From Adhaeribacter aquaticus DSM 16391 (lineage in GTDB: Bacteria; Bacteroidota; Bacteroidia; Cytophagales; Hymenobacteraceae): DNA of 64,000 nt. The position numbers and the translations under genes are program-made. The DNA lies in assembly GCF_000473365.1 (NCBI RefSeq), contig NZ_KI421517.1:1075363-1139362 (forward strand), read 5' to 3'. Below the pieces are notes generated by a model that saw nothing but the letters and a program-made list of their open reading frames with translations, ran no database searches and was not told the origin of the DNA. The stretch's first letter is position 1. Each line of letters opens with the position of its first letter. Below, one piece after another: positions 1-64,000 of the stretch.

Positions 1-1713
1 GGTAGTCCTACCCCAGAATTTAATCAAAAGGTTACCAACGACAAGATTAAAGCGTATATTGATAGCCCCGGAGGTAAACATAAGAAGCTGATAGTAGTGG
101 CTGATAGCCTTCCGCGCGTTATTGAAGCGATTGGTGAAAACGTATACCGCGATTACTTCCTGATGATTGATGAAATCGACGCGTTCCAAAACGACGCAGC
201 GTTCAGGGGTAGTATGGAAAAGAGCCTGGACTATTACAAGAAGTTTCCCCAAACCAATCGAGCATTGGTTACCGCCACGCCGCTTGGGTTCTCCGATCCA
301 GAACTTGAGCATGAACATCAAACTATTATACAGTATGAAACCCCGGTTGGCCGGGATATCGCGCTTATTTACACCGATAATGTTTCTGGCTCAGCATTCG
401 ACCATATCAAAGAACAACTTCAAACAAACCCGGGCCAAAAAATTGCCATCGCCTTCAATTCTGTAACAGGTTGCCGTGGGTTAGCGCAGAAGTTAGAAAA
501 GGACCGCGTTGTTTCTCCTGCCGAAATTAAAATATTATGCAGCACAAGTAGCGAGGAAAGGGTAGGGAAATACTTCGCTGAGCTCACAAATGAGCAGCTC
601 CCGGGCCAGGTAACCTTCTTTACCTCCGCCTATTTCAATGGATTCGACCTGGATGAGCGTTATCACCTGGTGTCTATCTCAGACCCAACATCCCCGATAA
701 CCGCATTATCCGACCATAAACTTAAGCAAATTGCCGGAAGATCAAGGCCAGGCCTACTTTCGGAAACTGTGATTTATGGAACAAGCAAAGAGCTTCCGGA
801 AGAGATCACTGCCGTAGATGAAAAATCTTTAATAAGTGCCGCGGTTGACGAGATCAAAGCGATCGAGTGCTTCGAAATGAATTTCCGAAATAACCCCGTA
901 CTTAAAAATAGTATAAAAAAGATCAGAGAACTGGTGGTAGAAAGGACCCGCCATTTAAAGTATTCCTTGGTACGGTTAGACGCGGATGGTAAACCTCAAA
1001 TATCCTACTTCAACGTAGATGCTTGCCTAGAAACCATAAGGGTAAACAAGGAAGTTTACCAGGACGCGGTGTCGCTAAAGGACCTTTTGGGCAAAAATAA
1101 TAATATAATAGGCTTCCACGTTTCTCATTCAAAAACCGCCATCAAGCATGACCTAAAGAAGGATGGCGAGATCAGGAAACGAAATGCAGAAGAAGCCATC
1201 AACCTACTCAGAACCACGAACTCTAGCGCGCAGCTTTCCCTCTTACTGACTGACCCAACCTTACCAGAACAACAAAAGAAGATTATCAGGGAATATGAGG
1301 CCCTCTACCAATTTATAGACGGGGAACAGCTGCTAGAATCCTTAAAAAACCATTATAACCCGGGTGACGCCAGAGCATGGAACACCTTTAAAAGTGCCGC
1401 TATATTCGCCGCTTACGATGAAAGTCATCCTTTTAAACAAAGAATGAACCGCCACTTCAAGGTTGGTGATAGGTATACCCCAGAGCAAATTCTAAAAAGG
1501 CTTAACGCTGTTTTTGAAGAAGCCCACCTGGGTACCAAGCTAGACAGCCCAGTAATTGCAGTCCGGATGTTTAAGCTCTTTTATGCTACCGTTGTAAAAA
1601 GAAAGAGTGGCAAAAGGGCACAGGAAGTAATATCCGACAATCCCAGGAAGGTAACGGTAACCATGACCATAAAAGACCTTACCACATTTGATCCTGCCCG
1701 TTTCCTTGGATAA
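1..1713 (+). CDS. SF2 (DEAD/DEAH-like) helicase, 5' end outside window
   Basis: The frame is open from base 1, so the N-terminus with Walker A lies left of the window; an internal GTG at 97 is not a convincing start. Visible superfamily 2 motifs are DEID (motif II, near residue 58 of the visible part), a TATP motif III about 45 residues later, and QIAGRSR (motif VI) in a second RecA-like domain. About 300 C-terminal residues match nothing I recognise. Such helicases, often named origin-binding or DEAD-box proteins, occur in Bacteroidota mobile elements beside small replication modules. Role in element replication is inferred from the neighbours; the helicase class is seen directly. Confidence 0.7.
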   Translation, partial: GSPTPEFNQKVTNDKIKAYIDSPGGKHKKLIVVADSLPRVIEAIGENVYRDYFLMIDEIDAFQNDAAFRGSMEKSLDYYKKFPQTNRALVTATPLGFSDPELEHEHQTIIQYETPVGRDIALIYTDNVSGSAFDHIKEQLQTNPGQKIAIAFNSVTGCRGLAQKLEKDRVVSPAEIKILCSTSSEERVGKYFAELTNEQLPGQVTFFTSAYFNGFDLDERYHLVSISDPTSPITALSDHKLKQIAGRSRPGLLSETVIYGTSKELPEEITAVDEKSLISAAVDEIKAIECFEMNFRNNPVLKNSIKKIRELVVERTRHLKYSLVRLDADGKPQISYFNVDACLETIRVNKEVYQDAVSLKDLLGKNNNIIGFHVSHSKTAIKHDLKKDGEIRKRNAEEAINLLRTTNSSAQLSLLLTDPTLPEQQKKIIREYEALYQFIDGEQLLESLKNHYNPGDARAWNTFKSAAIFAAYDESHPFKQRMNRHFKVGDRYTPEQILKRLNAVFEEAHLGTKLDSPVIAVRMFKLFYATVVKRKSGKRAQEVISDNPRKVTVTMTIKDLTTFDPARFLG

Positions 1714-2260
1714 AACCCCCTTAAATAAAACGTATAATAAAATCCAGCTGCCTGCCCATGCTGCCTGCTCATTCTCACCTTAAACATAAACACACAAGAA
1801 CTTCACACTTTCCTAGATATGCAGCGCAGCCGCAGCTTTACCACTTTGACCACTTATCTATTTTTTATTAGGGGGATAAGTGGTCATTACCTACGTACGG
1901 GTACCCAATTTCGAGTTGCGCGCTCACGAGTATGCTCTCCCTATACGGGCTAATATTCCAATCCCACAAGTCAGGAACAACCCGACTGACTGGTAATATA
2001 TGTAATAGCTACCGTGTTCCTTTAATCCTGTCGGAAAGAACGGCTTATTTATCCGACAAGTGAAATCTACTACGCGCATTCGCGTGTATGGTACCTAGCC
2101 AAACACCCCGCCCCTTCGCTCGCCCGACGCCTACCCCCCCGGTGTTTCAATGGCACAATCTAATTCTGGCGCCCTGTAGCCATGTATTTTCCTAGCAAAC
2201 GGAACCTGCCACACCCCAAATAATCCAGTCTGTTCATTTTTCAACCTTAAACCACAGCGT
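1714..2260. other. Non-coding spacer with several inverted repeats
   Basis: About 550 bases without a plausible gene. The spacer holds a perfect 12-base inverted repeat (1847-1886), 6-base arms at 1969-1974/1986-1991, 7-base arms at 2029-2035/2052-2058 and 5-base arms at 2072-2076/2081-2085. The first and third repeats both have 16-base spacers. The 3' part (about 2100-2145) is C-rich. Position between helicase and ATPase genes suits an element replication origin or regulatory region, but this is inference. Confidence 0.45.
1847..1886. repeat. Perfect 12-bp inverted repeat
   Basis: Arms 1847-1858 (TGACCACTTATC) and 1875-1886 are exact reverse complements, separated by an AT-rich 16-base spacer ending in GGGG. 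There is no T-run after it, so a terminator is unlikely. It could be an operator or an origin element. Confidence 0.6.
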
Positions 2261-3157
2261 ATGCAATTACAACCAGCCAATCGCAAGCGGTCCAAGATCC
2301 GGTTGCTCTTACAATCTCCTGCCGGCGGAGGAAAAACTATGAGTGCCTTATTAATAGCTAACGGCATAGCGGGTTCATGGTCAAAGGTCGCCATCGTTGA
2401 TACCGAGAACCGGTCAGCGGATCTTTATTCCGACTTAGGAGCGTATAATGTATTACACCTTTCACCACCGTGTACACCAGAGCGCTTCATTCAGGCAATA
2501 GAAACCTGTGAAAGCGCGGGCATGGAGGTTATCATTTTGGACAGTATTACCCACGAATGGGAATACCTATTGGACTACCATGCCAGTCTTCCAGGAAACT
2601 CGTTTACCGCCTGGAGCAAAGTCACACCACGCCACTCAGCTTTCATCGAAAGGATCCTTCAATCAACTTGTCACATCATTGCTACGGTGCGGTCGAAAAC
2701 AGAATATGCCCTTTCGGAGAAGAATGGTAAACAGGTTCCTGAGAAGTTAGGCATGAAATCTATCCAGCGGGATGGCATTGACTACGAATTCACGGTGGTG
2801 CTGGAGCTGGATCTCAAGCATAATGCCAGTGCATCCAAAGACCGTACCCGCCTGTTTATGGATAAACCTCCTTTCCGGCTAAATGAAGATACCGGCAAGC
2901 AAATTCTAGCATGGTGCACAAGCGGCCACTCTGAAACAGCGCCTTTAGACGATGAGGCCATCCAGCAGCAGGTTAGCCAATGCGCCAGCCTCCCGGAGCT
3001 AACGGCAATCTATTACCGGTGCAATGAGGAGCAAAAAGAAGCGCTCATGCCGGTATTCCAGCAGCAGAAACAATATATCATGCAATCAACGGCACTAACC
3101 AATCAATTACTAAACCAAACAATCAACAACCATGGAACTAATACACGCCCTAGCTAG
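2261..3157 (+). CDS. Sak4-like/AAA_24 P-loop ATPase
   Basis: This 298-residue protein has a Walker A motif (SPAGGGKT, about residues 19-26) and a Walker B strand (VIILDS, about 89-94), followed by a RecA-like core with an ATVRSKTEY stretch. This layout matches the phage AAA_24/Sak4 family, RecA-like ATPases linked to single-strand annealing and recombination in phages and mobile elements. The last 60 residues are glutamine-rich and less conserved-looking. The end overlaps the DUF3871 gene by 26 bases, which suggests co-translation. A function in element recombination or replication is inferred; general P-loop ATPase assignment is firm. Confidence 0.75.
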   Translation: MQLQPANRKRSKIRLLLQSPAGGGKTMSALLIANGIAGSWSKVAIVDTENRSADLYSDLGAYNVLHLSPPCTPERFIQAIETCESAGMEVIILDSITHEWEYLLDYHASLPGNSFTAWSKVTPRHSAFIERILQSTCHIIATVRSKTEYALSEKNGKQVPEKLGMKSIQRDGIDYEFTVVLELDLKHNASASKDRTRLFMDKPPFRLNEDTGKQILAWCTSGHSETAPLDDEAIQQQVSQCASLPELTAIYYRCNEEQKEALMPVFQQQKQYIMQSTALTNQLLNQTINNHGTNTRPS

Positions 3158-4127
3158 AACACAAAATCATTCGATTAGAACAATTAATCAAGAGCTGGAC
3201 CAACAATCCAGCTCTTCTGCTTTTATAGAGGCCAATACGACAGCTGTTCCCTTCCAGGATATACAGCATAACCACATTATCCCGGTGTTTGTTAAGGATA
3301 ATGAGCCGCTCATTAGCCAGTCGGATTTTATCCTGGCTACTCAGGATGCGGTACAGGATCTTTTCCGGGGAGAGACCATTCTCCAGCCACAGATACGGGT
3401 ATCGCACCCTATTAAGGGCCGCATACCGGAAGCCAAAGATAAACCAGCCAGTCAGCTACTGGAATGGGAACGCACCATCTATTATGAGCGGGCTATGTTC
3501 TGCATCGAAATACCAACCATTATGGATGATATTGATGGCAACCGGCTAACCTTGATGGTAGGCGGTGTGAAAGCCTATAACCTGGACAACCTCTATAATA
3601 AAAAAGGGGCGGCCGAGCATTTCAAGATATTCATTGGTTTTAAGAACCTGGTTTGCACCAACCTCTGTGTGCGTACTGATGGGTACAAGGCAGATTTGAA
3701 GGTAGCGAGCCTGGATCAATTACGAAGTGCCATCTACCGCTTAATGGATCAATATGACCAGCACCGGCACCTTAGACAGATGCAGGCGCTGACCGGTTAC
3801 TCTATCACGGAGCAGCAGTTCGCTCATTTGCTGGGCCGTTGCCGCATGTACCAATATCTCCCATCGGAAGAAAAGAAAGCAATCCCGGCACTCCTGTACG
3901 GTGATTCCCAGCTGAATTCGGTATGCCAGGACTACTACAAGGATGCAAGCTTTTGCCGACAGGAAGATGGGAATATTAACCTGTGGCGCTTATACAACCT
4001 GTTTACCGGGGCAAATAAGTCGACCTACATTGATCAGTTCCTAGACCGCTCAGTGAACGCGCTGGATTTCGCCTCACAGGTGCAGCATGCACTGGACGGA
4101 GGCCGTGCCAGTTGGTTCCTAAACTGA
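3132..4127 (+). CDS. DUF3871 family protein
   Basis: The 331-residue product resembles DUF3871, a family seen in Bacteroidota phage-like and integrative elements. The central part has the features I associate with it: a VGGVKAYN stretch near residue 145, then GFKNLVCTNLC near 175, and a C-terminal NLWRLYNLFTGANKSTYID segment ending close to the C-terminus. No catalytic motif is obvious, and no membrane segment or signal peptide is present. The start lies inside the upstream ATPase gene, and a strong terminator follows at 4172, so the two genes probably form a short operon. Molecular function is unknown. Confidence 0.75.
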   Translation: MELIHALARTQNHSIRTINQELDQQSSSSAFIEANTTAVPFQDIQHNHIIPVFVKDNEPLISQSDFILATQDAVQDLFRGETILQPQIRVSHPIKGRIPEAKDKPASQLLEWERTIYYERAMFCIEIPTIMDDIDGNRLTLMVGGVKAYNLDNLYNKKGAAEHFKIFIGFKNLVCTNLCVRTDGYKADLKVASLDQLRSAIYRLMDQYDQHRHLRQMQALTGYSITEQQFAHLLGRCRMYQYLPSEEKKAIPALLYGDSQLNSVCQDYYKDASFCRQEDGNINLWRLYNLFTGANKSTYIDQFLDRSVNALDFASQVQHALDGGRASWFLN

Positions 4128-4171
4128 GAGAGTTTAAACGCTAGAAATTTAAACCCTTGCGTGTCTCTTTT

Positions 4172-4208
4172 GCCGGTTTTCTGAACATTACAGCAAAACC
4201 GGCTTTTT
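4172..4208 (+). terminator. Rho-independent terminator after DUF3871
   Basis: GCCGGTTTTCTG (4172-4183) pairs with CAGCAAAACCGGC (4191-4203; one bulged base), followed by five T. It closes the ATPase-DUF3871 operon. Confidence 0.85.
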
Positions 4209-4232
4209 ACATCATATGGTGTAAGGAAGGAT

Positions 4233-4250
4233 AGGCTCATGGGTGAGCCT
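4233..4250. repeat. 7-bp hairpin upstream of kinase gene
   Basis: AGGCTCA and TGAGCCT are perfect arms around a 4-base loop. It sits in the 224-base spacer before the GC-rich kinase gene, which otherwise shows only a repeated CATATGGTG (around 4214 and 4317). Role unknown. Confidence 0.4.
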
Positions 4251-4432
4251 CCAAAGGCTCTATCACAAACCACTGACTTCCGAATTGATATGAAACAGCA
4301 GTATATACTACTTCCCATATGGTGCGTGCTTCGCCCTAGGCTTAAAAGAATAATGAAAAGCGAACTATTCTAGGTAGATAGTTGTATATTCGGCAGAGGC
4401 GGCCCACGGGATAACAGCGTTTCCAAGAACGC

Positions 4433-5500
4433 ATGCTATCAAGTAACCCCGCACCCGGCTTCCTGGAGTCACTGGCCGAGGGCAGTGACCAAGTGATTTT
4501 CTCCTTTGAGGTGGCCAGCCAGCGGCTCTCCTACCTCAACCCTGCCTTCGAGGAGGTCTGGTCCCAGACCCGCCGGAGCGCCGTGGACAACCCCCAAGGC
4601 CTGCTGGAGACGGTTCACCCCGAGGACCTGGCCTACGTCCGGAAAATATACCGCAATGTGCTTAATGGAAGGATAATCAAGGACGCAGAGTTCCGTATCC
4701 GTACCCACGGCGGCAGGGAGAGGTGGGTCTGCGTCTGCCCACACCTGTCGGAGGACCATTCCTACGTCATGGGCTACGTCAGCGACGTCACCGCCCAGAA
4801 GCACTACAACGACACCCTCAAGAAGTACTCCGACAAGAAGAACTCCATCCTCAACATCCTCTCCCACGACCTGGCCGGCCCCCTGGGCATGATCCACAGC
4901 CTCTCCCAGATGCTGGGCGACGGCAAGGAGGAGGGCGCCCGGGAGATCATCGGCATCATTGAGAAAAGCAGCCGCCAGGGCGTGCAGCTGATCCAGGACT
5001 TCATCAAGCAGGAGTTCCTGGAGTCCTCCGAGGTGAAGCTCATCCGGCGCCGGGTGGACTTGGCGCAGGCCATCCGGGAGTCCATGGAGGAGTACTTGGC
5101 CACCCAGCAGCTGACGGGCAAGACGTTCCGGCTCCACGCCTCCGGGGAGCCGGTGTTCCTGGAGGTGGACGACAACAAGTTCATGCAGGTCATTAACAAC
5201 CTCATCTCTAACGCCATCAAGTTCACCCCTGACGGAGGCCAGATCACCGTAGCCCTGGAGGACAAAGGAGAGACGGTGCTGGTGACGGTGGCCGACACGG
5301 GGGTGGGCATCCCCGAGAGATACCACGCCACCCTATTCGACAAGTTCACCCGCGCCAGAAGGCCCGGCATCAAGGGGGAGCCCTCGGTGGGACTTGGCAT
5401 GTCCATCATCAAAACCATTGTAGAGTGGCACGGCGGCAGGATATGGTTTAAGAGCGCGGAGGGGAAGGGCAGCACCTTCTTCATAGAGCTACCCAGATAG
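4433..5500 (+). CDS. Soluble PAS-domain sensor histidine kinase
   Basis: The 355-residue protein has an N-terminal PAS domain (about 15-120), a HisKA dimerisation domain with phosphoacceptor His145 in the SHDLAGP H-box, and a HATPase_c domain with N-box (INNLISNAIKF, 254-264), G1 (DTGVGI, 288-293) and G2 (GLGMS, 320-324). All catalytic boxes look intact. There is no signal peptide or membrane helix, so it should sense a cytoplasmic cue. No response regulator is adjacent. The gene is strikingly GC-rich, with runs of G/C third positions, unlike the chromosomal genes to the right, which points to acquisition from a GC-richer relative as element cargo. The partner and signal are unknown. Confidence 0.9.
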   Translation: MLSSNPAPGFLESLAEGSDQVIFSFEVASQRLSYLNPAFEEVWSQTRRSAVDNPQGLLETVHPEDLAYVRKIYRNVLNGRIIKDAEFRIRTHGGRERWVCVCPHLSEDHSYVMGYVSDVTAQKHYNDTLKKYSDKKNSILNILSHDLAGPLGMIHSLSQMLGDGKEEGAREIIGIIEKSSRQGVQLIQDFIKQEFLESSEVKLIRRRVDLAQAIRESMEEYLATQQLTGKTFRLHASGEPVFLEVDDNKFMQVINNLISNAIKFTPDGGQITVALEDKGETVLVTVADTGVGIPERYHATLFDKFTRARRPGIKGEPSVGLGMSIIKTIVEWHGGRIWFKSAEGKGSTFFIELPR

Positions 5501-5506
5501 GGCCTT

Positions 5507-5532
5507 ATCCGGAGGGACTATTTCCCCCGGAT
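5507..5532. other. Hairpin between the two kinase genes
   Basis: ATCCGG (5507-5512) pairs with CCGGAT (5527-5532), with an inner GGGA/TCCC extension and one bulge. No T-run follows, so it may be a weak attenuator or an mRNA processing or stability element. Confidence 0.35.
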
Positions 5533-5594
5533 GTTAGTGCCAGTGGCCCCACTCCCAGGGCGCCTATTGTAAAAAGAACCTTCATAACAAAAAA

Positions 5595-8120
5595 GTGATT
5601 ACAGAATACTTTAGTGAACAGAATGGCCCAGGCAGTGCAGCCGGTCCAGCCCAGGACGCAGCCGAACAGGTGGTGCCCGGGAAAAGGCTGGAAGTAAGCG
5701 AGACAAGCCTGGCGGCAGACCTCACGGGGATGCGCCGGCTCTATGAGCTGCAGTCCAAACTGGCACAGCAAACGGACGTAAAGGTGGCCTTCCAGGAAGT
5801 GCTTGCCCTGGCCTGCGTGTTCACCGGTACCGACCGGGGCTGCGTGCAGTTCCTCAGCGATGACAGGAAGCGAATGGAGATGTTCGTCTGGCAAGGGTAC
5901 CCAGATGACAGCCCCTTTATCTCCTTCTTCCGCTACGAGGGCCTGAAAAATGGATGCGAGGTGACGCGTGTTCAGCGGCAGCGCCTGATCATAGAAGAAA
6001 CCGTTGGTTTTGAAGGATTGGCAGGCACTGATGCTGGCGCCGCCACCTACGCAGACGAAATCCGGGCCGCACAGTCCACTCCCATGACGAGCCGCTCTGA
6101 TGAGACAATAGGCGTCATCAGCACCCAGTTCCGCCAGCCGCACCGGCCAAGCGACCACGAGCTGCGCCTGATGGACATGCTGGCTTGGACAGCCGCGGAA
6201 TTCCTGGAGCGCCACCGGGCAGATGCAGCGCTGCGCCATTCCGAAGAACGTTACCGCACGCTGTTTGAGACCATGGATGAGGCCTATGCCGTTATAGAGA
6301 TGCTTTTTGACACGCAAAATAAACCCGTTGATTTTCGCATCCTTGAATGCAATCCCGCATTCGGAAAACTGACCGGACTCCAAAACGCCGCCGGAAAAAC
6401 AGCGCGGGAACTCGTGCCCGAAATTGAACAATTCTGGATAGAGACACACGGCCAAGTGGCTTTGACCGGCGAGCCCACCCGTTACAGCAACCGCGTCGCA
6501 GGACTCCATGACAGGTGGTATGACGGCTATGCTTTTCGCCTCGGCGGCAAGGAAAGCCGCCAAGTCGCCATTGTTTTCAGCGAAATCACCGAGCGAAAAC
6601 GCACCGAGGAAGCCCTGCGCGTAGCTGAGGAGAAACACCGTACCCAGCTTGAGCAGAAAGTAGCCCAACGCACAATTGAATTAATGGAAAGCACCGCCCT
6701 GCTGCAATCCGTATTTGACACTTCTTTAATAGGTATGTCGGTGCTGAAGGCCGTGCGGGACGGAAACGGGGAAATTCAGGATTTCAGCATCCAGCTGGCC
6801 AATAAAAAGCTGCAACGGGAAACCAACCGCCCTGATCTGGAAGGGAAACACTTTGCAGAGGAGTTTCCCGGCATCAAACAGACAGAAATGTTTGAGTTGA
6901 TGCTCAGGGTAGTGGAATCTGGCGAACCGGCCGGCTGTGAGCACCCTTACCGGTACGAAGGTCTGGATAAGTGGTATTCCAGTACATTAGTCAAGCTTGA
7001 TGACGGGCTGGTGATGACCACCCTGAATATTACCTCCCGGAAACAGGCCGAAAAGGAACTGGCCAAAAATCATACGCTGCTCCGACAAGCCGAGCAGGTT
7101 TCTCGCATGGGCAGCTGGGAGTACGACGTGGCCACGGGCGGTTTCGACTGGAGCGAGGGCATGTACCACCTGTTCAATCTACCAACAGGCCAACCGGTGA
7201 GGCCGCAAATCTATCTGGATTTTGTCATTTCAGAAGACCTGCCAAAGGCTGAAAAGATTGTTAAGGATATAGTAAAGCCCCTGCAATCTTTTGAAGAAAC
7301 AATTCGGATCTCAGTGGACGGGCAGGAGGTGACGCTTAAAATCAAAGCAATCGTACAGGAGAATCTTTCGGGCGGAGCCGAAAAAGTACTGGGGGTAGAC
7401 ATGGATACATCGGAGTTGAAGCGGCTGGAGCAGGAGAACCTCTCTATGCGCCTTCAGCAGCAGCAGCAACTCCTGAAAGCCATCCTGGAGGCCCAGGAAG
7501 AAGAAAGTAGGCGTATCTCGGAATCCCTCCACAATGGGGTGGGGCAAATCCTCTACGCCGCCAAACTCAGCCTGGCAAGAGTAGATTTAGATGCGCCCAA
7601 GGCGCAGGAACCCGCGGTGGCAGAAGCCCTCCAGAAGGCAGAGTCCCTGCTTACCGAGGCAATTGTGGAGACCAGGAAGGTATCGCATGAACTGGTACCC
7701 ATCCTGCTCAAAGAATTTGGCCTGCAGCATGCGATTGAGGAATTCTGCAAGCACTTTTCCGTATCCGGGATTAAGCTTGATTGCCACTGCTTCCCAGATC
7801 GACTGCCGGACCATCTGGAGAAGGCCATCTACCGCATGGGTCAGGAACTGATCAATAACATTGTACGGCATTCGGGCGCCACCCAGGCGAACCTGGAGTT
7901 GAGCAGGGACCAGGAACATATTTACCTGGAGGCCCGGGACAACGGCAAAGGCATGGATTGGGGAAGTACCGAAGACGGTAGCCAAAGCAGGGGCATAGGC
8001 ATTCGCACCATCCAGGACCGGGTCAAACTCCTTGACGGGACTGTGGAGGTTGACTCCACCCCCGGTAAAGACACCTTCATCACCATCTGCCTGCCTGCCC
8101 CTGATCGCGCTAGCAATTGA
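5595..8120 (+). CDS. GAF/multi-PAS histidine kinase of the HisKA_3 (NarL-partner) type
   Basis: An 841-residue cytoplasmic kinase starting with GTG. Order of domains: GAF (about 45-215), three PAS modules (about 220-335, 370-480, 490-610), a glutamine-rich helix, a HisKA_3 domain with phosphoacceptor His646 in SLHNGVGQ, and HATPase_c with N-box (QELINNIVRHS), G1 (DNGKGMD) and G2 (GIGIRT). HisKA_3 kinases normally phosphorylate NarL/LuxR-type regulators, yet none is nearby. The second PAS and the catalytic tail resemble the kinase at 34453-38295. It follows the other cargo kinase by 94 bases, is also GC-rich in its 5' half, and probably travels with it. Signal unknown. Confidence 0.9.
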   Translation: MITEYFSEQNGPGSAAGPAQDAAEQVVPGKRLEVSETSLAADLTGMRRLYELQSKLAQQTDVKVAFQEVLALACVFTGTDRGCVQFLSDDRKRMEMFVWQGYPDDSPFISFFRYEGLKNGCEVTRVQRQRLIIEETVGFEGLAGTDAGAATYADEIRAAQSTPMTSRSDETIGVISTQFRQPHRPSDHELRLMDMLAWTAAEFLERHRADAALRHSEERYRTLFETMDEAYAVIEMLFDTQNKPVDFRILECNPAFGKLTGLQNAAGKTARELVPEIEQFWIETHGQVALTGEPTRYSNRVAGLHDRWYDGYAFRLGGKESRQVAIVFSEITERKRTEEALRVAEEKHRTQLEQKVAQRTIELMESTALLQSVFDTSLIGMSVLKAVRDGNGEIQDFSIQLANKKLQRETNRPDLEGKHFAEEFPGIKQTEMFELMLRVVESGEPAGCEHPYRYEGLDKWYSSTLVKLDDGLVMTTLNITSRKQAEKELAKNHTLLRQAEQVSRMGSWEYDVATGGFDWSEGMYHLFNLPTGQPVRPQIYLDFVISEDLPKAEKIVKDIVKPLQSFEETIRISVDGQEVTLKIKAIVQENLSGGAEKVLGVDMDTSELKRLEQENLSMRLQQQQQLLKAILEAQEEESRRISESLHNGVGQILYAAKLSLARVDLDAPKAQEPAVAEALQKAESLLTEAIVETRKVSHELVPILLKEFGLQHAIEEFCKHFSVSGIKLDCHCFPDRLPDHLEKAIYRMGQELINNIVRHSGATQANLELSRDQEHIYLEARDNGKGMDWGSTEDGSQSRGIGIRTIQDRVKLLDGTVEVDSTPGKDTFITICLPAPDRASN

Positions 8121-8191
8121 TGGCTCAAATTTGGCAGGAATCGCAAACCCCCGGGTGCAAAATCCAATTCACAGTGCCGGCGAATACTTTT

Positions 8192-9310
8192 CTACAACTC
8201 CGGCATCATTGAGCTTTCTACCTGTATTGCGCCGATACTTCGCAAATAGATCAAGCTGGTATTCAGATTGGAGTGCCCGAGCAGTTGCTGGAGCAGCTTC
8301 AGGTTTTGGGTTCTCGTAAACACGTTTACCGATGCTGCATGGCGGAAGCTATATAACGTCTGCTTCGGTTGTAGTAATCCAAGATCTAGCATCTTCGTCT
8401 TCGCACGTGACCACATGGTATTAAAATAGCACTCGTTGAATGGCTCCAAGCACCTGGTGAATATATTCTCATCCGGCAAGAGATCGCCAATACATCTTTC
8501 CACCAATTCTTGTCGGACAAAATCCGGTATCGGCAAACTTCTGATCCTGCCGCTCTTGTTCTCTTTCCCGTCAAGAGAGAAGCAGGTAAAGTGTTCATCG
8601 AAATGTTTGCGCTTAAGCAACCTGATCTCCCGGTGGGGCCGCAATAAAGTCCCGTACATCAATAAAGCGCACAAGTACAAGTGCGGAAAATTTTCCTTTA
8701 AATACTGCAATACCGGTGCAAGTTGCTCGGGAGTATAAGCCTGATGCAGCACCGCTTTCGCTCTACGCTTTGTCGTTTCCAGCACTGGATTAGTCTTACA
8801 ATATCCTTGTTTTAGAAGCCGAGAAAAAACCGCCCCAAGGGTTCGACGTTTGTTCTGGTAATAAGTCCCGGAAGAGGAAAACCGTTTTAAGAAGCGCTCT
8901 ATATCTGCGGTAACGATCTCATCCGGTAGCGCACCTTTCCGGTCCTCAGCCACCAGGAAATCAGAGAAACTTTCAACCACCTTCAGGATATCCCGGCGAT
9001 AAACGCTGCTGTATGAACCACCTTCAATATCCTGAGCAACCTGGTTGAGCAATTGAATAAGTGGTTGCTTCTGTACTGGGGTTTTAACCTCCTCCGGGGT
9101 CCATCCCGAAAGGAGCGCTTTGATATAGCCTCGGACTAGCTGCTTTAACAACCGCTCTCGTGCTGCCAGTGTATCGCAGTTATTGGGCATACAATTGATT
9201 CCTATTGCTTTCCCGTTGTAGAACCGGTAACGCTTACCGGAGTAGTAAAAGGTGATGTAAGCCCGCTGACTTAGATCATGCAGGTTGACAATCTTTGGAT
9301 CTGTGAACAT
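8192..9310 (-). CDS. Tyrosine recombinase / site-specific integrase
   Basis: The 372-residue protein has an N-terminal core-binding (SAM-like) domain (about 80-180) and a C-terminal phage-integrase catalytic domain. Catalytic residues visible are the first Arg in LLRPHREIRLL, the second Arg in YSFRHAAS (the usual upstream His is Tyr here), the LLGHSNL His, and the nucleophile Tyr in the downstream TSLIYL segment. It reads away from the adjacent tRNA-Phe fragment and converges on the kinase gene 71 bases away. It very likely catalyses integration and excision of the element at tRNA-Phe. Base composition lies between cargo and chromosome. Confidence 0.9.
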   Translation of the reverse strand: MFTDPKIVNLHDLSQRAYITFYYSGKRYRFYNGKAIGINCMPNNCDTLAARERLLKQLVRGYIKALLSGWTPEEVKTPVQKQPLIQLLNQVAQDIEGGSYSSVYRRDILKVVESFSDFLVAEDRKGALPDEIVTADIERFLKRFSSSGTYYQNKRRTLGAVFSRLLKQGYCKTNPVLETTKRRAKAVLHQAYTPEQLAPVLQYLKENFPHLYLCALLMYGTLLRPHREIRLLKRKHFDEHFTCFSLDGKENKSGRIRSLPIPDFVRQELVERCIGDLLPDENIFTRCLEPFNECYFNTMWSRAKTKMLDLGLLQPKQTLYSFRHAASVNVFTRTQNLKLLQQLLGHSNLNTSLIYLRSIGAIQVESSMMPEL

Positions 9311-9401
9311 GTGACAGGTTTTTAGGTTTCTGTCGCATGTGTTGGCGCACGGCTTTGATACTCGCCGAAAATAGACCTCTATTTACTGCAAATAGGGTTT
9401 C

Positions 9402-9465
9402 CAGTTGGTAGAGCAAAGGACTGAAAATCCTTGTGTCGTTGGTTCGATTCCAATCATCACCACCA
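9402..9465 (+). tRNA. tRNA-Phe (GAA) 3' fragment, attachment-site remnant
   Basis: From the D-loop onward the sequence is a good tRNA-Phe: D-loop and GAGC half-stem (9411-9414), anticodon arm with loop CTGAAAA (9421-9427, anticodon GAA), T-arm GTTGG/CCAAT around TTCGATT, acceptor CATCACC, discriminator A and encoded CCA. The 5' part is wrong: bases upstream do not pair with the acceptor, and the 5' D-stem half reads TTCC instead of GCTC. The gene is thus cut at about 9402, as expected when an element inserts into the tRNA and carries a replacement 3' end. The intact copy should be at the other element end. It is unlikely to be functional. Confidence 0.85.
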
Positions 9466-9471
9466 ACTGAA

Positions 9472-9505
9472 AAAAACCTCCTAGTAAAAACTGGGAGGTT
9501 TTTTT
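9472..9505 (+). terminator. Original tRNA-Phe terminator
   Basis: AACCTCCTAG pairs with CTGGGAGGTT (one G-U) around loop TAAAAA, with a T-run after it, starting seven bases after the CCA end. Confidence 0.85.
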
Positions 9506-9858
9506 ATGCCCTTTTTTCCCAGACAACCTTCTCAATAGTTAGTTTATAATTCACCTTTAAAACTGAATCTAAAAATTTAATTGCTGGCATTTCACCCCTT
9601 ATTTCTTATTCTAATAATAGAACCAGCTAATTTTATCTAAAATTTACTACCTATTTTTCCTTTACTTTAATTCCCAGCCTTTCAACCCCAATAAGCAAAA
9701 AAGAATATGTCAGTTGATCTTACTTCTTCTCCTTTCAAGGTATTTAAGTGGCTATACGGATGTAATTCCGTACTTATCCGGGAACGTCCAATAATACTCC
9801 GCGTATTAGGTTCATTTGTATTAAGCATTTTTTACCACTTTACCCTAAAAGTAAAACT
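9506..9858. other. AT-rich spacer before isoaspartyl peptidase
   Basis: The 353 bases after the tRNA terminator hold no convincing gene; the only open frame of note (from 9707) runs into and overlaps the next gene out of frame. The spacer presumably carries the promoter of the downstream gene. Confidence 0.4.
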
Positions 9859-10770
9859 ATGGCCCAAAACTTTGTACTTGTTATACATGGCGGAGCAGAA
9901 GATAAAACCCGCGAAGATATAAGCCCGGAAAAAGAGGCAGGATATAGAAAAGGGCTGGAAGAAGCTTTAGATGCCGGTTATCAAATTTTAAAAGCTGGTG
10001 GTTCAGCTATAGATGCCGTGGAAGCGGCTGTTATATCTATGGAAAACAATCCATTATTTAATGCCGGTAAGGGTGGCGCCTTAACCATAAAAGAAAGCCA
10101 TGAGTTTGATGCCGCCATTATGGACGGTAAAACCTTACATGCCGGAGGAGTAGCAGGAGTTAAATCAGTTAAAAATCCTATAAAACTTGCCCGCACTATT
10201 ATGGAAAAAAGTGAGCATGTTTTAATTGGTGGCGATGGAGCAACTGCGTTTGCCAAAGAACACAACTTGCAAATAGTGCCAGAGGCTTATTTTACCACCG
10301 AAGAAAAATTAGAAGATGTAAAAAAACAAAAACAGAACCAACTAAAACACACCAGTAAAGATACAGTAGGTGCTGTAGCCTTAGATATACATGGCAATTT
10401 AGCTGCTGCTACCTCTACCGGTGGCCTTACCGGCCAACATGAAGGGCGCATAGGAGACAGCCCGATTATTGGCTGCGGCACTTACGCAAACAATGAAGTG
10501 TGTGCTGTTTCCTGTACCGGCGACGGTGAAAGCATTATAAGAGGCACCGTGGCGCATGAAGTATATGCACTGGTAAAATACAAAGGACTATCTATTACAG
10601 AAGCGGCAGCCCAAGCTATTCGGTTATATAAAGATAAAATAGAAAAAGACCGGAATTTGATTGCCTTAACGCCAAACGGCGACATTGCAATGGAGTTTGA
10701 GACCGAACTAATGTTTAGAGGCTACCGCAAAGGTGATGAGGCTCCTTATATTGCAATTTGGGAGGATTAA
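9859..10770 (+). CDS. iaaA: Isoaspartyl peptidase / plant-type L-asparaginase
   Basis: This Ntn-hydrolase of 303 residues hydrolyses isoaspartyl dipeptides and L-asparagine after autocleavage. The cleavage site and nucleophile are in the KDTVGAVALD segment, with Thr169 becoming the N-terminus of the beta chain. Further family motifs are GGAE near residue 11, NAGKGG (68-73), GRIGDSPIIGCGTYA and the CTGDGE oxyanion-region motif. There is no signal peptide, so a cytoplasmic role in asparagine or damaged-peptide turnover is likely. It stands alone and ends back-to-back with the DnaJ/TPR gene. Confidence 0.9.
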   Translation: MAQNFVLVIHGGAEDKTREDISPEKEAGYRKGLEEALDAGYQILKAGGSAIDAVEAAVISMENNPLFNAGKGGALTIKESHEFDAAIMDGKTLHAGGVAGVKSVKNPIKLARTIMEKSEHVLIGGDGATAFAKEHNLQIVPEAYFTTEEKLEDVKKQKQNQLKHTSKDTVGAVALDIHGNLAAATSTGGLTGQHEGRIGDSPIIGCGTYANNEVCAVSCTGDGESIIRGTVAHEVYALVKYKGLSITEAAAQAIRLYKDKIEKDRNLIALTPNGDIAMEFETELMFRGYRKGDEAPYIAIWED

Positions 10771-11865
10771 TTATTGAACACAATATTGTTGAATATCGCC
10801 GTAGGCAGCCTGATAACCCAAATTAAATGCCTGATAAAAATTTTGGCAGGCTGCTGCAGTACTATCGGTTTCGGCCTGAGCTTTACCTAACAGGAAATAT
10901 AAGCGGGCATTCTTGGGCTCTTGTTTCAGGGCAACCCGGTAATCTTTAATTGCTGCTTTGTTTTGCTGCGTTAAATAGTAGCAAAACCCGCGGTAAAACA
11001 AGGCTTTATTTTGCATTTCTGCATCTGCCATTTCTAATTTAAGGAAATTAGTTAGATCCTGAATAGCCTCCGGATATTTATTTAAGGCACTCGCCCTCAG
11101 CATGCCACGATCGTAATATGCCAACGCAAATTTTTTATCTTGTGCAATTGCCTGACCCAAATCCAGCTCAGCAACTAAATTATGCCTTAATTCTTCGTGG
11201 CACTTACCCCGGAGGTAATACATCTGCGGCAACTTATCATGAGCATAAGTAATGGCGGCATCTAAATCAGACAAGGCTGCTTTATAGTCTTTTCTTACTT
11301 CCATCTCTATGTAAGCCCTTTTAAAATAGGCTTCGCTATAGGAAGGTTTAAAATGAATGGCTTCCGATAAATAAGCGTGGGCAGTACTCCACTTCTCCTG
11401 CTCTATATACGATAGCGCCTCCTGGTAATTATCTTTAGCCGCAATATGATCCATCACAAATTTTAGGAGCGCACAAAAAAGTAATATGCCGGCAAAGATA
11501 CCTGCCAGGATATAATAATCTTTCTTAATAAAGCCTGCTTTGGGAATGTTCCGGTAATATCGTTCTGAAACCGAGGCAGGTTGCCTGATAGGCCCCTGGT
11601 ATCGGTACCGCTGTTGTTGCTGAAACTGCTCCTGCAGCTTTACCTGAATTAAATACTGTAGCCGGAGATCGTAGGTAGCGCGTTTCTGCGGATTTGATAA
11701 TACCTGGTATGCTTCGTTAACTAGTTTAAACCTTTCCTCAAAATAAGGGTTTCCCTGGTGTTTATCAGGATGATATTGAATAGCCAGCTTTTTATAAGCC
11801 AGTTTAATTTCCTGAGCAGTGGCTGTGGCCGGCACATTTAATATTTTATAATAATTATTATTCAA
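10771..11865 (-). CDS. Membrane-anchored J-domain and TPR protein
   Basis: The 364-residue protein begins with a J domain (about 3-68) with the HPD tripeptide at 32-34, which stimulates DnaK ATPase. A basic, glutamine-rich linker follows, then one membrane helix (about 117-137) and four to six TPR-like repeats (about 145-350). The Gly/Phe-rich and zinc-finger parts of true DnaJ are missing, so this is a type III J-protein. It probably recruits DnaK to a membrane-associated client bound by the TPRs; the client is unknown. The gene converges with the asparaginase gene with no spacer. Confidence 0.85.
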   Translation of the reverse strand: MNNNYYKILNVPATATAQEIKLAYKKLAIQYHPDKHQGNPYFEERFKLVNEAYQVLSNPQKRATYDLRLQYLIQVKLQEQFQQQQRYRYQGPIRQPASVSERYYRNIPKAGFIKKDYYILAGIFAGILLFCALLKFVMDHIAAKDNYQEALSYIEQEKWSTAHAYLSEAIHFKPSYSEAYFKRAYIEMEVRKDYKAALSDLDAAITYAHDKLPQMYYLRGKCHEELRHNLVAELDLGQAIAQDKKFALAYYDRGMLRASALNKYPEAIQDLTNFLKLEMADAEMQNKALFYRGFCYYLTQQNKAAIKDYRVALKQEPKNARLYFLLGKAQAETDSTAAACQNFYQAFNLGYQAAYGDIQQYCVQ

Positions 11866-12040
11866 GCGAAAAGCCAGATTTAGTTGAATTACTTAATTTA
11901 CGCAAAATTTCAGACAATCTATGCCAAAATTCGTAATACAGGTTTTGAATATAATAGGGTTTCTCTAATATATTACAGACAATTATAATATGACCGAAAA
12001 ACGATCTGACCATTTGCTTAATTGTAAATAAAATAAAACT

Positions 12041-12415
12041 ATGATGGGTGAAGAAAAAAATTCTCGCACTGATAGCATGATCAGTAACCTGATGGGCTAT
12101 ATTGATACACGTATAGATTTAATAAAGCTGGAAATTCAGATGAAACTGAAGAATAGCTTTGTAGGTTTACTACATGCTATTATGTTAGGATTTGCTGCCT
12201 TTATGGCACTTATTTTCTTAAATATTTTTATTGCTCTTTTATTGAATGACTTATTAGATAGCCATTTTTGGGGATTTGGAATAGTAACCTTATTCTACAT
12301 TATCTTATTTATTATTTTCTTTATGGGAGTAGACAAGAAAGTATTCCAGGGTGTAGCTGATAAAACTTTCGATAATACAATTTATAAACAGGATAAAAGA
12401 AACGAGCCGTTATGA
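12041..12415 (+). CDS. Phage-holin-family (holin superfamily III-like) membrane protein
   Basis: A 124-residue protein with an N-terminal amphipathic helix (IDTRIDLIKLEIQMKLK) and two membrane helices (about 45-70 and 78-98), the pattern of the widespread bacterial holin superfamily III-like proteins. In chromosomes these are not lysis proteins; they lie beside YtxH/YqjD-type envelope proteins and have no settled function. The stop overlaps the next start by four bases, so it is co-translated with the following gene and probably with GGGP synthase. Confidence 0.7.
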   Translation: MMGEEKNSRTDSMISNLMGYIDTRIDLIKLEIQMKLKNSFVGLLHAIMLGFAAFMALIFLNIFIALLLNDLLDSHFWGFGIVTLFYIILFIIFFMGVDKKVFQGVADKTFDNTIYKQDKRNEPL

Positions 12416-12996
12416 GTGAAATACATAACCCACTTTTTGAAAGCCAGAAAGAATTTCTGGAAAGGCAAAAAGAAGAATATAGAAATGCATTGCTAAGCGA
12501 TGTATCAGAAATAAAGAATCAGTCCCAGCAAGTAGGAAAAACGGTTCTAATGGCAGGAGGTGCTTTAGCAGGGGTGTGGCTGATTACCTCTATGTTTAAG
12601 GGCAAAAAAAAAAGAAAAGCTTCTAAAGGTTTAAAGGCGGCTCCCACCTATAAAACCTTACCCTTGAATGCTGCTCATATTTCTGATGCTCATATTGTGA
12701 ATGAAGATGGAAGCATTAATTATGCCGATGTTTTCCACGATCCGGTTGTCAGCTCCACAGGTTTTCATCAGCCCGTTGCCGAGGAACCATCAGTGGTCAA
12801 AGAAACAGCCAAAGGTTTCTTCCAATCAGAAATGGGAAAGGCAATATCGCAGCAGGTAACTGCATTTGTTTTAATTTACCTTACCAAAAAACTCGAAGAG
12901 TACCTGCAGGAGCCAAAAAATGCCGATATTGCCACATCAACAGAAGCGGGAGTAAAAGAAACTGATTTCTCCCATCCGCAAGAGAATGCCATTTAG
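12412..12996 (+). CDS. Uncharacterised single-pass membrane protein
   Basis: I do not recognise a family for this 194-residue protein. It has a charged N-terminal helix (about 1-40), one probable membrane helix (about 43-62), a short lysine cluster right after it (KGKKKRK) that would face the cytoplasm, a low-complexity middle, and a hydrophobic C-terminal helix (about 142-165). It overlaps the upstream holin-like gene by 4 bases and the downstream GGGP synthase by 11. The organisation suggests a membrane-associated role shared by the three genes. Confidence 0.7.
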   Translation: MSEIHNPLFESQKEFLERQKEEYRNALLSDVSEIKNQSQQVGKTVLMAGGALAGVWLITSMFKGKKKRKASKGLKAAPTYKTLPLNAAHISDAHIVNEDGSINYADVFHDPVVSSTGFHQPVAEEPSVVKETAKGFFQSEMGKAISQQVTAFVLIYLTKKLEEYLQEPKNADIATSTEAGVKETDFSHPQENAI

Positions 12997-13756
12997 CAAA
13001 CTTTATTTAGAACAAATTAAGAAATACACATCAGGACAGAAAGCTTTAGCTGTTCTTTTAGATCCGGACAACCTTGATAGCCAAGGCTGTTCGGATGTTA
13101 TTAAACTTTGTAATACCCATCAGGTTGATTATATTCTGGTGGGCGGCAGCTTAATTACCCAGAATACCCAAGCATCTTTAATTAAGCAAATAAAGCAGGA
13201 AACCTCTATCCCGGTTATTTTATTTCCAAGCAGCAGCTTACACATAGATACTCAGGCCGATGGCATCTTATTACTTTCCTTGATTTCCGGCCGCAATCCG
13301 GAATACTTAATCGGCCAACACGTCATTGCTGCACCTATGCTTAAGGCCAGTAAATTAGCCGTGCTTCCTACGGGTTATATCCTGGTTGATTCCGGAAGAC
13401 AGACTACCGCTTCTTATATGAGTGGCACTACACCTTTGCCGCACAACAAACCAGCAATAGCTGCCAGCACCGCCTTAGCCGGCGAATTATTAGGGATGCA
13501 GTTAATTTACCTGGATGGGGGCAGCGGTGCCTTACATGCTGTGTCTGCCGAAATGATTCAGGCCGTGAGAAAAGCTATTGATGTCCCCTTATTGGTGGGA
13601 GGCGGTATAAATACCGTACAAAAAGCGAGTACGGCCTTAGCCGCCGGTGCCGACATTATTGTGGTAGGTACCCAGATAGAAAAAAACCCCGACTTTATAG
13701 CCGAGGTTTCTGAAGTAGTAAAAACTTTTAATGCTGAATTAGATATTCGTAGCTGA
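12986..13756 (+). CDS. GGGP/HepGP synthase family prenyltransferase
   Basis: This TIM-barrel enzyme of 256 residues joins glycerol-1-phosphate to a long prenyl diphosphate. Family motifs are ALLDPDN (about 22-28), YILVGGS near 50, the LDGGSGA motif (phosphate and substrate binding, about 177) and the VGGGIN and GTQIE phosphate-binding loops in the C-terminal third. Full length matches Bacteroidota members of the archaeal-type family. In Archaea it starts ether-lipid synthesis; in Bacteroidota the product's fate is unclear. It is the third gene of an overlapping operon, and its end overlaps the AraC gene on the other strand by 18 bases. Confidence 0.9.
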   Translation: MPFSKLYLEQIKKYTSGQKALAVLLDPDNLDSQGCSDVIKLCNTHQVDYILVGGSLITQNTQASLIKQIKQETSIPVILFPSSSLHIDTQADGILLLSLISGRNPEYLIGQHVIAAPMLKASKLAVLPTGYILVDSGRQTTASYMSGTTPLPHNKPAIAASTALAGELLGMQLIYLDGGSGALHAVSAEMIQAVRKAIDVPLLVGGGINTVQKASTALAAGADIIVVGTQIEKNPDFIAEVSEVVKTFNAELDIRS

Positions 13757-14662
13757 TTCGCGGCGACGCATTTTACCGGCTGGAATACCAAACATCATCT
13801 TAAAACGGCGGCAGAAATAAGCGGTATCTTTATACCCAACTTCTTTCCCAATTTCCCGAATACTTTTCTTCGTCGTACGAAGCAAAAATACTGCCCGCTC
13901 CATCCGCTGGTATTCAATGTAATCCTGCGGATTAATACCCGTTAACATTTTAAAATACTGGCCTACATAATCTTCCGAAACATTAGCCACATTGGATAAT
14001 ACCTTATTAGATAAGTCTCCGCCAATATTTTCTTTGATATAGTTGAATAAATCAATCAGGCGTGGATCTTTGAAATAAGTACTGTTAGTAGCTAATTGCT
14101 CCACAAACATACGGTTACGTAGTATGTAGCGTACAATTTCTACAACAATATTCTCAGTATAAATATTAATCAACCGCTCTTTACCAGGTAAGTCCTGCAA
14201 ACTTTCTTCAATAACTTTAATTACTAAGTTAGCTAATTTAGAGTTATGAGAAATAAGAAATGCCGGCACATCCAGAGAAGCAAAAAAGTTTACCGAATCA
14301 AATACTTTAGCTTCAAAGGAAACAAAGCTATGGCTTTCTTCTGCATCCCCGATTAAGTCTAGATCAGCATTACTTTTAAAGAACTTATCCCGGTTGGAAA
14401 TCAAATCATCGTTAGAGATGGTACGGCTTTCCAAATCACCGTAATAAATTTTAGTACTTCGTCCGCCAGGAACAAAAAGCATTTCACCTTCTTCTACAAC
14501 ATGTTTCTCGTCACCAAATGCAATGGTACCTTTATGTAGTAATATAATATTATTTCCTACATCATAGTAATTACGCACCGTAAATGGTTGCTGCAATATC
14601 AGGTTCTTAGATTTGATATATCGAACGCCTAACGATTCAATAACCTTATTGTAATCTTCCAT
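13739..14662 (-). CDS. AraC-family transcriptional regulator
   Basis: The 307-residue regulator has an N-terminal cupin-like sensing domain (about 25-100) and a C-terminal pair of helix-turn-helix motifs (about 205-300) ending in the family signature GYKDTAYFCRRFKMMFGIPAGKMR. The recognition helix region VANVSEDYVGQYFK fits the first HTH. The effector and targets are unknown. The gene stands alone on the minus strand, 160 bases from acyl-CoA dehydrogenase, and overlaps the 3' end of GGGP synthase in antisense. Confidence 0.9.
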   Translation of the reverse strand: MEDYNKVIESLGVRYIKSKNLILQQPFTVRNYYDVGNNIILLHKGTIAFGDEKHVVEEGEMLFVPGGRSTKIYYGDLESRTISNDDLISNRDKFFKSNADLDLIGDAEESHSFVSFEAKVFDSVNFFASLDVPAFLISHNSKLANLVIKVIEESLQDLPGKERLINIYTENIVVEIVRYILRNRMFVEQLATNSTYFKDPRLIDLFNYIKENIGGDLSNKVLSNVANVSEDYVGQYFKMLTGINPQDYIEYQRMERAVFLLRTTKKSIREIGKEVGYKDTAYFCRRFKMMFGIPAGKMRRRESATNI

Positions 14663-14821
14663 GATGTATCTATTTTAATTATTTTGCTGTAAAGTTATAT
14701 TTTGAAGCTTAAATCTAAAATAAATCTTTTAATATTTCAAAATTTATTGCATGATTTTTATAAAATTAAGCATATTTTTTTTCAACCTTTTACAGGACTA
14801 TTTCAACATCATCAAATTCTA

Positions 14822-15961
14822 CTATTTTAGTATCTCTCTTGATATTACTATTTTCTGTATTTCTGAGGTACCTTCATAAATTTGGGTAATTTTTGCATCG
14901 CGCATAAGCCTCTCTACATGGTATTCTTTCACATAGCCGTATCCTCCGTGTATTTGCACAGCCTCTACGGCTGTATCCATAGCTACTTGCGAAGCGAACA
15001 ATTTGGCCATTGCACCCGATTTTGTATAGTCTCTTCCGGCATCTTTATCGGCAGCTGCCTGAAAGCACAGCAAACGGGCTGCTTCTATATTGGTAGCCAT
15101 ATCGGCCAGTTTAAATTGTATGGCTTGGTGCTTCGCAATTTCAGTTCCAAAGGCTTTGCGTTCTTTGGCATATCTAAGCGCTAACTCATAGGCGCCAGAC
15201 GCAATCCCTAAGGCCTGAGCCGCAATCCCTATCCGTCCGCCAGCCAGAACACTCATGGCAAACTTAAATCCAAATCCATCTTCGCCAATACGGTTTTCCT
15301 TGGGTACCTTTACATCCGTAAACATTAAAGAATGGGTATCTGAACCTCTAATACCTAATTTATTTTCTTTGGGTCCCACTTCAAAACCGGGCGTATCGCG
15401 GTCTACAATAAAAGCATTGATCCCCTTGTGTTTCAGCTCCGGATGGGTTTGCGCCATAACCAAATAAACCGAAGCGGAGTTACCATTAGTTATCCAGTTC
15501 TTGGTGCCATTAAGCAGGTAATATTCGCCTTTATCTTCAGCAGTAGTATGCTGACTGGTAGCGTCTGAGCCTGCCTCCGGCTCTGATAAACAAAAAGCCC
15601 CTATTACCTCGCCGGCAGCTAACCGGGTTAAATACTTCTGCTTTTGCTCTTCTGTGCCGTATTTTTCCAATCCCCAACAGACCAAAGAATTATTTACCGA
15701 CATCACCACCGAAGCCGAGGCATCTACTTTTGAAATTTCTTCCATTGCCAGCACATAGGCAATACTATCCATGCCTCCCCCATTATATTTAGGATCGACC
15801 ATCATGCCCAAAAAGCCTAGCTCCCCCATTTTTTTAATTTGGTCAGTTGGAAATTTTTGCTGCTCATCGCGCTCAATTACTCCTGGCAATAATTCACTTT
15901 GAGCAAAATCACGGGCTGCTGCTTGTACAGCCATGTGTTCTTCTGTTAGGTCAAATAGCAT
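14822..15961 (-). CDS. Acyl-CoA dehydrogenase (short/medium-chain type)
   Basis: A 379-residue FAD flavoenzyme that oxidises acyl-CoA to trans-2-enoyl-CoA. It has the three-part family layout: N-terminal helical domain, middle beta domain with the FAD motif CLSEPEAGSDA and WITNG, and C-terminal helical domain. The catalytic base is Glu363 in IYEGTSEIQ, the position typical of short- and branched-chain enzymes. Length and motifs are complete. It is monocistronic with no electron-transfer flavoprotein or thiolase nearby. Likely role is fatty-acid or branched-chain amino-acid catabolism. Confidence 0.92.
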   Translation of the reverse strand: MLFDLTEEHMAVQAAARDFAQSELLPGVIERDEQQKFPTDQIKKMGELGFLGMMVDPKYNGGGMDSIAYVLAMEEISKVDASASVVMSVNNSLVCWGLEKYGTEEQKQKYLTRLAAGEVIGAFCLSEPEAGSDATSQHTTAEDKGEYYLLNGTKNWITNGNSASVYLVMAQTHPELKHKGINAFIVDRDTPGFEVGPKENKLGIRGSDTHSLMFTDVKVPKENRIGEDGFGFKFAMSVLAGGRIGIAAQALGIASGAYELALRYAKERKAFGTEIAKHQAIQFKLADMATNIEAARLLCFQAAADKDAGRDYTKSGAMAKLFASQVAMDTAVEAVQIHGGYGYVKEYHVERLMRDAKITQIYEGTSEIQKIVISREILK

Positions 15962-16071
15962 AAAACAGGCTTTTGAGATTAGGCTTACACCAAAATATTA
16001 AATTAATTATATATTATATCTACTAGTTCGCCCATACCAAAGTTTTATTGTTTTACACAATTGTATAAAAT

Positions 16072-16106
16072 AAAAAAGCTGCCTTAAGATTTAAGGCAGC
16101 TTTTTT
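16072..16106 (-). terminator. Bidirectional-looking terminator after zinc peptidase gene
   Basis: AAAAAAGCTGCCTTAA (16072-16087) pairs perfectly with 16091-16106 over a 3-base loop. In minus orientation it ends the zinc-peptidase operon. Confidence 0.85.
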
Positions 16107-16125
16107 ATTTTATGATATACGATAA

Positions 16126-16812
16126 TTAGCTTCGGCGACTACCACTTAACAATATAGACACATAGTACAGCAGCGTAGCTAAGGAACCTAAAGCGGCAAC
16201 TACGTACGTCATAGCAGCCCATTTTAAAGAATCTTTCGCCATAGCATGTTCCTGAGCTGTTACAATTCCTCTGCTGTCCATCCAGGCCAAAGCCCTACGG
16301 CTGGCATCAAACTCCACTGGCAAAGTAACAAAACTAAATATAGTAGTAAGTGAAAATAAAGCTACCCCAATTGCCAAAGGAATTATTGTTGTTTGGATCA
16401 TGAAAATACCAATTAACAGAATCCACTGCATATACCGCGAAGCTACACTTAAGGCTGGCACCATTGCCGATCTAAACTTAAGCATGCTATAAGCAGTAGC
16501 GTGCTGCACCGCATGTCCGCATTCGTGAGCAGCTACTGCCGCCGCGGCCGCGCTACGGGAGGCATAAACCCCCTCACTTAAGTTTACAGTTTTTTTACCT
16601 GGATCATAATGATCTGTTAACATTCCTTCGGTTGAAATAACCCGAACATCAGTAATGTTATTATCTGCCAACATCATCTCGGCTACTTCCCGGCCACTTA
16701 GGCCTGAACGCAAACCAATTTCCGAATATTTCCGAAACTTACTCTTCAAGGTCCAGCTAACTGCCATGCTAGCTAACATGAAGACGATCATGATTAAATA
16801 TATTCCACCCAT
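16126..16812 (-). CDS. YugP-type putative zinc metallopeptidase
   Basis: The 228-residue membrane protein belongs to Zn_peptidase_2. It has a starting membrane helix (about 3-20), an SGREVAEMML segment, an HECGH zinc site (HEXXH, residues 96-100) and two or three further helices (about 120-160 and 195-220). Its substrate is unknown; the family is assumed to act at the membrane. It lies five bases after rfaE2 in the minus-strand cluster, so it is likely the last gene of that operon. Confidence 0.85.
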   Translation of the reverse strand: MGGIYLIMIVFMLASMAVSWTLKSKFRKYSEIGLRSGLSGREVAEMMLADNNITDVRVISTEGMLTDHYDPGKKTVNLSEGVYASRSAAAAAVAAHECGHAVQHATAYSMLKFRSAMVPALSVASRYMQWILLIGIFMIQTTIIPLAIGVALFSLTTIFSFVTLPVEFDASRRALAWMDSRGIVTAQEHAMAKDSLKWAAMTYVVAALGSLATLLYYVSILLSGSRRS

Positions 16813-16817
16813 TTTCT

Positions 16818-17306
16818 TTATGCTTTTATTTGTGCTTTTATCTTTTCAACGATACCTGATGTTGAATACCCTTTTACGAGTCTAATGGTTTTAACGTCGC
16901 CGCCATTTTGTAAAACGATATCATGACCAACAATATTTTGAATATTATAATCATCACCTTTTACTAAAATATCCGGCAGCAAACTTTTTATCAGCTCATA
17001 CGGAGTATCTTCATCAAATAATACTACTGCATCTATAAACAATAAGGATGCCATGATACGAGCACGTGACAATTCGTCTTGCAATGGGCGGTGGGGGCCT
17101 TTTAAACGACTTACTGAGGCATCTGTATTTACGCCTACTATCAATTTGTCACCTAAAGAACGCGCCTTCTCCAGATAATCTACGTGCCCTAAATGAAGCA
17201 GATCAAAGCAGCCGTTTGTAAAAACAATTTTTTTATCCTGCGCTTTCCAATCTTTTACCTGCTTTACTAGATCTTCCCGGGCAAATATTTTAGACAGTGA
17301 TTTCAT
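16818..17306 (-). CDS. rfaE2: D-glycero-beta-D-manno-heptose 1-phosphate adenylyltransferase
   Basis: The 162-residue nucleotidyltransferase makes ADP-heptose from heptose 1-phosphate and ATP for LPS core synthesis. It contains the nucleotide-binding segment TNGCFDLLHLGHVDYL with the HxGH motif (about 38-41) and the GVNTD motif, plus a late KGYSTSGIVEKI. Only the adenylyltransferase half of HldE is present, as is normal in Bacteroidota, where the kinase (RfaE1) is a separate gene not seen here. Its start overlaps the upstream membrane-protein gene by 17 bases. Confidence 0.92.
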   Translation of the reverse strand: MKSLSKIFAREDLVKQVKDWKAQDKKIVFTNGCFDLLHLGHVDYLEKARSLGDKLIVGVNTDASVSRLKGPHRPLQDELSRARIMASLLFIDAVVLFDEDTPYELIKSLLPDILVKGDDYNIQNIVGHDIVLQNGGDVKTIRLVKGYSTSGIVEKIKAQIKA

Positions 17307-18336
17307 TAGAAATAGAATCGGTGGGCACTGCTACAACCTTACTGGATTTACCAGATTTTATTAAACTTAATAAAAAACTGATTCCCCCTAACAGAACTAC
17401 CATTAAAGTTTGAGAAGTATGATTGATTAGCGCAAAGGCCATACCAGCTTCTTTTGATATTCCATATAATAATAGAGTACTTCTTACCATTATATGAAAT
17501 ACGCCTATTCCCCCTTGCACCGGTACACTCATACCCAAACTACCAATAACCAGTACCGACAGAGCAGCAAATGGACTTAAATGGGCGGTAGCGGGCAAAG
17601 CAAAAAAAGACAAATACCCCATTAAATAATAAGAGAACCAAATAAAGATAGTATGCGCCACAAAAGCCGGCTTATTTTTAACTTTACTTAAACTAAAAAC
17701 ACCTTCCAGGAAACCCTTTATAAGCGTTATTGCTTTCTGAAAAAACCTGATTTCCCGTAGTTGGTTCAAATAAAAAACTGCTAAGAAAATTACTACCAGT
17801 AATCCGCCTATACCAAAACCTACTAATAAATAAAGCAAGGTTTTATTTTCCTGAATAGAATAATATTTATCGGAAAGCAGGCTTAGGAAATAAGTGTTTA
17901 TATGTTCGAATTCAACCAGAAAGGCTAAGCCCATTAACAACAGCAGCATAACCATATCCAGCAGGCGCTCTGTAATTACAGTACCAAAGGAGGCTTGTAC
18001 AGGTATATCGCTACTTCGCTTTAAAATTGTACACCGAAAAACTTCTCCCATACGGGGCAATACCAGATTAGCTAAATAACCAATCATGGTAGCATGGTAA
18101 GTATCTTTAAATGAAACTTTGGTGCTAATAGGCGCAAGCTGCATCTTCCAGCGATAGGCCCTACTGGCAAAACCAGCCAACGCTACTAAAAGGGAAATAC
18201 CTAACCAGAAATAGTTTATTTCCTGCAGGTGATTTTGCAGCAGCTTCAGGTCGATACCTTTCAAAGCATACCACATTAAAAAAAATGACATTCCGAATAA
18301 GAAAACGTATTTCAGAATATCCAGTAACTTTTTCAT
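17290..18336 (-). CDS. UPF0104 / LPG synthase TM-region family membrane protein
   Basis: A 348-residue polytopic protein with about eight membrane helices. It resembles the flippase-like transmembrane half of lysylphosphatidylglycerol synthase (MprF) without the aminoacyltransferase domain. Recognisable segments are RAYRWKMQL (about 64-72), NLVLPRMGEVFRC (about 94) and GSLGMSVPVQGGIGVFHIMV (about 255). Family members are thought to move lipids or isoprenoid-linked compounds, but the substrate here is unknown. It sits between panD and rfaE2 and overlaps rfaE2, so it is probably co-transcribed. Confidence 0.85.
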   Translation of the reverse strand: MKKLLDILKYVFLFGMSFFLMWYALKGIDLKLLQNHLQEINYFWLGISLLVALAGFASRAYRWKMQLAPISTKVSFKDTYHATMIGYLANLVLPRMGEVFRCTILKRSSDIPVQASFGTVITERLLDMVMLLLLMGLAFLVEFEHINTYFLSLLSDKYYSIQENKTLLYLLVGFGIGGLLVVIFLAVFYLNQLREIRFFQKAITLIKGFLEGVFSLSKVKNKPAFVAHTIFIWFSYYLMGYLSFFALPATAHLSPFAALSVLVIGSLGMSVPVQGGIGVFHIMVRSTLLLYGISKEAGMAFALINHTSQTLMVVLLGGISFLLSLIKSGKSSKVVAVPTDSISNEITV

Positions 18337-18346
18337 TCTTGCTTAT

Positions 18347-18694
18347 TTAAACCAACCGGTTGTGCTGGTCTGGGAATACTAGGGTTGGCTTATGCTCTTT
18401 TGCTTTACTAAAATCGATTTGGCCATAAGAGAAAATAATTACCACATCGCCTACCTGCACTTTTCGGGCAGCTGGTCCGTTCAGGCAAACCGTACCCGTA
18501 CCCCGTTCACCTTTTATAATATACGTTTCAAAACGCTCCCCATTGTTTATATTCACAATGGTTACCTTTTCATTCTCCACCATATTGGCCGCATCAATTA
18601 AATCTTCATCGATGGTTACGCTTCCTACATAATGCAACTCCGCCTGCGTAACTTTAACCCGGTGTATTTTAGATTTTAAAACCTCAATTAACAT
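18347..18694 (-). CDS. panD: Aspartate 1-decarboxylase precursor
   Basis: This 115-residue pyruvoyl enzyme converts L-aspartate to beta-alanine for pantothenate synthesis. The self-cleavage site Gly24-Ser25 is in HYVGSVTID, and the family motifs LNGPAAR and [11 protein letters not shown] are present. It lies 10 bases from the membrane-protein gene and 92 from panC, the enzyme that uses beta-alanine. A -7-like TACCTTTG box on the minus strand (18717-18724) suggests its own promoter. Confidence 0.95.
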
Positions 18695-18716
18695 TGATTT
18701 ATTTTATAATAAAATG

Positions 18717-18724
18717 CAAAGGTA
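18717..18724 (-). promoter_or_regulatory. Bacteroidota -7 box for panD
   Basis: Minus-strand TACCTTTG fits TAnnTTTG, 23 bases before the panD start. No clear -33 TTG is present at the usual distance. Confidence 0.5.
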
Positions 18725-18786
18725 TGTATTTTTAAGATAGATTATTCAGCCATATTTAATGTTAGCTTATGAACCTTTTACCTTAA

Positions 18787-19626
18787 TTAAATAATAACAT
18801 TATCAATTAACCTTACTTCTCCTACGTAAGCCGCAATACAAAGGGCCACCCTATCAGAAGCATCAAATTCCGCCAGGGGCTGTAAAGAATTAACGTCGGC
18901 GACCTCAAAATATTCCAGCTTAATTGCTGCAAAGGGCTGCAAGTGCTTACTTACCGCCTCTTTTACTTCTGCAACCGTATGTGCTTTACTCAATCCGGAT
19001 GCTAATTGCAAAGCCTTATACAGTTGAGTTGCCTGCTCCCGCTGCTCTTCTGAAAGACGCCGGTTGCGCGACGACATAGCCAAACCATCTGCCTCCCGGA
19101 TTATAGGATGACAAACTAGTTCCAGATCGAAACTTAAATCTGTTACTAAGCGGTTAATAACTGCGTATTGCTGCAAATCTTTTTGACCAAAGTAAGCTTT
19201 ATGGGGCCTAACTGCATGAAATAATTTACTTACAATTGCGGCCACCCCAGTAAAGTGGCCTGGCCTGAACTTTCCTTCCATTACAGTTTCCAACTCACCA
19301 AAGTCAAATTTCAGCTGCAATGTTTCCGGGTACATATCGGCTACAGAAGGGGCAAACAGCATAGCGCATCTACTCTTTTTTAAGGCTTCGATATCGTTCT
19401 CTAAAATTCTAGGGTACAACTTAAAATCTTCCGCATTGTTAAACTGCGTCGGATTTACAAATATACTACAGATACTCAGATCGTTCTGTTCAGCCGCTGT
19501 TTCCAGCAAAGTTAAGTGTCCCTGGTGCAATGCTCCCATGGTAGGTACAAAACCTATTGTTTTACCGGAACTACGCAGCTTCTCGGTTTGTTCTTTAATA
19601 TCTCGGAGAGATGTAATTATCTGCAT
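18787..19626 (-). CDS. panC: Pantoate-beta-alanine ligase
   Basis: The 279-residue ligase condenses pantoate with beta-alanine using ATP, the last step of pantothenate synthesis. Signatures are VPTMGALHQGHLTL (HxGH nucleotide motif, about 34-37), IFVNPTQF, FGQKDLQQ and MSSRNRRL. It is full length. It is transcribed on the minus strand toward panD, which makes its substrate, and shares a divergent promoter region with the GT5-like gene. Confidence 0.95.
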   Translation of the reverse strand: MQIITSLRDIKEQTEKLRSSGKTIGFVPTMGALHQGHLTLLETAAEQNDLSICSIFVNPTQFNNAEDFKLYPRILENDIEALKKSRCAMLFAPSVADMYPETLQLKFDFGELETVMEGKFRPGHFTGVAAIVSKLFHAVRPHKAYFGQKDLQQYAVINRLVTDLSFDLELVCHPIIREADGLAMSSRNRRLSEEQREQATQLYKALQLASGLSKAHTVAEVKEAVSKHLQPFAAIKLEYFEVADVNSLQPLAEFDASDRVALCIAAYVGEVRLIDNVII

Positions 19627-19660
19627 GCCTCGGATTAAAAATATTTGTTAGAAAAGAGCA

Positions 19661-19668
19661 CAAATGTA
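19661..19668 (-). promoter_or_regulatory. Bacteroidota -7 box for panC
   Basis: Minus-strand TACATTTG matches TAnnTTTG, 34 bases before the panC start, in the divergent intergenic region. Confidence 0.5.
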
Positions 19669-19685
19669 TATTCTAACAAATAAAA

Positions 19686-19716
19686 TTGAAAATATGATAA
19701 AAATTATGTAATTTTG
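19686..19716 (+). promoter_or_regulatory. Bacteroidota-type promoter for GT5-like gene
   Basis: TTG (19686-19688), 20-base spacer, then TAATTTTG (19709-19716), a match to the Bacteroidota -33/-7 consensus. The ATG at 19762 lies about 45 bases downstream, which supports that start over an upstream in-frame one at 19714. Confidence 0.65.
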
Positions 19717-19761
19717 TGCTGCCGAATTTTGTGCATATTTCAACCAACACTTTTCAAGCCT

Positions 19762-20574
19762 ATGTCAAAGCTAAGAATCTTATACGCTGCAACCGAAATT
19801 AATCCATTCTTACAAACTACAAAGGTAGCGGAATTCCTGAGAATGTTACCTCAAGGCATGCAGGAGCGCGGCATGGAAATCCGGATTTTTGTTCCCCGGT
19901 TTGGATTGATTAATGAACGTAAGAACCGGTTGCATGAAGTAGTAAGATTATCAGGTATCAACATAGCAGTAGGAGAAGAAGAAAAACCTTTAATAATAAA
20001 GGTTGCTTCCATTCCTAATGCTAAACTTCAGGTTTATTTTATCGACAACGAAGACTATTTCCATCGGAAATCCGTTTTGGTGGATAAAGACAATAAATTT
20101 CACGCGGATAACGATGAACGGGCAATATTTTTCTGCAAAGGCGTTTTAGAAACAGTTAAGAAATTAGGTTGGCAGCCAGATATTGTACATTGCAACGACT
20201 GGATGACTGGCCTGATTCCAATGTATTTAAAAACTACTTACAAGAAGGACCCTATTTTTAAAGATGCAAAATCTATGTTTACAGTTTATAACAATGGATT
20301 TGATCACAAATTTGAAGGTGACCTATTAGAAAAGGTAAAAATGCTGGACATTGAAGACAGCATGTTAACGCATTTAAAAACTGCTGACTTCGAAGGCTTC
20401 GTAAAAATGGGCATGGAATATGCTGATATTGTAGTACGTCCGCAAGAAGAAAACTTCAGTGAAAATATTGCGGCTTTATTTACAAAATATACCAAAACAC
20501 GGCAGATAAGTAATGATTCTGACGAAAACTTTTTAGATGCGCACTACGATTTATATAATGAATTGGCTAACTAG
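19762..20574 (+). CDS. Glycogen/starch-synthase N-terminal (GT5) domain protein
   Basis: A 270-residue protein resembling only the N-terminal Rossmann half of glycogen synthase (LRILYAATEINPF, VPRFGLI, VHCNDWMTGLIP). The C-terminal half, which binds ADP-glucose, is missing. The KTGGLADV donor loop of true enzymes reads TTKVAEFL, so catalysis is doubtful. The start at 19762 is preferred over the in-frame 19714 because the promoter lies between. It overlaps the DUF4270 gene by 17 bases. The order panC, GT5-like, DUF4270, glmS is one I recall as common in Bacteroidota. Its role is unknown; a structural or regulatory role is inference. Confidence 0.75.
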   Translation: MSKLRILYAATEINPFLQTTKVAEFLRMLPQGMQERGMEIRIFVPRFGLINERKNRLHEVVRLSGINIAVGEEEKPLIIKVASIPNAKLQVYFIDNEDYFHRKSVLVDKDNKFHADNDERAIFFCKGVLETVKKLGWQPDIVHCNDWMTGLIPMYLKTTYKKDPIFKDAKSMFTVYNNGFDHKFEGDLLEKVKMLDIEDSMLTHLKTADFEGFVKMGMEYADIVVRPQEENFSENIAALFTKYTKTRQISNDSDENFLDAHYDLYNELAN

Positions 20575-21910
20575 AACTCCTGTTCTTTTTACTTTTATTT
20601 TATTTACCTTTTTTGCTTGCGAAGAACCCAATAATATTGGCTTAGACGGTGCCGGACAAGATGTATTGCTGGGTACCACCCATATCGATACGCTTACCAT
20701 TAGAGCAGCTACTGTTCTAGATACTGATTCTGTTCTGGCTTATAAGCGCGGAAGCTTTAATGTTGGTCAATTCTCTAACGCAAACTTTGGAACTGTATCA
20801 TCTAAAACATTTGTAGAGTTAGGTGTATTACCGGGAGTAGGTATTCCAGATGCCGCCAATGCTACTGTAGACTCAGTAGTATTAGCCTTGGATTATGATG
20901 AGTATTTTGGCGATACTACCCAGAACCTGACCGTAAACATTCATAAGTTACAGGAAAGATTTGAGGAAACTAAAACTTACTATACCAATAGTAAGCTTAA
21001 CCATGAATCTGCTCCTGTAGGGTCACTTACTTTTAAACCTACACCCAAAGCTAGTAAGAAAGTTACTGTAACCACTTCTGGTTCATCTAGTGTGGTCGCA
21101 CGTTCTTTCCCAGCCCGAGTTCGTTTAGATAATAATTTTGGTAAAGAAGTTATAACTAAAGCCGGAACAGGCGGATTTGCAAACCAGGCAGCATTTGTGA
21201 ACTTTCTTTCCGGAATAGCCATCACCTCGGATAATAATGCAAAAGCCGCATTAGTTTTCAGACAAAATTCGGATAGCACTTATCTTAAAATTTACTATAA
21301 GACAGGTACAACTAAAGGCAGGTATCAATTAGGACTAAATAGTAATAACAATTATTTTAATCAGGTAACGGTTAATCGGACGGGTACTCCATTGGCTACT
21401 CTACAACGTCCAGGCGATTCTGTACGAGCAGTTAACACCAATAATCTTGCGTTCCTACAAGAGTCGGTGGGGCTTAAGGTAAAGTTAACCTTACCTTATT
21501 TCAATAAATTAAAACAAACCATAGGCAATAAAGCTGTAATAAATCGGGCTGAGCTAATAGTACCTGTAGTTAATAGTTCAACCAATACACCTTCTACTTT
21601 TGCATATTTGTTTAATACCAGCAAAAGCAATAGAATTATTGGAGGTAATAATGCTGTTCCCCAATTCCCTGCTACATATAACTCCGAAACTAAAACCTTT
21701 ACGTTCACTATTACGAATTATGTACAAGCTTTAGTTAATGGAACCAGATCAAATACCGGACTTATTCTTTCTCCTAGCTCATTGGCTTACGATCGAAATT
21801 CAGTATTAACCATTGATATCTTAGCATATCAGACCTTACGGCAGACTATTTTGAATACTGCCCCTAACCAACTAAAGCTGCGAATTTATTACTCAGCGGA
21901 GAAACAATAA
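20558..21910 (+). CDS. DUF4270 family lipoprotein
   Basis: The predicted protein has 450 residues from the chosen start, with a hydrophobic signal peptide and a lipobox-like FFAC ending at about residue 21, followed by acidic residues. DUF4270 is Bacteroidota-specific; recognisable points are the early NNIGLD motif just after the lipobox, repeated beta-rich segments and a C-terminal region with NYVQALVNG, GLILSP and LRIYYS. It should be an outer-membrane or periplasmic lipoprotein of unknown function. The ATG at 20558 gives the best signal peptide; an in-frame start at 20537 is possible. It overlaps the GT5-like gene and precedes glmS by 36 bases. Confidence 0.85.
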   Translation: MNWLTRTPVLFTFILFTFFACEEPNNIGLDGAGQDVLLGTTHIDTLTIRAATVLDTDSVLAYKRGSFNVGQFSNANFGTVSSKTFVELGVLPGVGIPDAANATVDSVVLALDYDEYFGDTTQNLTVNIHKLQERFEETKTYYTNSKLNHESAPVGSLTFKPTPKASKKVTVTTSGSSSVVARSFPARVRLDNNFGKEVITKAGTGGFANQAAFVNFLSGIAITSDNNAKAALVFRQNSDSTYLKIYYKTGTTKGRYQLGLNSNNNYFNQVTVNRTGTPLATLQRPGDSVRAVNTNNLAFLQESVGLKVKLTLPYFNKLKQTIGNKAVINRAELIVPVVNSSTNTPSTFAYLFNTSKSNRIIGGNNAVPQFPATYNSETKTFTFTITNYVQALVNGTRSNTGLILSPSSLAYDRNSVLTIDILAYQTLRQTILNTAPNQLKLRIYYSAEKQ

Positions 21911-21946
21911 CTTATCTACCATTTATTTATAATTCGGGAATAAAAT

Positions 21947-23782
21947 ATGTGTGGCATTGTAGCATATATTGGACATAGAGAAGCATGCCCAATAATTTTA
22001 AAAGGTTTGCGGAGATTGGAATATCGGGGATACGATAGCGCCGGCGTAGCCTTACTTAACGGCAACTTAAATGTTTATAAAAAAAAGGGAAAAGTTTCTG
22101 ACTTAGAAAATTTCCTTTCGGATAAAGATACCCACAGCACTATAGGCATGGGCCATACCCGTTGGGCTACCCACGGAGAACCTAATGATTCTAATGCTCA
22201 TCCACATTATTCAAACTCTAGCCGCATTGCTATTATTCATAATGGCATTATTGAAAATTACAGCACGTTAAAAACTTTACTCCAATCTAAGGGCTACACT
22301 TTTTATAGCGATACAGATACAGAAGTTTTTATTAACCTGATAGAAAATATCCAGGATGAGAATAACTGTAAATTAGACGAAGCAGTAAGACTTGCCTTAC
22401 ATGAAGTTGTGGGAGCCTATGCCATTGTGGTGCTTTCCAAAGACGAACCAAATCAACTAATTGCTGCCCGTAAAGGGAGCCCATTGGTTATTGGTGTAGG
22501 ACAAGATGAGTATTTTTTAGCTTCGGATGCAACACCTATTATTGAATACACAAACAATGTGGTGTATGTTAATGATTATGAGATTGCCATCATCAAAGAT
22601 GGGGAGCTTAACATCAAAACCCGTGAAGATATTCCAACTACGCCTTATGTTCAAACTTTAGCGTTAGAACTTGATTCTATTGAGAAAGGTGGTTACGACC
22701 ACTTTATGCTAAAAGAAATTTTTGAACAACCCCGTTCAATTCATGATAGCATGCGTGGCCGCTTAATTGCTGCCCAAAACCATTTAATTATGGGTGGCTT
22801 CCGTGAATTTGAAAATAAGTTTGTTAATGCCAAACGCATCATTATTGTAGCTTGCGGCACATCGTGGCATGCGGGTCTGGTAGCGGAATACCTGATAGAA
22901 GATCTGGCTCGTATACCCGTTGAGGTAGAATATGCTTCTGAGTTTCGTTACCGGAACCCAATAATTACGGAAGATGATATAGTCATTGCCATCTCTCAAT
23001 CCGGCGAAACAGCAGATACATTAGCAGCCATTGAATTAGCAAAACAAAAAGGTGCAACCATATTTGGCATTTGCAATGTGGTTGGTTCTTCTATTGCCCG
23101 GGCATCTCATGCCGGTGCTTATACACACGCCGGTCCGGAAATTGGCGTTGCAAGTACCAAAGCCTTTACTGCTCAGGTTACGGTTCTGACTTTATTAGCC
23201 ATGATTATTGGCAGCAAACGTGGTACTATCGAAACAAGTAAACTGCGTTCGCTTATGATTGAGTTGGAGAATATTCCTTCGAAAGTAGAGCAAGCTTTGG
23301 AAATGCATGATAAGGTAATTGAAATTGCTGAAGAACTAAAAGACGCAACCAATGCTCTGTATTTGGGAAGAGGCTATAATTTTCCGGTAGCGTTAGAGGG
23401 AGCCCTAAAGCTAAAAGAAATCTCCTATATTCATGCAGAAGGCTACCCGGCTGCTGAAATGAAACATGGTCCAATTGCTTTGATTGACGAAAACATGCCA
23501 GTTATTGTAATTGCTACCAAAGATAGTTCTTATGAAAAAATTGTTTCTAACATACAGGAAGTAAAGGCCAGAAAAGGCAGAATCATTGCAATTGTAACGG
23601 AGGGGGATAAGGTAATTCCGGCAATGGCCGAACATGTTATAGAAGTACCTGCAACCAGCGAATACTTGGTACCTCTGTTATCAGTTATTCCGTTACAACT
23701 CCTCTCTTATCACATAGCCGTTATGCGTGGATGTAATGTAGACCAGCCCCGGAACTTAGCAAAATCGGTAACTGTAGAATAA
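21947..23782 (+). CDS. glmS: Glutamine-fructose-6-phosphate aminotransferase (isomerising)
   Basis: This 611-residue enzyme makes glucosamine-6-phosphate for peptidoglycan and LPS. The N-terminal glutaminase domain begins MCGIVAYIG with nucleophile Cys2 after Met removal, followed by GHTRWATHG and the usual YDSAGVA motif. The C-terminal part has two SIS sugar-isomerase domains (about 290-420 and 460-600), with SQSGETADT and the final NLAKSVTVE typical of the family. Length is standard. It ends the panC-divergent cluster and is followed by a terminator. No glmS ribozyme is seen upstream. Confidence 0.96.
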   Translation: MCGIVAYIGHREACPIILKGLRRLEYRGYDSAGVALLNGNLNVYKKKGKVSDLENFLSDKDTHSTIGMGHTRWATHGEPNDSNAHPHYSNSSRIAIIHNGIIENYSTLKTLLQSKGYTFYSDTDTEVFINLIENIQDENNCKLDEAVRLALHEVVGAYAIVVLSKDEPNQLIAARKGSPLVIGVGQDEYFLASDATPIIEYTNNVVYVNDYEIAIIKDGELNIKTREDIPTTPYVQTLALELDSIEKGGYDHFMLKEIFEQPRSIHDSMRGRLIAAQNHLIMGGFREFENKFVNAKRIIIVACGTSWHAGLVAEYLIEDLARIPVEVEYASEFRYRNPIITEDDIVIAISQSGETADTLAAIELAKQKGATIFGICNVVGSSIARASHAGAYTHAGPEIGVASTKAFTAQVTVLTLLAMIIGSKRGTIETSKLRSLMIELENIPSKVEQALEMHDKVIEIAEELKDATNALYLGRGYNFPVALEGALKLKEISYIHAEGYPAAEMKHGPIALIDENMPVIVIATKDSSYEKIVSNIQEVKARKGRIIAIVTEGDKVIPAMAEHVIEVPATSEYLVPLLSVIPLQLLSYHIAVMRGCNVDQPRNLAKSVTVE

Positions 23783-23806
23783 GCTGTTATCAAATAAAAA
23801 ACCAGT

Positions 23807-23834
23807 AAAGAGGAGGCAATTGCTTCCTCTTTTT
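23807..23834 (+). terminator. Terminator after glmS
   Basis: AAAGAGGA pairs with TCCTCTTT around a partly self-complementary GGCAATTGCT, followed by T-rich sequence. Confidence 0.75.
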
Positions 23835-23885
23835 CTTTTATAGCCGTAGGCTTACCTCAAAATTCTACTTGGTGATTTGTTTAAT

Positions 23886-23918
23886 TTGAGTTACCACAAG
23901 CTTTTATTTGTACATTTG
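23886..23918 (+). promoter_or_regulatory. Bacteroidota-type promoter for ridA gene
   Basis: TTG (23886-23888), 22-base spacer, TACATTTG (23911-23918). The ATG at 23947 is about 28 bases downstream. Confidence 0.6.
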
Positions 23919-23946
23919 GATTCCTATATCAACCTTCAATTATACT

Positions 23947-24327
23947 ATGTCTACAATTATTACTTCTGCCAATGCGCCAGCTCCTATTGGCCCTTATAAT
24001 CAGGCTGTGTTAGCCAATGGTGTTTTATATGTATCTGGTCAGATTGCTTTAGATCCAGCTTCCGGAGATTTAGTACAAGGTGACATTGAAACAGAAACGC
24101 ATCAGGTAATGAAGAACTTAGAAGCTATTCTGCAAGAAGCAGGCTTGGGATTTGAGCAAGTAGTAAAGTGTACTATTTTTGTAAAAGACCTAAACAACTT
24201 TGTTAGAATTAACACAATTTATGGTAGCTACTTTAAAGAAGAAAATGCGCCTGCCCGCGAAACAGTGGAAGTGAGCCGCTTACCCAAAGATGTTAATGTA
24301 GAAATTTCCTGCATAGCGGTACAATAA
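23947..24327 (+). CDS. ridA: RidA family reactive enamine/imine deaminase
   Basis: The 126-residue protein starts MSTIITSANAPAPIGPYNQA, the usual RidA N-terminus; an upstream in-frame start at 23908 falls inside the promoter and is rejected. The VSGQI, ETVEVSRLPKD (with the substrate-binding Arg) and C-terminal VEISCIAV motifs are intact. RidA hydrolyses reactive 2-aminoacrylate-type imines from PLP enzymes. It has its own promoter and converges on a YihY gene with one base between stops. Confidence 0.9.
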   Translation: MSTIITSANAPAPIGPYNQAVLANGVLYVSGQIALDPASGDLVQGDIETETHQVMKNLEAILQEAGLGFEQVVKCTIFVKDLNNFVRINTIYGSYFKEENAPARETVEVSRLPKDVNVEISCIAVQ

Positions 24328-24328
24328 G

Positions 24329-25294
24329 TTACTCCTCGGGTTGTTCAAATTTACCTGGCTCTTTGTTTACAGCAGTTTTACCAGCCTCTATCTCCTCTAC
24401 TTTTACCCGAACCGCATATTCAGACGGGTAAATATTAGAGCCATATTTGCGGGAATAAATTAATGTAAAAATAGAGCCAAAGTAAAGTATTTGAGAAGAG
24501 TAATACACCCAGGTTAAAATAACTACTACCGTACCAGCTGCGCCATATACGGTAGCTAGATTACTATTGCCCAAATAAAGACCTATCAGATACTTACCAA
24601 AAGTAAAAAGCAGTGCCGTCACAATAGACCCTACCCATACATCGCGCCATTGTATTTTAGCATCAGGTAAAAACTTATATATGGCAGCGAATAAAAAGGT
24701 AACAACGGCGAGCGAAAAAACTGAATTAAAAAAGTGAATCAGAATAATAGCCGTTTCACCAATATTGTTAAGTAAATAATTACCTACCCGGGCCAGCAAA
24801 GCATGCACTATCAAGGAAACCAACAATAAGAAAGTTATACTTAAAATCATAGCAAACGATAAAAGCCGGTCGGTAATTAACTTAAGGTATTCCCGCTTAG
24901 GTTTTGGTTTAACTCCCCAAATAGCGTTCAGTGAGGTTTGCATGGTAACAAATAAACCGGTAGCAGTTACTAGTAAAGTTGCAATTCCTATTAGGGTGGC
25001 AAAAGTTAACCCACTGAACTTACTAATATTTTCTACCATCTTTTGCACCTCATAGGCCCCTTCTGCCCCTATAAGTCCTTTTATTTGATAATAAATTTCG
25101 CCTGAAACAGCTTTTTGACCAAAAATTATTCCGATGGTATTAATAATAATGATTAAAATAGGTGGTAAGGCAAAAATGGTATAATAAGATAGCGCTGCTC
25201 CTTTATCCAAAGCATTATTCTCTAAAAATTCAAGCACCGTTTCGCGGAACAAGTGCCATATAGCTTTGAATATTCTGGGGGTTATAAATAACAT
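24329..25294 (-). CDS. YihY/virulence factor BrkB family membrane protein
   Basis: A 321-residue protein with six predicted membrane helices and the family segments GAALSYYTIFALPPIL (about 33), LNAIWG, LPDAKIQWRDVWVGS (about 212) and a final LYFGSIFTLIYSRKYG. Despite the name, the family's function is unsettled; roles in lipid or small-molecule transport have been proposed. A paralogue lies at 33493-34461, with the same lengths and motif order. The C-terminal tail after the last helix is hydrophilic. Confidence 0.88.
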   Translation of the reverse strand: MLFITPRIFKAIWHLFRETVLEFLENNALDKGAALSYYTIFALPPILIIIINTIGIIFGQKAVSGEIYYQIKGLIGAEGAYEVQKMVENISKFSGLTFATLIGIATLLVTATGLFVTMQTSLNAIWGVKPKPKREYLKLITDRLLSFAMILSITFLLLVSLIVHALLARVGNYLLNNIGETAIILIHFFNSVFSLAVVTFLFAAIYKFLPDAKIQWRDVWVGSIVTALLFTFGKYLIGLYLGNSNLATVYGAAGTVVVILTWVYYSSQILYFGSIFTLIYSRKYGSNIYPSEYAVRVKVEEIEAGKTAVNKEPGKFEQPEE

Positions 25295-25438
25295 TATCTT
25301 TTTGAAAACTAGTAATTTCGGAGTTTTTACTCATGATACGTAAACCAGATAATAGGTTATTGCCACTCCCTAAGCCTAAACAATATTTGTCGCAACCGCA
25401 GGAATATTAAAATCCGTGAAAAAAACCATTTGGTTTAG

Positions 25439-25446
25439 TACCTTTG
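25439..25446 (+). promoter_or_regulatory. Bacteroidota -7 box for gltX
   Basis: TACCTTTG matches TAnnTTTG, 51 bases before the gltX ATG. The -33 region has only GTG instead of TTG at suitable spacing. Confidence 0.5.
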
Positions 25447-25497
25447 CACCAAATTTGAAAGCAGCCAAGTATTTACAAAGGCTGCACCTTATTTATT

Positions 25498-27036
25498 ATG
25501 GAAAGAGAAGTAAGAGTAAGATTTGCTCCTAGCCCTACCGGGCCTTTACATATTGGCGGTGTACGTACTGCTTTATATAATTATTTATTTGCCAAAAAAA
25601 TGGGCGGCAAAATGTTGCTCCGCATTGAAGATACCGATCAGAATAGATTTGTACCAGGTGCCGAACAATACATTTTTGAATCGTTGGAATGGTGTGGAAT
25701 AAAATTGGATGAGAGCCCTGTGCATGGTGGTCCGCACGCGCCCTATCGCCAGTCAGAGCGCAAGCCTATGTACATGGACTACGCACAAAAACTAGTGCAG
25801 GATGGTCATGCGTATTATGCCTTTGATACAGCTGAAGAATTGGATGCCATGCGGGAGCGTTTGAAAGCTGCTAAGGTAGCCACTCCTCAATACAACTCCA
25901 TTACTCGTAACACCATGCGAAACTCGCTTACGCTACCAGAAGACGACGTAAAGAAATTACTGGAAAGCGGGACGCCGTATGTAATCCGATTAAAAGTACC
26001 GCGTAAAGAAGAAATCCGGTTAAAAGATTTAATCCGGGGATGGGTACTGGTACATTCTTCCTCCATTGATGATAAAGTACTCATGAAATCGGACGGTATG
26101 CCTACTTACCACTTGGCAAATATTGTAGACGATCATTTAATGGGTATAACGCACGTAATCCGAGGAGAAGAATGGTTGCCATCAGCGCCGTTACACGTGT
26201 TGCTATACCGTTATTTAGGTTGGGAAAGCACTATGCCAGAATTTGCCCACTTACCTTTATTATTAAAGCCAGATGGTAATGGTAAACTGAGCAAACGCGA
26301 CGGCGATAAATTAGGCTTCCCGGTATTTCCATTACAGTGGAGTGATCCATTTACGGGCGAAAAATCGAGCGGATACCGCGAAAGTGGCTACTTACCCGAA
26401 GCTTTCATCAACTTTTTAGCCTTTTTAGGCTGGAACCCAGGTACGCAGCAAGAATTATTTACCATGGATGAATTAGCAGAAGCTTTCTCCATAGAACGAA
26501 TTGGTAAATCTGGAACCCGTTTTGATATCAATAAAGCGCGTTGGTATAATGAACAATATTTACGTGCTAAACCGGATACCGAACTGGCTCAATATTTACT
26601 ACAGGCTTTAGCCGAACATAACATTTCCTGCTCCGAAGAAAAGGCTGTTAAAATTTCCGGTGTTATGAAAGAACGTGTTACTTTCCCTCAGGACTTCTGG
26701 CGTGAAGCTTCTTATTTCTTCCTTACGCCAGAACAATACGATGAGAAAGTAGCTGGCAAAAAATGGACTGCTGCTGCCGTAGCTGTATTTGAGGACTTTA
26801 AGAACCAATTAGAGACTATCTCAGATTATACAGCTGATAACATAAAACAACTTTTGCTGACTATTCTGGAGCAAAAAGGAATGAAAATTGGCCAGGTAAT
26901 GCAAGCCCTACGTTTAGCTATTACGGGTTTAGAGGCCGGCCCGGACTTGATGGCTATTATTGAAATAATTGGCAAAGACGAAACCAAGCATCGTATTGAA
27001 GCTGCAACTACCAAACTGCAATCTTTTGTAAGTTAA
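25498..27036 (+). CDS. gltX: Glutamate-tRNA ligase
   Basis: The 512-residue class I aminoacyl-tRNA synthetase charges tRNA-Glu. The HIGH motif is at about residue 18 (PSPTGPLHIGG) and KMSKS at about 263 (GKLSKRDG); a GluRS-typical DTDQNRF lies between. The C-terminal anticodon-binding domain is complete. It is flanked by a promoter -7 box and a strong terminator, so it is monocistronic. Confidence 0.96.
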   Translation: MEREVRVRFAPSPTGPLHIGGVRTALYNYLFAKKMGGKMLLRIEDTDQNRFVPGAEQYIFESLEWCGIKLDESPVHGGPHAPYRQSERKPMYMDYAQKLVQDGHAYYAFDTAEELDAMRERLKAAKVATPQYNSITRNTMRNSLTLPEDDVKKLLESGTPYVIRLKVPRKEEIRLKDLIRGWVLVHSSSIDDKVLMKSDGMPTYHLANIVDDHLMGITHVIRGEEWLPSAPLHVLLYRYLGWESTMPEFAHLPLLLKPDGNGKLSKRDGDKLGFPVFPLQWSDPFTGEKSSGYRESGYLPEAFINFLAFLGWNPGTQQELFTMDELAEAFSIERIGKSGTRFDINKARWYNEQYLRAKPDTELAQYLLQALAEHNISCSEEKAVKISGVMKERVTFPQDFWREASYFFLTPEQYDEKVAGKKWTAAAVAVFEDFKNQLETISDYTADNIKQLLLTILEQKGMKIGQVMQALRLAITGLEAGPDLMAIIEIIGKDETKHRIEAATTKLQSFVS

Positions 27037-27091
27037 ATTACAGCCTGCCTCATTCTAGTAGATTTTAAATTTGCAGAATATCTTAATTAAG

Positions 27092-27123
27092 AAAACCTGT
27101 TTCATCCATGAAACAGGTTTTTT
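27092..27123 (+). terminator. Terminator after gltX
   Basis: AAAACCTGTTTCAT (27092-27105) pairs perfectly with 27108-27121 over a 2-base gap, followed by T. Confidence 0.85.
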
Positions 27124-27218
27124 CGTTTTATACAGTTTAGCTTATAAAGCAGATTGAGGTTATGGTTCAACTTTCAACCCTATAAGCTATTATTTATAGA
27201 TTTAATTGGAATAACAAA

Positions 27219-27509
27219 ATGGCTAAAAAGAAGAAGACATCTGAAAAAAAAGCCCGGGTTCATAAAGAATTGGAAGGCTTTGAAATAAAAATAAATCCGC
27301 TAGGCGAAATTTCTTCAAACTTCGATATTGACCAGATAAATAAGTTTCTGGACAAAAACGTTTATGATAAAAAATTGGTAAACCGGGATGAGGAGGATGA
27401 TGAGTATCATATTGAAGAAAATGCAGATAGTGATGAAAATGAAGTAGATTTCCTGGATAGTTCAGACGATGATGATCCGGAAACACCACCCCGCCCTTTA
27501 AAAAGCTAG
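27219..27509 (+). CDS. Small acidic hypothetical protein
   Basis: A 96-residue protein with a lysine-rich start (MAKKKK), a conserved-looking core (GFEIKINPLGEISSNFDIDQINKFLDK) and a strongly acidic tail (EEDDEY, DDDDPE). No catalytic motif or membrane segment is present. It is a clear gene by its codon pattern, spacing and start, and probably conserved in Cytophagales; function unknown. It lies between the gltX terminator and the AIM24 gene. Confidence 0.7.
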   Translation: MAKKKKTSEKKARVHKELEGFEIKINPLGEISSNFDIDQINKFLDKNVYDKKLVNRDEEDDEYHIEENADSDENEVDFLDSSDDDDPETPPRPLKS

Positions 27510-27599
27510 GTTAAAATAATTAGGCTCATTTGTGGCGAACTGCCTGGAAAGTATTTATACTTGCTATTATATTAAACAAACTTAATATTAAAGAAACGT

Positions 27600-28364
27600 A
27601 TGCGTTCGCACGAAATAGATTACCGGATTTTTGGCAATGATATTCAGGTACTGGAAGTAGAGCTAGACCAGCATGAAACCGTTATAGCTGAAGCCGGTGC
27701 CATGGTATACATGGAAGAGGGCATTGCCTTTGAAACAAAAATGGGCGATGGCTCGGAACCACAACAAGGCTTTTTTGGCAAATTAATGTCAGCGGGTTCC
27801 CGCATGATTACAGGTGAGTCGCTGTTTATGACCCATTTTACCCATCGTGGTTATAGCCCCAAAAGCCGGGTTGCCTTTTCTGCGCCGTACCCAGGCACTA
27901 TTATGCCTATTGATTTAAGCCAGATTCCACAGGGGCTGGTAGTACAAAAAGATGGCTTTTTAGCCGCCGCCTTAGGCACAAAAATTAACGTTCATTTCAA
28001 CCAGCGTTTGGGCGCCGGTTTCTTTGGTGGCGAGGGATTTATTTTACAACGTTTAACCGGCGATGGCTTAGCTTTTATTCATGCAGGTGGTACGGTTATA
28101 GAAAAAAGGCTTAATAACGAAACACTTCGGGTAGATACGGGTTGCGTTGTAGCTTTTGAAAATGGAATTGATTTTAATATTCAGCGGGCAGGAGGCTTAA
28201 AATCCATGATATTTGGTGGTGAAGGCTTATTATTAGCTACCTTAAGCGGTACTGGCCGGGTTTGGATTCAATCAATGCCGGTGAAAAAACTGATAGAAGC
28301 ATTAATGCCGCGTGGCCAAAATTCACAAAAAGAAGGCGGCCTTTTAAGTAGCTTCTTAGAATAG
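27600..28364 (+). CDS. AIM24 / TIGR00266 family protein
   Basis: The 254-residue protein fits the TIGR00266/AIM24 family, beta-prism-like repeats with many glycines. Supporting segments are [10 protein letters not shown] (about 32), [21 protein letters not shown] (about 60), [25 protein letters not shown] (about 145) and [19 protein letters not shown] (about 218). The family is widespread but of unknown biochemical function; the yeast homologue is mitochondrial. It is followed by a terminator shared with the convergent GH3-like gene. Confidence 0.88.
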
Positions 28365-28380
28365 AATATTCTATCAAAAT

Positions 28381-28417
28381 AAAAAGCAGCCTTCTATAAA
28401 TGAAAAGGCTGCTTTTT
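28381..28417 (+). terminator. Bidirectional terminator between AIM24 and GH3-like genes
   Basis: AAAAAGCAGCCTT (28381-28393) pairs with AAGGCTGCTTTTT (28405-28417). A-tract and T-tract on both sides allow use in both directions. Confidence 0.8.
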
Positions 28418-28440
28418 AATACTTCAAGCTAATCTTCAAT

Positions 28441-29952
28441 TTACATTAGCTGTAGAATTTCTTCCAGATGCTCGCGGGAGTTAGACAAGCGAGGAACTTT
28501 ATGCTGCCCGCCAAGCTTACCTTTATGGCTCAGCCAGTTGTGGAAAGTACCTTTAGGCGCTATATGGATAACAGGTGCCTGCAAGGCAATATCATTTTGC
28601 CGTTTTGCATCATAATCAGAATTAATCTCCCGTAGCGTCTCATCCAACAACCATTTAAATTTATCCAGGTTATCAGGCTCTTGTGCAAATTCAATTACCC
28701 ACTCGTGTCCGCCCCTATTCTTACCTTCAAAGTATAAGGGAGCTGCGGTAAAATTACTTATAATGGCATTTGTTTCCTGACAGGCTTTAATAATGGCAGC
28801 CTCGGCATTTTCAATAATTACTTCTTCGCCAAACGCATTAATAAAATGTTTGGTACGGCCCGATATTTTAATGCGATAAGGAGTTAAGCTGGTAAACTTA
28901 ATCGTATCGCCAATTTTATACCGCCATAAACCAGCATTGGTTGAAATAACCAAGGCATAATTTTTATTTAGCTCCACCTCGTCTAACCCAATGGCTTTTG
29001 GCTCTTCTGCCTCGAACTGATCGGCTGGTATAAATTCGTAATAAACTCCGTAGTCTAGCATTAAAAGCATTTCATCTTCTGTTCCTGCCTGGTCCTGAAT
29101 GCCAAAGAAACCTTCAGAAGCATTATAAATTTCCAGATAGTGCATGTTATCAGATGGAATCAACTTTTTGAAAAGCTCCCGGTACGGACCAAAAGCTACG
29201 GCCCCGTGGGCAAAAAACTCCAGGTTAGGCCAAATCTCCAGAATATTATCTTTACCGGTAACTTCTAATATGCGGTTTAGTAATACATAGGTCCAGGTAG
29301 GCACACCCGAAATACTCGTTACATTCTCTGGTATGGTTGTTTCCAACATAGCCTCAATCTTCTCCTCCCACTTATCCATCAAAGCTACTTTTAGCGGAGG
29401 AGTACGTGCTACCTCAGCCCAGATAGGTAGGTTATTCATGAGTATAGCCGACACGTCTCCACATTGGGCATTGGGATTAAATTCATTTTCCCGCAAGCTA
29501 CCTCCAATAGAAAGCGCTTTGCCAGTAAATAACTTTGTTTCCGGATACAAGTTGGTATAGATAGATAACATATCCTTACCACCTTTGTAATGGCAGTCTT
29601 CTAAGGCTTCTTTGGATACCGGAATAAATTTACTGCGTGCATTGGTAGTACCTGAAGATTTTGAAAACCAGGAAATAGTACCCGGCCATAACACATTGGC
29701 CTCGCCTTTCATGGCCCGTTCTATTTCCGGAAAAAGATCCTCATAGGTAGAAATGGGAACCCGCCGCCGGTATTCAGCAGGAGACGTAATATCAGCGTAG
29801 CCGTGCTTTTGACCCCATTCGGTATTTTTAGCCGTTTGGATGAGGTTATTAAATAATTCGCTCTGTACGTCGTGGGGGTATTTTCGAAAAAGATCAATCT
29901 GGTGTATACGCTTTTTCATGACCCACGTCATGATCGAATTAATTATTTCCAT
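28441..29952 (-). CDS. GH3 family acyl-adenylating enzyme
   Basis: This 503-residue protein belongs to the GH3 family, which in plants joins jasmonate or auxin to amino acids through an adenylate intermediate. The ATP-binding SSGTTNARSKFIPVS motif (about 97) and the YNASEGFFG (about 285) and GLWRYKIGDTI segments (about 343) are intact, as is the C-terminal GRTKHFINAFGEE hinge. Bacterial members are common in Bacteroidota, but their substrates are unknown. It stands alone on the minus strand upstream of lptB. Confidence 0.88.
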   Translation of the reverse strand: MEIINSIMTWVMKKRIHQIDLFRKYPHDVQSELFNNLIQTAKNTEWGQKHGYADITSPAEYRRRVPISTYEDLFPEIERAMKGEANVLWPGTISWFSKSSGTTNARSKFIPVSKEALEDCHYKGGKDMLSIYTNLYPETKLFTGKALSIGGSLRENEFNPNAQCGDVSAILMNNLPIWAEVARTPPLKVALMDKWEEKIEAMLETTIPENVTSISGVPTWTYVLLNRILEVTGKDNILEIWPNLEFFAHGAVAFGPYRELFKKLIPSDNMHYLEIYNASEGFFGIQDQAGTEDEMLLMLDYGVYYEFIPADQFEAEEPKAIGLDEVELNKNYALVISTNAGLWRYKIGDTIKFTSLTPYRIKISGRTKHFINAFGEEVIIENAEAAIIKACQETNAIISNFTAAPLYFEGKNRGGHEWVIEFAQEPDNLDKFKWLLDETLREINSDYDAKRQNDIALQAPVIHIAPKGTFHNWLSHKGKLGGQHKVPRLSNSREHLEEILQLM

Positions 29953-30040
29953 TAGGCTTTATTTCGTAGTGATTGGTTTTGTCCCTAGTACACAATTATT
30001 CCTTTTTCGGTTGTCCGAAAAAGAATATTTTATAACAAAC

Positions 30041-30772
30041 CTAAACTTTACGCTTAAGTTCGAAATGTTTACCCAGGTATACGCGGCGCACCTGTTCGTC
30101 GGCAGCTAATTCTTCTGCTGTACCCGACTTTAATATTTTTCCTTCAAACAACAGGTAAGCCCGGTCTACGATAGAAAGTGTTTCATTTACGTTGTGGTCG
30201 GTAATAAGAATACCAATATTCTTGGTTTTAAGTTTAGCTACAATAGTTTGTATCTCTTCTACGGCAATTGGGTCAACACCGGCAAAAGGCTCATCTAGTA
30301 AAACAAATTTAGGATCTACGGCCAACGCCCGGGCAATTTCTGTACGCCGGCGTTCGCCACCCGATAAAACCATTCCTTTATTTTTCCGAACGTGCGTAAG
30401 CGAAAATTCTTCCAGGAGCGCCTCTACCCTATCCCGCTGTTCCTGTTTGGGCTTATTGGTCATTTCCAATACGGCCAGAATATTTTCTTCCACTGTTAAA
30501 TTGCGAAAAACAGAAGCTTCCTGAGCCAGGTAACCTACCCCTTTTTTAGCCCGGCGATACATGGGTAAAGTTGTTATTTCCTCTGTATCCAAATAGATTT
30601 TACCGGCGTTAGGCTTCACTAACCCGGTAATCATATAAAAAGAGGTAGTTTTGCCAGCTCCATTGGGGCCTAATAATCCAACAATTTCACCCTGATTAAC
30701 CTCGACCGATACGTCGTTTACTACCGTACGCGACTTATACTTTTTTATAAGGTGTTCCGCTCTTAATACCAT
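30041..30772 (-). CDS. lptB: LPS export ABC transporter ATPase
   Basis: A 243-residue cytoplasmic ATPase powering LPS extraction with LptFG-C. It has Walker [10 protein letters not shown] (about 35), Q-loop, the signature LSGGERRR (about 137), Walker [14 protein letters not shown] and the switch His in ITDHNV. The LptB-typical [14 protein letters not shown] motif is present. ATG at 30772 is chosen over an in-frame TTG at 30790. No other lpt gene is nearby, as is usual in this phylum. Confidence 0.93.
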
Positions 30773-31006
30773 TGCCTCAAAATTACGCAATTTTAACGGG
30801 ATTGAACAAATCAGGTACCATAGCTATAAAGGTATTATAATTTAAATATTCTACTGAACGGCTTTTGGTATAAGTTATTATGAAATTACGCAGGAACTCC
30901 CGGTAATATATTTATCTTTCACTCCTGCTAAATTGATGTCTCTTAAGAATAGGTGCTTTGGGAAAATTATCTGATATTAGATTTCTTTAATATTTAATTA
31001 ATCTTT

Positions 31007-32782
31007 ATGAAATATATAGTTGCTGCTGGTTTAGCCTTGCTATTCTTTACCAGTTGTAAAAACCAAAATAAACCAAAAGAGAATACTGCCACCTTAAAAC
31101 TGAGCAGTATCCTGGATAATTATTACGAGGAAAGATTACCCTTATTTCCATTAGAAGCCACCGCTATTGCCGATAACCGTTATGACGACCAGCTTCCCAA
31201 TGATTTATCTGCCGCACATCGGGCCAAGACGAAAGAACTCTATTCCAAATACTTAAATCAGTTAAACCATTTAGACACTGCTGCTTTAGCCGGGCAGGAA
31301 AAGTTAAGCTACGCTATTTTTAAACGCGATATGCAATTGGCGCTGGAAGGTTTAAGTTTTAATGAACACCTAATGCCGGTTAACCAATTTTGGGGATTGC
31401 CGCTTACCATGGCGCAACTAGGGTCCGGAGCCAGCAACCAGCCTTTTAAAACGGTAAAAGATTACGACAACTTTCTGGGACGGATGGCTGGTTTCCAAGT
31501 ATGGGCCGATACTGCTGTTGCCAATATGCGCCGGGGCATGACCAGTGGTTATGTATTACCAAAGACCTTAACTGAAAAGGTAGTGCCTCAATTAGCTGCT
31601 CTCATAGTCGCTGATCCTCAAAAAAGTATCTTTTACGACCCTATAACTAATTTCCCAAAAGATATTTCGGTTACCGAAAAAGACCGCCTGACCCAGGCAT
31701 ATACAAAAGCCATTGCCGAAAAAGTAGTTCCGGCTTATAAAAAGCTGCACGACTTTATGAAAAACGAATACTTGCCAAAATCGCGCAACACCAGTGGCAT
31801 CTCCAGTATCCCAAATGGCAAACAATACTACAATTACCTGGTTCGCTACTGGACTACTACAGATAAAACACCTGAAGAAATATTTGAAACCGGCCAACAG
31901 GAAGTAAAAAGAATCAGGAGCGAAATGGAAGCAATAAAAAATCAGGTTGGTTTTAAAGGCGATTTGAAAGCTTTCTTTGCTCATTTAAAAACAGATAAAA
32001 AATTCAGACCTTATAAAACCGATGAAGAAGTGCTTCAGGCTTATCGCGCTATTGAAGCACGGATGCAACCACAGCTAAAGCAATTGTTTGGCCAGGTACC
32101 AAAATCTAAATTTGAAGTACGGCAGACAGAAGCTTTTCGCGAAGCCTCGGCTAGTGCCGAGTATAACCCGCCGGCACCAGATGGCTCCCGCCCCGGTATT
32201 TTTTACGTGCCCGTTTTGGAGCCTACTGATTACACCACTCCCAAAATGGAATCGCTGTTTTTACACGAAGCCATACCGGGCCATCATTACCAAATCTCAT
32301 TGCAGTACGAAAACGAAAGCTTACCTAAGTTCCGGCGGTTTGGCTGGTACGGTGCCATGGGCGAAGGCTGGGCTTTATATACCGAAGGTTTAGGAAAAGA
32401 ATTAGGCTTATATACCGATCCGTATCAATATTTTGGCAGATTAGACGGAGAAATGCACCGGGCTGTAAGACTGGTTGTTGATGCCGGCATGCATGCTAAA
32501 GGCTGGACCCGGGAACAAGCTATTCAGTTTTCTAAAGAAAATGAAGCAATGGAAGAAGCTGGCATTATTTCTGAGATAGAACGTTATATGGCCATACCAG
32601 GACAAGCACTTTCGTACAAAACCGGTGAGTTGAAAATACGGGAGCTGCGTAACCGCTACCAGCAACGGGGAGGCAATAAGTTTAAACTAAATGCTTTCCA
32701 CGACGAAATATTGAAAGATGGCGTAATGCCGCTGGACGTGTTAGAAAGCAAAATGGAAACCTGGGCAGCCCAGCAGAAATAA
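31007..32782 (+). CDS. DUF885 family putative zinc carboxypeptidase lipoprotein
   Basis: A 591-residue secreted lipoprotein: hydrophobic signal peptide with lipobox FFTSC (Cys at about residue 17), then an alpha-helical DUF885 domain. The HEXXH-like HEAIPGHH motif (420-427) and a downstream EGWALYTEGL segment (about 451) are the zinc-site features of this M32-like family. The C-terminus has PGQALSYKTGELKI. The family is predicted to be metallocarboxypeptidases; substrate unknown. It should sit in the periplasm or outer membrane. The GNAT gene follows 24 bases later. Confidence 0.88.
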   Translation: MKYIVAAGLALLFFTSCKNQNKPKENTATLKLSSILDNYYEERLPLFPLEATAIADNRYDDQLPNDLSAAHRAKTKELYSKYLNQLNHLDTAALAGQEKLSYAIFKRDMQLALEGLSFNEHLMPVNQFWGLPLTMAQLGSGASNQPFKTVKDYDNFLGRMAGFQVWADTAVANMRRGMTSGYVLPKTLTEKVVPQLAALIVADPQKSIFYDPITNFPKDISVTEKDRLTQAYTKAIAEKVVPAYKKLHDFMKNEYLPKSRNTSGISSIPNGKQYYNYLVRYWTTTDKTPEEIFETGQQEVKRIRSEMEAIKNQVGFKGDLKAFFAHLKTDKKFRPYKTDEEVLQAYRAIEARMQPQLKQLFGQVPKSKFEVRQTEAFREASASAEYNPPAPDGSRPGIFYVPVLEPTDYTTPKMESLFLHEAIPGHHYQISLQYENESLPKFRRFGWYGAMGEGWALYTEGLGKELGLYTDPYQYFGRLDGEMHRAVRLVVDAGMHAKGWTREQAIQFSKENEAMEEAGIISEIERYMAIPGQALSYKTGELKIRELRNRYQQRGGNKFKLNAFHDEILKDGVMPLDVLESKMETWAAQQK

Positions 32783-32806
32783 CAATCAGTTTTTCGGAAA
32801 CATACT

Positions 32807-33364
32807 ATGGAACTTCCTAAAATAGATACATCACGATTACTGCTCCGAGGTTTTGTTCCGGAAGATGCCCCACTGGTACAAAAACTAGCCGGCGACAAAG
32901 ATGTAGCTTTTAATGCCCTTAACATTCCGTACCCGTTTCCGGCTGAGTCTGCCGCCGTCTGGATTAGCACGCATAAGAAGGAATTTGCGCAACATAAATC
33001 CGCTATTTTTGCTATTGAAACTACTAGTAACCAAGAATTTATTGGCGCCGTTGGTTTAACCACCATCAGTGAAATAAACAACACCGCTGAAATGGGTTAT
33101 TGGTTAGGCAAATCTTACTGGAACAAAGGTTTTGCCTCTGAAGCCATTGCTGCTTTAATAATTTTTGGTTTCGAAGAATACAAGCTTAATAAAATTTTTG
33201 CCACTCACTTAAAACGTAATGCGGCCTCCGGCAAAGTGCTGATGAAAAACGGCTTTCAGGTAGAAGGCATACTACGGCAGCACATAAAACACTTTGGCAA
33301 ATACGAAGACCTGGTTCATTTAGGCTTATTACGGCAAGAGTACCAAGACCTGCACGAGTTTTAA
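32807..33364 (+). CDS. GNAT family N-acetyltransferase (RimJ/RimL-like)
   Basis: The 185-residue protein has the RimJ-type start TSRLLLRGFVPEDAP, the acetyl-CoA-binding GYWLGKSYWNKGFASEAIAAL segment (about 97-117) and the NAASGKVLMKNGFQVEG motif near the end. It could acetylate a protein N-terminus or a small amine; the acceptor is unknown. Its 24-base distance to the DUF885 gene suggests co-transcription. Confidence 0.88.
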   Translation: MELPKIDTSRLLLRGFVPEDAPLVQKLAGDKDVAFNALNIPYPFPAESAAVWISTHKKEFAQHKSAIFAIETTSNQEFIGAVGLTTISEINNTAEMGYWLGKSYWNKGFASEAIAALIIFGFEEYKLNKIFATHLKRNAASGKVLMKNGFQVEGILRQHIKHFGKYEDLVHLGLLRQEYQDLHEF

Positions 33365-33492
33365 ATCCTTTTCTTTTAAGAAGCTTAACAGAAAAACAGC
33401 ATTCAGTATCGATTCAGGAAGCAGGTTAAAGATGATAAAGTTTTAAAAGATGTTAGCTTATCTTTTTTTACTTTAACCCGTAAGCCTTGCTC

Positions 33493-34461
33493 ATGATAAC
33501 GAGGCAGCGTGTACGGGTTCTGTGGTTTTTATTAAAAGATGCTTTTCGGGAATTTAAGAAGAACGATCCATTAAGGTTTGGGTCTTCTACTGCTTTTTTT
33601 ACCACCTTTGCCTTGCCCCCTATTCTGGTTATTCTAACAAATTTATTTGGGTTATTAATTAACGTCGACTTTATTAGCCTGAACCTTATTATAAAATTAC
33701 AAACAATGGTTGGGCAGCGGGGTGCCACCCAACTATATTATGTACTGCAAAACATACAAGATATTCCTACCCACTGGAGCATTGCCACCACGGGTATGCT
33801 TTTCTTAATGTTTGTTTCTACCACTTTATTTATTGTGGTACAAAAATCCATAAATGAGTTGTGGAGCATTAAACCCAAATCAGGTGGAAAGAAGATTCGG
33901 AAACTGATTAAAAACCGGGCTATTTCATTAGCTATTATTCTGGCTACAGGTCTGCTGTTTTTAATTTCTCTGCTGGCCGATTCGGCATTATCCTACATGG
34001 GTAATAACCTGAACCAGTTTTTCCCGGATTCAACTACTTTAGTAATTCATGTTGTAAATCAGGTGTTTTCCATACTATTTGTTACGGTTTGGTTTGCCAT
34101 AACTTTTAAATATTTGCCTGATGCGCATATCCATTGGAAACCCATCTGGGTGGGAGCAGGTGTAACAGCCGTATTATTTACAATTGGCAAATTTATTTTA
34201 AACCGCATGCTTATTAATAGTAACCTGGGACCAATTTATGGACCTTCCGCATCAGTATTATTAATCATGCTTTTTGTTTTTTACTCGGCCATGATTTTGT
34301 TTTACGGCGCATCTTTTACCAAAACTTATGCGAATTATGCGCTATTTAAAGTAAAGCCAAAATCGTATGCCATGCGGTACGAGCCAGGACTTAAAGAAAA
34401 GGAAAAGCCCAAACAAGACTTGCCGCCCGGAGCCAGTGCGGCTAATGCAGCTTTAAGTTAG
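33493..34461 (+). CDS. YihY/BrkB family membrane protein (second copy)
   Basis: The 322-residue protein has six predicted membrane helices and the family motifs GSSTAFFTTFALPPIL, INELWS, LPDAHIHWKPIWVGAG and FYGASFTKTYANYA. It is a clear paralogue of the protein at 24329-25294. The ATG at 33493 is preferred over an in-frame TTG at 33487. Its stop lies inside the end of the convergent giant kinase gene (9-base overlap). Confidence 0.87.
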   Translation: MITRQRVRVLWFLLKDAFREFKKNDPLRFGSSTAFFTTFALPPILVILTNLFGLLINVDFISLNLIIKLQTMVGQRGATQLYYVLQNIQDIPTHWSIATTGMLFLMFVSTTLFIVVQKSINELWSIKPKSGGKKIRKLIKNRAISLAIILATGLLFLISLLADSALSYMGNNLNQFFPDSTTLVIHVVNQVFSILFVTVWFAITFKYLPDAHIHWKPIWVGAGVTAVLFTIGKFILNRMLINSNLGPIYGPSASVLLIMLFVFYSAMILFYGASFTKTYANYALFKVKPKSYAMRYEPGLKEKEKPKQDLPPGASAANAALS

Positions 34462-37400
34462 TGGTATTTTAATGGCTACACTTGTGCCCTGTCCGGGTGC
34501 TGTATCAATGGTAATGGTGCCTTTTAAAAGCTTTATCCGGTTCCGGATACTGGATAACCCGATACCCTTGGCTGCTGAGGCTACTAAAGCCGCATCATAC
34601 CCCATACCATTATCATCTACATGTATGTTAATGTTTCCGCCTCTGTTAAGAAGTAAAATAATTACTTCAGATGCCTGAGCATATTTTAGAATATTATTGA
34701 TTAATTCCTGAATAATCCGAAATATGGCCAGCTCCAACAGGCTTGGCAACCGGTCATTAAAGCCTATGATGTGTAAATTAAACTTAATGGCGGGCGGGGC
34801 AATCCGTTGTACCAAATCATGTAATGCCCTATCCAGCCCCAGGTCCCGTAACGTAACTGGTGTTAACTCAAAAGAAATATTTCGGGTAAGCTTAATAGAA
34901 TCTTCCAGCAACTCCCGTACCCGGGTAAGGGTAGCGTCATTCCGACTAGGCTTGCCTGCCAACTGATTTATATAAGTATCTAGGTTTAGCTTGGAGGCAT
35001 ACAACACCTGCCCCAGCCCATTGTGCAACGACTCCCCAATGCGTTCTCTTTCCGACTCCTGGGCCTGCAGAATAGCGTGTAATATTTCTTGCTGTTGCTT
35101 TAATTTTAAACGCAATGCTTCTTTTTCTAACCGTTTACGCACGGTTATATCATGAATAAGAGCTATATATTGTATTACCTTGCCGGTTGCATCGCGCTTA
35201 AAAACCTTCCCTCTAATCAGAAACCAGCCTATTTCACCTTTTATATTTTTTATCCGGTATTCTAATTCCTTAACTTCCTCGTCGGCAGCAGTGGCAAATG
35301 CTGCCTGGAAATTTTTTAGCCTATCATAATCTTCCTGGTAAATTACTGCCCTTCTGGCTGTATCATCCATTTGCAGTAACTCCTGCATGGTTAATCCAAA
35401 TGAAGGAGACAGTTCCCGGTTCATGTAAACCAGTTTATTCTCCGTCAGATCATAAACATGTATTAAATCTGGTGTTGAATCAGTTATCTTCTTAATAAAA
35501 TATTGGCTTTCCTGCAGCTTTTGTTCTTTTTTAACCAGCTCTGTAATATCATGAAACAGCGAAAGAACACCTGTTACATTATTATTTTCATCCTTTAATG
35601 GAATAAAAAAACCATCTGAATAACCCTGAATAGCTAAATCTTCCTGCTTTGGCAGGTGTACAAACTCGCCCGCCAGACACCGTAATAATCCATCCTGAAT
35701 TTTCTCAATAGAAGCTGCTTTTGGAAACAACTGGAAAAAAGGTTTACCAATAACAGCCTCTTTTTTTAAGCCATAGATTTCTTCGCAACGCCTGTTCCAG
35801 GCAGTTACAACCAGGTTTTTATCTAAAGCCGATATCCGGTCAATATTGGTATCCAGCAACGTTTCAATAAAAATATTTTTCTCGGTAAGTTGTTGCTGCA
35901 GGGCTATGGTTTCAGTTATATCCTGCGTAGTACCTTCCATAAAAACGGGTATTCCGGCACTATCCCGGTGCACCTCTCCCAGCGAATGCAGATACCGGAT
36001 GTCACCATTTCCCCGGATAATCCTGCAAATAAAGTTAAAGGGTTTATCAGTAGTAAGCGCCGTATTAATGGCTTCTAAAATAGGCGCTTTGTCATCAGGG
36101 TGATAACATTGCGTTACCTGCTCAAAAGTCAATTGTGTCCCAACTGGCACATCATAAATCCGGTACAACTCATTTGACCAAAGCATTTCATCGGTTTGCA
36201 GGTTGCGTTGCCAATTGCCTAGGCGCGCAATGCGTTGGGCCTCGTTTAGGCGATAATGCTCTTCTTTTAGCTTTTCTTCTGTTTCTTTATGGGCAGTAAT
36301 ATGCTGGGCAATGGCAATAACCTGCCAAACAGTACCTGATTTATCACGACCGAAAAGCCCATTCCGAACCCTAAACCAACACCAGTTCCCGGAGCTATCT
36401 TTTATCCGGTATTCTATTTCCCTTACCTCTCCTTCTTCTAAAGTAGCCAACTCTAAAAAGTGATCTACTACTTTCTGGTAATCGTCAGGGTGCAATAGTT
36501 CTTTAAAAATAGTAGCCCCTAATTCATAAATATAATTTTCATCGTAGCCTAAAATTTCATAAACCTCCCGGTTTACATATACAATCCGACCTTCTATAGC
36601 ATCCAGAATATATAAGATATCTGGAGTACTATCCATTATCTGCTGAATGAATTTATTGCTTTCCTGAAGTCCTTGCGTGGTTAGTACTATTTCCGTTACG
36701 TCTTGCAACGTACCCCGCACCAGGCATACTTGCTCATCTTCATCTTTTACACATTCTGCCTTACGATGCACGTAGCGAATGCTACCATCCTGACGAATAA
36801 TGCGGTGGGTGAAGTTAATACCCTGCCCTTCCTGAATAACTTTCTGAACTTCAGTTTTAAAAAGATCCAGGTCATCCGGATGGCAGAAACGCTCCAGCTT
36901 GGTTAAGGTAATTTCCTCGCATTGCTCTTCTAATCCGTACAACCGGTACATTTCGTCTGACCAGATTATTCCGCGCGTTTGTATATTCCACTCAAAGCTG
37001 CCTACCTGCCCAATCTGCTGTGCCTCTTTTAGGCGGCGGTGTTCATTTTTTATTTTTTCTTCAGCTAACTTCTGTTCTGTTATATTTCGGGCAATTGCTA
37101 ATACGGTAACTACCTTTTTGTCCTGGGCAAATTCAGGCGCTAACTTTACATGGTAATACTGCCGATTATGTGGAGTAGGCAATTCAGTATAAAAATCGAC
37201 AGGTCTGGCATTGTTGAAAACTTCCTGTAGTTTTTGAGTCCAAAGTGCTGTTATTTCGGCAGGGAATTCCTGCTCCCCAAAGGCTTTATCTAATAAGTTT
37301 GTAGTTGGGGTCCCTAATTCCTTTTCCAGAGCAGCATTTGCCGAAATCAGCTTAAACGCAGGATTAAACCGCAGAATAATGTCTGGCGTGTTATCAACCA

Positions 37401-38295
37401 AAGCCCGCCAGGTTTCCATTCCTTTCCGCGTTTCTTCCTCAGCCTTTTTTCTTGCCGTAATATCCTCATAAGTCAGCACACAGCCATCTTCTAATTTTAC
37501 TACCGTTAGATTGAGCCACAATTCCAGGTTGTCAAAGTTGTAATAAGTCTCCGTGGAAAAAGAAACCCCGGTTTCTATAACCGACACATACCGTTGAAAC
37601 AGACCTGACTCTTTCGTGCCCGGGAAAAGTTTTAATAAGGACTTTTCAATCTGATCAGTGGTCTTATAGAAATCATTAAAAACTTTATTCCCCAGAATAT
37701 ATTCTAAGTCTACTATATTTTCGGCGGCATCTCTTACAGACTTGAGTACTACCACCCCTACAGTAGACGAGTTAAAAATCGCCTCCAGCCATTGCTTTTC
37801 TTTGCGTAGCGTTTCTGCCTTTTGCTGTGTTTCTGCCAGCTGGTTTTCTAAATTTATTATTCGATCCCGATGCCCAACTAAGGCTGTAGCATCTATAAGC
37901 TTATGAATTATATAACTTATACAACCCGCCTCATTTAAAACCGGCGTATTACTAATACGCCAAAAAGCTGCTTCCTTTTCCTTTTTCCCTGATACAGCTG
38001 ACCTAACCACATGGTAATGCTGAGCAGGCAGGTGATGAACCTGTTTGGTGGTAAGCACTGTGAGTAGGGAAGCACTGAGTTTATCCGTAAAATCTATTGC
38101 AGCTGGGGAGGCGTTAGCAGGAAATATATCAAACAAATAACACCCTTTTATTGCTTCCCGTTTAGTACAGGTAGCTTCAAGATAAGCATTACTAGCTGTT
38201 TGTATATATAAATCAGGCGAAAGAATCAGGTATAAATCCGGCACTGACTCAAATGCGGCCAAAACATCCTGTGTGATAGTGGATACGGCTTGCAT
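34453..38295 (-). CDS. Cytoplasmic multi-PAS histidine kinase (HisKA_3 type)
   Basis: A 1280-residue kinase with about eight PAS modules in a row (starting near 10, 170, 295, 430, 550, 690, 815 and 935), then a HisKA_3 dimerisation domain with His1091 in SLHNGLGQ, and HATPase_c with an N-box (QELINNILKYA), G1 (DNGMGYD) and GIGLSSI. No membrane segment is evident. Modules 4 and 6, and 5 and 8, are visibly similar (GSFEWN/GNWQRN; DSTPD plus VYVNRE or VYMNRE), pointing to internal duplication. The tail resembles the element kinase at 5595-8120. ATG at 38295 is preferred over TTG at 38307. No response regulator is adjacent. Confidence 0.9.
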   Translation of the reverse strand: MQAVSTITQDVLAAFESVPDLYLILSPDLYIQTASNAYLEATCTKREAIKGCYLFDIFPANASPAAIDFTDKLSASLLTVLTTKQVHHLPAQHYHVVRSAVSGKKEKEAAFWRISNTPVLNEAGCISYIIHKLIDATALVGHRDRIINLENQLAETQQKAETLRKEKQWLEAIFNSSTVGVVVLKSVRDAAENIVDLEYILGNKVFNDFYKTTDQIEKSLLKLFPGTKESGLFQRYVSVIETGVSFSTETYYNFDNLELWLNLTVVKLEDGCVLTYEDITARKKAEEETRKGMETWRALVDNTPDIILRFNPAFKLISANAALEKELGTPTTNLLDKAFGEQEFPAEITALWTQKLQEVFNNARPVDFYTELPTPHNRQYYHVKLAPEFAQDKKVVTVLAIARNITEQKLAEEKIKNEHRRLKEAQQIGQVGSFEWNIQTRGIIWSDEMYRLYGLEEQCEEITLTKLERFCHPDDLDLFKTEVQKVIQEGQGINFTHRIIRQDGSIRYVHRKAECVKDEDEQVCLVRGTLQDVTEIVLTTQGLQESNKFIQQIMDSTPDILYILDAIEGRIVYVNREVYEILGYDENYIYELGATIFKELLHPDDYQKVVDHFLELATLEEGEVREIEYRIKDSSGNWCWFRVRNGLFGRDKSGTVWQVIAIAQHITAHKETEEKLKEEHYRLNEAQRIARLGNWQRNLQTDEMLWSNELYRIYDVPVGTQLTFEQVTQCYHPDDKAPILEAINTALTTDKPFNFICRIIRGNGDIRYLHSLGEVHRDSAGIPVFMEGTTQDITETIALQQQLTEKNIFIETLLDTNIDRISALDKNLVVTAWNRRCEEIYGLKKEAVIGKPFFQLFPKAASIEKIQDGLLRCLAGEFVHLPKQEDLAIQGYSDGFFIPLKDENNNVTGVLSLFHDITELVKKEQKLQESQYFIKKITDSTPDLIHVYDLTENKLVYMNRELSPSFGLTMQELLQMDDTARRAVIYQEDYDRLKNFQAAFATAADEEVKELEYRIKNIKGEIGWFLIRGKVFKRDATGKVIQYIALIHDITVRKRLEKEALRLKLKQQQEILHAILQAQESERERIGESLHNGLGQVLYASKLNLDTYINQLAGKPSRNDATLTRVRELLEDSIKLTRNISFELTPVTLRDLGLDRALHDLVQRIAPPAIKFNLHIIGFNDRLPSLLELAIFRIIQELINNILKYAQASEVIILLLNRGGNINIHVDDNGMGYDAALVASAAKGIGLSSIRNRIKLLKGTITIDTAPGQGTSVAIKIPLT

Positions 38296-38685
38296 GTATT
38301 TGTACAAAAGGATTAACCTGTTTTAATTTAAATTCAAAGCGACAGACAACCAATAATATTAGCCAAATATTTTAAGCTGAACAAATATGAGAACTATTTT
38401 AGAAAGGCTTTAGAGCAAAACAGGTATTTGTACGTACGCGTTAAACTACTTAGGTTAATATCTTAGTAAAGGCCTATGGATGCCTTCCTTATTACCTGCC
38501 CTATTATAAATTTATTTTACTGATAAAGCCACAATACCAGATTTCTTCGGAAAGCTTAAACCAAAAAATTTACTTGAACGCTGGAAAGAGTTTTCCGGAG
38601 CAATGTATGGTGCAGGTAAAGTTAAATGGAGGTGTATAGTTGTTAAAAATAGATTATAATAAATGCAGGGGTAGTGTTATTTAAC
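38296..38685. other. Spacer between kinase and recJ
   Basis: The 390 AT-rich bases hold no convincing gene. Since both flanking genes are on the minus strand, the spacer holds the kinase promoter and the recJ 3' end. Confidence 0.4.
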
Positions 38686-40395
38686 TTAATCTGCAAAGCG
38701 AATATCTTTTATGCGCAACTGTAAGGTAGACACTCCGCGAAAAACATTTTCTTCCACACAATAACATACATCAAACGGAATACCTTTCAAGATACGGGGA
38801 TAATAATCGGCCATTCCAAAAGCAATAGCATCTATTGGAAAGCTATCTTCCTGCATCAGCTTTAATTTCAGGTGAGTATCGCCTACAACCCGGCACGAAC
38901 CTGTATCATAAACACATTCTGACGTAAAAACCGGGGCCATGTTACCGGGGCCAAATGGCTCCATTTGCCGGATGATCTTCAGGAAGTTATTGGTGATTTG
39001 CCGCAGACGTATAGGGGCGTCTATCTCAATTTGCGGTACCAGTTGTTCTTCTTTGATATTCCGGGTTACAACCTGTTCAAAACGCTCCCGAAAAGCAGGC
39101 ACATTTTCTACCGGTAAGGTTAGACCTGCCGCATACATATGGCCACCAAACTGATCAAGTAAATCACTGCATTCCAAAATGGCACTATGGACATCAAAAC
39201 CATGTACTGAGCGGGCAGAACCCGAAGCTTTACCATTTGATTCTGTAAGAATAATGGTAGGACGGTAATATTTCTCGATGCAGCGGGAAGCCACAATACC
39301 TACTACGCCTTTGTGCCAGGTTTCCTTAAACAACACTGTCGACCGGGAGTTACGCAAAAAATCATCCTGCTCAATCATCAGCAGCGCCTCTTTGGTAATG
39401 CTCATGTCGTGCCCCCGGCGTTCGCTGTTGGTTTTGTCTATGGCATCAGCTTTGGTGAAGGCTTCTTCTTTAGTAGCAGCTATTAACATGCTTACAGAAC
39501 GCTTGGCATCTCCCATACGGCCTGCTGCATTAATGCGTGGGGCAAACCCAAACACAATGCTGTTAATATCCATTTCATCTTTCAGTCCAGCCAAATCTTT
39601 TAAAGCTGCCAAACCCGGCCGTAGCGCTTCTCCCGAATTCAGTTGTTTTAATCCAAAGTAAGCAAATATCCGGTTTTCTCCTGTTATAGGTACAATATCC
39701 GCTGCGATACTTACTACTACTAAATCCAAGTAAGAAAACAGTTCTTCCGCATCCAGGTCGTTGTGGATACAAAACGCCTGCAACAACTTAAACCCAACAC
39801 CACAACCCGAAAGTTCTTTGTAAGGGTAAGGACAATCTACCCGTTTGGGATCTAGTACAGCTACGGCATCCGGAATAGTAGTATCTGGCAAATGGTGGTC
39901 ACAGATTATAAAATCTACGCCTTTCGTTTTGGCATAAGCTACCTTTTCCATGGATTTAATACCACAGTCTAAGCTTATAATTAAAGTAAAACCATTTTCT
40001 GCCGCCCAATCTACCCCCTGCGTAGAAATACCGTACCCTTCAATATCCCGGTTTGGAATATAAAAATCAATTTCCCGGATATATTTTCTAAAGTAACTGT
40101 AAACAAGCGCAACCGAGGTGGTGCCATCTACATCATAATCGCCGTAGATCAGTACTTTCTCAGCTTTATGAATAGCGCCATTAATTCGGTCTATAGCTTT
40201 ATCCATGTCCCGGATCAGGAATGGATCATGTAATTCATCAAGCGAAGGGCGAAAAAAAGATTTAGCTTCAGGATAGGTACAAACGTTGCGCTGACATAAA
40301 ACAGAGGCCAATGATTGACTTATCTGCAAGCTATTAGCTAAGCTGCTCACAGTGTCCTGGTCAGGCACCGGTTTTAAAACCCATCGTTTCTCCAT
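38686..40395 (-). CDS. recJ: Single-stranded-DNA-specific exonuclease
   Basis: The 569-residue DHH-family nuclease degrades single-stranded DNA 5' to 3' in recombination and mismatch repair. Metal-binding motifs are YGDYDVDGTTS (Asp86, Asp88, Asp90), DCGI, DHH at 166-168 and the DHHA1 GSARS segment (about 390). A C-terminal OB domain is complete. A -7 box (40421-40428) precedes it. Confidence 0.95.
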   Translation of the reverse strand: MEKRWVLKPVPDQDTVSSLANSLQISQSLASVLCQRNVCTYPEAKSFFRPSLDELHDPFLIRDMDKAIDRINGAIHKAEKVLIYGDYDVDGTTSVALVYSYFRKYIREIDFYIPNRDIEGYGISTQGVDWAAENGFTLIISLDCGIKSMEKVAYAKTKGVDFIICDHHLPDTTIPDAVAVLDPKRVDCPYPYKELSGCGVGFKLLQAFCIHNDLDAEELFSYLDLVVVSIAADIVPITGENRIFAYFGLKQLNSGEALRPGLAALKDLAGLKDEMDINSIVFGFAPRINAAGRMGDAKRSVSMLIAATKEEAFTKADAIDKTNSERRGHDMSITKEALLMIEQDDFLRNSRSTVLFKETWHKGVVGIVASRCIEKYYRPTIILTESNGKASGSARSVHGFDVHSAILECSDLLDQFGGHMYAAGLTLPVENVPAFRERFEQVVTRNIKEEQLVPQIEIDAPIRLRQITNNFLKIIRQMEPFGPGNMAPVFTSECVYDTGSCRVVGDTHLKLKLMQEDSFPIDAIAFGMADYYPRILKGIPFDVCYCVEENVFRGVSTLQLRIKDIRFAD

Positions 40396-40420
40396 GTTGC
40401 TGCTTCGTTTGTGCGGAATA

Positions 40421-40428
40421 CAAAAGTA
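40421..40428 (-). promoter_or_regulatory. Bacteroidota -7 box for recJ
   Basis: Minus-strand TACTTTTG matches TAnnTTTG, 26 bases before the recJ start. Confidence 0.5.
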
Positions 40429-40494
40429 AATAATTAAAGAGGAATTCTCCGCTACAAGTTCCTTTTAAATCTGGGTCGCCCCATAAAAATTTAG

Positions 40495-40502
40495 TATCTT
40501 TG
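40495..40502 (+). promoter_or_regulatory. Bacteroidota -7 box for DUF6728 gene
   Basis: TATCTTTG matches TAnnTTTG, 25 bases before the TTG start of the 38-residue gene. Confidence 0.5.
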
Positions 40503-40526
40503 TTTAAAGTAATAACACTCAATGCC

Positions 40527-40643
40527 TTGAAAAACCTACAAAATTTTTACAATAAATGGAAAGATTACATTCAGACAGACCTGTTAATGTATCTTGTATT
40601 TATTCTTTTTCTGGCTATTTTATTTATTTTCTTCCGGGACTAA
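40527..40643 (+). CDS. DUF6728 family small membrane protein
   Basis: A 38-codon gene with a TTG start: a basic-aromatic N-terminus (KNLQNFYNKWKDYIQTDLL) and one membrane helix ending FIFFRD. This matches the DUF6728 pattern of Bacteroidota microproteins found beside other housekeeping genes. No in-frame ATG is available upstream. A -7 box 25 bases before the start supports expression. Function unknown. Confidence 0.6.
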   Translation: MKNLQNFYNKWKDYIQTDLLMYLVFILFLAILFIFFRD

Positions 40644-40753
40644 CGCCTAAAAACCTGCTTCCGTACTAAAAGCTTTTATAAGCTATTGTTTAAAATTTCA
40701 GACTTAAATAACCGCGATCTTTTAGCAAACAGCTAAACCCCTAATTCCCCGTT

Positions 40754-41488
40754 ATGACATATTGTTTAGGTATTAAATTAAAGGAAGGCCTGGTAGCAAT
40801 TGCTGATACCCGCATTACGGCCGGCACCAATACTACTACTAAGAAAAAAGTCTTTATCTCGCAAAAGGATAAATCTTCAATCTTTATTATGACAAGCGGA
40901 TTACGCTCTGTACGCGATAAAGCTATTCATTATTTTGAGGAGTTGATAGAAGAAGGAGCTGATTTCAATAAACTGTTTAAAGCCGCTAATGCCTTTGGCG
41001 AACAGGTAAAGCGAGTTGCGGAAGAAGACAAAACTGCTCTGGAATCGGCAGGTCTGAGGTTTAACTTAACGACCATAGTGGGCGGGCAACTACGAGATGA
41101 TGATGAGCATAAAATGTTTTTGCTATACTCTGAAGGTAATTGGGTAGAATTAGATGAAGGTGCACCCTATATTATTATTGGCAATTCCGGCCAGGGCAAA
41201 GCTATCCTAAACCGGGTGCTACACAATGACTCCAGCATGCAGCAGGCCCTAAAAGCTGGTTTCCTTTCTTTTGATTCTACCCGGGTAAGTAATAATGATG
41301 TGGAGTTTCCTATAGATGTAATTTTATACCAGAAAAACAGTTTTTCTATAGTAGAACACCGGTACGAGAAAAAGGATTTAGAGCATATTGCCGATCTTTG
41401 GGCCGAAAAATTAAAAGCAGCCCTGGACGATATACCAGAAGAGTGGATGGAAATAGCCCTAAATAAATTGCCCCAAAAAGAGGTTTAA
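40754..41488 (+). CDS. Anbu-type proteasome-like peptidase
   Basis: The 244-residue Ntn hydrolase resembles Anbu, the ancestral beta subunit of proteasomes. The N-terminus MTYCLGIKLKEGLVAIADTR places Thr2 as nucleophile after Met removal, followed by the Asp-Thr/Ser-Arg motif (ADTR) of proteasome beta subunits. GNSGQGKAILNR and DVEFPIDV match Anbu rather than HslV. Anbu forms large rings of unclear substrate. It is 20 bases upstream of a transglutaminase-like gene, part of the gene set that usually accompanies Anbu; the alpha-E and ATP-grasp partners are not next to it. Confidence 0.88.
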   Translation: MTYCLGIKLKEGLVAIADTRITAGTNTTTKKKVFISQKDKSSIFIMTSGLRSVRDKAIHYFEELIEEGADFNKLFKAANAFGEQVKRVAEEDKTALESAGLRFNLTTIVGGQLRDDDEHKMFLLYSEGNWVELDEGAPYIIIGNSGQGKAILNRVLHNDSSMQQALKAGFLSFDSTRVSNNDVEFPIDVILYQKNSFSIVEHRYEKKDLEHIADLWAEKLKAALDDIPEEWMEIALNKLPQKEV

Positions 41489-41508
41489 ATATCCCTCCAA
41501 ATTATTTT

Positions 41509-42354
41509 ATGAAATTTCAGGTAGAGTGCCAAATAGGATACGAGGTATTACAACCCAGTACTTTAATTTTTAATATACACGCGCTGCGTACCCACAATCA
41601 GATTGTACTGGAAGAAACCCTAGACATAGATCCGCATGTACGCATAGATGAATTTACTGCCAGACACAGCCCTAACCGCTTTGTTCGTATGGAGGTAAAC
41701 GAACATCTCTTCTTTACCATCTCTTATAAGGCCATCGCAGAAACTGTTTATCAGGAAATAGCCCATCAGGATTTAATAAATGTGCCAGTAGGCCAATTGG
41801 ACGGGGATATTATTCCGTTTTTATTTCCTAGCCGTTATTGTCAATCTGATAAACTGCAACGATTGGCTTATAAAAAATTTGGTGATATAGAAGGTACTTA
41901 TGCCAAAGTATTAGCCATTACAGAATGGATTTACAACAACATAGAATACGTAAGTGGCAGTACCACCTCCCAAACTTCGGCTTTTGATACCATTACGGAA
42001 CGATCTGGCGTTTGCCGCGACTTTGCTCATTTAGGAATTGCTTTGTGCCGGGCGCTTTCTATACCGGCCCGCTATTTTACCGGCTATGCCTATAAGCTTT
42101 ATCCTGCCGATTTCCATGCTTGTTTTGAAGCTTACATAGGCGGCCACTGGATAATTTTTGATGCGACTCAATTAGCCCCCTTGAATGGCCTAGTAAAAAT
42201 AGCCAATGGCCGTGATGCTGCTGATGCTGCCGTAGCCAGCATTTTTGGCAATGTTATCTGCAACTATGTACAGGTAAACTGCCAAACCCTGGACGATAAT
42301 TTTGTTCCATTTTTCCCGAGTAGTAATCCTTTAAAAGGATTATCTCTACAGTAA
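41509..42354 (+). CDS. Transglutaminase-like cysteine peptidase family protein
   Basis: A 281-residue protein with an N-terminal beta domain and a transglutaminase core whose catalytic triad is visible: Cys169 (SGVCRDFAHLG), His203 (DFHACFEAY) and Asp218 (IIFDAT). There is no signal peptide, so it acts in the cytoplasm. It follows the Anbu gene by 20 bases. In many bacteria the two genes are linked with alpha-E and ATP-grasp genes, suggesting a protein-tagging or peptide-processing pathway; the reaction is unproven. Confidence 0.88.
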   Translation: MKFQVECQIGYEVLQPSTLIFNIHALRTHNQIVLEETLDIDPHVRIDEFTARHSPNRFVRMEVNEHLFFTISYKAIAETVYQEIAHQDLINVPVGQLDGDIIPFLFPSRYCQSDKLQRLAYKKFGDIEGTYAKVLAITEWIYNNIEYVSGSTTSQTSAFDTITERSGVCRDFAHLGIALCRALSIPARYFTGYAYKLYPADFHACFEAYIGGHWIIFDATQLAPLNGLVKIANGRDAADAAVASIFGNVICNYVQVNCQTLDDNFVPFFPSSNPLKGLSLQ

Positions 42355-42371
42355 CTTTTTCAATTGTTATA

Positions 42372-42420
42372 AACCAAAAGCGCCTGTTCTTATAAAGATT
42401 AAGAACAGGCGCTTTTGGTT
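42372..42420. terminator. Long hairpin between convergent genes
   Basis: Perfect 21-base arms (42372-42392 and 42400-42420) with a 7-base loop. The palindrome could stop transcription from both sides. Its core is GC-rich (GCGCCTGTTC). Confidence 0.7.
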
Positions 42421-42434
42421 CATAATCCTTTATT

Positions 42435-42725
42435 TTACGTATTCCCATCTGTAGCTTCAGTTCCGGTACCACCCACATGACCGTTATACCCTTCTCCAGT
42501 TGGTAAACCTATTTCACCACCAGAATTTTTATCGGTTCCTAAACCAGCGGTACCGCCAGCTGCACCGGCCATAGCTGCCGGGTTTAGTCTATCTTTATCG
42601 GCGTCCTGCGTAGCTGCATTACCGCCAAACCTGGCCCCGCGCACACTATCATCTTCCCATACTTCATCCATACGCCGCTGCATTGCTTTCATGCTTTCGT
42701 TCTTATCTTCTAAATGCTCATCCAT
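42435..42725 (-). CDS. Small Gly/Asp-rich hypothetical protein
   Basis: A 96-residue protein with a charged N-terminal helix (DEHLEDKNESMKAMQRRMDEVW) and a glycine- and asparagine-rich tail with alternating Gly, Thr and Asp. No family recognised. It resembles small stress-associated hydrophilic proteins of Bacteroidota, but this is a guess. It converges with the transglutaminase gene and sits upstream of oxyR on the same strand. Confidence 0.6.
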   Translation of the reverse strand: MDEHLEDKNESMKAMQRRMDEVWEDDSVRGARFGGNAATQDADKDRLNPAAMAGAAGGTAGLGTDKNSGGEIGLPTGEGYNGHVGGTGTEATDGNT

Positions 42726-42817
42726 AACTGTAAAGTTTAATTCTACTTTATTCTTGTTACAGATTTACGTAAGGAATTACTTTCTGTGGCCTAATTTATT
42801 TAATATTCTTGGCCAGA

Positions 42818-43753
42818 TTAAATATTTACTACCCGATCCTTTTTGTTGTTTTTAACTTTTTGGGGTAAACAAGCTACAATTTCTGCTTTCAGCACATCTA
42901 CCAAGCGTTTCTTTACAAAATCGCGGTGGGTTACCAGGCTCACTTCCCGTACCGGTGCCGGTGCATCAAAGTACCGCACCAGTTTTTGTTGTTTCGGCGA
43001 CAAATCCAGGGTAGCCAGCTCCGGAATTATGGTTACCCCATTATCCTGCTCCACCATCCGGCGCAATGTCTCAATGCTGCCAGCTTCGTACTCAAAGGCT
43101 TTACCATCGGGCAAAGCACTGCGCAACTCACATAAATTTAATATCTGCGACCGGAAACAATGACCTTCTTCCAGCAACCACAGCATTTGCAAGTCTATAT
43201 CTTTAGGTAATACATATTTCTTGTCGTACAGCCCGTTCGATTTAGATACATAAGCTACCAGCTCTTCGTAAAACAGAACATGTTCCTTTAGGCTGGTTTC
43301 CTGCAAGGGTGTTACCAGTAACCCGGCATCCAGTTTATTTCGTTTTAAGTCTTTCGCAATGTTCTCAGTGGTCATTTCTATAATACGCAACTTCACCTTC
43401 GGGTATTTTTCCAAAAACCCTTTTAAGAAAAGCGGTAATAAATAAGGTGCTAAAGTGGGAATGACGCCTAACCGTAATTCTCCTCCTATTTCCCCCTGTT
43501 TATTACTGATTATTTCTTTAATGCCTTGCGCCTGTAATAATAGCAACCGGGCCTGCTGTATAATTTCCTCTCCTACTTCGGTGGGAACAACTGGCTGCTT
43601 ACTTCGATCAAATATTTTCACTCCCAGCTCCTCTTCCAGCTTCTGAATCTGCATGCTTAAAGTAGGCTGGGTTACAAAGCTTTTATCCGCGGCAGTGGCA
43701 AAATGCCGGTAAGTATCAACGGCCACAATATATTCTAACTGTACAAGCGTCAT
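42818..43753 (-). CDS. oxyR: OxyR-type LysR regulator
   Basis: This 311-residue LysR regulator has an N-terminal winged HTH (about 1-60) and a substrate-binding-like domain containing Cys199 and Cys208 in EGHCFRSQILNLC, the same positions and spacing as the redox pair of E. coli OxyR. Peroxide should oxidise Cys199 to trigger a disulfide and target activation. It is transcribed divergently from the catalase gene, the classical target, with 245 bases between them. Confidence 0.92.
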   Translation of the reverse strand: MTLVQLEYIVAVDTYRHFATAADKSFVTQPTLSMQIQKLEEELGVKIFDRSKQPVVPTEVGEEIIQQARLLLLQAQGIKEIISNKQGEIGGELRLGVIPTLAPYLLPLFLKGFLEKYPKVKLRIIEMTTENIAKDLKRNKLDAGLLVTPLQETSLKEHVLFYEELVAYVSKSNGLYDKKYVLPKDIDLQMLWLLEEGHCFRSQILNLCELRSALPDGKAFEYEAGSIETLRRMVEQDNGVTIIPELATLDLSPKQQKLVRYFDAPAPVREVSLVTHRDFVKKRLVDVLKAEIVACLPQKVKNNKKDRVVNI

Positions 43754-43998
43754 CTGCTAATCCTAACAAATTAAAACACAAATATAGACACAATCTATGA
43801 GTTATTAAAAATTATCGATTTGATCAATATATTAAATAAGCCAACCTTTGTGCAACGCAAAAGCAATAAGATGCTCAAAAGCTTTATAAAATTACTAAAT
43901 GTGCTTTACCACCTGGAGAGGAAATTATAGCAACAGCAGATAAATAATTAGCCTTAAGTCAAAATAAAACAGCACCAAAAAACATAGAAAACACTACA

Positions 43999-45507
43999 AT
44001 GGAAGAAAAAGAAAGAACCCACAAACTAACTACCGCTTCTGGTATTCCTTACGCCGAACACGAAAACTCTAAAACTGTAGGCGCCCGCGGACCAATTTTA
44101 TTAGAAGATTTTATTCTGCACGAAAAACTAGCGCACTTTAACCGGGAGCGTGTGCCGGAACGTGTAGTTCATGCCAAGGGTTCTGGTGCTTATGGTAAAT
44201 TTACTGTTACCCACGATATAACTAAATACACCCGGGCAAAGGTATTCAGCCAGATTGGGAAAGAAACTCCCTTATTCCTGCGTTTTTCAACTGTAGGCGG
44301 CGAAAATGGATCGGCTGATACCGAACGTGATCCGCGAGGCTTTGCCATTAAATTTTACACCGAAGATGGCAATTGGGATTTAGTAGGCAATAATACCCCG
44401 GTTTTCTTTATTAAAGACCCGAAAAAATTCCCGGATTTTATTCATACCCAAAAGCGCGACCCGCGCACGCATACCAAAAGTGCCACTATGGTGTGGGACT
44501 TCTGGAGCCTGAACCCCGAAAGCTTACACCAGGTAATGATATTAATGAGCGACCGAGGCACACCTTATGGTTACCGCCACTTGCATGGTTTCGGTAGCCA
44601 TACTTTCTCGTTCATTAACGCTGAAAACGAACGCTTCTTCGTAAAATTCCATTTCAAGACCTTACAAGGCATTAAGAACTTTACCGCTGAAGAAGCTACT
44701 GCCATGAAAGGCATTGACCCGGATTTTGCCCAACGTGATTTAGTAGAAGCCATAGACCGGGGCGATTATCCGCAATGGGCGCTTAAAATTCAGGTAATGA
44801 CCGAAGAAGAGTCTAAAACCTATAAGTGGAATCCTTTTGATTTAACTAAAGTTTGGTCGCAGAAAGATTATCCGCTGCTTGATGTTGGTATTCTGGAACT
44901 GAACCGGGTACCCAACAACTACTTTGCCGATGTAGAGCAATCTGCTTTTGCGCCGGCCCACGTGGTTGATGGTATTGGTTACTCGCCAGACCGCATGTTA
45001 CAGGGCCGCTTACTAGCTTACCCGGATGCGCACCGGTACCGGATTGGCGCTAACTACGAGCAATTACCGGTAAACCGTTGCCCTTATGCTACCAACAACT
45101 ACCAGCGCGACGGCGCCATGCGCTACGATGGTAACGGCGGCAGTGCACCAAATTACTTCCCGAACAGCTTTGATGGTATTTATGCCGACGAAAAATACAA
45201 AGAACCGACTCAGGACTTAGGTACTTCTATTTCTGGTTGGTTTGATAGGAATGGGGAAGGAGAAAACGATCATTATACCCAGCCTGGCGACCTGTTCCGT
45301 CTGATGACAGAGGAGGAGAAAAAAGCTACGATTAAGAATATAGTTGGTGCCATGAGTGGCATCTCTGGTGAGAAACGTGCCTTAATTATCAACCGCCAAT
45401 TATGCCATTTCTTTAGAGCTGATATTAGCTTAGGCATTGGAGTAGCTATGGGCTTAGGCATCAATGTGGAGAGCCAAATGATGCAGCATGCCATGAGTGG
45501 CAACTAG
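43999..45507 (+). CDS. katA: Heme catalase (clade 3 type)
   Basis: The 502-residue small-subunit catalase disproportionates hydrogen peroxide. Catalytic His58 ([12 protein letters not shown]), Asn131 (GNNTPVFF) and the proximal heme Tyr341 ([14 protein letters not shown]) are all visible. Length and motifs suit NADPH-binding clade 3 enzymes. There is no signal peptide. It is divergent from oxyR and followed by its own terminator, so it is very probably OxyR-controlled. Confidence 0.95.
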
Positions 45508-45539
45508 TAAAGTACTTTACCTACTACATATATATAGCA

Positions 45540-45572
45540 AGAGGCGGGATACTTATTCCGCCTTTTCTTTTA
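45540..45572 (+). terminator. Terminator after catalase gene
   Basis: AGGCGGGA pairs with TTCCGCCT (one G-U) around a 6-base loop, followed by TTTTCTTTT. Confidence 0.8.
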
Positions 45573-45599
45573 TAGCAATTTCCTATTTATCTTTACAGG

Positions 45600-45660
45600 C
45601 ACATAGGCAATGGTGTCTGCCTTAAACCGTCCCGTCACTTGGGAATGATGGCGCCTACTA
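45600..45660 (+). promoter_or_regulatory. Fluoride riboswitch (crcB motif)
   Basis: The leader contains the crcB-motif hallmarks in order: GGCAATGGTGTCTGCC (GGC/GCC-type stem with ATGG loop, 45606-45621), TAAAC linker, a short hairpin TCCC/GGGA (45630-45644), and the terminal ATGATGGCGCCTACT. TAGGC (45604-45608) pairs with GCCTA (45653-45657) as P1. It lies 48 bases before the CLC antiporter gene, which is the usual target. No terminator hairpin is obvious downstream, so control may be at translation. Confidence 0.92.
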
Positions 45661-45707
45661 AACGGCAAAAGCCAGGGTAGCGTGTATTATGCTTAACTAA
45701 GTGATTT

Positions 45708-47015
45708 ATGGCTTCTAAAAATTTTAAAAGGCGGCTCCTCTCCATCGAGCAAATCCCGGTATTTCTTTACTTAGTCAAGTGGCTGTGGCTATGTGCCCTG
45801 ATAGGTGCCTTAGCTGGTTCGGCTTCAGCTATATTTCTTATTTTGTTGAATTGGGTAACCACCTGGCGCGAATCACACCTGTGGATAATTGCTTTACTGC
45901 CGGTCGGAGGTTTGCTTATTGGCTTAGCTTACCATTATTGGGGAGAAAGTGTAGTAAAAGGTAATAATTTATTACTGGAAGAATTTCACTCCCCAAAAGC
46001 TGTCATTCCGTTACGCATGGCTCCTTTAGTTTTGTTTGGCACCCTAGCTACCCATTTTTTTGGTGGTTCGGCGGGGCGCGAGGGTACTGCTGTACAAATG
46101 GGTGCTGCCATTTCTGATCAGTTTACCAAGTATTTTAACCTGCCTGCCCGTGACCGGAAAATATTATTGATAGCAGGCATAAGTGCGGGCTTTGCTTCGG
46201 TATTTGGCACTCCACTAGCCGGAGCTGTATTTGCGTTGGAAGTTTTTACCATTGGCAGGGTCAGGTACGATGCCATTTTACCAAGTTTTTTAGCTGCCTT
46301 TTTTGCCGATTATATTACTCGCTTCTGGCCAGTAACGCATACTCATTATGTAATTCCGGTTGTACCTGAACTAACCCTTGACAAATTACTGTGGATATTA
46401 TTAACGGGAATATTCTTTGGTTTGGCTGCCCTACTTTTTTCAAGAATGGCCCATTTTTTTGCCAGCTTTGCCAAAAACAAAATAAGCTACCCGCCCCTGC
46501 GTCCTGTAATTGGGGGTGTTGTTATAGCCCTTGTAGTTTGGTGCCTGGGCACCACCAAATATATAGGTTTGGGGGTACCAACCATAGTAGCTGCCTTTAA
46601 TCACTCCCTGCCTCCTTATGATTTTATGTTAAAATTACTACTCACCACTTTTACCTTAGGCATGGGCTTTAAAGGCGGTGAAGTAACACCCTTATTTTTT
46701 GTTGGTGCGACCCTGGGCAATACCTTAAGTTTCTTTGTTCCGTTGCCGCTAGCCTTACTTGCCGGTATGGGTTTCGTTTCTGTTTTTGCCGGCGCTACCA
46801 ACACCCCCATTGCCTGTACCCTAATGGGCATTGAGTTATTTGGCAACGCAAGCGGACTGTTTATTGGGTTAGCCTGTGTAGTTGCCTATTTGTTTTCCGG
46901 CCATACCAGCATATACAGCTCTCAGCTTATTGGCAGTCCCAAACATTTGCTCTATAGCCGTCATAAACAAAAAAAACTAGATGAATTAAATAGTAAAAAA
47001 TTACAAAAAACTTAA
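45708..47015 (+). CDS. CLC-F type fluoride/proton antiporter
   Basis: A 435-residue CLC-family membrane transporter with roughly ten to eleven helices. The selectivity and gating motifs differ from chloride CLCs: GNNLLLEE (85-92) in place of GSGIP, GREGT (123-127, gating Glu125) and GGEVTPLFF (323-331). These match the CLC-F subfamily known for fluoride export, which fits the fluoride riboswitch in its leader. Without that leader a chloride transporter could not be excluded. It likely protects the cell from fluoride. Confidence 0.9.
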   Translation: MASKNFKRRLLSIEQIPVFLYLVKWLWLCALIGALAGSASAIFLILLNWVTTWRESHLWIIALLPVGGLLIGLAYHYWGESVVKGNNLLLEEFHSPKAVIPLRMAPLVLFGTLATHFFGGSAGREGTAVQMGAAISDQFTKYFNLPARDRKILLIAGISAGFASVFGTPLAGAVFALEVFTIGRVRYDAILPSFLAAFFADYITRFWPVTHTHYVIPVVPELTLDKLLWILLTGIFFGLAALLFSRMAHFFASFAKNKISYPPLRPVIGGVVIALVVWCLGTTKYIGLGVPTIVAAFNHSLPPYDFMLKLLLTTFTLGMGFKGGEVTPLFFVGATLGNTLSFFVPLPLALLAGMGFVSVFAGATNTPIACTLMGIELFGNASGLFIGLACVVAYLFSGHTSIYSSQLIGSPKHLLYSRHKQKKLDELNSKKLQKT

Positions 47016-47041
47016 TAATTTAAGCTCTTTATTATACCCCT

Positions 47042-47677
47042 ATGCATATTAAATCTGTAAATATTGGGCTACCTCAAGAAATAGAATGGAAAGGTAAAAA
47101 GGTAGTTACGGGCATTTTTAAACAACCTACCGAGCAACCGCTACAAGTTAAACAGACTAATATTGCCGGAGATGGTCAGGCAGATTTAATAAACCATGGC
47201 GGCATAGACAAAGCCGTTTACGCTTACCCGTACGAGCATTATAATTATTGGTACCAATTGCTGGGAGTAGATAACCTGGAGCTGGGTAGTTTTGGCGAAA
47301 ACCTGACCACTACAGGCATTACAGACCCTAAAGTTTTTTTAGGCGATTACTGGCAATTTGGATCGGCTGTTTTAATGGCCGTACAGCCCCGCTTTCCGTG
47401 TTACAAGCTAGGCATCCGGTTTAAAGACGAACGCATGACCAAAACCTTTCTGCAAGCCAGGCGAAATGGCATCTATTTTCGGGTGATAGAAGAAGGTATT
47501 TTACAAAATGGAGATGCTATAAAATTAATTCAGAAATCTGAACACCCGGTTACTATACAAGATGTGGTAGATAATTATGTGTTACCAGATAAAGATCAGG
47601 TAAAAATAGAACAGATACTCTCTATTCCTTTTCTTCCTAACTTTTTAAGAGAACATTTTACGCCTTTATCCAGCTGA
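47042..47677 (+). CDS. MOSC domain protein (YiiM-like)
   Basis: The 211-residue protein has a MOSC fold (about 10-160) with GDGQADLINHGGIDKAVYAYPYEHY, GSFGENLTTTG and the conserved Cys in RFPCYKLG (about 121), followed by a C-terminal 3-alpha domain. YiiM-like proteins are linked to molybdenum-cofactor-dependent reduction of N-hydroxylated bases. The match to such a role is by family only; it lies near the antiporter gene without clear linkage. Confidence 0.88.
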   Translation: MHIKSVNIGLPQEIEWKGKKVVTGIFKQPTEQPLQVKQTNIAGDGQADLINHGGIDKAVYAYPYEHYNYWYQLLGVDNLELGSFGENLTTTGITDPKVFLGDYWQFGSAVLMAVQPRFPCYKLGIRFKDERMTKTFLQARRNGIYFRVIEEGILQNGDAIKLIQKSEHPVTIQDVVDNYVLPDKDQVKIEQILSIPFLPNFLREHFTPLSS

Positions 47678-47687
47678 AACGCTAAGA

Positions 47688-47739
47688 TAAGCGTTGCTAT
47701 AAAAGATCAGATAGGCTTTATCTTGTATAGCAACGCTTA
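47688..47739. terminator. 14-bp inverted repeat between convergent genes
   Basis: TAAGCGTTGCTATA and its exact reverse complement flank a 24-base centre that itself has AAGAT/ATCTT arms. It lies between convergent MOSC and metallophosphoesterase genes and probably acts as a shared terminator. Confidence 0.55.
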
Positions 47740-47754
47740 CCAATACTTTAATTC

Positions 47755-48504
47755 CTATACTTCATAAATATAAAAATCGCCCGGAAAGCCAGCTTTGTGT
47801 AAAATAGGTTTGGCTACATTAAAAACTTTTACCCCGGCCGATGTTTCACCCTCCAAAGTGCCTACGTGGGCATGTCCGTGAAAAACCACCTCTACTTGTC
47901 GGCGGTTTATAGGTTCTACTAAACGGGAAGATCCCAGGTAAGGGAATATCTCCGGTGGTTCACCAACTACGGTTTCTTTAATGGGTGCAAAATGAGTTAC
48001 TACTACCTTCTTCAAGTTATCATAACTATTTTCCAGGTGAGCTAAAGCCCTATCCAACTTTAATGCTTCATCTACTGCTTCCTGCACAAAATTTTTAATG
48101 CCCTGCTCCCCAAACATAGAGAGCATATACCTGTCAAAACCACCACCAAAACCTTTCACGCCAGCAAAACCAATATCATTTACAACTACCGCTTCTCCGT
48201 CCAGAATAGATACCTGATCACTTTCCAGAATTTTTTTAATAGCCTTCTGCTGATCCCGTTCAAAATCATGGTTACCCAAAACGGCAACTACCGGAATGGT
48301 ACAGGATTTTAATTCTTCTTTTAATACTTCTGCTTCGTGCAAGTGCCCCGTGTCCGTTAAATCGCCAGCTATTACTAAAATATCCGCCTGACGGGATATT
48401 GTTCTAAAATATTCAATCCATTTGCCCTGATCAGTTTCCTTTACGTGAATATCACCTACGGCTGCAATCCGGACTTTTTTCGTTTCTATTTCGATTATCT
48501 CCAT
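47755..48504 (-). CDS. Calcineurin-like metallophosphoesterase
   Basis: The 249-residue protein has the full metal-binding motif series: GDIHVKE (about 17), AGDLTDTG (about 46), LGNHDFE (about 75), THFAP and HGHAHVG near the C-terminus. The substrate is unknown; family members act on cyclic nucleotides, nucleotides, or phosphoproteins. It is 3 bases downstream of a nucleotidyltransferase gene and surely co-transcribed. Confidence 0.9.
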   Translation of the reverse strand: MEIIEIETKKVRIAAVGDIHVKETDQGKWIEYFRTISRQADILVIAGDLTDTGHLHEAEVLKEELKSCTIPVVAVLGNHDFERDQQKAIKKILESDQVSILDGEAVVVNDIGFAGVKGFGGGFDRYMLSMFGEQGIKNFVQEAVDEALKLDRALAHLENSYDNLKKVVVTHFAPIKETVVGEPPEIFPYLGSSRLVEPINRRQVEVVFHGHAHVGTLEGETSAGVKVFNVAKPILHKAGFPGDFYIYEV

Positions 48505-48507
48505 AAC

Positions 48508-49248
48508 TTAAATAGTCTTGATTGTAATCACTTTATAATCCCATTCCGTAATATCCATACGGTATTGTGTCTGATCTATAATGGGCCCTAAGCAAACTTT
48601 TTCAATGGGCAAAGGCATATCGTATTGATTTTTAGCCAATTCAATTAATTCATCAAACAACCATTTAGGCACAATATCACGCTCAGTAGGGTATACAAAC
48701 TGGAAATTAAGTACCTGGCTTAACAATAAATGCCAGTGCTGCCCCAACCGGCTCCAGATTCGCTTCCAATCCAGTTTATCGCCATAACGCAGAATAAGAT
48801 GGTTTACATCGGCACCATCATAACGCTCCCGGTTTTGCACGTATATCTTGCACCATAATAATTCTTCTGCCGGAATCATTTTTACGGGAACTCCATAAGC
48901 TTCACCGTCCACAGCATTATCAAACCAAGTATCATCTACAAAGCAAATGTTGTTAACGGTGTTAAAGATCAGATCAATGTACATGTCGTCTTTGTACAGC
49001 TTAGCCAACCATCGGACATCTGTTAATTCGGTTTTGTAGCCATTGTCTGAAAATAATTTTAATATTTTTGGATATTCATTGGCTTTACAGAATAAATCCA
49101 AATCTTTTAAATCGCGCATGATGCCGGTATATTGACGGAAAGCTAAGCCTCCCCCCAATAAATATTGTAGACCACTGCTATTCAGCAGTCCTAGTGCCTC
49201 ACGATAGAATGCTTCGGCAGCCTCTCTGTCTTCTTCGGTTTGAGCCAT
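48508..49248 (-). CDS. Nucleotidyltransferase-fold protein
   Basis: A 246-residue protein with a Pol-beta-type nucleotidyltransferase core: GGGLAFRQYTG (about 32-42), followed by the acidic pair Asp49 and Asp51 in LKDLDLF, and a third strand DMYIDLIF. The C-terminal 100 residues are a helical domain. It resembles uncharacterised nucleotidyltransferase proteins that modify proteins or RNA; specificity cannot be told. Co-transcribed with the phosphoesterase. No HEPN partner is next to it, arguing against an MNT/HEPN toxin pair. Confidence 0.75.
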   Translation of the reverse strand: MAQTEEDREAAEAFYREALGLLNSSGLQYLLGGGLAFRQYTGIMRDLKDLDLFCKANEYPKILKLFSDNGYKTELTDVRWLAKLYKDDMYIDLIFNTVNNICFVDDTWFDNAVDGEAYGVPVKMIPAEELLWCKIYVQNRERYDGADVNHLILRYGDKLDWKRIWSRLGQHWHLLLSQVLNFQFVYPTERDIVPKWLFDELIELAKNQYDMPLPIEKVCLGPIIDQTQYRMDITEWDYKVITIKTI

Positions 49249-49521
49249 ATAATTTTTAAAATATCTTTTTGTTGAAACCTGGCTTCATAAGCTCAGGAAG
49301 GGTTTATTAAACTTGTCAGGCAGTAACTTAGCCATAGAGAAAGAGGCAGCACTATTGACAAAGTAGTACATTTACTTAATTCAGAAAGATTTGTTGTCTT
49401 AACCATATATTGCTCTTCTTTATCCTGTTTCTAATGATTTTAATTAGCCCTATATTTTATTTTTTTGGAAACAAAATCAGTGAAAACAAGCTAAGTATAG
49501 GTTTACCAACCACCTTAAGTT

Positions 49522-50130
49522 ATGCTGAACATTCGTGTATATTCTGATTATGTGTGCCCCTATTGCTTTTTAGGCGAACAAGTATTGCTGCGCGCTATTA
49601 AAGGAATGGAAAACCAAATAGCAATAGAATGGATGCCATTTGAATTACGCCCTTTCCCTACGCCCACGTTGTTACCAGAAGGAGAATATTTGCAACAGAC
49701 CTGGCAAAATTCGGTTTACCCAATGGCAGCCCAATTAAATATTCCAATCATACTTCCCAAAGTATCGCCGCAGCCTTATACCCACCTGGCTTTTGAGGGT
49801 TATCAATTTGCAAAAAAGCAAAATCTGGGCACCGCTTATAACCACCGCATGTTTACCGCTTTTTTTCAGGAAGAGCAAGATATTGGGCAAGTGGATGTAC
49901 TGGTAAACCTGGCAACCGAGGTTGGACTGAATGCTTCAGATTTCCGGAAAAACCTGGAAAACCGTACTTACAAAGATCAACATCAGGAGGCCTTGCGTCA
50001 TGCTTATGAAGAAATACGCATTTCGGCCGTACCAACTTTTGTAATCAATGATGTTGTGTACCGAGGATTGCTCCGGGAGCAAGACATTGTTCGGATTGTT
50101 ACAGAAGCATTAAATTCAGGTGGTTTTTAA
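49522..50130 (+). CDS. DsbA family oxidoreductase (FrnE-like)
   Basis: The 202-residue thioredoxin-fold protein has the catalytic CPYC (Cys12-Cys15) and the cis-Pro loop AVPTFVIND near the C-terminus, with an inserted helical domain, as in FrnE-like cytoplasmic DsbA proteins. No signal peptide is present. It probably acts as a thiol oxidoreductase in redox stress; the substrate is unknown. It converges with a DUF421 gene with five bases between. Confidence 0.9.
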   Translation: MLNIRVYSDYVCPYCFLGEQVLLRAIKGMENQIAIEWMPFELRPFPTPTLLPEGEYLQQTWQNSVYPMAAQLNIPIILPKVSPQPYTHLAFEGYQFAKKQNLGTAYNHRMFTAFFQEEQDIGQVDVLVNLATEVGLNASDFRKNLENRTYKDQHQEALRHAYEEIRISAVPTFVINDVVYRGLLREQDIVRIVTEALNSGGF

Positions 50131-50134
50131 ACCA

Positions 50135-50830
50135 TCAGGAAATTACTGCTTCCTCCCATTCTAAATGGTTACACCGCTCACATTTACTATCCGGTTTACG
50201 CTGTACTTTTACAATATTTCCACAACTGGAGCAGGCAAACTGCCCATTAGCTTTTCGCTGTTCTTTTTTATATTCCTGGTCAACATCAGGTAAAGTAGAA
50301 AGGCCAACCCGCTCATCGTCTTTATACCTTCTAAAGGTAAAGCCGCCATTCGTTTCCATATATACCCGCTGTAGTTTACCTAAATTATCAATACCTTCCG
50401 ACCGAAGCTCAGCTAGTAGCCGCTCCCGCGTTATACGGGCCTGCTCCATACTATCAAGCTTTAAACAACCATCTACTACCAGCGTATTGATATCGTCGAG
50501 CACCAGGCTTTCAAATTTTTGGTTTGAAGCAGATTTAGCTGCAATCCATCTTTGAAACATAATAACAATTGCAGCAATAATGAGGGGTGGTAGTAAGCCT
50601 CTGGAAGGATCCAGTAACGAAACCCCGATTGCTGCGGCTAATGAAACCAAAGCAATCATCTCGTTACGGGTTAATTGTGCCCCCATCCGGTTACCCATTA
50701 ACCGCATCGAAACCATTAATAAAAGGTACATAAAAGCCGCGCGAATAACTGCTTCCAGCAAAAAGGTTGGAGGCATATCGCCCATAAAAATCCGCATCCA
50801 ATCAGTAATTCTTATTTCCTCTGGTTTCAT
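50135..50830 (-). CDS. DUF421 membrane protein with C-terminal zinc ribbon (copy 2)
   Basis: The 231-residue protein has three membrane helices (about 25-95), then a DUF421 cytoplasmic domain (LVVDG, RVYMETNGGFT) and a C-terminal zinc ribbon with Cys200, Cys203, Cys217 and Cys220. DUF421 (YetF-like) proteins are common in Firmicutes and Bacteroidota with unclear function. The ribbon is an unusual addition. It lies five bases after its paralogue, which is upstream on the same strand. Confidence 0.85.
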   Translation of the reverse strand: MKPEEIRITDWMRIFMGDMPPTFLLEAVIRAAFMYLLLMVSMRLMGNRMGAQLTRNEMIALVSLAAAIGVSLLDPSRGLLPPLIIAAIVIMFQRWIAAKSASNQKFESLVLDDINTLVVDGCLKLDSMEQARITRERLLAELRSEGIDNLGKLQRVYMETNGGFTFRRYKDDERVGLSTLPDVDQEYKKEQRKANGQFACSSCGNIVKVQRKPDSKCERCNHLEWEEAVIS

Positions 50831-50835
50831 ATTCT

Positions 50836-51525
50836 TTATTTAATAGCATTAGTCCATTCTTCACAACCACAATTAGGACAATTCGCCTCCCGGGCTTTTT
50901 CTGTAGGTATAATATTTCCACATTGCGAACAAGCCTTTACCTGATCGTCTACTGGTTCCTGTTTTAATAAAGCTTGGTCCTTTTCCGGTAATACCGATAA
51001 TCCAGGTTTTGTTTCAGCTTCAGTAAAAACACTAAACAGCCCACAAGCTTCCATGTAAACTCGCTTAACCTGCCCAAGATGCCGAATACTTTTATCCCGC
51101 AACTGAGCAAACAACTGATCTTTAGATATTCTGTTAGCCTCCAGAGCCGAACGGTTTATTACGCCATTATGTACTAATATGCATAAATCGCCCTGGGCTA
51201 CTTTCTCTACTTTCCGGTATTTAAAACTCAACCAATTCAGCCCCCGGTGAAATACCAAAGCACAAACCAACACCACTAAACTGGGCGCAATACCTCGTTC
51301 CGGAATCTGAAAGGGTACGGCCACAATAGCTCCCAGGGTTAACATAACAGCGAACTCAATAATTGTCAACTGGCCATTCATGCGCTTTCCCAGCAGGCGC
51401 ATCACTACCACCAGTGCTATATACACGATCAGGGTCCGAAAAAACACTTCAAGCATAAACTCCATTGGCGTGTTACCAAAAAGAATTCTATACCAATCGC
51501 TTAAAAAAATTTCTTCTTTTTTCAT
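50836..51525 (-). CDS. DUF421 membrane protein with C-terminal zinc ribbon (copy 1)
   Basis: The 229-residue paralogue of the next gene has the same layout: three membrane helices, a DUF421 domain (ILVHNG, RVYMEACGLFS) and a zinc ribbon with Cys199, Cys202, Cys216 and Cys219. The membrane parts are clearly related but diverged, so the duplication is old. The two probably form a heteromeric membrane complex, an inference from the tandem arrangement. Confidence 0.85.
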   Translation of the reverse strand: MKKEEIFLSDWYRILFGNTPMEFMLEVFFRTLIVYIALVVVMRLLGKRMNGQLTIIEFAVMLTLGAIVAVPFQIPERGIAPSLVVLVCALVFHRGLNWLSFKYRKVEKVAQGDLCILVHNGVINRSALEANRISKDQLFAQLRDKSIRHLGQVKRVYMEACGLFSVFTEAETKPGLSVLPEKDQALLKQEPVDDQVKACSQCGNIIPTEKAREANCPNCGCEEWTNAIK

Positions 51526-51748
51526 AGTTCCTCCAATACGAGGAGTAAAAGGTGTGGTTATGCTGATTTTGCAGGTTATAACTACGTAGTAATCAAAAAG
51601 AAGGCCTGAGAATGGGTTCTAAGGGGTAAAATCAGGTAAATACCAATACAGGTAATGCTATTTTAGATAAAGGGGGCTGAAGAGATGATTAACGATATAA
51701 AATATTCACCGTTATATATATAAACACACAAGTCTTAAATGCTACACC

Positions 51749-52849
51749 ATGAAGAGTATATCCATTTACCGACTTAATGCTATTCTATTATTGGTTATTT
51801 TAACTACCATAATCCTTTATTATGGCAAAGTATTTCTGATACCCTTGTTCTTTAGTATTATGCTTGCCATGCTATTACTGCCGATATGCCGGAAACTAGA
51901 AAAATGGGGTATTAGCCGGGTGTGGTCTACTTTAATTGGCATTTTAATTATACTTTTTATTATACTAGTTTTTTTGGGCATTATTGGTGCACAAGCGGCC
52001 AGTATGTCCCAGGATTTACCTAAGATGCAGGCTAAGGCACAGCAGTTTATTCAAACTACTCAGTCCTGGATAGAAAGCCAGTTTGGAGTAGCGCCCAAAC
52101 AACAAATAAATTACCTGCAAAAAGGGGTGAGTAAAATATCTCAAGTTGCCAATTCCTTTCTTACGTCGCTCCTTTCCGGGGCAATGAGTTTAATTACCGG
52201 TTTGGTACTGGTAATTTTATACTTCTTTTTCCTGATGTGGCGGCGGGAGAAATACAAAGAATTTATTTTAAAACTTGTAAAAGACGAAAACAAAACGGAA
52301 GTAAACAAGGAATTAAATCAGATAACGCAGGTAGCTGGCCAATACCTGATTGGTCGGTTAGTTTCTATGGCTTTTCTGGCAGTAGTTTATTCTATTGGAT
52401 TCTCCATTTTAGGACTCGAGAATGGCATTTTAGTAGCCTTAGTGGCAGTTATTCCTACAATTATCCCATACATTGGGGCTTTTATCGGCGGTTTCTTCCC
52501 TTTAGCCATAGCATTAATTAGTGGCACTTTAGGTACCGTTGTACCGGTTATTATTATTTTAGGAGTCGCTCAAGCCATTGATAACAACATTATAGAACCA
52601 TTGGTAGAAGGAGAAAGTCTGGATATTAGCCCTATTTTTACCATTGTAGCCATTGTACTGGGCGAGCTGGTATGGGGAGTGGCCGGCATGGTGTTATTTA
52701 TACCCTTGTTTGCTATTATAAAAATTGTTTTCGAACATATCCCGGCATTACACCCATTTGGGTTTTTACTGGATAATGAAGTCGCGGAACCTAAATGGAT
52801 GGAAAAATTAAAAAATCGGGCTGAAAAATTAAAAGACAAAATAACATAG
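51749..52849 (+). CDS. AI-2E family transporter (PerM/UPF0118)
   Basis: This 366-residue membrane protein has about eight helices, including two helices at the N-terminus, a periplasmic coiled segment (about 85-130) and the family C-terminal motif DNNIIEPLVEGESLDISP. Members export diverse compounds or act as Na+/H+ antiporters; the quorum-signal role does not apply broadly. It is divergent from the DUF421 pair and not obviously linked to it. Substrate unknown. Confidence 0.88.
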   Translation: MKSISIYRLNAILLLVILTTIILYYGKVFLIPLFFSIMLAMLLLPICRKLEKWGISRVWSTLIGILIILFIILVFLGIIGAQAASMSQDLPKMQAKAQQFIQTTQSWIESQFGVAPKQQINYLQKGVSKISQVANSFLTSLLSGAMSLITGLVLVILYFFFLMWRREKYKEFILKLVKDENKTEVNKELNQITQVAGQYLIGRLVSMAFLAVVYSIGFSILGLENGILVALVAVIPTIIPYIGAFIGGFFPLAIALISGTLGTVVPVIIILGVAQAIDNNIIEPLVEGESLDISPIFTIVAIVLGELVWGVAGMVLFIPLFAIIKIVFEHIPALHPFGFLLDNEVAEPKWMEKLKNRAEKLKDKIT

Positions 52850-53166
52850 GTTTTTCTCCTCCTTATTTTTCTACCCAGTTTGTACTAGTCTTTATTCACA
52901 TTCTTCTTTCCTTGAAGTAGATTCTGGGATTATAATGTATTTCTGTTAGCTATTTTGCCTTTAAATAAGACAAGCCGCTTTCCCTTATCTTTTATTCTTT
53001 GAGCATTAAAACCAGTCTGCCCAAGCCAACTAGAATAATTTGCTCTTCCCATACTATGTAAACAATTCATTATCAATCAAAAATAAGCAAGAGATACTAA
53101 ACCCATTTACTATAGTAGCCCCGTAAAGCCAGCAAATGTTTATGAACTTTAATAAATCGAACTATT
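52850..53166. other. Spacer before esterase gene
   Basis: The 317 bases show no gene, hairpin terminator or clear promoter box. Confidence 0.35.
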
Positions 53167-54159
53167 ATGAAAGTGGAAGAAACTTTGCAAAAAATTCTGG
53201 ATCAATATGCCACCTTTGAAGTACCGCCAATAGAAAGTCTCTCCCCTGGAAATGCCCGGAACGCACCTACCCTAAAAAATGCAGTAGAAGAAATGAATGC
53301 CGAACATGTAGGTAACCGGGTTATTAATTTGGCTAAACCTATGCCGGAACCGGTGGGCAAAGTAACCCATGTGGTTATTCCAGGTCAGGGCGGAGATATT
53401 TTGGCCCGGGTATACACTCCAAAAGGCGATGGCCCTTTTACGGTACTGGTGTATTTCCATGGCGGCGGCTGGGTTATTGCCAACCTGGATGTTTATGAAC
53501 CAACTTGCCGGGCCCTGTGTAATGCTGCCGAATGTGTAGTGGTTTCTGTAGCTTACCGGCAGGCACCGGAAAATAAGTTTCCGGCAGCAGCAGATGATGC
53601 TTATGCTGCTTTGCAATGGGTAATGGCCAATACTGCCACCATAAATGGTATTACAGGCTGCGTGGCTGTAGGTGGCGAAAGTGCCGGGGGAAACTTAGCT
53701 ACCGTTGCCTGTTTAATGAGCAAAGACAAAGGTGACCAGATGCCATTATTCCAATTACTGGTCTATCCAATCACTAATTATGCTTTTGATACCCCATCCT
53801 ATATGGAAAACGCCAACAGCAAACCATTAAATGCAGCTATGATGAAATGGTTCTTTAGGCATTATTTGGGAAATGAAGCAGACGGAAATCAGCCTTATGT
53901 TTCACCATTACAAGCTCCGGATATAAGTGGTTTGCCTCCTGCCTTGGTTATAACGGCTGAGTTGGATGTACTACGCGATGAGGGTGAACAATACGCCCAG
54001 AAGCTGCAGGCTGCCGGAGTGCAGACAAAAACCGTTTGTTACCCGGGTATGGTACACGAATTTTTTAGTTTATCGGGAGTGGTGCCAACCGCTAAAGAAG
54101 CGCTGGACGAAGCCGCCAGTGGATTAAAGGCTGCATTTGAAGCTATTCCTGTTAGATAA
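53167..54159 (+). CDS. HSL-type alpha/beta hydrolase (esterase)
   Basis: The 330-residue hydrolase belongs to the hormone-sensitive-lipase family: oxyanion motif HGGGW (about 98), nucleophile Ser in GESAGGN (about 178), acid in AELDVLRDEGE (about 269) and His in GMVHEFFSL (about 300). It lacks a signal peptide. Likely a short-chain carboxylesterase; native substrate unknown. It has its own terminator. Confidence 0.9.
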   Translation: MKVEETLQKILDQYATFEVPPIESLSPGNARNAPTLKNAVEEMNAEHVGNRVINLAKPMPEPVGKVTHVVIPGQGGDILARVYTPKGDGPFTVLVYFHGGGWVIANLDVYEPTCRALCNAAECVVVSVAYRQAPENKFPAAADDAYAALQWVMANTATINGITGCVAVGGESAGGNLATVACLMSKDKGDQMPLFQLLVYPITNYAFDTPSYMENANSKPLNAAMMKWFFRHYLGNEADGNQPYVSPLQAPDISGLPPALVITAELDVLRDEGEQYAQKLQAAGVQTKTVCYPGMVHEFFSLSGVVPTAKEALDEAASGLKAAFEAIPVR

Positions 54160-54180
54160 CTAAAACGATGTATATTTATT

Positions 54181-54216
54181 TAATGAGTCCCTGAAAAGAG
54201 GGCTCATTATTTTTTC
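54181..54216 (+). terminator. Terminator after esterase gene
   Basis: TAATGAG and CCC pair with GGG and CTCATTA across one bulged T, followed by a T-run. Confidence 0.8.
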
Positions 54217-54843
54217 ACAATTCTATAATAACTTTTTAAGCTAACCAGTCAATTTCATGCTTCTACCAGTAGCGGCTTGGGAAAAAGCCCTGGCAGCAGA
54301 TTAATAGTGATAGACGCCTTAACTGATCCGGAAATATTAATATTTGCTTACAAGTAACAACTAAACTTGCTTAAAAGTTGGCTAAAGTTATTCCCCCAGG
54401 AGGCGAAGCGGCACTTGGGCCCTTAGAAGCCGCCATACGGTAAGCAGTTGCTAAAGTCTTGAATAAAGAATAAACAACTATATCATAAGAAATAACAACT
54501 TGATTTACTTCCTACTATATTACTAATCAATCCATGAATGGGAAGCAATCTAAAAATAAGGATTCATAGCAAATAAATGTAAAAAGCCTGTTATTACCTT
54601 CCTGGAAACTTGGTTTAGATAAATTTTCACTAATTTATCAGCTGAAAAGGTTTATTTAACAACAGGTTTTTGTAAGTAAAATTAATATTGAACCTATACT
54701 CCCAGGAGGACTAATATTAAAAAAATATAAAAACATATCTAAAACAGGTAACTTAGAAAGTCTTCTGTAGTATAAGAGAATCAAAACAAGTAAATAATTA
54801 AACAGATCTGTTTCTAACAAGAAACCTATTACAAAATAAAACT
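54217..54843. other. Long AT-rich spacer with no supported gene
   Basis: This 627-base stretch contains only broken short frames, e.g. a 22-codon VIPPGGEAALG-like piece near 54380-54450 that could be a gene remnant. The 3' half is very AT-rich. No RNA gene or repeat array is seen. Confidence 0.4.
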
Positions 54844-55014
54844 ATGAATCACTCAAATTTAACTATAAACTTTAGCAAAGGTCGCAGAGGAACCATTATT
54901 GGCAAAATTCAAGAATTACCAGAAATTATGGCACGGGGTACTAATCTTGAAGAAGTAAGAATTAAAATATTAAAGGCATTAGCTTCTTTTAAAAATAACC
55001 AAGCCCTCAGCTAA
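54844..55014 (+). CDS. Small HicB-like protein
   Basis: A 56-residue protein whose sequence follows the HicB-type pattern: an early beta strand, IIGKIQELPEIMARGTNLEEVRIKILKAL in two parts, with the G-T-x-L-E-E turn before a helix. It lacks the DNA-binding domain of larger HicB antitoxins, and no HicA toxin is adjacent. It may be an orphan or a general regulatory microprotein. A strong terminator follows. Confidence 0.6.
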   Translation: MNHSNLTINFSKGRRGTIIGKIQELPEIMARGTNLEEVRIKILKALASFKNNQALS

Positions 55015-55044
55015 ACCGGTCCGGTTGCTTAATAATATATATTT

Positions 55045-55090
55045 AAAAAGATCAGCAGGAAGATTATTTATTTTCTGCTGATCTTTTTAA
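55045..55090 (+). terminator. Terminator after HicB-like gene
   Basis: AAAAAGATCAGCAG (55045-55058) pairs perfectly with CTGCTGATCTTTTT (55075-55088), 16-base loop. Confidence 0.8.
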
Positions 55091-55154
55091 TTTAACCAAA
55101 CCCAAATAAAAAGATACACAAATTTCCTTTAAATCAGCCCTGATAAAAATTAAA

Positions 55155-55472
55155 ATGGAAGAGTTTCTGGTTAAGATGCACGACTATGACTACGTTATGA
55201 ATAAATTGTGGAACACCATTAATACATATAAAAGCAAGTATCCGGACTTAAATTTATTGGCTGATTTTATAAACAACCTTAATAAAGCAGAACACACTAC
55301 TTTTTCTTATTTAAATGCTATCTGTACCTATTCAGATAAGTTGGCGCATACCAGTTATGTTATCCGCTTTTTGCACTACCGTTTAGAACGGGAAGTGCAG
55401 GATTTTAGAAGAAACGAATTTGTTCAGGAAAAATACCCCTACTATCTCGAATTCCCGGGCAGTGATGTATGA
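55155..55472 (+). CDS. Hypothetical all-helical protein
   Basis: I do not recognise this 105-residue, all-helix-looking protein. It begins MEEFLVKMHDYDYVMNKLW and has aromatic-rich helices (TTFSYLNAICTYSDKL). The gene is well spaced after a terminator, with a plausible start, and codon use fits its neighbours. Function unknown. Confidence 0.55.
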   Translation: MEEFLVKMHDYDYVMNKLWNTINTYKSKYPDLNLLADFINNLNKAEHTTFSYLNAICTYSDKLAHTSYVIRFLHYRLEREVQDFRRNEFVQEKYPYYLEFPGSDV

Positions 55473-55702
55473 AATAATTGCTTCATACTGACACTTCTGT
55501 TAAAAGAATATACCGCTGCCATACCCTCCAAGCCGCTCCTATCAACTTTACTCTTCTTTGTACCCTTTTTATAACCAGTTAAAGTATAACTAAATCTTTT
55601 CTCTCCAGTAAAAACAGGAATATAGGAAAAGACCAGCGCAGGCATATTCCTGCTTTATCTTTAGGAGGTATTCAGGGCAGCAAATTTTATAATCCAGGTA
55701 CA

Positions 55703-56128
55703 ATGGAGGCAGTAATAGTTAGTGCAGACAGTACAAATGGCATGGTAGCTCAAATTAAAATGGGCACCCACTACTTTGAAATAGATGAGTCTACTTCCGA
55801 AGAGAATAAACAAACCCAGCCTGCACCAAACGATTATATATTAAGTGCTTTAGGAGCCTGTACCGTAATTACTCTACATATGTACGCGAAACGGAAAGGC
55901 TGGCCTTTAGAACGGGCCGAGGTGCAATTACAACAAGTACCTTTACAAACCGGAACCGACATACAGGTTGGTCAGAACAATAACAAACGATTACTGATTA
56001 CCAAAAGATTGAAGTTAACGGGCAACCTTACCTCCGAGCAAGTTAAACGCCTGGAAGATATTTCTTCTCGTTGTCCGGTACAACGTACGCTGGAAGCGGG
56101 GGTGGTGATACAAACCATTTTGGAATAA
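55703..56128 (+). CDS. OsmC/YhfA family protein
   Basis: The 141-residue protein has the OsmC fold with peroxidatic Cys53 in LGACTVITLHMYAKRKGWPL and resolving Cys124 in SSRCPVQRTL, as in organic-hydroperoxide reductases. It probably detoxifies peroxides. It lies 274 bases ahead of the molybdenum-hydroxylase genes, a separate unit. Confidence 0.9.
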   Translation: MEAVIVSADSTNGMVAQIKMGTHYFEIDESTSEENKQTQPAPNDYILSALGACTVITLHMYAKRKGWPLERAEVQLQQVPLQTGTDIQVGQNNNKRLLITKRLKLTGNLTSEQVKRLEDISSRCPVQRTLEAGVVIQTILE

Positions 56129-56401
56129 AAATTTAGTCTTTTTAACCAACTACTCTAACGGAAACAAAAGCTTCTAAATAGTAATCCGCCCAATTAAATT
56201 AATAAAAATTTAACCTCACCCTGGCGGCAGAACCTGACCAAAACTTATCCTTAAACAAGAAGCTTCCGTAGAGGTACGTATTTATAAGTAGGTAGAATTT
56301 CCAGAAAAATCACTTAGGAATTGTGGAACGATTGGTGGCAAGGAAAAGAAATTCCTGAAAATGAGCCTAAAAAATAAATTCATAATCTAAAACTGCTCTA
56401 C

Positions 56402-56932
56402 ATGCAAAATCAGGCAGCATTCGAAATATCAGCATTACAACCCGCATTACCCCCGCAGCAAGCCGTTACCTTAAAGGTGAATGGCCAGGAAAAAACAATA
56501 AAATTAGCCCCCTGGGTTTCTTTACTTGATGCCCTACGGGAATACTTGCAGTTAACGGGAACCAAAAAAGGCTGCGACCACGGCCAATGCGGAGCGTGCA
56601 CGGTGCTGGTAAATGGAAAGCGTATAAATTCTTGCTTAACCCTGGCCATTATGGAGGAAGGAAATGAGATTATTACCATAGAAGGCTTAGCGAAGGGAGA
56701 TGAATTACATCCCTTGCAAACAGCTTTTATTGAACATGATGCTTACCAATGCGGCTATTGCACCCCGGGCCAGATTTGCTCGGCAGTTGGGCTGCTGGCA
56801 GAAGGAAAAGCTAAAACTACTGCTGATATAAAAGAATTAATGAGCGGTAATATTTGCCGTTGTGGTGCCTATACCAATATAGTTTCGGCAATAGAAGAAG
56901 TAATACAGAAAGGAGGTCAGGCACATGAATAG
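56402..56932 (+). CDS. Aldehyde oxidoreductase [2Fe-2S] subunit (PaoA-like)
   Basis: The 176-residue small subunit of a xanthine-dehydrogenase-family enzyme holds two [2Fe-2S] clusters: Cys58, Cys63, Cys66, Cys78 in the plant-ferredoxin-type domain, and Cys117, Cys120, Cys152, Cys154 in the helical domain. There is a 20-residue N-terminal extension without Tat signal, so the complex is likely cytoplasmic, unlike E. coli PaoABC. It overlaps the FAD subunit gene by 8 bases. Confidence 0.92.
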   Translation: MQNQAAFEISALQPALPPQQAVTLKVNGQEKTIKLAPWVSLLDALREYLQLTGTKKGCDHGQCGACTVLVNGKRINSCLTLAIMEEGNEIITIEGLAKGDELHPLQTAFIEHDAYQCGYCTPGQICSAVGLLAEGKAKTTADIKELMSGNICRCGAYTNIVSAIEEVIQKGGQAHE

Positions 56933-57956
56933 CTTTACCTACACCCGGGCTACAACATTAGAAACTGCTGTGCAGGATAAAGCTTCAGCAGAACTAGCCA
57001 AATTTATTGCTGGTGGCACCAACCTTACCGACCTGATGAAGGTTAATGTTGAGGGCCCGAACCACTTGATTGATATTCGTCAGTTAGCCTTAAAAGACAT
57101 CACAGATAATGCTGATGGTGGCTTACGCTTAGGCGCGCTGGCCACAAATGCCGATACGGCTTACCATGAGCAGGTAGCAAAACGGTATCCTTTATTAGCA
57201 AAGGCCATATTAGCCGGAGCATCGGCTCAGCTACGCAACATGGCTACCAACGGTGGCAATATTTTACAACGCACCCGGTGCTACTATTTTTACGACACGG
57301 CTACTGCTTGTAACAAACGCGAACCGGGCAGCGGGTGCGCTGCTCTTTCCGGTTTCAATCGCATTCATGCCATATTAGGAGCCAGCGAACATTGTATTGC
57401 TGTGCACCCGTCTGATATGGCTATAGCCCTGGCCGCCCTGGAAGCCAACGTAAATGTTACAGGACAGCAAGGCAACCGTACTATTCCTTTTTCAGATTTT
57501 CATCGGTTACCCGGCGACGCACCCCACCTGGATAATACTTTACAACCCGACGAAATTATTACTTCTATTGATTTACCGGCTAAAGGTTTTGCCCAACACC
57601 ATGCTTACCTGAAATTACGTGACCGGGAAAGCTATGCTTTTGCCTTAGTATCGGTAGCAGCAGGATTAGAAATGGATGGCGATACTATAACCGAAGCCCG
57701 TATTGCTTTGGGCGGCGTGGCCCACAAACCCTGGCGCAACCGTGAAGCCGAAGACCTGTTAACGGGAAAATCTGCCACGGAAGAAAACTTTAAGCTCGCT
57801 GCTGCTGAAATTATGCGCGAGGCTAAAGGCTACGAGCACAATAGTTTTAAAATAGAGCTGGGTAAACGGGCCATTATGCGGGCGCTGGAACAGGCTGTAA
57901 AAATGAGCAATAAGCCAGACAGTCACTTCCACCGGACCAGCACCGAACCAGTTTAA
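56925..57956 (+). CDS. Aldehyde oxidoreductase FAD subunit (PaoB-like)
   Basis: The 343-residue subunit binds FAD (AGGTNLTDLMKV, about 29; NGGNILQRTRCYY, about 109) and passes electrons to the acceptor. The extra loop with Cys119, Cys129, Cys138 and Cys157 matches the [4Fe-4S]-binding insertion known from E. coli PaoB. The CO_deh_flav_C domain is at the C-terminus. It overlaps the small-subunit gene. Confidence 0.9.
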   Translation: MNSFTYTRATTLETAVQDKASAELAKFIAGGTNLTDLMKVNVEGPNHLIDIRQLALKDITDNADGGLRLGALATNADTAYHEQVAKRYPLLAKAILAGASAQLRNMATNGGNILQRTRCYYFYDTATACNKREPGSGCAALSGFNRIHAILGASEHCIAVHPSDMAIALAALEANVNVTGQQGNRTIPFSDFHRLPGDAPHLDNTLQPDEIITSIDLPAKGFAQHHAYLKLRDRESYAFALVSVAAGLEMDGDTITEARIALGGVAHKPWRNREAEDLLTGKSATEENFKLAAAEIMREAKGYEHNSFKIELGKRAIMRALEQAVKMSNKPDSHFHRTSTEPV

Positions 57957-58087
57957 AAGTAAACAGGAAAACCTGCATCTGTTCTGCCAGGATTTACCTT
58001 CCCTGTTTTCTAATCCATGGCTTTTAATGCTGCATGAGAGCAGCTTAAGTAAACCTATAAAAGAGGAAAGTTAACGTATTAGGAATT

Positions 58088-60307
58088 ATGTCTACTGAAT
58101 ATATTGGAAAACCAACCAGCCGGGTAGATGGCCGGGATAAAGTAACGGGCAAGGCCCAATATGCTGCCGAATTTGAAGCTCTTAATCTTACTTATGGGGT
58201 AGTTGTATCCAGTACTATTGCCAAAGGAAGAATAAAAGCCATGGATATAAGTGCGGCATTACAACTTCCGGGGGTACTCCAAATATTTACCCACGACAAC
58301 CGCCCGGGCTTAGCCTGGTTTGACAAAAGTTATCAGGATGAAGATTCGCCGCCGGGGGCTCCATTCCGGCCGCTCTACGACGAAAAAATATTATTTAGCC
58401 AGCAGCCTATTGCTTTGGTAGTAGCCTCCACCTTTGAGCTAGCACGTTACGCAGCCTCACTGGTTAAAGTAACATACGAAACAGAACCCCATGTTACCGA
58501 TCTGAATCAATTACGGCAAGATGCTTATACACCTAGTAAATATAAATCTGCGGAACCAACACCCCGGGGCGATGCCGAAACTGGTTTAGCTCAAGCCGCC
58601 ATAAAAATTGAAGCCGAATACAACCACCCGAGCGAGCACCATAACCCGATGGAAATGCATGCTACCACTGTGGCCGTTGCAGAAGATGGCACCCTTACTA
58701 TTTATGATAAAACCCAGAGTGTTCTGAATAGTCAGAAGTACATTTCTAAAATATTTGGTTTATCTACGAAAGAAGCCCGGGTTATTTCACCATTTGTAGG
58801 AGGCGCCTTTGGTTCCGGGTTACGGCCGCAATACCAACTATTTTTAGCCATGATGGCCGCCTTGCAACTCAAACGTTCCGTTAAAGTAGTCCTAACGCGG
58901 CAGCAAATGTTTTCTTTTGGGCATCGGCCGGCCACCATTCAAAAACTGGTGCTGGGCGCGCAGGCAAATGGCGCTTTAGAGGCAGTGGTACACGAAGCCA
59001 TTGCCGAAACTTCACAATTTGAGGACTATAGCGAAAACCTGGTCAACTGGTCGGCAATGTTGTATAAATGTGAAAACGTACAACTAACTCATAAAATCGC
59101 CAAAATGGATGTGTATACGCCCTTGGATATGCGCGCACCGGGCGGAGTAAGCGGGATGTTTGCGCTAGAGTGCGCCATGGATGAACTGGCTTATGCCACC
59201 AAACTAGACCCGCTGGAATTGCGCCTGGTAAATTACGCCGATAAGGACTACAGCGAGGACAAACCCTTTTCCAGTAAAGAGCTACGGCAATGCTACCAAC
59301 AGGGAGCTGAAAAGTTTGGGTGGAACAAGCGCAATCCTAAACCACGATCTATGCGGGAAGGCAAAGAATTGATAGGCATGGGCTTAGCTACGGGTGCCTG
59401 GGAAGTAAAACAAAAAGAAGCGAGCGCCAAAGCTACTTTATCGGTGGACGGAACCCTACAGGTAAGCAGCGCCACGGCCGATATTGGTACCGGCACCTAT
59501 ACCATCATGACGCAGATTGCCGCCGAAACGTTGGGTTTACCCATGGAACAGGTAACCTTTAAATTAGGTGACTCTACCCTACCAGAAGCGCCCTTACAAG
59601 GTGGCTCCTGGACAGCCGCTACAGTAGGCAGTGCCGTAAAACAAGCCTGTGAAGCTTTAAAAGAGAAAATATTAGCTGGCCTCCGGAGTGCAAAAGATTC
59701 GCCTTTCGAGCCTGTACAAACTCTGGAAGATGTAGTTTTTACCGATGGCAGAGTATTTCTAAAAAATAACTCGGAACAATCGGTTTCTATTACGGAGGCT
59801 ATGCGTTTAGCCGGCGAAAACGTTTTGGAAGTTACTATTACGGCCAAGCCTAAAAAAAATCAACAGGAATACGCCATGTTTTCTCATTCGGCGGTATTTG
59901 CTGAGGTACGGGTTGATGAAGATTTTGGTACTGTACGGGTAAGCCGGGTAGTTAGTGCTATTGCCGGTGGTCGGGTTATAAATCCTAAAACCGCCCGCAG
60001 CCAGGTTCTTGGTGGCATTGTTTGGGGCATAGGTATGGCTCTGGAAGAAGAATCAGTAATAGATCAGCAGTACGGCCGATTTATTAATCATGATTTGGCC
60101 GAATACCACGTACCGGTCAGCGCCGATGTACACGACCTGGAAGTAATTTTTGTAGAAGAGCACGACGATATTGTAAACCCTATAGGAGCAAAAGGACTAG
60201 GCGAAATAGGTATTGTAGGAGCAGCAGCTGCTATTGTCAACGCAGTTTACCATGCTACCGGTAAGCGCATTCGGAACTTACCAATTACCCTGGACAAATT
60301 GCTTTAA
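58088..60307 (+). CDS. Aldehyde oxidoreductase molybdenum subunit (PaoC-like)
   Basis: The 739-residue large subunit binds the molybdenum cofactor. Catalytic Glu706 lies in GAKGLGEIGIVGAA near the C-terminus; the PFVGGAFGSGLR and DMRAPGG segments are the usual cofactor-binding motifs. With the two upstream genes it forms a complete enzyme, oxidising aldehydes or purine-like heterocycles; the substrate cannot be read from sequence. It starts 131 bases after the FAD gene. No XdhC-type maturation gene is in view. Confidence 0.92.
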   Translation: MSTEYIGKPTSRVDGRDKVTGKAQYAAEFEALNLTYGVVVSSTIAKGRIKAMDISAALQLPGVLQIFTHDNRPGLAWFDKSYQDEDSPPGAPFRPLYDEKILFSQQPIALVVASTFELARYAASLVKVTYETEPHVTDLNQLRQDAYTPSKYKSAEPTPRGDAETGLAQAAIKIEAEYNHPSEHHNPMEMHATTVAVAEDGTLTIYDKTQSVLNSQKYISKIFGLSTKEARVISPFVGGAFGSGLRPQYQLFLAMMAALQLKRSVKVVLTRQQMFSFGHRPATIQKLVLGAQANGALEAVVHEAIAETSQFEDYSENLVNWSAMLYKCENVQLTHKIAKMDVYTPLDMRAPGGVSGMFALECAMDELAYATKLDPLELRLVNYADKDYSEDKPFSSKELRQCYQQGAEKFGWNKRNPKPRSMREGKELIGMGLATGAWEVKQKEASAKATLSVDGTLQVSSATADIGTGTYTIMTQIAAETLGLPMEQVTFKLGDSTLPEAPLQGGSWTAATVGSAVKQACEALKEKILAGLRSAKDSPFEPVQTLEDVVFTDGRVFLKNNSEQSVSITEAMRLAGENVLEVTITAKPKKNQQEYAMFSHSAVFAEVRVDEDFGTVRVSRVVSAIAGGRVINPKTARSQVLGGIVWGIGMALEEESVIDQQYGRFINHDLAEYHVPVSADVHDLEVIFVEEHDDIVNPIGAKGLGEIGIVGAAAAIVNAVYHATGKRIRNLPITLDKLL

Positions 60308-60365
60308 GTCGCTTAAAATAGTATTAGGTAAAATACTCCTGGAGTAAAATTTACTTTCTTAAAAA

Positions 60366-60899
60366 ATGAAGAGGAAAAAAATAGCTATTGACATGGACGA
60401 GGTAATGGCTGATGCCATTGGCCGGTTTATTGAGCTCTATAAAAAAGAATTTAACGAAGACTTATCTGATCTACGGTTACCCGGCCGGAACCTACAAAAT
60501 ACTGTTCCACCCGAAAGACTGGAAGCAGTAAGGCAATTTCCGCACCGGGCAGAATTCTTTAAAGACCTGGATCCTATACCGGGAGCACTGGAGGGCATAC
60601 ACCAGTTGCACGAGAAGCACGATGTTTATATTACCACGGCAGCCATGGAATTTGAACTTTGCTTTACCGACAAATTTAATTGGCTGAAAAAGCACCTGCC
60701 CTTTATTTCCTGGAAAAATATTGTGTTCTGCGGCGATAAAAGCATTATCCTGGCAGACTACTTAATTGATGATTTAGAGCGTAACCTGAAAACCTTTACC
60801 GGCACTCCCCTGCTGTTTACGGCTCCGCATAATGCCCATGTGGAAGGCTATACGCGCCTCAATAATTGGCAGGAAGTAACAGATTATTTCCTTAATTAA
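60366..60899 (+). CDS. 5'(3')-deoxyribonucleotidase-type HAD phosphatase
   Basis: The 177-residue HAD-family enzyme has the nucleophile motif DMDEVMAD (Asp9, Asp11), a Thr-containing motif II (ITTAAME) and late acidic residues in YLIDDLERNL. It fits the NT5C family of nucleotidases that dephosphorylate deoxynucleoside monophosphates. Stands alone between molybdoenzyme and transporter genes. Confidence 0.88.
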   Translation: MKRKKIAIDMDEVMADAIGRFIELYKKEFNEDLSDLRLPGRNLQNTVPPERLEAVRQFPHRAEFFKDLDPIPGALEGIHQLHEKHDVYITTAAMEFELCFTDKFNWLKKHLPFISWKNIVFCGDKSIILADYLIDDLERNLKTFTGTPLLFTAPHNAHVEGYTRLNNWQEVTDYFLN

Positions 60900-60905
60900 C
60901 AGCGT

Positions 60906-61835
60906 CTAATTTTTGCGTAATGTTATCAGCAGTATACCCGCTAATACAATTAAGGTACCCATCATCTGGATAAAGGAAATACGCTCATCCAGAAAAACAT
61001 AAGCTAATAAAATAGTAGAGATAGGCCCAATACTGGCAATAATAGAGGCATTACCTGCTCCTACCAGTCTTATGCCTTCGGAAAGTAAATAAGCCGGGGC
61101 TACCGTGGCTACCATAGCCATTAAAAAACTATACCAATATACAGGTGTTGGCAAAGCCATTATATTGTGTTCACCAGCAATAAGATAATGCATAAAAACT
61201 CCCAATGCCGCCAATGTCATGGCATAGGAGGTAAACCGGACAGTACCAAATTTTGGAATAAGCTGACCACTGCCCATCAGGTAGCTGGCATAAGTAATGG
61301 CACTGGCAAAAACCAATAACCCTCCTTTTATGATATTTGCCCGGCTTTCTACGTGCACATCGCCTAGCAACACTAACAAAACACCTGCATAGGTTAAGCC
61401 CAGCGCTATGTATTGTTTTGGGTAAATAGGTTTTCCTAAAAATAAATATGAGAACAAAACTACAAGCGTAGGATAAACAAATAAAATTAGTCGTTCTAAG
61501 CCGGCAGAAATATATTGCAAACCTAAAAAATCAAATAAGCTGGAAAGATAATAGCCAATAAACCCCATTAGTATTAACCAGCCGTAATCTTTTGAAGATA
61601 TAGATCCGGATTGGGCACCTTTATTTGATTTGGAAAAGAACCCGGTTACTACAAAAACTGGTACCGAGAAAGCCATGCGCAAGGTTAGTAACGAAATAGT
61701 ATCTACATGATACTGATACGCCAGCTTAACTATTACTGCTTTAGAAGAAAAGCATACTGCAGATAGAAATACCATGAAAGCTCCTAAAACTTGCCGCATG
61801 TTTATTTTGGCAGCGGTATCAGCAATTTGTTCCAT
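60906..61835 (-). CDS. EamA/DMT family transporter
   Basis: A protein with ten predicted membrane helices in two EamA repeats. The C-terminal EamA repeat ends with the motif STILLAYVFLDERISFIQMMGTLIVLAGI. I place the start at the ATG at 61835 (309 residues), because a -7 box (61891-61898) lies so close to the alternative ATG at 61883 that translation there would be leaderless. Substrate unknown. Confidence 0.85.
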   Translation of the reverse strand: MEQIADTAAKINMRQVLGAFMVFLSAVCFSSKAVIVKLAYQYHVDTISLLTLRMAFSVPVFVVTGFFSKSNKGAQSGSISSKDYGWLILMGFIGYYLSSLFDFLGLQYISAGLERLILFVYPTLVVLFSYLFLGKPIYPKQYIALGLTYAGVLLVLLGDVHVESRANIIKGGLLVFASAITYASYLMGSGQLIPKFGTVRFTSYAMTLAALGVFMHYLIAGEHNIMALPTPVYWYSFLMAMVATVAPAYLLSEGIRLVGAGNASIIASIGPISTILLAYVFLDERISFIQMMGTLIVLAGILLITLRKN

Positions 61836-61890
61836 GGCAATAGGTAAATTATCTATATTAGGGTATGCCAATAAACAAGGCATGCAGCAA

Positions 61891-61898
61891 CAAAGGTA
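61891..61898 (-). promoter_or_regulatory. Bacteroidota -7 box for EamA transporter
   Basis: Minus-strand TACCTTTG matches TAnnTTTG, eight bases before the 61883 ATG and about 56 before the preferred start at 61835. Confidence 0.5.
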
Positions 61899-62117
61899 CA
61901 GGTATAAAATTTAATAGTAACTAAAGAAATGGGTTCTGTCTTTGCTAATCCTGATGTAGTAAGGCGGCGGTACGGCTATAACTTAAATAATGCCATACCT
62001 TCTTTGAAACGAGATAATATTAATGCCTATGACTTATTTGCCCGTTCAACCTACCAGGTACAGGTACCTTAAAGCTGTACTTCATTCCTTAAATATTGCT
62101 TAAAATTTACTATCAAC

Positions 62118-63011
62118 ATGTTACACCTACTACTTACAGGTTTAATCTATTGCTCCGTTCAGGTAGCTGTATTTGCTCAAACAGGTGCTCTTAAAAGAAA
62201 TATTGAGGATCTTATCGCATCCAAAGATGCTACCGTGGGTGTCGCGATCTACGGGTTAGAAAGTAAAGATGCTATATACATAAACAATAATAAGCACTTC
62301 CCCTTACAAAGCGTTTTTAAATTCCATATTGCGCTGGCTGTTTTATCTGAAGTAGACAGAGGCAGGCTAACGTTAAACCAAAAAATCCGGATTAAGAAAA
62401 GCGATCTATTGCCCAATACCTGGAGCCCCATCAGGGAGAAATACCCCCAGGGCAATGTAGAATTGCCATTAACGGAGGTTCTTAAATACACAGTTGCCGA
62501 AAGTGATAACAATGGCTGCGATATTCTATTGAGACTTATTGGAGGCACGCAATTCGTAAATAATTACCTGCATAAGTTGGGTATAAAAGAAGTATCTATT
62601 CAGGCTAATGAAGCAGAGATGCACCAGGCATGGGACGTGCAATTTCAAAATTGGACTACCCCCAAATCAACGGTAGACCTTCTTAAACTTTTTCAGGAAA
62701 GAAAGATTTTATCAGCAAAAAGTTATGACTTTTTATGGCAAACTATGGCCGAAACTGTTTCGGGCAAGAATAGGATAAAAGGACAACTACCCGCAGGCAC
62801 GGTAGTGGCGCACAAAACCGGAACCTCCGGCACCAATGACCAAGGCATAACGGCCGCCATAAATGACATTGGCTTGGTTACTTTGCCCAATGGCACTCAC
62901 TTTGCTATTAGTGTTTTGGTTTCGAACTCAAAAGAAAGTACTGAAACAAACGAGAAAATTATTGCTGACATTACAAAGCTCTCCTGGAATTATTTTACCA
63001 GTGGAATTTGA
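62118..63011 (+). CDS. Class A beta-lactamase, subclass A2 (PER-like)
   Basis: The 297-residue protein has a signal peptide (cleavage near AFAQT, about 20) and all catalytic motifs: Ser65-V-F-Lys68, SDN at 129-131, the omega-loop Glu165 (NEAEMHQ) and KTG at 233-235 in HKTGTSGT. The SVFKFH motif, LPNTWSPIREKY and QVQ/QFQNWTT-type segments resemble PER and CME extended-spectrum enzymes of Bacteroidota. It probably hydrolyses penicillins or cephalosporins in the periplasm. It lacks flanking insertion sequences. Confidence 0.93.
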   Translation: MLHLLLTGLIYCSVQVAVFAQTGALKRNIEDLIASKDATVGVAIYGLESKDAIYINNNKHFPLQSVFKFHIALAVLSEVDRGRLTLNQKIRIKKSDLLPNTWSPIREKYPQGNVELPLTEVLKYTVAESDNNGCDILLRLIGGTQFVNNYLHKLGIKEVSIQANEAEMHQAWDVQFQNWTTPKSTVDLLKLFQERKILSAKSYDFLWQTMAETVSGKNRIKGQLPAGTVVAHKTGTSGTNDQGITAAINDIGLVTLPNGTHFAISVLVSNSKESTETNEKIIADITKLSWNYFTSGI

Positions 63012-63392
63012 TTTTCTGGTTAGTTCTTCCGGATGCCATAAAATTCATGAACCCAATAGATCTCTTACAAAGTTACTTTACCTAACGCACTACTCTAAAA
63101 GAGCTACTACTCAACAACTTGGGTTGTGAAGAATGATAAAGCCCAGGAACTGACTTTTAGCTTAGCAGGCCCTACCAACCTATCAAACCTAAAAAGCAAG
63201 TTTATAATTAACTAACTTTACACCTGCAGAACAATGAGGCTCTCAGAGCATCGTAAAAACGGTAGTTATAAGTTATAATCGGTGTCAGCTGAGCAAAACC
63301 AACTTGTAAGACTTAGATATAATTGAGCTGCCAAAGATTCAGCAAACAACTATTTTGTAAATAAAGCATCTACTCTTTTTAGAAAAGATTTT
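63012..63392. other. Spacer before MFS gene
   Basis: The 381 bases contain no clear gene. An open stretch at 63099-63215 could encode a 38-residue tail (ending SLAGPTNLSNL and KSKFIIN) and may be the remnant of a lost gene. Confidence 0.35.
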
Positions 63393-64000
63393 ATGAAATG
63401 GACGCTGATAGTAATAGTTATTTCCCAATTCTTTTGCACTTCCCTCTGGTTTGCCGGTAATGCTATCATGCCGGATTTAGCTCAATACTTTAAGGTTGCC
63501 CCTGCGTTTGTGGCTCATCTGACCAGCGCTGTCCAGGTTGGATTTATTGCCGGCACTCTTATTTTTGCGACCTTTGCTATTTCAGACCGGTACTCGCCTT
63601 CCAAGGTGTTTTTTATTTGTGCTTTGGTTGCTGCTTTGTTAAATACTGCCATTAATCTAGACGGTATTGAGGCCACTGGTTTACTTCTTTTACGGTTTAC
63701 AACTGGCTTTTTCCTGGCTGGCATTTATCCAATAGGCATGAAAATAGCCGCCGATCATTATCAGAAAGGACTAGGCAAATCATTGGGCTTTTTGGTTGGA
63801 GCATTAGTATTGGGAACAGCATTCCCGCATTTATTACGCTCCATAACCACTAATTTACCCTGGCAATATGTTATTTATGCCACTTCTGCCTTTGCCTGCT
63901 TAGGCGGTGCAGCCATGTTTTTATTTGTGCCAGATGGACCTTACCGTAAAACCACCGCCAACTTAAAGTACAATACTATATTTAAAGGCTTTTACAACAA
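63393..64000 (+). CDS. MFS transporter, cut by window end
   Basis: The start is ATG at 63393, and the frame is open to the window end (202 codons visible). The N-terminal half shows helix 1 (VIVISQFFCTSLWFAGNAIMPDLAQYF), a DRYSPSKVF loop between helices 2 and 3, and LRFTTGFFLAGIYPIGMKIAAD (helices 4-5), typical of MFS antiporters. Substrate unknown; it lies downstream of the beta-lactamase. Confidence 0.85.
   Translation, partial: MKWTLIVIVISQFFCTSLWFAGNAIMPDLAQYFKVAPAFVAHLTSAVQVGFIAGTLIFATFAISDRYSPSKVFFICALVAALLNTAINLDGIEATGLLLLRFTTGFFLAGIYPIGMKIAADHYQKGLGKSLGFLVGALVLGTAFPHLLRSITTNLPWQYVIYATSAFACLGGAAMFLFVPDGPYRKTTANLKYNTIFKGFYN

Follow-up and report, generated by a model that had tools for sequence, protein, structure and literature searches.

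An integrative element of 10,143 bp at a tRNA-Phe gene of Adhaeribacter aquaticus with helicase, Sak4-like ATPase and DUF3871 genes

Gene content and boundaries of the element

The window analyzed here is a stretch of 64,000 nucleotides from Adhaeribacter aquaticus DSM 16391, and its left end is occupied by an element spanning 10,143 bp between 115-bp direct repeats (99% identical) at a tRNA-Phe gene. A preliminary description of the locus named helicase, Sak4-like ATPase, DUF3871, kinase and recombinase genes; all of them are present, the helicase gene being cut by the window edge and the kinases being two histidine kinases. Four genes of the element are non-cargo. The features, in window coordinates unless stated otherwise, are as follows.

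Contig positions 1,074,621-1,074,735 (first base 742 bp beyond the left window edge): attL, the paired repeat of attR
1..1713, plus strand: helicase HEL of predicted SF2 fold, C-terminal 570 of 653 aa in the window; the first 249 bp of the gene precede the window
1714..2260, no strand: ORF-poor stretch of 547 bp between helicase and ATPase, with no internal ORF above 51 aa
2261..3157, plus strand: Sak4-like P-loop ATPase, 298 aa (Pfam AAA_24, 8.9e-18)
3132..4127, plus strand: DUF3871 protein, 331 aa (PF12987, 2.7e-119)
4433..5500, plus strand: cargo histidine kinase, PAS-HisKA-HATPase by Pfam, 355 aa
5595..8120, plus strand: cargo histidine kinase, GAF-PAS-HisKA_3-HATPase by Pfam, 841 aa
8192..9310, minus strand: tyrosine recombinase/integrase of the tRNA-Phe lineage, 372 aa (Phage_integrase, 2.1e-9; phrog_1 integrase, 4.7e-30)
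9402..9516, strand not applicable: attR, 115-bp direct repeat comprising the 3' part of tRNA-Phe and a terminator-like stretch

The intact tRNA-Phe gene sits 0.7 kb beyond the left edge of the window, and attL starts inside it; the right repeat places the end of the element at 9516, not at 9310. The repeat at 9402 holds just the 3' part of tRNA-Phe, which is why ARAGORN detected no tRNA gene in the window. Of 15 Pontibacter genomes, 14 have no such element at the homologous site; the flanking genes there are the same, and the tRNA is separated from a DnaJ-like gene by 245-998 bp. A 115-bp repeat of this identity in a tRNA gene, together with element-free homologous sites in relatives, puts the boundaries beyond chance. 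The element is complete, with 742 bp of its length left of the window, and its integrase, flanking att repeats and element-free site in relatives are those of a site-specific integrative element.

No relaxase, relaxosome or conjugation family and no AlpA or primase domain was detected by Pfam in the six proteins of the element. Capsid, portal, terminase and tail genes were likewise not found (six proteins against Pfam, four against PHROG, with the smaller kinase covered as one of 50 pooled accessory proteins), nor was a Rep initiator or partition domain (six proteins against Pfam, four against NCBIfam). Relaxase, primase and virion genes to the left of the window are excluded because only 742 bp remain there. 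Thus, the preliminary statement that relaxase and virion genes are lacking holds for the whole element including the part outside the window; the proposed look to the left yielded neither relaxase nor primase, and the capsid, portal or relaxase genes that would have made this an ordinary prophage or conjugative element do not occur. By its gene content and its tRNA-Phe site, the element does not fit the definition of a prophage, a conjugative element or canonical IME, an integrated plasmid or a PICMI.

The kinases were ruled out as diagnostic cargo, because relatives of the 841-aa kinase at E <= 1e-30 occur in 196 of the 204 genomes of the family. Kilobase bins over the smaller kinase gene have 54-59% G+C. 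The ORF-poor stretch harbors an 11-bp perfect inverted repeat (1848-1858/1875-1885, found by eye) and has no Rfam match; it is a candidate origin or terminator.

The helicase, ATPase and DUF3871 proteins

The full HEL ORF of 653 aa begins at contig position 1,075,114 (L011:7114). Pfam, NCBIfam and PHROG gave no match to the fragment in the window, and the full-length protein had none in Pfam or PHROG; Pfam DEAD was matched by 7 of 17 HEL relatives, and a PDB search with the helicase profile gave weak DEAD-box matches and nothing better. The structure model aligned with Prp2 at Z 19.8 over 310 residues (4.0 Å), and HEL is thus, in its predicted structure, an SF2 fold with two RecA-like domains. 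DE, AT and Q..GR.R columns are conserved in the HEL alignment, which we take to be SF2 motifs II, III and VI. The P-loop, KTETGIGATT, is encoded left of the window edge and lacks the Walker A lysine. This lysine is replaced by Ala, Gly, Leu or Met in all 33 distinct HEL sequences covering the region (two read by eye), and a lysine stands seven residues upstream of its position in every one of the 33 readable sequences. With the Walker A lysine lost, HEL could be something other than an active ATPase; every member read departs from a defining motif, an oddity that biochemistry can test.

By profile match, the ATPase is of the annealing-associated Sak4 type: it matches the Sak4-like phrog_124 (1.6e-7), but phrog_1366, whose function is unknown, matches far better (1.7e-75). 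The DUF3871 protein scored 398.2 bits against PF12987, for a cut-off of 27. Its ATG sits 26 bp inside the ATPase gene so that the two genes overlap, and of 107 distinct DUF3871 genes, 66 have a Sak4-like ATPase one or two genes upstream.

The DUF3871 model was compared with BFVD, giving 22 models at E <= 0.001 (probability 1.00, query TM 0.37-0.56), of which eight are named DUF932 or TIGR03299. The predicted fold of DUF3871 appears to resemble that of these phage and plasmid proteins, but sequence identity is 6-14% and Pfam gave no DUF932 match, so that the likeness lies in the models and not in sequence profiles. Against solved structures, Foldseek gave no PDB match at E <= 0.001, and VIA structure matches were middling (best Z 6.7; TnsE C-terminal domain 5.2). 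The sole PDB sequence match, a coat protein at E 0.12, was taken as chance and rejected as a relative. No function is assigned to DUF3871, as the preliminary description had said, but the family is not wholly without leads, given the DUF932/TIGR03299-like model and the recurrent upstream ATPase. DUF3871 thereby gains a setting: its gene overlaps that of a Sak4-like ATPase, and its predicted fold is DUF932-like. In viral contigs, the single-protein query found no DUF3871 relative, and the alignment query found nine, the viral status of some contigs being doubtful. In L173, whose viral status is doubtful, DUF3871 lies near a transposase-like and a gyrase-like ORF (by eye).

Relatives of the integrase and of HEL

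The integrase lineage is present in 6 of the 204 Hymenobacteraceae genomes, the window element included, and all six elements (10.1, 12.8, 19.3, 19.7, 19.7 and 20.0 kb) occupy tRNA-Phe. The five sister elements (G004, G133, G145, G160 and G178) share integrase lineage, site and left flank with the window element, their integrases matching that of the window at 58-64%, but four of the five are about twice its size. HEL and the window ATPase had no match at 1e-8 in the five sisters; HEL, found in one of six, is therefore not essential to the tRNA-Phe backbone. A VapE-like protein is present in three of the six, all of them sisters, and UmuD/UmuC-like ORFs were seen by eye in two sisters; seven sister proteins were scanned by Pfam and the others judged by eye. 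Across the six elements the replication-type modules differ while the integrase backbone stays the same; the window element thus joins the local backbone to a HEL-ATPase-DUF3871 cassette also found in distant Bacteroidota.

Direct repeats enclose HEL relatives in 12 of 23 loci examined, comprising a first set (8 of 12 bounded) and a phylum draw (4 of 11 bounded); the elements measure 5.1-14.5 kb, and ten of the twelve are sited at tRNA genes (Phe, Lys, Met, Asp, Gly, Ser, Thr). Searches for att repeats around HEL gave nothing in L171, L178, L173, L084, L207, L208, L211, L213, L214 and L215; L212, with neither a tRNA nor a recognized integrase, is counted among the 11 loci without a repeat, the repeat search being left out there. 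L163, L122, L136 and L083 stand outside the 23 loci and the repeat search. HEL is also met away from integrases: in Bacteroides, L087 carries it with no annotated integrase within 15 kb on either side, and 13 Acinetobacter plasmid records hold a relative.

Where both genes occur, HEL lies upstream of DUF3871 on the same strand in 9 of 11 loci, with the ATPase between them in five of these nine. The preliminary description had asked whether the combination recurs: helicase, ATPase, DUF3871, integrase and tRNA-borne att repeats occur together in L165 and L206. Small integrase elements similar to that of the window thus recur in Bacteroidota. The integrase profile was built from 14 loci including 8 of the 12 bounded elements and is circular for those eight; L206, L209 and L210 are independent matches, and L205 was missed. 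Among the 50 accessory proteins (at least 100 aa), the best 25 of 34 Pfam and the best 25 of 31 PHROG families were seen, the families beyond these being single-member matches weaker than 7.2e-6 (Pfam) and 5.8e-7 (PHROG). Co-inheritance of HEL and integrase was unsupported: their distances were uncorrelated (18 pairs, leaving out L081, L136, L178, L205 and L215; Mantel r 0.11, with 968 of 9,999 permutations as high), which argues that the two are not one inherited unit and that modules are shuffled. Titles and abstract openings in the open-licence literature gave no description of these elements, and DUF3871 turned up there in a single paper.

HEL was also found in phage records. One scaffold, L223, holds HEL, integrase and terminase genes; HEL is present in three phage records, each about 90-94 kb long; and HEL and/or DUF3871 occur on six scaffolds from Mexican faeces that are recorded as 'Bacteriophage sp.' and carry no annotation. 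The faecal scaffolds have no terminal repeats; we infer that they stem from the particle study PMC8361208, and contamination by cellular DNA is possible. As HEL, an integrase and terminase genes lie together in L223, reduction of the early region of a prophage could yield such an element; the window element might then be what decay or domestication has left of a prophage or a larger integrative element, with only early genes and cargo retained and mobility lost. The larger size of the five other lineage elements (12.8-20 kb) is consistent with this, as is decay in relatives, namely a split HEL in L081 and a HEL fragment beside transposase-like ORFs in L214. However, the ORFs of the window element are open and both att copies are kept nearly identical, no internal stop was seen among the 13 HEL matches listed (one frame being only 170 aa), and decay would hardly produce similar bounded elements at 12 loci that differ in integrase and site. 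We regard such a remnant as improbable.

Besides the Acinetobacter plasmids with a HEL relative, the plasmid search counts 15 records with a match to HEL in all, of which nine are typed as mobilizable (one was inspected). These records fit an integrated cryptic plasmid, as first suggested, with HEL as replication initiator and the integrase as a maintenance device, and so do the compact size, the own helicase and the inverted repeat in the 547-bp stretch after HEL. Against it stand the lack of a Rep initiator or partition domain and a tblastn search of 72,556 plasmid records, in which no match covered 80% of HEL. Bacteroides finegoldii 'plasmid' records were rejected as evidence of a circle, the two larger ones carrying many housekeeping-like genes; these two look like chromosome contigs. 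The suggestion of a cryptic plasmid is thus very hard to sustain.

The same plasmid records bear on a relaxase-less mobilizable island of the MGI type, which would be excised by its integrase and moved by a resident conjugative element acting on an oriT of the island. Such islands, for which a relaxase is unnecessary, are described in the cited part of PMC5704250. On the other hand, the six proteins include no relaxosome or conjugation family, and the other contacts of HEL, the ATPase and DUF3871 are phage proteins. An island of this type is unlikely, in our assessment.

A proposed helper-dependent life cycle and comparison with known systems

We conclude that the locus probably holds a complete, site-specific integrative element whose transfer depends on a helper; it is perhaps a phage satellite. 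As the sequence shows, a tyrosine recombinase inserted the element at the 3' end of tRNA-Phe; the tRNA stayed intact, and 115 bp were duplicated at the opposite end of the element. The same enzyme would excise it as a circle. HEL may then open or load onto the DNA of the element, with the Sak4-like ATPase and DUF3871 acting alongside as a putative strand-annealing or recombination pair, and the element would be replicated or joined to the recombination-driven replication of the helper. Because the element has no recognizable transfer genes, a helper would be needed for exit, most likely in a phage particle and less likely through a conjugation system in trans. The phage helper is favored by the terminases of L223, the three phage records, the DUF932-like predicted fold, the PHROG matches of the ATPase and the faecal scaffolds. 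As for origin, the HEL-ATPase-DUF3871 cassette was presumably put onto a tRNA-Phe integrase backbone, which in relatives bears VapE or other modules, the window kinases being cargo; the direction of this swap is our inference.

More tentatively, and with some doubt, we consider that the element may belong to a so far undescribed class of minimal integrative elements, spread across the phylum and dependent on helpers. Their common denominator would be HEL and not the integrase, HEL being an SF2 enzyme whose P-loop lysine would have shifted by seven residues upstream (motif K-x-x-x-G-x-G-[AGLM]-[TS]) and serving as a replication starter shared with tailed phages, repeatedly acquired by unrelated tRNA-targeting integrases, often with the Sak4-like/DUF3871 pair, and travelling as phage satellites. 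The window element is small and complete, and each of its four non-cargo genes can be deleted and tested. According to the part of PMC11389934 cited here, it is an open question by what means the numerous small islands lacking transfer genes are replicated and moved.

Among known systems, PICMI, as presented in the cited sections of PMC10803314, are like the window element small integrase-bearing islands with direct repeats, no capsid genes and a small core gene set for excision and replication. The PICMI models given there require AlpA, a DUF3987/DUF5906 primase and a fis site, whereas the window element has the helicase, ATPase, DUF3871 and a tRNA site instead, and no helper phage is known for it. 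Tycheposons share the tRNA border, tyrosine recombinase and variable cargo, two of which, border and recombinase, do not by themselves separate them from other islands; they are reported from Prochlorococcus and Methylophilaceae at 4-200 kb, and HEL and DUF3871 go unmentioned in the portion of PMC10872708 considered. Relaxase-less mobilizable islands and IMEs are, like the window element in the reading proposed here, integrative, helper-dependent and devoid of conjugation genes, but those known use an oriT in trans; the Bacteroides IMEs NBU1 and Tn4555 carry MobP relaxases in the list given in the same part of that source (PMC5704250).

Ends, gene content and insertion site of the tRNA-Phe element

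The window (C1:1,075,363-1,139,362 in a 5.17-Mb genome of four contigs) holds one copy of a 115-bp direct repeat at 9402-9516; the other copy, with 99% identity, starts 742 bp left of the window, giving a repeat-to-repeat spacing of 10,143 bp. The left copy starts within an intact tRNA-Phe gene (6609-6684 of L011, the window's locus) and continues through a terminator-like stretch, and the right copy consists of the 3' part of tRNA-Phe and the same stretch. This is a complete, bounded, site-specific element of six genes: the helicase, a Sak4-like ATPase, DUF3871 (its ATG 26 bp inside the ATPase gene), two histidine kinases and, on the strand opposite to the others, a tyrosine recombinase. The preliminary description proposed a satellite or integrated cryptic plasmid, which structural or transfer genes just outside the window would refute; there are none, because only the start of the helicase (complete ORF, 653 aa) lies between the left repeat and the window edge, and the proposal holds in this respect. 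The kinases look like later cargo, because G+C per kilobase bin is 54-59% over them, above the helicase (44-45%) and most of the right flank (33-45%). Relatives of the larger kinase occur in 196 of 204 Hymenobacteraceae genomes. A perfect 11-bp inverted repeat at window 1848-1885, within a 547-bp stretch 3' of the helicase, could be a candidate origin or terminator.

To the left of tRNA-Phe, the genes include one for a 456-aa Fe-S oxidoreductase-like protein; to the right of the element follow asparaginase-like, DnaJ-like, 124-aa, 194-aa and PcrB-like genes (names on both sides assigned by eye). Relatives have the tRNA-Phe site without such an element: among 15 Pontibacter genomes drawn (G160 and G178, with sister elements, set aside), tRNA-Phe adjoins the Fe-S gene in all, and the DnaJ-like gene lies 245-998 bp past it in 14. 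The fifteenth (L250, G152:C12:349,000-355,000) also has tRNA-Phe next to the Fe-S gene but lacks a DnaJ-like match within 6 kb and any match there to the window's type of integrase; it may hold another insertion at the same site. In the window, the asparaginase-like gene (9859-10770) separates attR from the DnaJ-like gene; in the 14 Pontibacter genomes the DnaJ-like gene is less than 1 kb from tRNA-Phe, and the right flank itself has therefore changed. The other seven genomes of the genus also have tRNA-Phe beside the Fe-S gene, and the 1-3 kb examined to the right of tRNA-Phe gave no match to the asparaginase or to the integrase of the window. This comparison cannot show empty sites, because G004, one of these genomes, carries a 12.8-kb sister element with its integrase beyond those 1-3 kb. 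In genome G002 of the genus (locus L219), an excisionase-like small ORF (5147-5416, by eye) downstream of tRNA-Phe hints at yet another element.

Integrase lineage at tRNA-Phe

Relatives of the window's integrase at E <= 1e-60 were found in 6 of 204 family genomes, its own included. All six elements lie at the same tRNA-Phe, and exact repeats of 54-125 bp flank the five sister elements.

Elements of the integrase lineage, with length and site
Window: 10,143 bp, tRNA-Phe
G004: 12,763 bp, tRNA-Phe
G160: 19,349 bp, tRNA-Phe
G178: 19,700 bp, tRNA-Phe
G133: 19,651 bp, tRNA-Phe (repeat covers 5' half of tRNA)
G145: 19,974 bp, tRNA-Phe

DUF3871 is present in four of the six and a VapE-like protein in three (PF05272 in G133 and G145, a tblastn match in G004); the Sak4-like ATPase and the helicase are found only in the window's. 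One integrase backbone thus carries different modules.

Small elements holding the helicase

Relatives of the helicase are rare (5/204 family genomes at E <= 0.001; 12/395 genomes drawn from Bacteroidota at E <= 1e-6). We surveyed attachment repeats at 23 loci, and direct repeats spanned the helicase at 8 of 12 loci from helicase or DUF3871 searches and at 4 of 11 non-self loci from the phylum draw. Ten of these twelve bounded elements lie at tRNA genes.

Repeat-bounded elements holding the helicase, with site and repeat spacing
Window: tRNA-Phe, 10,143 bp
L079: tRNA-Lys, 9,680 bp
L080: no tRNA, 5,237 bp
L081: no tRNA, 6,543 bp
L082: tRNA-Met, 5,050 bp
L088: tRNA-Lys, 9,994 bp
L160: tRNA-Asp, 14,492 bp
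L165: tRNA-Gly, 9,463 bp
L205: tRNA-Ser, 10,533 bp
L206: tRNA-Ser, 12,088 bp
L209: tRNA-Lys, 11,007 bp
L210: tRNA-Thr, 6,478 bp

At L208, L211 and L213 the integrase adjoins a tRNA, and a search for repeats found none; L211 ends with its contig. An integrase profile, built partly from eight of the twelve elements, matched in 11 (L206, L209 and L210 independently). L205 has at the integrase position a 427-aa ORF missed by the profile, a putative integrase on the basis of PHROG integrase matches in a pooled scan that leaves the member unnamed. The smallest elements, L082 and L080, contain little besides the helicase, an integrase and one larger gene. Among the matches listed for 50 accessory proteins (100 aa or longer) of the twelve elements were RadC (four members), GmrSD, NACHT, PIN, DUF3732/ABC-3C, resolvase and similar families; none of the matches listed was to a virion or relaxase family. 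Several of these families are defence-like, with LmuB- and LmuC-like proteins in PADLOC. Small elements with this helicase form a recurring set. L081, where the helicase is split in two ORFs (8600-10680) within the att-bounded element, is a decayed member.

Helicase and integrase distances were uncorrelated (18 pairs, Mantel r 0.11, 968 of 9,999 permutations at least as high). L160 (at tRNA-Asp) and L171 (beside tRNA-Ser) share 84% identity in the helicase but 46% in the integrase, pointing to a recent transfer of the cassette from one integrase backbone to another. The association has therefore been made several times, which favours a useful function in such elements over common descent of the whole. 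L171 also has a SIR2-like ORF (by eye). A Bacteroides contig carries the helicase with no annotated integrase within 15 kb.

The helicase, DUF3871 and their phage and plasmid relatives

The AlphaFold2 model of the helicase (17 sequences, pLDDT 84.6) has an SF2 core, matching Prp2 with Z 19.8 over 310 residues at 4.0 Å, and the alignment columns of motifs II, III and VI are conserved. The P-loop was compared in 33 distinct sequences that span it, after correction of L163 and L188 by eye and removal of two partial sequences and a duplicate of the window's helicase. The second glycine is followed by Ala in 20, Gly in 10, Leu in two, Met in one and Lys in none, and a lysine lies seven residues upstream of that position; in the window's helicase the position is 49 and the lysine Lys42. 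As a guess, this lysine may stand in for the missing Walker A lysine.

DUF3871 occurs in 25/204 family genomes; from genome contigs, the best 80 of 388 relatives were used. In the loci examined, the Sak4-like ATPase lies at most two genes upstream of 66 of 107 distinct DUF3871 genes. The helicase is in nine loci of that survey, counted without L083 (a fragment, missed) and L206 (a later addition), and is found together with DUF3871 in eleven: upstream on the same strand in nine (L011, L083, L160, L163, L165, L171, L173, L178, L206), with the ATPase between them in five (L011, L083, L163, L165, L206), and on the opposite strand in two (L122, L136). The 4.25-kb faecal scaffold L083 carries, in this order, the helicase end, an ORF of 89 aa, the ATPase, DUF3871 and a RadC-like gene (RadC by eye). 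At some other DUF3871 loci there are RepA-like AAA_25, BT4734-like or PriCT_2 proteins (in a scan of three representatives), and some have UmuD/UmuC-like genes nearby (by eye). The ATPase-DUF3871 pair lives outside helicase elements too, near SOS repair genes. A second pair in the window's genome lies at L012:13984-15853 (C4:33,984-35,853); a short RadC-like ORF and genes resembling UmuD and UmuC come after it, and the 110-kb contig also carries a ParA-like gene (assignments by eye). The DUF3871 model (pLDDT 86.4) matched no PDB entry and 22 viral proteins at E <= 0.001, eight of them named DUF932 or TIGR03299. Because the Sak4-like ATPase adjoins it, annealing or recombination would be the likeliest role of DUF3871.

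We propose that the window's element would excise and be replicated by its helicase, that the ATPase/DUF3871 pair may act in annealing or recombination, and that phage may transfer the element. The helicase and/or DUF3871 is also present in six Mexican faecal scaffolds labelled 'Bacteriophage sp.' (L083, L084, L085, L223, L224, L225; DUF3871 only in L085). On L223 a helicase relative is next to an integrase, and the opposite end of the scaffold carries TerL, TerS and HNH genes. The six fit the particle-enriched, DNase-treated virome of PMC8361208 by country, sample type and 4-kb minimum; their accession numbers were not found in its text.

Helicase relatives are also found on Acinetobacter plasmids, large viral contigs and phages, including Psychrobacter phage D'Alembert, Acinetobacter phage Phab24 and Edwardsiella phage ET-ABTNL-9 (each about 90-94 kb). 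The Acinetobacter plasmid L089 (NZ_CP123920.1), typed mobilizable, carries a helicase relative, then an AAA ATPase and a recombinase, and is a distant parallel of the helicase-ATPase-DUF3871 cassette.
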